Assembly: GCA_030146905.1 (NCBI GenBank)
Contig: JASLAV010000049.1
Coordinates: 1 to 13,840 of the forward strand
Direction of reading: 5' to 3'
Source of the DNA: Lentzea sp.
Lineage (GTDB): Bacteria; Actinomycetota; Actinomycetes; Mycobacteriales; Pseudonocardiaceae
DNA: 13,840 nucleotides
Shown here: in pieces, positions 1-13,840 of the stretch
Layout of the letters: every line of letters starts with the position of its first letter
How positions within the stretch are numbered: position 1 is the stretch's first letter
Notes under the pieces: model-generated
Database searches by the model: none
Told to the model about the DNA's origin: nothing
Seen by the model: the letters and a program-made list of their open reading frames with translations, nothing else
Translations under genes and position numbers: made by a program

Positions 1-260
1 CGCTGGAGGCCGAGATCGTCCAGGCCTTCGACAACGTCGAGCGGACGCTCCAGGCAGCCGGAAGCACGTGGGCCGATGTCGTGCACGTCAACTCGTACCA
101 CGTGCTCGGCGACGACTCGTTCGACGACCACAACCGGGTCATGGTCGAGCAGTTCCGCAAGCGCATGGGCGAACGCGCGCCCATCTGGACCGAGAGCGGG
201 GTCACCGCCCTCGGTCACCCGAAGATGCGCATCGAGATCCGCGTCACCGCGGTCGGCTAG
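1..260 (+). CDS. Rid (YjgF/YER057c/UK114) family protein, 3' part
   Basis: The gene is cut by the window edge. Reading from base 3, 85 residues precede a TAG stop. The visible part is the C-terminal two thirds of the Rid fold: a helix (FDNVERTLQAAGSTWADVVHV), then a strand, a helix and the ending MRIEIRVTAVG, which matches the family's closing EIE-x-A strand. Rid proteins are small cytosolic homotrimers; the RidA subgroup hydrolyses reactive enamine/imine intermediates. Here the position of the catalytic Arg of RidA (in the P-A-R-T motif) reads APIWTES and has no Arg. The protein is therefore more likely one of the Rid subgroups without classical deaminase activity, so the symbol ridA is not given. 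It converges on ptsI, and no functional link to ptsI is evident. Confidence 0.82.
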   Translation, partial: LEAEIVQAFDNVERTLQAAGSTWADVVHVNSYHVLGDDSFDDHNRVMVEQFRKRMGERAPIWTESGVTALGHPKMRIEIRVTAVG

Positions 261-357
261 GCGTGTGTCCCGTGAGTCCGTTCGATGAGAGTCACGGTCG
301 AGAGACCTCCGGGGCCCTCGGCCGCAACTATCGCGGACGAGGCTCACGGGATACGCC

Positions 358-361
<4 letters not shown>
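257..361. repeat. Long imperfect inverted repeat between convergent genes; possible bidirectional terminator
   Basis: The left arm (257-276) reads CTAG-GCGT-GTG-TCCCGTGAG. The right arm (343-361) is its near-exact reverse complement, CTCACGGGA-T-ACGCC-CTAG. The 9-bp inner block TCCCGTGAG is a perfect match, and the next blocks match apart from a small bulge. A further 4 bp (TCCG 277-280 with CGGA 334-337) can pair inside. A competing short hairpin, CCGTGA (270-275) with TCACGG (292-297), lies within the left half. The TAG stops of both convergent genes lie within the arms. There is no U-tract. The simplest reading is a shared transcription end, but a small non-autonomous repeat element is also possible. 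Confidence 0.55.
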
Positions 362-1986
<1,625 letters not shown>

Positions 1987-1989
<3 letters not shown>

Positions 1990-2002
1990 GGTCTAGACCA
2001 TA
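1987..2002. promoter_or_regulatory. Candidate DasR-responsive element (dre) at ptsI
   Basis: Positions 1988-2001 form a perfect 14-bp palindrome with core TGGTCTAGACCA (1989-2000). In Streptomyces the GntR-family regulator DasR binds 16-bp dre sites with the consensus A-S-TGGTCTAGACCA-S-T, and controls ptsI, ptsH, crr and nagE2 in response to glucosamine-6-phosphate. The 12-bp core is identical here; only the outermost bases differ. The palindrome overlaps the ATG of ptsI, so a bound regulator could block initiation at a near-leaderless promoter or stop read-through from rbsK. The match is seen in the sequence. The regulator itself is not in this window. Confidence 0.8.
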
Positions 2003-2036
2003 CCCTTCAACGGGGAGCCGCGGTCAGTTCGGTGCG

Positions 2037-2909
2037 TTAAATCGGCGAGCCGACCTCGGCTGCGGTCGGGTAGGACGGCTGCGCGCCCGCCTTCGTGACG
2101 GACAGCGCGGCGACCTTCACCGCATAACGAGCAGCTTGGACGATGTCGTCACCGTCTGCCAACCGTGCGGACACCGCGCCGGCGAACGCGTCACCGGCAC
2201 CGGTCGTGTCGACGACCTCGGACACCTCGACCGCCGGAACCTCGACGACACCGGACTTCTCCACCACGGCGGCACCGCGCGAGCCGAGCGTGACGATCGC
2301 CGACGCGGGACCGAGGTCGAGCAGCTCGCGCCAGCCGGACGCGAGCTGCGCGGCCTCGTGCTCGTTCACGATCAGCACGGTCAGCTGCCGCAGGGTCTCC
2401 GCGGGCAGGTCGGCCACCGGCGACAGGTTCAGCACGGTGCGGACACCGGCCCGTGCGGCGACGTCGATGGCGTGGATCACCGTCTCCAGCGGCACTTCCA
2501 GCGAGCACGTCAGGACGCTCGTGCCGTCGAACGACAGACCGTCCACATCGGACTTCGACACGTCGGCGTTGGCACCGGGGGAGACGACGATCGAGTTCTC
2601 GCCGTCCGGCGTCACGGTGATGTACGCGATCCCCGTCGGCCGCGCGGAGGTCTTCACCAGCGAGGTGTCGACGCCGGACGACTCCAGCGACTCGCGCAGC
2701 AGCGAGCCGTACCCGTCACCACCGACGGCACCGACCAGCGCGACGGAGGCGCCGACGCGGGCGGCGGCGACGGCGGTGTTCGCGCCCTTGCCGCCGGGCA
2801 GCACGACGGTGTCACCGCCGAGCACGGTCTCCCCGCCGGCGGGCCGCCTGCCGACCTCGACCACGAGGTCGGCGTTGGCGGAACCGAGTACGAGCAGAGG
2901 CTTCGTCAC
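2037..2909 (-). CDS. rbsK: Ribokinase (PfkB family)
   Basis: The 290-residue enzyme phosphorylates D-ribose at O5 with ATP, feeding ribose 5-phosphate into the pentose phosphate pathway. The N-terminal sugar-binding signature is GSANADLVVEVGRRPAGGET, followed by LPGGKGANTAVAAARVGA (PfkB signature 1, about 38-54). The C-terminal signature VDTTGAGDAFAGAVSARLADG carries the catalytic base Asp240 and the anion hole GAGD. NEHEA near 182-186 is also typical. The segment just after it is shorter than in E. coli RbsK. The reading frame is open upstream to 3764, but the true start is GTG at 2909. That codon overlaps the rbsB stop in GTGA and begins exactly at the family N-terminus. There is no strong Shine-Dalgarno, which suits translational coupling to rbsB. 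The assignment to ribose rests on the operon context. Confidence 0.94.
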   Translation of the reverse strand: MTKPLLVLGSANADLVVEVGRRPAGGETVLGGDTVVLPGGKGANTAVAAARVGASVALVGAVGGDGYGSLLRESLESSGVDTSLVKTSARPTGIAYITVTPDGENSIVVSPGANADVSKSDVDGLSFDGTSVLTCSLEVPLETVIHAIDVAARAGVRTVLNLSPVADLPAETLRQLTVLIVNEHEAAQLASGWRELLDLGPASAIVTLGSRGAAVVEKSGVVEVPAVEVSEVVDTTGAGDAFAGAVSARLADGDDIVQAARYAVKVAALSVTKAGAQPSYPTAAEVGSPI

Positions 2910-3823
2910 TTGGTGAACTCTGCCACGTTCTGCTTCGTGATGACCTTGACCTCGACGTCGACGACCTGCTGGACGGCTTCGCCCTTCGAGGCCTTCACCG
3001 CCTGCTCGACGGCCTTGGAGCCGAGCAGCTTCGGCTGCTGGGCGATGGTCGCGGTGAGCGTGCCGTCCTGGATCGCCTTGAGGCCGTCTGGCGTGCCGTC
3101 GAAGCCGACGACCACGACGTCCTTGCCGGCACGGGCGCCGAGCGCCTTGATCGCACCGAGCGCCATCTCGTCGTTCTCGGCGAAGATGCCCTTGATCTCG
3201 GGGTGGCCCTGCAACAGGTTCGTGGTCTCGTTGAGGCCCTTGGCGCGGTCGAAGTCCGCGACGGCCTCGGCGGCGACCTTGATGTTGCCGCTGTTCAGGC
3301 CCTGCAGGAAGCCCTGGCCGCGGTCGCGGGACGCCGACGCGCCCTGGATGCCCTTGAGGTGACCGACCTCGCCGGACGTGGCGCGGCCGAGCTCGATGGC
3401 CGCGAGGCTGCCGCCCTGCACGTTGTTCGACGCGACCTCGGCGGCGACCTTGCCCTCGACCGAGCGGTCCACCGAGATCAGCGGGATGTTCGCCATCTCG
3501 GCGGCCCTGGCGGCCGGCGCGGACTGCTTGGAGTCCACCGGGTTCAGGATGATCGCCTTGACGCCCTGGGTCACCAGCGTCTGCACCTGGTTGACCTGGT
3601 TCGTCGCGTCGTTCTGCGCGTCGACCACGGTCAGCTTGGCGCCCAGCTGGTCCGCCATCTCCTGCGCACCCTGCTGCAACTCCACGAAGAACGGGTTGTT
3701 CAAGGTGGACACGGCGAGACCGATGGTCGCACCGCTTCCCCCGGACGCCGGAGTACCGCTGCACCCGGTCGCGAGCAGTGCCGCGGCACCGAGGGTGAGC
3801 GCGATCCGTCGGGTCACCTTCAT
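2906..3823 (-). CDS. rbsB: Ribose ABC transporter substrate-binding lipoprotein
   Basis: The 305-residue product starts with a lipoprotein signal peptide (MKVTRR, a hydrophobic stretch, then ATGC with Cys21 as the lipidated residue), so it is anchored outside the membrane. The mature part is a type I periplasmic-binding fold very close to E. coli RbsB. The ribose-contacting residues of that protein are recognisable: STLNNPFF, the Asn of ILNPVDS, the DR pair in SVDRSVE, the Arg of SASRDRGQGF, the Phe of ADFDRAKGLN, the Asn of FAENDEMALG, FDGTPDG, and the Gln of ATIAQQP. This supports D-ribose as ligand better than for most sugar-binding proteins. ATG at 3823 is preceded by AGGAAG (3830-3835) with 6-nt spacing. 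It starts 32 bp after rbsC, the only operon junction without overlap, and has its own good ribosome binding site, which fits higher expression of the binding protein. Confidence 0.96.
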   Translation of the reverse strand: MKVTRRIALTLGAAALLATGCSGTPASGGSGATIGLAVSTLNNPFFVELQQGAQEMADQLGAKLTVVDAQNDATNQVNQVQTLVTQGVKAIILNPVDSKQSAPAARAAEMANIPLISVDRSVEGKVAAEVASNNVQGGSLAAIELGRATSGEVGHLKGIQGASASRDRGQGFLQGLNSGNIKVAAEAVADFDRAKGLNETTNLLQGHPEIKGIFAENDEMALGAIKALGARAGKDVVVVGFDGTPDGLKAIQDGTLTATIAQQPKLLGSKAVEQAVKASKGEAVQQVVDVEVKVITKQNVAEFTK

Positions 3824-3829
3824 CAGTGT

Positions 3830-3835
3830 CTTCCT
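3830..3835 (-). promoter_or_regulatory. Ribosome binding site of rbsB
   Basis: On the minus strand AGGAAG lies 6 nt before the ATG at 3823, inside the 32-bp rbsC-rbsB gap. It fixes the start of the lipoprotein signal peptide and allows initiation independent of rbsC. Confidence 0.7.
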
Positions 3836-3855
3836 TACCTGTTGCGGGGTTGTAC

Positions 3856-4776
3856 TCAGCGACGGCGGAGTGAGTCGAGCAGCGCAGCGAGAGCGATCAC
3901 CACACCGATGACGACCTGCTGCCAGAACGGGTGCACCTGCAGCAGGTTGAGGCCGTTGCGCAGGACGGCGAGCACGAGTGCGCCGACCAGCGTGCCGGTG
4001 GCGCGGCCGACGCCACCGGACAACGACGCACCGCCGATGACGACCGCGGCGATGGCGTCGAGCTCGTAGCCGGCCGCCGCCTGCGGACCGGCGGACCCGA
4101 GCCGTCCCGCGAGCACGAGGCCCGCGGCGGCGGCGAACAGGCCGGACAGCGCGTAGATCCACAGCTTCTGCCTGCGCACGTCGATGCCGCTGAGCTTCGC
4201 GGCCTCCTCGTTGCCGCCGATCGCGTACATGCGGCGGCCGAGGTTGGTGCGCGTGAGGATCAGACCGGTGACGCCGAAGAACGCGAGCATCAGCAGCAGT
4301 GGCAGCGGGAGCATCGGCGCGAGGTTCGAGCCGAGGAACGTCACCAGCTCGTCGGTGTTGTGCGGCTGGCCTTCCGAGACCACCAGCGTGAGTCCTCTGG
4401 CGACGCTGAGCATGGCCAGCGTCGCGATGAACGGCGGCAGCTTGCCGTAGCTGACCATCGCGCCGTTGACGAGCCCGCACAGCGCGCCGACGACCAGGCC
4501 GACGGGACCGGCGGTCAGCGCGCCGACCATCGCGGCCAGTGCGGCGATGCTGCCCACCGACAGATCGATGCCACCGGCGACGACCACGAACGTCATGCCG
4601 AACGCCAGGATCGCGATGGCCGCGGCCTGCACGCCGACGTTGACGAGGTTCTGCGCGGTGAGGAACGCCGGGTTCGAGATCGCAAGCAGGAGCGCGAGGA
4701 CCAGAAGGCCCGCCAGCGCCCCGTTCTCGGCGAGGAACTTCCGGGGCGCCCGGCGGCGGTTGCTGATCGTGGTCAT
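3856..4776 (-). CDS. rbsC: Ribose ABC transporter permease
   Basis: A 306-residue polytopic membrane protein of the BPD_transp_2 (RbsC/AraH/XylH) family, about the usual length. A short basic cytosolic N-terminus (MTTISNRRRAPRK) is followed by about eight hydrophobic segments. Family-typical blocks are visible: NPAFLTAQNLVNVGVQAAAIAILAFGMTFVVVAGGIDLSVGSI, the cytoplasmic coupling region RRMYAIGGNEEAAKLSGI, and LDAIAAVVIGGASLSGGVGRATGTLVGAL near the C-terminus. A homodimer would form the channel driven by RbsA and fed by RbsB. The ATG at 4776 overlaps the rbsA stop in ATGA (4773-4776). It is preceded by AGGAG (4785-4789) with 8-nt spacing, inside the end of rbsA. Confidence 0.95.
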   Translation of the reverse strand: MTTISNRRRAPRKFLAENGALAGLLVLALLLAISNPAFLTAQNLVNVGVQAAAIAILAFGMTFVVVAGGIDLSVGSIAALAAMVGALTAGPVGLVVGALCGLVNGAMVSYGKLPPFIATLAMLSVARGLTLVVSEGQPHNTDELVTFLGSNLAPMLPLPLLLMLAFFGVTGLILTRTNLGRRMYAIGGNEEAAKLSGIDVRRQKLWIYALSGLFAAAAGLVLAGRLGSAGPQAAAGYELDAIAAVVIGGASLSGGVGRATGTLVGALVLAVLRNGLNLLQVHPFWQQVVIGVVIALAALLDSLRRR

Positions 4777-6182
4777 GCGGAGATCTCCTGCACGGCGAGT
4801 GCCATCACCTGGTCCTGGGTCGCGCCGCCCGGCAGCTCACCGGCCACCCGGCCGTGCGCCATCACGACGACGCGGTCGCTCATCCCGATCACCTCGGGGA
4901 GGTCGCTGGACACGAGCAGCACTGCCCGGCCCTGCGCGGTCATGCGGTTGATCAGCTCGTAGATCTCGACCTTGGCGCCGACGTCGACGCCCCTGGTCGG
5001 TTCGTCGAGGATCAGCACCTTCGGGTCGGCCAGCAGCCACTTGCCGATGACGACCTTCTGCTGGTTGCCGCCGGAGAGCTCCTTGACCGGCTGCTCGACG
5101 CTGCCCTTGATCCGGAGCTTGGCCGCGATGTCGTGCAGGCGCTCGCCGTCGCGGTTGTCCAGCGTCACCAGTTCGAGGTTCTGCCCGACGGTCGCGGTGA
5201 GCACCAGGCCCTGGCCCTTGCGGTCCTCGGGCACGAGGCCGAGGCCCGCCTTGATGGCGGCCTGGACGTCGTGGCGGCGCAACGGTTTCCCGTCGACCTC
5301 GACCGTGCCGTGGTCGTAGTCGTCCACGCCGAACGCCGCTCGCGCGACCTCGGTGCGCCCGGCGCCGACCAGTCCGGCGATGCCGACGACCTCGCCCGCG
5401 TGGACCTCGATGCTGATGTCCTCGAACACGCCGCGCCTGGTCAGGCCGGAGATGCTGAGCAACGGCTGACCGGCGCGCTGCCGTGCGCGCGGGTACTGCT
5501 CGTCGATCGGACGGCCGACCATCAGCTCGATCATGTGCCGGGTCGTGGCGCGCGGTCCGAGCACGCCGACGGACCTGCCGTCGCGCAGGACCGTGATGCG
5601 GTCGGCGACGCGCTGGATCTCGTCCAGGTGGTGGGTGATGAAGACGAGCCCGACGCCGTTGTCCCGCAGCTGGGCCATGATCTCCAGCAGCCGGTCGGTC
5701 TCGGTGCCGGTGAGGACGGCGGTCGGCTCGTCGAGGATCAGCACGCCCGCGTCCTTGTCGAGCGCGCGGGCGATCTCGATCATCTGCTGCTGGGCGATGC
5801 CGAGGTCGCGGACCCTGGCGTCCGGGTCGACGTCCAGGCCGACCCTCTCCAGCAGCTCGGGTGCCCTGCGGCGCATCTCGGCGCGGTCGACGAAGCCGAA
5901 CCTGCGCGGGAGCCGGTTGAGGAACAGGTTCTCCGCGACGCTGAGCTCGGGGACGAGCGCGAGCTCCTGGTGGATGACGGCCAGGCTGGTGTTGCCCTCG
6001 ATCGTGCCCGAGTCGTGTCCGTGGATGCCCGCGAGGACCTTGACCAGCGTGGACTTGCCCGCGCCGTTCTCGCCGAGCAGGACGTGGACCTCGCCCGCGA
6101 AGATGTCGAGGTCGACCCCGTCCAACGCCTTGGTGGCACCGAAGTGCTTGGTGATGCCGCGGGCGGTGATGAGCGCGTTCAC
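4773..6182 (-). CDS. rbsA: Ribose ABC transporter ATP-binding protein (two NBDs)
   Basis: A cytosolic ATPase with two fused nucleotide-binding domains, as in the RbsA/MglA family. NBD1 has Walker A GENGAGKST (about 37-45), the ABC signature region LGIAQQQMIEIARAL (about 128-142) and Walker B LILDEPTAVLT. NBD2 has the degenerate Walker A GIAGLVGAGRTEV usual for the family, the intact signature LSGGNQQKVVIGKWLL and Walker B LILDEPTRGVDVGAK. The frame stays open upstream to 6350, but GTG at 6182 is preceded by GGAGG (6190-6194, 7-nt spacing) and gives the family N-terminus. That makes 469 residues, short against about 500. Part of the difference is a compact segment between HDSGTIEG and VIHQELALVPEL, about 14 residues shorter than in E. 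coli RbsA. The GTGA overlap with the regulator stop (6179-6182) suggests coupled translation. Confidence 0.95.
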   Translation of the reverse strand: MNALITARGITKHFGATKALDGVDLDIFAGEVHVLLGENGAGKSTLVKVLAGIHGHDSGTIEGNTSLAVIHQELALVPELSVAENLFLNRLPRRFGFVDRAEMRRRAPELLERVGLDVDPDARVRDLGIAQQQMIEIARALDKDAGVLILDEPTAVLTGTETDRLLEIMAQLRDNGVGLVFITHHLDEIQRVADRITVLRDGRSVGVLGPRATTRHMIELMVGRPIDEQYPRARQRAGQPLLSISGLTRRGVFEDISIEVHAGEVVGIAGLVGAGRTEVARAAFGVDDYDHGTVEVDGKPLRRHDVQAAIKAGLGLVPEDRKGQGLVLTATVGQNLELVTLDNRDGERLHDIAAKLRIKGSVEQPVKELSGGNQQKVVIGKWLLADPKVLILDEPTRGVDVGAKVEIYELINRMTAQGRAVLLVSSDLPEVIGMSDRVVVMAHGRVAGELPGGATQDQVMALAVQEISA

Positions 6183-7153
6183 AGCTCGGCCTCCCCGAGC
6201 GAGCCGCGCAGCACGAGCTTCGCGGTCAAGCGGACGTCGTCGGGCTGCCGGCCGTCGATCAGGGCGAGCAGGCTGCGCGCGGCGGCCTTGCCCATCTCCA
6301 CGGTCGGCTGCGCGATGACCGTGATCGGCGGGTCGAGCAGCGGGAACCACGGCTGGTCGTCGAACACGGCGAGCGCGATGTCGTGCGGGACCTGCAGGCC
6401 GCGGGCACGGATCTCGCCCAGCGCGCCGAGGCCCATCAGGTTGTCCATGGCGACGAGCGCGGTGGCGCCGTCGTCGATCAGCCTGGCGGCGGCCTGACTG
6501 CCGCTCTCCTGCCGGAAGTCGCCGTGCACGACCTGCGCGAGGCCGCCGAGCGACCCCGTGAGCACGTCGGTCCGTTCTCTTCCGGTGGAGGTGTTCGGCG
6601 GACCCGCGATCACTCCGATGCGGGTGTGGCCGGCGCCGACGAGCCGCCGGGCGAGCGAGGTCAACGCCTCACTGCCGTCAGCGCGGACGACGGGGCATGT
6701 GGCGCCCCTGACCGTCCGGTCGAGCAGAACTAGCGGTACGCCGCCTGCGCTCACTTCGCGAACCAGACTCGGGTCGTCGGTCGCGGGGCACAGCAGGAGG
6801 CCGTCCACCCGGCGGTCGAGCAGGGTGCGCACGTACGTGGCCTCCTGCTCGGCGCTCTCGTCGGCGTTCCCGATCACGACGCAGTAGCCGTGTGACCGGG
6901 CCTCGTCCTCGACCGCTCGCGCGATCTCGGCGAAGAAGGGGTTCAGCAGGTCGCTGATGACCAGACCGACGGTCTGGGTGCTGGTGGTCCTGAGAGAACG
7001 CGCCAGTGCGTTGGGCCGGTAACCGAGCTCCTCGACCGCGGCGAGCACCCGCACGCGGGTCGCTGGAGTCGGCGCGGCATGGCCGCTGAGCACGCGCGAC
7101 ACGGTGGCCGTCGAGACGCCGGCGTGCTGCGCGACGTCCTTCATGGTCGTCAC
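6179..7153 (-). CDS. LacI-family transcriptional regulator of the ribose operon (RbsR-like)
   Basis: A 324-residue DNA-binding repressor. The N-terminal LacI helix-turn-helix is clear: MKDVAQHAGVSTATVSRVLSG, followed by the hinge region GYRPNALARSLRTTSTQTVGLV. The rest is a periplasmic-binding-protein-like ligand domain (VISDLLNPFFAEIARAVEDEARS, LLLCPATDD, VLLDR, IAGPPNTSTGRER, ALVAMDNLMGLGAL, FDDQPWFPLLDPPITVIAQP). Its position as first gene of the rbs operon, overlapping rbsA by 4 bp, makes ribose or a ribose-derived compound the probable effector; that is inference. The start may be GTG at 7153 or ATG at 7144, three codons later. Neither has a convincing Shine-Dalgarno, and a promoter very close to the start could give a leaderless transcript. 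A palindrome at 7165-7174 suggests autorepression. Confidence 0.93.
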   Translation of the reverse strand: MTTMKDVAQHAGVSTATVSRVLSGHAAPTPATRVRVLAAVEELGYRPNALARSLRTTSTQTVGLVISDLLNPFFAEIARAVEDEARSHGYCVVIGNADESAEQEATYVRTLLDRRVDGLLLCPATDDPSLVREVSAGGVPLVLLDRTVRGATCPVVRADGSEALTSLARRLVGAGHTRIGVIAGPPNTSTGRERTDVLTGSLGGLAQVVHGDFRQESGSQAAARLIDDGATALVAMDNLMGLGALGEIRARGLQVPHDIALAVFDDQPWFPLLDPPITVIAQPTVEMGKAAARSLLALIDGRQPDDVRLTAKLVLRGSLGEAEL

Positions 7154-7162
7154 GAGGGCTTA

Positions 7163-7191
7163 GTTAATCGATTACACATCTATGTAGTCAA
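7163..7191 (-). promoter_or_regulatory. Tentative promoter of the ribose operon
   Basis: On the minus strand TTGACT (7186-7191) resembles a -35 box. ATTAAC (7163-7168), 17 nt downstream, is a weak -10 match lying inside the LacI-like palindrome. The transcription start would fall near the GTG at 7153 and give a very short or absent leader. The -10 match is only 3 of 6, so this is a suggestion. Confidence 0.3.
7165..7174. promoter_or_regulatory. Candidate LacI-family operator upstream of the rbs operon
   Basis: TAATCGATTA is a perfect 10-bp palindrome with the central CG step characteristic of LacI-family operators. It ends 12 bp before the GTG start of the regulator gene. A weak inverted repeat, ACAT-CT-ATGT (7176-7185), lies beside it. 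The region is also the upstream region of the divergent DUF2339 gene, so that gene could be affected too. The regulator-operator pairing is inferred from adjacency. Confidence 0.55.
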
Positions 7192-7205
7192 GCTGGGACC
7201 TGTGG

Positions 7206-9206
7206 ATGAGTAGGTGTACGGATGTCACCGGGCGTGTCCTGCCCCACCCTGATCACATGGACGGACAGGACCGCCTCGGGTACGAGCAGCGCCTCGCGCT
7301 GGAGCTCGCGGCCATCGGGCAACGGCTGGCGACGATCAGCACGGAGATGCGGGAGCACTCGGGCTCGGTGGCGACCGCGGCGACCGCCGTCGCCGAGGCC
7401 GTCGCGCCGCCGGTTCCCCCTGCTCCCCAACCTCAGGCTCCCCAGGCTCCTGTTCCCGGACCTGGGCAGATCCCGCAGCAGGCGCCGCCCAACCCGTGGT
7501 CGAACCAGGCCGCGGGCCAGCAGCCGTTCCCACAGCAGCAGCAGTTCCCACCGCAGCAGCAGTTCCCCCCGCAGCAGCAGTTCCAGCAGCAGCCGCATCC
7601 CCGGGCGCAGTGGCCGCAGCCCCCGCACCGGCAGTGGCAGCCGCCGCAGCCGCGCGAGACGCTGTTCGAGAAGCTCGGCAAGGACGGCGCCGGGGCGAAG
7701 CTGCTGGCCTGGGTCGGTGGCGCGATCACCGTGCTCGGCTTCGTGCTGCTGCTCGTCCTCGCCATCCAGCGCGGCTGGCTCGGCCCGATGCCGCGCGTCA
7801 TCGGCGGTGCCGTGTTCAGCGGTGCCCTGGTCGGTGTCGGCATGTGGCTGCACCGCAACCCGTCCGGCCGCACGGGCGCGTTCGCACTGGCAGCCACCGG
7901 TTTCGCGGGTCTCTACCTCGACGTCATCGCCGCCACGAGCCTCTACGGGTACCTGCCGGACGGTGTGGGCCTGGTCGTCGGGCTCGCCGTCGCGGCCGCT
8001 GGTGTCGTGCTCGCGCTGCGGTGGGACTCGCAAACGCTTGCCGTGGGTGTTGTCGCAGCATGCGCCATCTGCTCACCGGTGATGACCGAGGGCTTCACGG
8101 TTCTGCTGGTCGGCTTCCTGCTGGTGCTGAAGATGGCCAGCACGCCGGTCCAGATCCGGCGCAACTGGCCGGGCCTCGCGATCGCGGGCGGCTTCCCGGT
8201 GATCTTCGCCTCGGTGCTCACGACCGCGAACGCGATCCCGCGCACCTACGAGTGGACCGTGGTCGGGGTCGCCGCCGCCGCGACCGTCGTCGGCATCGTG
8301 GTCGCGCTGTTGACGATCAGGAAGCGGCCGGACGACGTCGTCGCGATCGCCCTGGTCGCCGGGTCGGCGCTGCCGGCGTTGTTCGCGACCACGTTGCTCG
8401 ACAGGCCTTCCGCGTCGGCGCTCGCCGGTGCGGTGGCCGCGGTGCTGCTCGCGATCTGGATGATCCCCGACCTGCCGCGCGCGTTCACGACGGCGGCCGG
8501 TGCGACGGGCATGCTCGCGTTGTTCCAGACGACGGTCATCGCGCTCGACGGCAACGTGCGCACGGCGATCGTGCTGGCCGAGGCGGTGCTGCTGGCGTTC
8601 CTCGCGGCACGCCTGAACAAGAAGAGCGCGCTGGTCGGGTCGATCGTGTTCGGCGTCGTCGGGTTCTTCATGGCCGTCGGACTGGCCGTGCCGATCACGT
8701 GGCTGGTCGACGAACCCCGTTTCTTCAACACCGTCTCTCCCGGCGACTACGCGGCGGGCCTCGTCACCGCCGTGGTGCTCGGGATCTACGCGGCAGTCGC
8801 GCCGTGGGCCGCGCTGAAGATGCAGGTGCTGCGCGAGCCGGCGAGGCACCCGTTCCCGTGGGTCGTCTCCGGCCTCGTGCTGCTCTACGGCGCGGCGGGT
8901 GCGGTGCTGTGCGCGGCGCTGCTCGTGTCGCCGGACGAGACGGGGTTCCTCTTCGGACACTCGGTCGTCACCGTGTCGTGGACGATCGCCGCGCTGGTCC
9001 TGCTGGTCAGGGGTATCAACAACAAGGCGCTGCGGATCTCCGGCCTGATCCTGGTCGGCGCGGCGGTGGTGAAGCTGGTGCTGTTCGACCTCTCCGCGCT
9101 CGACGACATCGCCCGCGTGCTGGCGTTCCTCGGCGCCGGTCTGGTCCTGCTCACGGCGGGCAGCCGCTACGCGAAACTCGTGGCCACCGCCAAGGCCTCT
9201 GACTAG
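7206..9206 (+). CDS. DUF2339 family polytopic membrane protein
   Basis: Up to 666 residues. The N-terminal part is soluble: a short helical stretch (YEQRLALELAAIGQRLATISTEMREH), then a Pro/Gln-rich linker (about residues 65-150) with QQQFPP repeats. From about residue 165 the protein is a long succession of hydrophobic segments, beginning LLAWVGGAITVLGFVLLLVLAIQRGWLGP and ending VLAFLGAGLVLLTAGSRYAK. This architecture and the opening WVGG-x4-LG motif fit the DUF2339 membrane family, whose function is unknown. The start is uncertain: ATG at 7206 has GGGA nearby, while ATG at 7257 (649 residues, MDGQDRLGYEQ) looks more natural as a protein start but has no clear ribosome binding site. It diverges from the ribose operon and is followed after 80 bp by the YVTN gene in the same orientation. 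Confidence 0.85.
   Translation: MSRCTDVTGRVLPHPDHMDGQDRLGYEQRLALELAAIGQRLATISTEMREHSGSVATAATAVAEAVAPPVPPAPQPQAPQAPVPGPGQIPQQAPPNPWSNQAAGQQPFPQQQQFPPQQQFPPQQQFQQQPHPRAQWPQPPHRQWQPPQPRETLFEKLGKDGAGAKLLAWVGGAITVLGFVLLLVLAIQRGWLGPMPRVIGGAVFSGALVGVGMWLHRNPSGRTGAFALAATGFAGLYLDVIAATSLYGYLPDGVGLVVGLAVAAAGVVLALRWDSQTLAVGVVAACAICSPVMTEGFTVLLVGFLLVLKMASTPVQIRRNWPGLAIAGGFPVIFASVLTTANAIPRTYEWTVVGVAAAATVVGIVVALLTIRKRPDDVVAIALVAGSALPALFATTLLDRPSASALAGAVAAVLLAIWMIPDLPRAFTTAAGATGMLALFQTTVIALDGNVRTAIVLAEAVLLAFLAARLNKKSALVGSIVFGVVGFFMAVGLAVPITWLVDEPRFFNTVSPGDYAAGLVTAVVLGIYAAVAPWAALKMQVLREPARHPFPWVVSGLVLLYGAAGAVLCAALLVSPDETGFLFGHSVVTVSWTIAALVLLVRGINNKALRISGLILVGAAVVKLVLFDLSALDDIARVLAFLGAGLVLLTAGSRYAKLVATAKASD
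7536..7589 (+). repeat. Three 18-bp in-frame repeats encoding QQQFPP
   Basis: Units at 7536-7553, 7554-7571 and 7572-7589 read CAG CAG CAG TTC followed by two codons (CCA CCG, CCC CCG, then CAG CAG in the last). They lie in the Pro/Gln-rich linker of the DUF2339 protein and are a likely site of copy-number variation. Because the unit is a multiple of three, changes would keep the frame. Confidence 0.8.
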
Positions 9207-9235
9207 TACTACGACGGGGCAAAGGTTTCGCTCGA

Positions 9236-9267
9236 CCGGGTGACCGAAGTGGATCGAAAGCACCCGG
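9236..9267. other. Small inverted repeat between the DUF2339 and YVTN genes
   Basis: CCGGGTG (9236-9242) and CACCCGG (9261-9267) can form a 7-bp stem with an 18-nt loop in the 80-bp gap. A short direct similarity (CCGAAGTGG and CCGGAAGTGG) overlaps it. It could be a weak terminator or an operator. There is no U-tract, and no promoter can be assigned with confidence. Confidence 0.25.
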
Positions 9268-9286
9268 AAGTGGTCCCATCCCCGGC

Positions 9287-10363
9287 ATGGCAAAGCCACG
9301 CCTCGTGGCTGCGGTTCTAGCGCTCTCAGCGGCCTTCGCGGCGATGGGTGTTCAGCAACGGCACGAGTACACGACCACCTCTTCCGCATCGGTGGCCCCG
9401 CGTGCGTACGTGGTGGGCAAGACGGGTCTGGTGCAGGTCGTCGACACCAGGACCGGTGCCGTTCTCGCGCAGGCCGACACCGGCGGCCGCGCGACCGGGG
9501 TGGCCGTGTCGCCGGACGGGCAGCGGCTCTACGTGGTCAACGGCTGGACCGGCGCGATCACCGTGGTCGCCCCGGAGACCGGCGCGATCGTGGACCGGAT
9601 CTTCACCCAGGTCCAGCTCTCGCACGCGGCGATGCGCCCGGACGGCAAGCGCCTCTACGTCTCGGCCGCCGGCGGCGTCGCGGTGGTGGACCCGGAGAAC
9701 TTCCGGCTGGTCGCGGTGGTCAAGGTCGGCGGGCAGCCGCAGGGTCTCGCCGTCCACCCCGGCAACCAGGTCCTCTACGTGGCCAATTCCCAGGACGGCA
9801 CGGTCGGGCTGGTCGACACCGCGACCGCGTTCCAGACCTCGACCGTCCAGGTCGGCGGCATGCCGCGGTTCCTCGCGATCTCGCCGGACGGCAAGCGCCT
9901 CTACGTGAGCGGCATGCGCCTGGGCGAGAAGGCGCCCGGCACGTTGTCGGTGATCGACACGACCACGAACCAGGTCGTCGGCGCGGTGGACGTAGGCAGG
10001 GGAGCGGGCAGCATCGCGGTGACGCCGGACGGCGGCACGGTCTACCTGGCGTTGCCGAAGGAACGCGAGGTGGTCATCGTCGACGCGGCCACCATGGCGG
10101 TGCGCGATCGGTTGCCCATCGACTCACCGGGTGTCGCCATCGCGCCGGGCGACCCGAGGGTTTTCCTCGCGACCGGGGCGACGACGACGGTGCTGGACAG
10201 CTCGAACGCGGTGCTAGCCACCTACCGGTTGAAGACGGGCGAGCTGGAAGAGGCGAGGCCGCGCCGGTTCGACGCGGCCATGATCGCCTTCTCCTCCGCT
10301 CAGCCGACCGCGACGGGTTTGCGGACCTCGTCGTCGAAAGCGTCGTCCGCCGGCTCGTCGTGA
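9287..10363 (+). CDS. Secreted YVTN beta-propeller repeat protein
   Basis: The 358-residue product begins with a Sec-type signal peptide (MAKPRLVAAVLALSAAFAAMG), so it is probably exported. The remainder is about seven blades of roughly 40 residues of the YVTN/SMP-30-like propeller type. Each has an x-AVSPDG-x-RLYV core followed by G-x-V-x-VVD-x2-T: VAVSPDGQRLYVVN, AAMRPDGKRLYVSA, LAVHPGNQVLYVAN, LAISPDGKRLYVSG, IAVTPDGGTVYLAL, VAIAPGDPRVFLAT. Such propellers usually act as binding scaffolds, and no catalytic residues are evident. The last residues (from about SSAQPTATG on) look unlike the propeller because the reading frame there runs antisense to the end of mmpL; stop and overlap are as read. 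Blades 3 and 5 share an identical 23-bp stretch at the RLYV core, a sign of internal duplication or constraint. Confidence 0.88.
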   Translation: MAKPRLVAAVLALSAAFAAMGVQQRHEYTTTSSASVAPRAYVVGKTGLVQVVDTRTGAVLAQADTGGRATGVAVSPDGQRLYVVNGWTGAITVVAPETGAIVDRIFTQVQLSHAAMRPDGKRLYVSAAGGVAVVDPENFRLVAVVKVGGQPQGLAVHPGNQVLYVANSQDGTVGLVDTATAFQTSTVQVGGMPRFLAISPDGKRLYVSGMRLGEKAPGTLSVIDTTTNQVVGAVDVGRGAGSIAVTPDGGTVYLALPKEREVVIVDAATMAVRDRLPIDSPGVAIAPGDPRVFLATGATTTVLDSSNAVLATYRLKTGELEEARPRRFDAAMIAFSSAQPTATGLRTSSSKASSAGSS

Positions 10364-12417
10364 AGCGCGAGGCGTTCCTGGATCCGCTTGAGCGGACCCG
10401 GTGACCACCACGCGGCGTTGCCGAGCAGCTTGAGCACGGCGGGCACGAGCAGCATCCGGACCACGGTGGCGTCGAGCGCCAGCGCGAGGATCATGCCGAC
10501 GCCGACGAACCGCATCATCGCGACCTGCGAGAACGCGAACGCACCGGTCACGACGATCAGCAGCAGCGCCGCCGAGGTGATCACGCGGCCGGTCTTGGCC
10601 AGACCGGTGGTCACCGCCTCCTCGGTCGTCGCGCCCTGGCTGCGGGCCTCGACCATCCTGGAGAGCAGGAAGACCTCGTAGTCCGTCGACAGGCCGAACA
10701 CGATCGCCGCCATCAGCACGACGATGCCGGACTCGAGCGGCCCCGGTGTGACGCCGAGCCAGTCGGCGAAGTGGCCCTCCTGGAACACCCAGACCAGCAC
10801 GCCGAACGTCGCGGACAGCGACAGCGCGCTCATCAGGACGGCCTTGATCGGCAGGACGACCGAGCCGAACGCCAGGAACATCAGGATCAGCGTGGCGCCG
10901 ACGAGCAGCGCGATCATCAGCGGCAACCGGTCGGCGATGGCGTCGAGCGAGTCGCTGACCATGGCGGTGTTGCCGCCGACCAGCACCTCGGCGCCGGCGG
11001 GAGGCGTGAGCGCGCGGACGTCCTTCAACGCCTGCTTCGACTGCTCGCTCAGCGCGTCGCCGTCCAGACCGGCCGAGGCGGACGTGACCCCGTTGCCGGA
11101 GCCGGTCGGCTGGACGTCACCGACACCGGCAACGTTGCCGACCTTGCCCAGGTACTCCTGGACCGCGGCCTGGTCACCACCCTTGACGACGATCTTGAAG
11201 CCGGAGGCGGACAGCGCCGAGAAGTTCTGGTTGATGTTCTCGGTGGCGACGCGCACGGCGTTGCCCTCCGGCAGGACCTTCTCGGTGACCTGGCCGAACT
11301 GGACGTTGAGGAACGGCGCGCCGAGAGCGACCAGCACAGCGACCAGCGGGACGGCGAACAGCAGCGGCCGCTTCATGACCTTGCCGCTCAGGCTGCGCCA
11401 GCCGCGTTCACTCGGCTCCTTCTTGCGCCACGGCATGGCGAGCTTGTCGACCCGCTTGCCGAGCACGCCGAGCAGCGCGGGCAGCAGCGTCAGCGAGACC
11501 AGCGCCGCGATGGCGACCGACGCCACGCCGCCGTACGCGAGGGACTTCAGGAAGCCGTGCGGGAAGAGCACCAGCCCCGCCAGCGCGAAGACCAGCACCG
11601 TCGCGCTGAACAAGACCGTGCGGCCGGCCGAGGCCACCGTGCGGCGGACGGCCTGCTCAGTGGAACGCCCCTGCGCGAGCTCTTCGCGGAACCTGCCGAC
11701 CATGAACAGCCCGTAGTCGATCGCCATGCCGAGACCGAGCAGCGACGCGACGTTGACCGCGAACGAGTTGACCTCGGCGAAGAGCGAGACGGCGTGCAGC
11801 ACCCCGAGCGCGCCCATGATCGAGAGACCGCCGACGACGACCGGCAGGCCGGCGGCGACCAGACCACCGAAGATGATCACCAGCAGGAGCAGGACCAGCG
11901 GCAACGAGAACATCTCGGCGCGCGTCAGGTCGTCCTGCGACATGTCGTTGATGGCCTTCTGGGTGGGTACGAGCCCACCGATCTGCTGGGAGAGGCCGTC
12001 GATCGCGAGCTGCTTCTCGACGTCCTGGAACTGCTTGATCTGCTCGTTCGAGTCACCGCTGGTCAGCGTGATGGCGACGAGCGCCTGCCGCTTGTCGTCG
12101 GACGGCACCGGTCCGACGGTCTTGAGCACGTCGTCCTTCGGGAAGCCGCTGACGTGGTCGGCGACCTTCTTGAGCTCGAGCGGGTTGGAGAAGTCGCCGC
12201 GGTAGATGACGATCACGTCGCCGTTCTGCCGCCCGAACGCCTGCTCGGCCACCTCGTCGGCCCGCGCCGCCTCGCTGGAAGGAGCCTCGTACCCGCCCTG
12301 GCTGAGCCTGTCGAACACGCCCAGGCCCCACACGCCACCCAGAACGGTGAGGAGCACTGTCGCGACCAGCACCACCCACCGGCGGCGATATGCGATCGAG
12401 CCCCACTTCGCGAACAT
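10300..12417 (-). CDS. MMPL-family (RND superfamily) transporter
   Basis: A 705-residue inner-membrane transporter built as two repeats. Each repeat has one N-terminal membrane helix (WVVLVATVLLTVLGGVWGLGVF at 14-35; LLFAVPLVAVLVALGAPFL at 352-370), a large extracytoplasmic loop (about 36-170 and 371-498) and five further helices. The proton-relay Asp-Tyr pairs typical of MmpL proteins are present at Asp234-Tyr235 (GLGMAIDYGLFMVGRFREE) and Asp579-Tyr580 (FGLSTDYEVFLLSRMVEA). The length matches actinomycete ActII-3/MmpL-like proteins. Substrates of this family include lipids and antibiotics; the substrate here cannot be told. The ATG at 12417 follows AGGAGG at 9-nt spacing. The TetR gene diverges from it and is the probable regulator. 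Its 3' end overlaps the converging YVTN gene. Confidence 0.94.
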   Translation of the reverse strand: MFAKWGSIAYRRRWVVLVATVLLTVLGGVWGLGVFDRLSQGGYEAPSSEAARADEVAEQAFGRQNGDVIVIYRGDFSNPLELKKVADHVSGFPKDDVLKTVGPVPSDDKRQALVAITLTSGDSNEQIKQFQDVEKQLAIDGLSQQIGGLVPTQKAINDMSQDDLTRAEMFSLPLVLLLLVIIFGGLVAAGLPVVVGGLSIMGALGVLHAVSLFAEVNSFAVNVASLLGLGMAIDYGLFMVGRFREELAQGRSTEQAVRRTVASAGRTVLFSATVLVFALAGLVLFPHGFLKSLAYGGVASVAIAALVSLTLLPALLGVLGKRVDKLAMPWRKKEPSERGWRSLSGKVMKRPLLFAVPLVAVLVALGAPFLNVQFGQVTEKVLPEGNAVRVATENINQNFSALSASGFKIVVKGGDQAAVQEYLGKVGNVAGVGDVQPTGSGNGVTSASAGLDGDALSEQSKQALKDVRALTPPAGAEVLVGGNTAMVSDSLDAIADRLPLMIALLVGATLILMFLAFGSVVLPIKAVLMSALSLSATFGVLVWVFQEGHFADWLGVTPGPLESGIVVLMAAIVFGLSTDYEVFLLSRMVEARSQGATTEEAVTTGLAKTGRVITSAALLLIVVTGAFAFSQVAMMRFVGVGMILALALDATVVRMLLVPAVLKLLGNAAWWSPGPLKRIQERLALHDEPADDAFDDEVRKPVAVG

Positions 12418-12426
12418 CGGCGACGG

Positions 12427-12432
12427 CCTCCT
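12427..12432 (-). promoter_or_regulatory. Ribosome binding site of the MMPL gene
   Basis: On the minus strand a perfect AGGAGG lies 9 nt before the ATG at 12417. This supports that start over internal ones and suggests strong translation when the gene is derepressed. Confidence 0.8.
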
Positions 12433-12464
12433 GAGTTACGGTTCTGCAAATCCCGTGAAGATGC

Positions 12465-12479
12465 GTAAACACCGTTTAC
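12465..12479. promoter_or_regulatory. Candidate TetR-family operator in the mmpL/tetR divergent region
   Basis: GTAAAC (12465-12470), ACC, GTTTAC (12474-12479) form a perfect 6-bp inverted repeat with a 3-bp spacer. It lies centrally in the 112-bp gap between the two divergent starts and is AT-rich against its surroundings. A second palindrome, CCGTACGG (12485-12492), lies beside it. The arrangement fits TetR-type autoregulation with control of the neighbouring exporter. The protein-site assignment is inferred. Confidence 0.55.
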
Positions 12480-12529
12480 TAAAACCGTACGGGGCCGTGG
12501 ACAGGGTCTACAACCCGATGGAGTGACAT

Positions 12530-13258
12530 ATGACCGAGGCCACTCGCCGAGAACGTCTCCGCGCAGAGACCGAGCGTGAGATCCGGCAAGCGGCCCGCGC
12601 TCTTCTGGTGGAGAGCGGCCGCGACGCGGTTACCCTGCGTGCGATCGCACGCAAACTGGGCATCACCGCACCGGCCCTGTACCGCTACTACGACTCGCAC
12701 GACGCGCTGCTGCGCCAGCTCTGCGACGACATCTGCGCGGACATGGCGGAAGCGCTCAACGCGGACCTCGCCGCGGACACGACGAACCAGGCGAGGTGCC
12801 AGGTCAGGGCGGTGTGCCACGCCTTCCGCCGCTGGGCGCTGGCCCACCCGCAGGAGTTCGCGCTGGTCTTCGCCTCACCACGCGACCCGCTGGGCGCCGA
12901 CCAGTTCGGCGCGGTGTTCCTGGAGCTGGCGGGCAGGTTGATCGCCTCGAACCTCGCGGCCAACCACGCGGACGACGAGGTGCCGGAGGTGCTGCACGAG
13001 GACCTGGTCAGGTTCCAGCGCATCCTGTTCGACGCGGTGTCGGTGCACGGCGTGACCGTCGGGGACGACGTGCTCAACCTGGGCAAGATCTACCACGTCG
13101 TGCAGTCGTGGGTGCGGCTGTACGGGCACGTGGCGCTGGAGGTGTTCGGGCGGTTCCCGTTCGCGGTGAGCAACCCGGAGCCGATGTTCGACAGCATGCT
13201 GGACCAGATGCTGATGGACATCGGGTTCCAGGACGCCTCCGACTCGGCGGTTCGCTGA
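12530..13258 (+). CDS. TetR/AcrR-family transcriptional regulator with WHG-like C-terminal domain
   Basis: A 242-residue one-component regulator. The N-terminal TetR DNA-binding domain is clear: EREIRQAARALLVESGRDAVTLRAIARKLGITAPALYRYYDSHDALLRQL (about 16-65), with the helix-turn-helix around 35-54. The C-terminal ligand domain contains RRWALAHPQEFALVFASP, typical of the WHG-type TetR C-terminal domain. The ATG at 12530 is preceded by GGAG (12520-12523) at 6-nt spacing. It diverges from the MMPL transporter gene, the classical layout in which a TetR repressor controls its own gene and an exporter. The effector, possibly the transported compound, is unknown. Confidence 0.94.
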   Translation: MTEATRRERLRAETEREIRQAARALLVESGRDAVTLRAIARKLGITAPALYRYYDSHDALLRQLCDDICADMAEALNADLAADTTNQARCQVRAVCHAFRRWALAHPQEFALVFASPRDPLGADQFGAVFLELAGRLIASNLAANHADDEVPEVLHEDLVRFQRILFDAVSVHGVTVGDDVLNLGKIYHVVQSWVRLYGHVALEVFGRFPFAVSNPEPMFDSMLDQMLMDIGFQDASDSAVR

Positions 13259-13261
13259 CTC

Positions 13262-13361
13262 GCGCGTAGTCGCGGAGGGTGCGCGCGGCACGGCCGCGCT
13301 GCTTCGTCACGGCCTCGGCCTCGCGCACCGCGATCGGAACGGGCGCCGAACCGAACGGCTC
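13262..13361 (-). pseudogene. Possible coding remnant on the minus strand (unidentified)
   Basis: Read on the minus strand, this stretch gives VEPFGSAPVPIAVREAEAVTKQRGRAARTLRDYARV, with G/C-rich third positions and a plausible amphipathic composition. No start, stop or family signature could be attached. The frame runs on antisense into the tetR gene. It may be a fragment of a lost gene or chance coding-like sequence. Confidence 0.2.
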
Positions 13362-13362
13362 G

Positions 13363-13655
13363 ACGGCGCTGCACGTCGATGATCCGGCCGTGTCGCTGGG
13401 GAGCGGATCCGCCAGCCGCTCGCGGCGCACCTCGCGTACCTGGCGACACGTCAGACTTGGTGCTCAGCCTGGTGATGCGGCCATAGGCCGAACAGCTCGC
13501 AAGGACCTACCTGCTGACCGGGCATCCGCTCAGCCAGGACGTGGTCGTCGAGATGCTCATGACCGTGCTCACGGGAGCGTTGCGGGGCGGCGCAACTGGC
13601 CGACCCGTCGCTGGAGGTGGCACAGGTGCTCCGAGAGGAGCCGGCGCAGCCGTAG
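13363..13655 (+). pseudogene. Decayed gene fragment, probably a TetR-type regulator C-terminal domain
   Basis: Coding-like sequence on the plus strand is spread over successive frames. TALHVDDPAVSLG (from 13363) is followed by ERIRQPLAAHLAYLATR (from 13401) in another frame. DTSDLVLSLVMRP (from 13445) then reaches an in-frame TAG at 13484. The same frame continues as AEQLARTYLLTGHPL and SQDVVVEMLMTVLTGALRG. After one more frame change it ends as AQLADPSLEVAQVLREEPAQP with TAG at 13653-13655. Joined, this resembles the helical ligand domain and C-terminus of a TetR-family regulator. The family call is by eye from the DVVVEMLMTVLTGALRG-type helix. At least three frame breaks and one stop make an intact gene unlikely, unless the sequence has errors. 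Confidence 0.45.
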
Positions 13656-13670
13656 CCGCGCCGGCTCCTC
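13635..13670. terminator. Strong hairpin between the gene remnant and leuS
   Basis: GAGGAGCCGGCGC (13635-13647) and GCGCCGGCTCCTC (13658-13670) are perfect reverse complements: a 13-bp, very GC-rich stem with a 10-nt loop. It lies 7 bp beyond the leuS stop codon, so it is well placed as the leuS terminator. It also covers the stop codon of the decayed plus-strand gene. There is no U-tract on either side, as is common in high-GC actinomycetes. Confidence 0.7.
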
Positions 13671-13677
13671 GCAGTCG

Positions 13678-13840
13678 CTACAGAACGACGTTCACCAGGC
13701 GACCGGGGACGACGATCACCTTGCGCGGCTCGCCACCGGCGACCAGCTCGGCGATCTTCTCCTCGGCCAGCGCCGCCGCCTTGATCTCGTCCTGCGACGC
13801 GGAGGCCGACACGACGACCCGCGAGCGGACCTTGCCGTTG
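13678..13840 (-). CDS. leuS: Leucyl-tRNA synthetase, C-terminal end (partial)
   Basis: The visible 54 codons (minus strand, stop TAG at 13678-13680) read NGKVRSRVVVSASASQDEIKAAALAEEKIAEL, then VAGGEPRKVIVVPGRLVNVVL. This matches the end of bacterial LeuS: the VNGKVR strand, the helix with ALA-x2-x-KI, and the closing KVIVVPGRLVNIV strand of the C-terminal tRNA-binding domain. LeuS charges tRNA-Leu in the cytosol. The catalytic and editing domains lie outside the window. Confidence 0.92.
   Translation of the reverse strand, partial: NGKVRSRVVVSASASQDEIKAAALAEEKIAELVAGGEPRKVIVVPGRLVNVVL

Follow-up and report, generated by a model that had tools for sequence, protein, structure and literature searches.

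The first bases of ptsI, the gene for enzyme I of the phosphotransferase system (PTS), coincide in the window (the whole stretch of 13,840 nucleotides that was analysed) with a palindrome resembling the DasR-responsive element (dre) of streptomycetes. This raises the question of whether the resemblance is accidental and, if not, what an operator would do on top of a start codon. In Lentzea and many of its relatives one 16-bp word appears to serve as promoter box, start codon and DasR operator at the same time.

The ptsI start and its palindrome

The 543-residue product of ptsI matches the solved structures of enzyme I and exceeds the cut-off of the NCBIfam model PTS_I_fam. The window is assigned to Lentzea because this product is 94% identical to its counterpart in L. 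jiangxiensis. The start codon is well supported, because an in-frame ATG upstream of it (2001-1999, minus strand) is closed by a TAG two codons later, and because in relatives the enzyme I start motif comes almost directly after the ATG (MLRLSGVGVS). The coordinates of the features are collected in Table 1. At its other end ptsI converges with a RidA-like gene, and an inverted repeat (gtcccgtgag ... ctcacgggat; 266-351) lies between the two, where it is perhaps a two-way terminator.

Table 1. Features at the ptsI start, in window coordinates
Feature	Position	Strand	Remarks
Perfect 14-bp palindrome, dre-like	1988-2001	none	ATGGTCTAGACCAT, equal to its own reverse complement
dre core, 12 bp	1989-2000		TGGTCTAGACCA, exact match within the palindrome
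Conserved 16-mer	1987-2002	minus (2002 to 1987)	TATGGTCTAGACCATG, putative operator, -10 box and start codon together
TATGGT, a TANNNT hexamer (candidate -10 box)	1997-2002	minus	7 nt before the ATG
Start codon of ptsI (ATG), with its A at 1989 as inferred transcription start	1987-1989	minus	
ptsI, PTS enzyme I, 543 aa	358-1989	minus	open reading frame and protein matches
rbsK-like ribokinase gene	2037-2909	minus	GTG start assigned by eye

The original prediction described a near-perfect dre, built as a perfect 14-bp palindrome with the streptomycete core and placed on the ATG itself rather than upstream of it. The palindrome and the core are present as described, and the last base of the core is the A of the ptsI ATG. 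The core is that of the 16-bp consensus given in the available text of PMC4398421. "Near-perfect" holds for the core but not for the two outer bases on each side: the coding strand reads TA..TG, whereas the consensus flanks in the same text are A(G/C) and (G/C)T, and the 16 bp as a whole are not self-complementary. This mismatch is not treated as defining for membership in the dre class, because several Streptomyces coelicolor sites recorded as bound, for example tatggtctagacctga, deviate at the outer bases too (PMC4398421, Table 1).

The core is the sole match in the window when up to two mismatches are allowed. By chance 0.20 such matches are expected per window, and at least one occurs in 38 of 200 shuffles. 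The window contains four perfect 14-bp palindromes compared with 2.1 in block shuffles, and palindromy alone is unremarkable at this scale.

Conservation of the site

The identical 16-mer, ending in the ptsI ATG, is found at 33 of 48 ptsI loci of named public genomes (22 Lentzea, nine Saccharothrix, one Amycolatopsis and one labelled Nocardia sp. NRRL S-836). An alignment of the window with these loci, 34 sequences in total, shows no variation in any of the 16 columns from -13 to +3, compared with one invariant column among the 67 from -80 to -14. No core with up to two mismatches is present between -400 and +40 at the ptsI loci of Saccharopolyspora (12 of 12) and Nocardiopsis (3 of 3).

Within the Pseudonocardiaceae, 179 of the 297 genomes drawn contain the 16-mer within one mismatch. 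A ptsI gene was found in 109 of 120 family genomes at a search threshold of E 1e-60, the other 11 giving no match. In 56 of these 109 genomes the best ptsI copy has an in-frame ATG whose A is the last base of the core (55 exact, one with one mismatch), namely at 54 of 94 loci anchored by tblastn and at two of 15 unanchored loci, which were scanned without regard to frame and then assigned a frame by hand. One copy per genome, the best, was examined; 13 genomes have two or three ptsI matches. At L245 and L246 the ptsI start reads TAGGGTCTCAAGACCATG; this palindrome has a wider centre and may be a shifted operator.

Across the class the exact 16-mer occurs in five of 394 genomes and lies at ptsI in L. 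jiangxiensis only, so that in this draw the arrangement with the 16-mer on the ptsI start was not seen outside the family. In the four other genomes (L296-L299) the frame that starts at the ATG of the 16-mer is just 1-32 codons long. On the opposite strand three of these four reach a gene 43-44 bp beyond the 16-mer, and the beginning of this gene resembles that of a glycerol kinase gene.

The exact core is weakly enriched over its backward control in seven Lentzea genomes (2 versus 0, 4 versus 1, 4 versus 2, 5 versus 4, 3 versus 2, 5 versus 1 and 4 versus 3). With one mismatch the core is rarer than the control in two Lentzea genomes (24 versus 31 and 30 versus 36) and commoner in two Saccharothrix and one Amycolatopsis (43 versus 21, 44 versus 11 and 36 versus 10). 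In L. jiangxiensis matches to WGGTCTAGACCW at one mismatch do not outnumber those to its control (61 versus 69). As proof of a regulon in Lentzea the genome-wide counts were rejected, being too weak against the backward control. What goes beyond chance is the position of the site and its conservation, not its palindromy or its genome-wide counts.

A probable leaderless promoter under the proposed operator

Leaderless genes are marked by the hexamer TANNNT, the first T of which lies about 12 bp upstream of the start codon (available text of PMC3160421), and TANNNT is also the -10 motif of Mycobacterium tuberculosis (available text of PMC3898074). By the same measure the distance at the window ptsI is 13; expressed as a gap it is 7 nt, within the 6-8 nt of leaderless spacing. 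Among 1146 candidate starts (several per open reading frame) in 387 kb of L. jiangxiensis sequence, 15 are preceded by TANNNT at a gap of 6 nt and 20 at a gap of 7 nt, a sharp peak over the average of 1.3 at spacings outside 5-9 nt. A Shine-Dalgarno sequence is absent at the normal distance, ATGGTCTAGACC occupying -12 to -1. Most Lentzea have a tract resembling GGAGGG or GAAGGG that ends 13 nt short of the ATG and might act as a distant Shine-Dalgarno sequence; some relatives with the site, L042 and L104 among them, lack it. The aligned upstream columns of the 34 sequences contain no conserved -35 box. Where the site departs from the dre consensus, at the outer TA and TG, its bases are exactly those required by the -10 box and the ATG.

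Of 40 ptsI starts whose ATG does not carry the core, 20 are preceded by TANNNT at a gap of 6-10 nt and one by TANNNT at another spacing within 2-29 nt. The -10 box therefore persists where the operator is missing. A Shine-Dalgarno-like tract is present in 16 of the other 20 starts, and ptsI is therefore not leaderless everywhere. It appears that the leaderless ptsI promoter stands independently in part of the family and that the operator is superimposed on it. At L235, in a genome with DasR, the core lies instead 59 bp upstream of a ptsI gene led by a Shine-Dalgarno sequence. The near-leaderless promoter of the original prediction is well supported by the invariant 16-mer, its placement across the family and the TANNNT spacing.

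DasR and further dre sites

The checks proposed with the original prediction, for a DasR orthologue and for further sites at nag and chitinase genes, were run on the relatives, and both the protein and the sites were found. The best PDB matches of the L. jiangxiensis orthologue are the DasR entries 9i0v and 4zs8 (E 6.7e-95). Its stretch SRTTVRQAL is identical to that of the solved DasR, and it keeps an RLR that aligns, by our own count, with the effector arginines 142/144 of PMC4918961 (available text). Each of the 56 family genomes that have the site encodes a DasR orthologue, with 72-100% identity to the query, and the site is present in none of the 16 ptsI genomes without a DasR match at E 1e-100 (Fisher p 2.5e-6, uncorrected for kinship and with genomes matched by hand; one of the 16 has just a 45% match and one was deduced as the single unlisted genome). 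The site is absent from the copy examined in 37 of the 93 ptsI genomes with DasR. One DasR-less genome retains a broken form, TATGGTCTCCGACCATG, in which the -10 box and the ATG are intact. The genome from which the window comes probably encodes DasR as well. L. jiangxiensis has a second DasR-like protein, 51% identical (L077, G001:C10:55493-56188), which might share the ptsI site. Similar second copies are seen in other family genomes.

The dasR gene of L. jiangxiensis is divergent from that of a sugar-binding protein (dasA), and the gap between them contains a one-mismatch dre, TGGTCTACACCA. Next come two open reading frames that look like permeases, a GH3 protein and a SIS protein resembling NagB-II, below the cut-off of that model; nagA, on the other strand, is above the cut-off of its own model. 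Other dre-like sites of this genome are found at nagA, upstream of a gene for an AraC-type regulator, on the start of a CutC-family gene and, in tandem, in front of a GH18/CBM2 chitinase gene (neighbours named from profile matches or by eye). The exact 16-mer lies on the start of a CutC-like gene in all six other Lentzea genomes searched, one product being confirmed by Pfam and the others by eye. Some of these genomes also have exact cores upstream of an LPMO_10/CBM_5_12 gene and of an AraC-type regulator. The gene context is that of a dre, with ptsI in the window and dasR/dasA, nagA, a GH18 chitinase and an LPMO in relatives. At ptsI and at the CutC-like gene the 16-mer is flanked by different bases, and the two sites therefore look independent.

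In L. jiangxiensis (L275:3325-4011 and L275:1968-3245) the CutC-family gene is followed by a gene for a sugar-binding protein, which has a one-mismatch dre of its own. CutC-family starts with the 16-mer or a one-base variant are also seen at L063, L094, L100, L102, L103, L187 and L130, and CutC may have an amino-sugar role under DasR. Inspected by eye, the dre of nagA (L276:10887-12140) overlaps a likely -10 box (CATAAT) and start point and precedes a Shine-Dalgarno sequence and a TTG start. Placing the operator on the -10 box may be a wider habit in Lentzea.

Proposed mechanism and alternatives

The conservation and placement of the site, the DasR orthologues and further dre of the relatives and the TANNNT spacing make it very probable that ptsI is leaderless and that an inducer-released DasR operator lies over its -10 box, start point and start codon. 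RNA polymerase would use TATGGT as the -10 box and begin transcription at, or within one base of, the A of the ATG. Of the two palindrome half-sites, one would provide most of the -10 box as ATGGT and the other the start codon as part of ACCATG. In the absence of phosphosugars derived from N-acetylglucosamine (GlcNAc), a DasR dimer would cover all three elements and exclude RNA polymerase. GlcN-6-P or GlcNAc-6-P would free DasR from the site, upon which enzyme I would be made and GlcNAc would enter via the PTS. We infer DasR binding, inducer release and the leaderless 5' end at ptsI, the release by GlcN-6-P because it is part of known DasR biology (available text of PMC4918961).

A different role is suggested by the gene order. 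The site could act as a roadblock to transcripts arriving from rbsK, as the original prediction also considered, with ptsI normally being read from the rbs operon upstream. The stop codon of the rbsK-like gene in the window (2037-2039) is 47 bp before the ptsI ATG by hand count, on the same strand; in the closest relative, L. jiangxiensis, rbsK ends about 100 bp upstream of ptsI, and an rbsK-like C-terminus lies within 300 bp upstream at 44 of 109 family ptsI loci. However, rbsK is close (91-179 bp) at five of 23 Lentzea-type loci, including that of L. jiangxiensis, and the site is identical at the other 18, where rbsK ends 1.1-2.9 kb away, as it is at L022 and L023, where rbsK was not found. 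The nearest called upstream open reading frame, within 150 bp, points away from ptsI at eight of the 33 site-bearing loci (frames were called by length and composition, and one overlapping frame at L028 was set aside as spurious), and the -10 box at leaderless spacing outlasts the site in half of the site-less ptsI starts. As the main function of DasR here a roadblock is thus quite unlikely. Because the site stays identical whatever the distance of rbsK or the direction of the upstream frame, the blocking of rbsK transcripts would be at most a by-product and not the conserved purpose of the site.

The binder might also be another regulator of the GntR/HutC type, such as the protein with about 51% identity to DasR, with DasR itself not the main one. 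There are 5-9 UTRA proteins in each of five genomes, and second DasR-like proteins occur in L. jiangxiensis and others; yet this motif is found between dasR and dasA and also precedes nagA and a chitinase gene, the site follows DasR in its distribution, and at E 1e-50 a single DasR-like match is present in 29 of the 56 genomes with the site, which leaves this alternative very unlikely. It is highly improbable that the palindrome is kept not as a DNA operator but as an RNA hairpin hiding the start codon in read-through transcripts. The two arms do pair around a CUAG loop over the AUG on RNA folding, and the fold of an 81-nt stretch is better than those of its shuffles (z -2.71), but coding sequence takes part in the pairing. 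A 41-nt fold, however, is no better than shuffles (z -0.75), the variant TACGGTCTAGATCATG is not compensatory, the hairpin loop is invariant as well, other genes have the motif upstream, at a distance from their start codons, and a leaderless mRNA would be without the 5' arm. A chance resemblance to dre is hardly conceivable: perfect 14-bp palindromes do arise by chance about twice per window, but chance is already refuted by the conservation of the site, and the word recurs at the starts of two unrelated genes. The DasR operator on a leaderless promoter is thus the preferred reading. A bolder extension of it, which is unlikely, would have the 16-bp word fixed independently at ptsI and at the CutC-like gene and ptsI gated twice: DasR would block initiation on the DNA and the palindrome would fold over the AUG in rbsK read-through RNA, so that only RNAs started at the ATG would be well translated.

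Relation to known systems

The crr-ptsI dre of S. coelicolor, tgtggtctagacctct, is bound in gel shift and ChIP-on-chip experiments (PMC4398421, Table 1). It resembles the Lentzea site in regulator family, target gene and a near-identical core, but is situated 130 bp upstream, according to the available text, whereas the Lentzea site covers the -10 box and the ATG. The other upstream dre of S. coelicolor primary metabolism given there are at -32 or further, with a few inside genes; elsewhere in the same table there are sites at -18 (marked downstream) and at -13 (cpkC). Leaderless promoters of Actinobacteria likewise have TANNNT near the start codon (available text of PMC3160421), but in Lentzea the hexamer and the start codon both fall within the palindrome of a putative repressor site. 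NagR/YvoA of Bacillus is also a GntR/HutC repressor of GlcNAc genes with dre-type operators (available text of PMC6141813 and PMC4918961); its operators belong to another phylum, and the likeness is drawn irrespective of operator positions. DasR has been studied in Saccharopolyspora erythraea, in a paper whose main text, as far as available, has no word beginning with "pts" (PMC11076491). The available text of open-licence papers yielded no account of a dre on the ptsI start codon or on a leaderless start. Control of enzyme I by DasR is known in kind from Streptomyces. The placement of the dre on the -10 box and ATG, and its conservation across much of the Pseudonocardiaceae, appear to be new.

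The Pseudonocardiaceae are a family rich in antibiotic producers. The site would extend the GlcNAc/DasR switch to PTS enzyme I in this family, and the sites at CutC-family starts suggest that DasR controls a CutC-like protein there as well. At ptsI the operator, promoter and start codon would overlap to an extreme degree, as leaderless transcription permits, and this overlap predicts exact 5' ends and the effects of point mutations.
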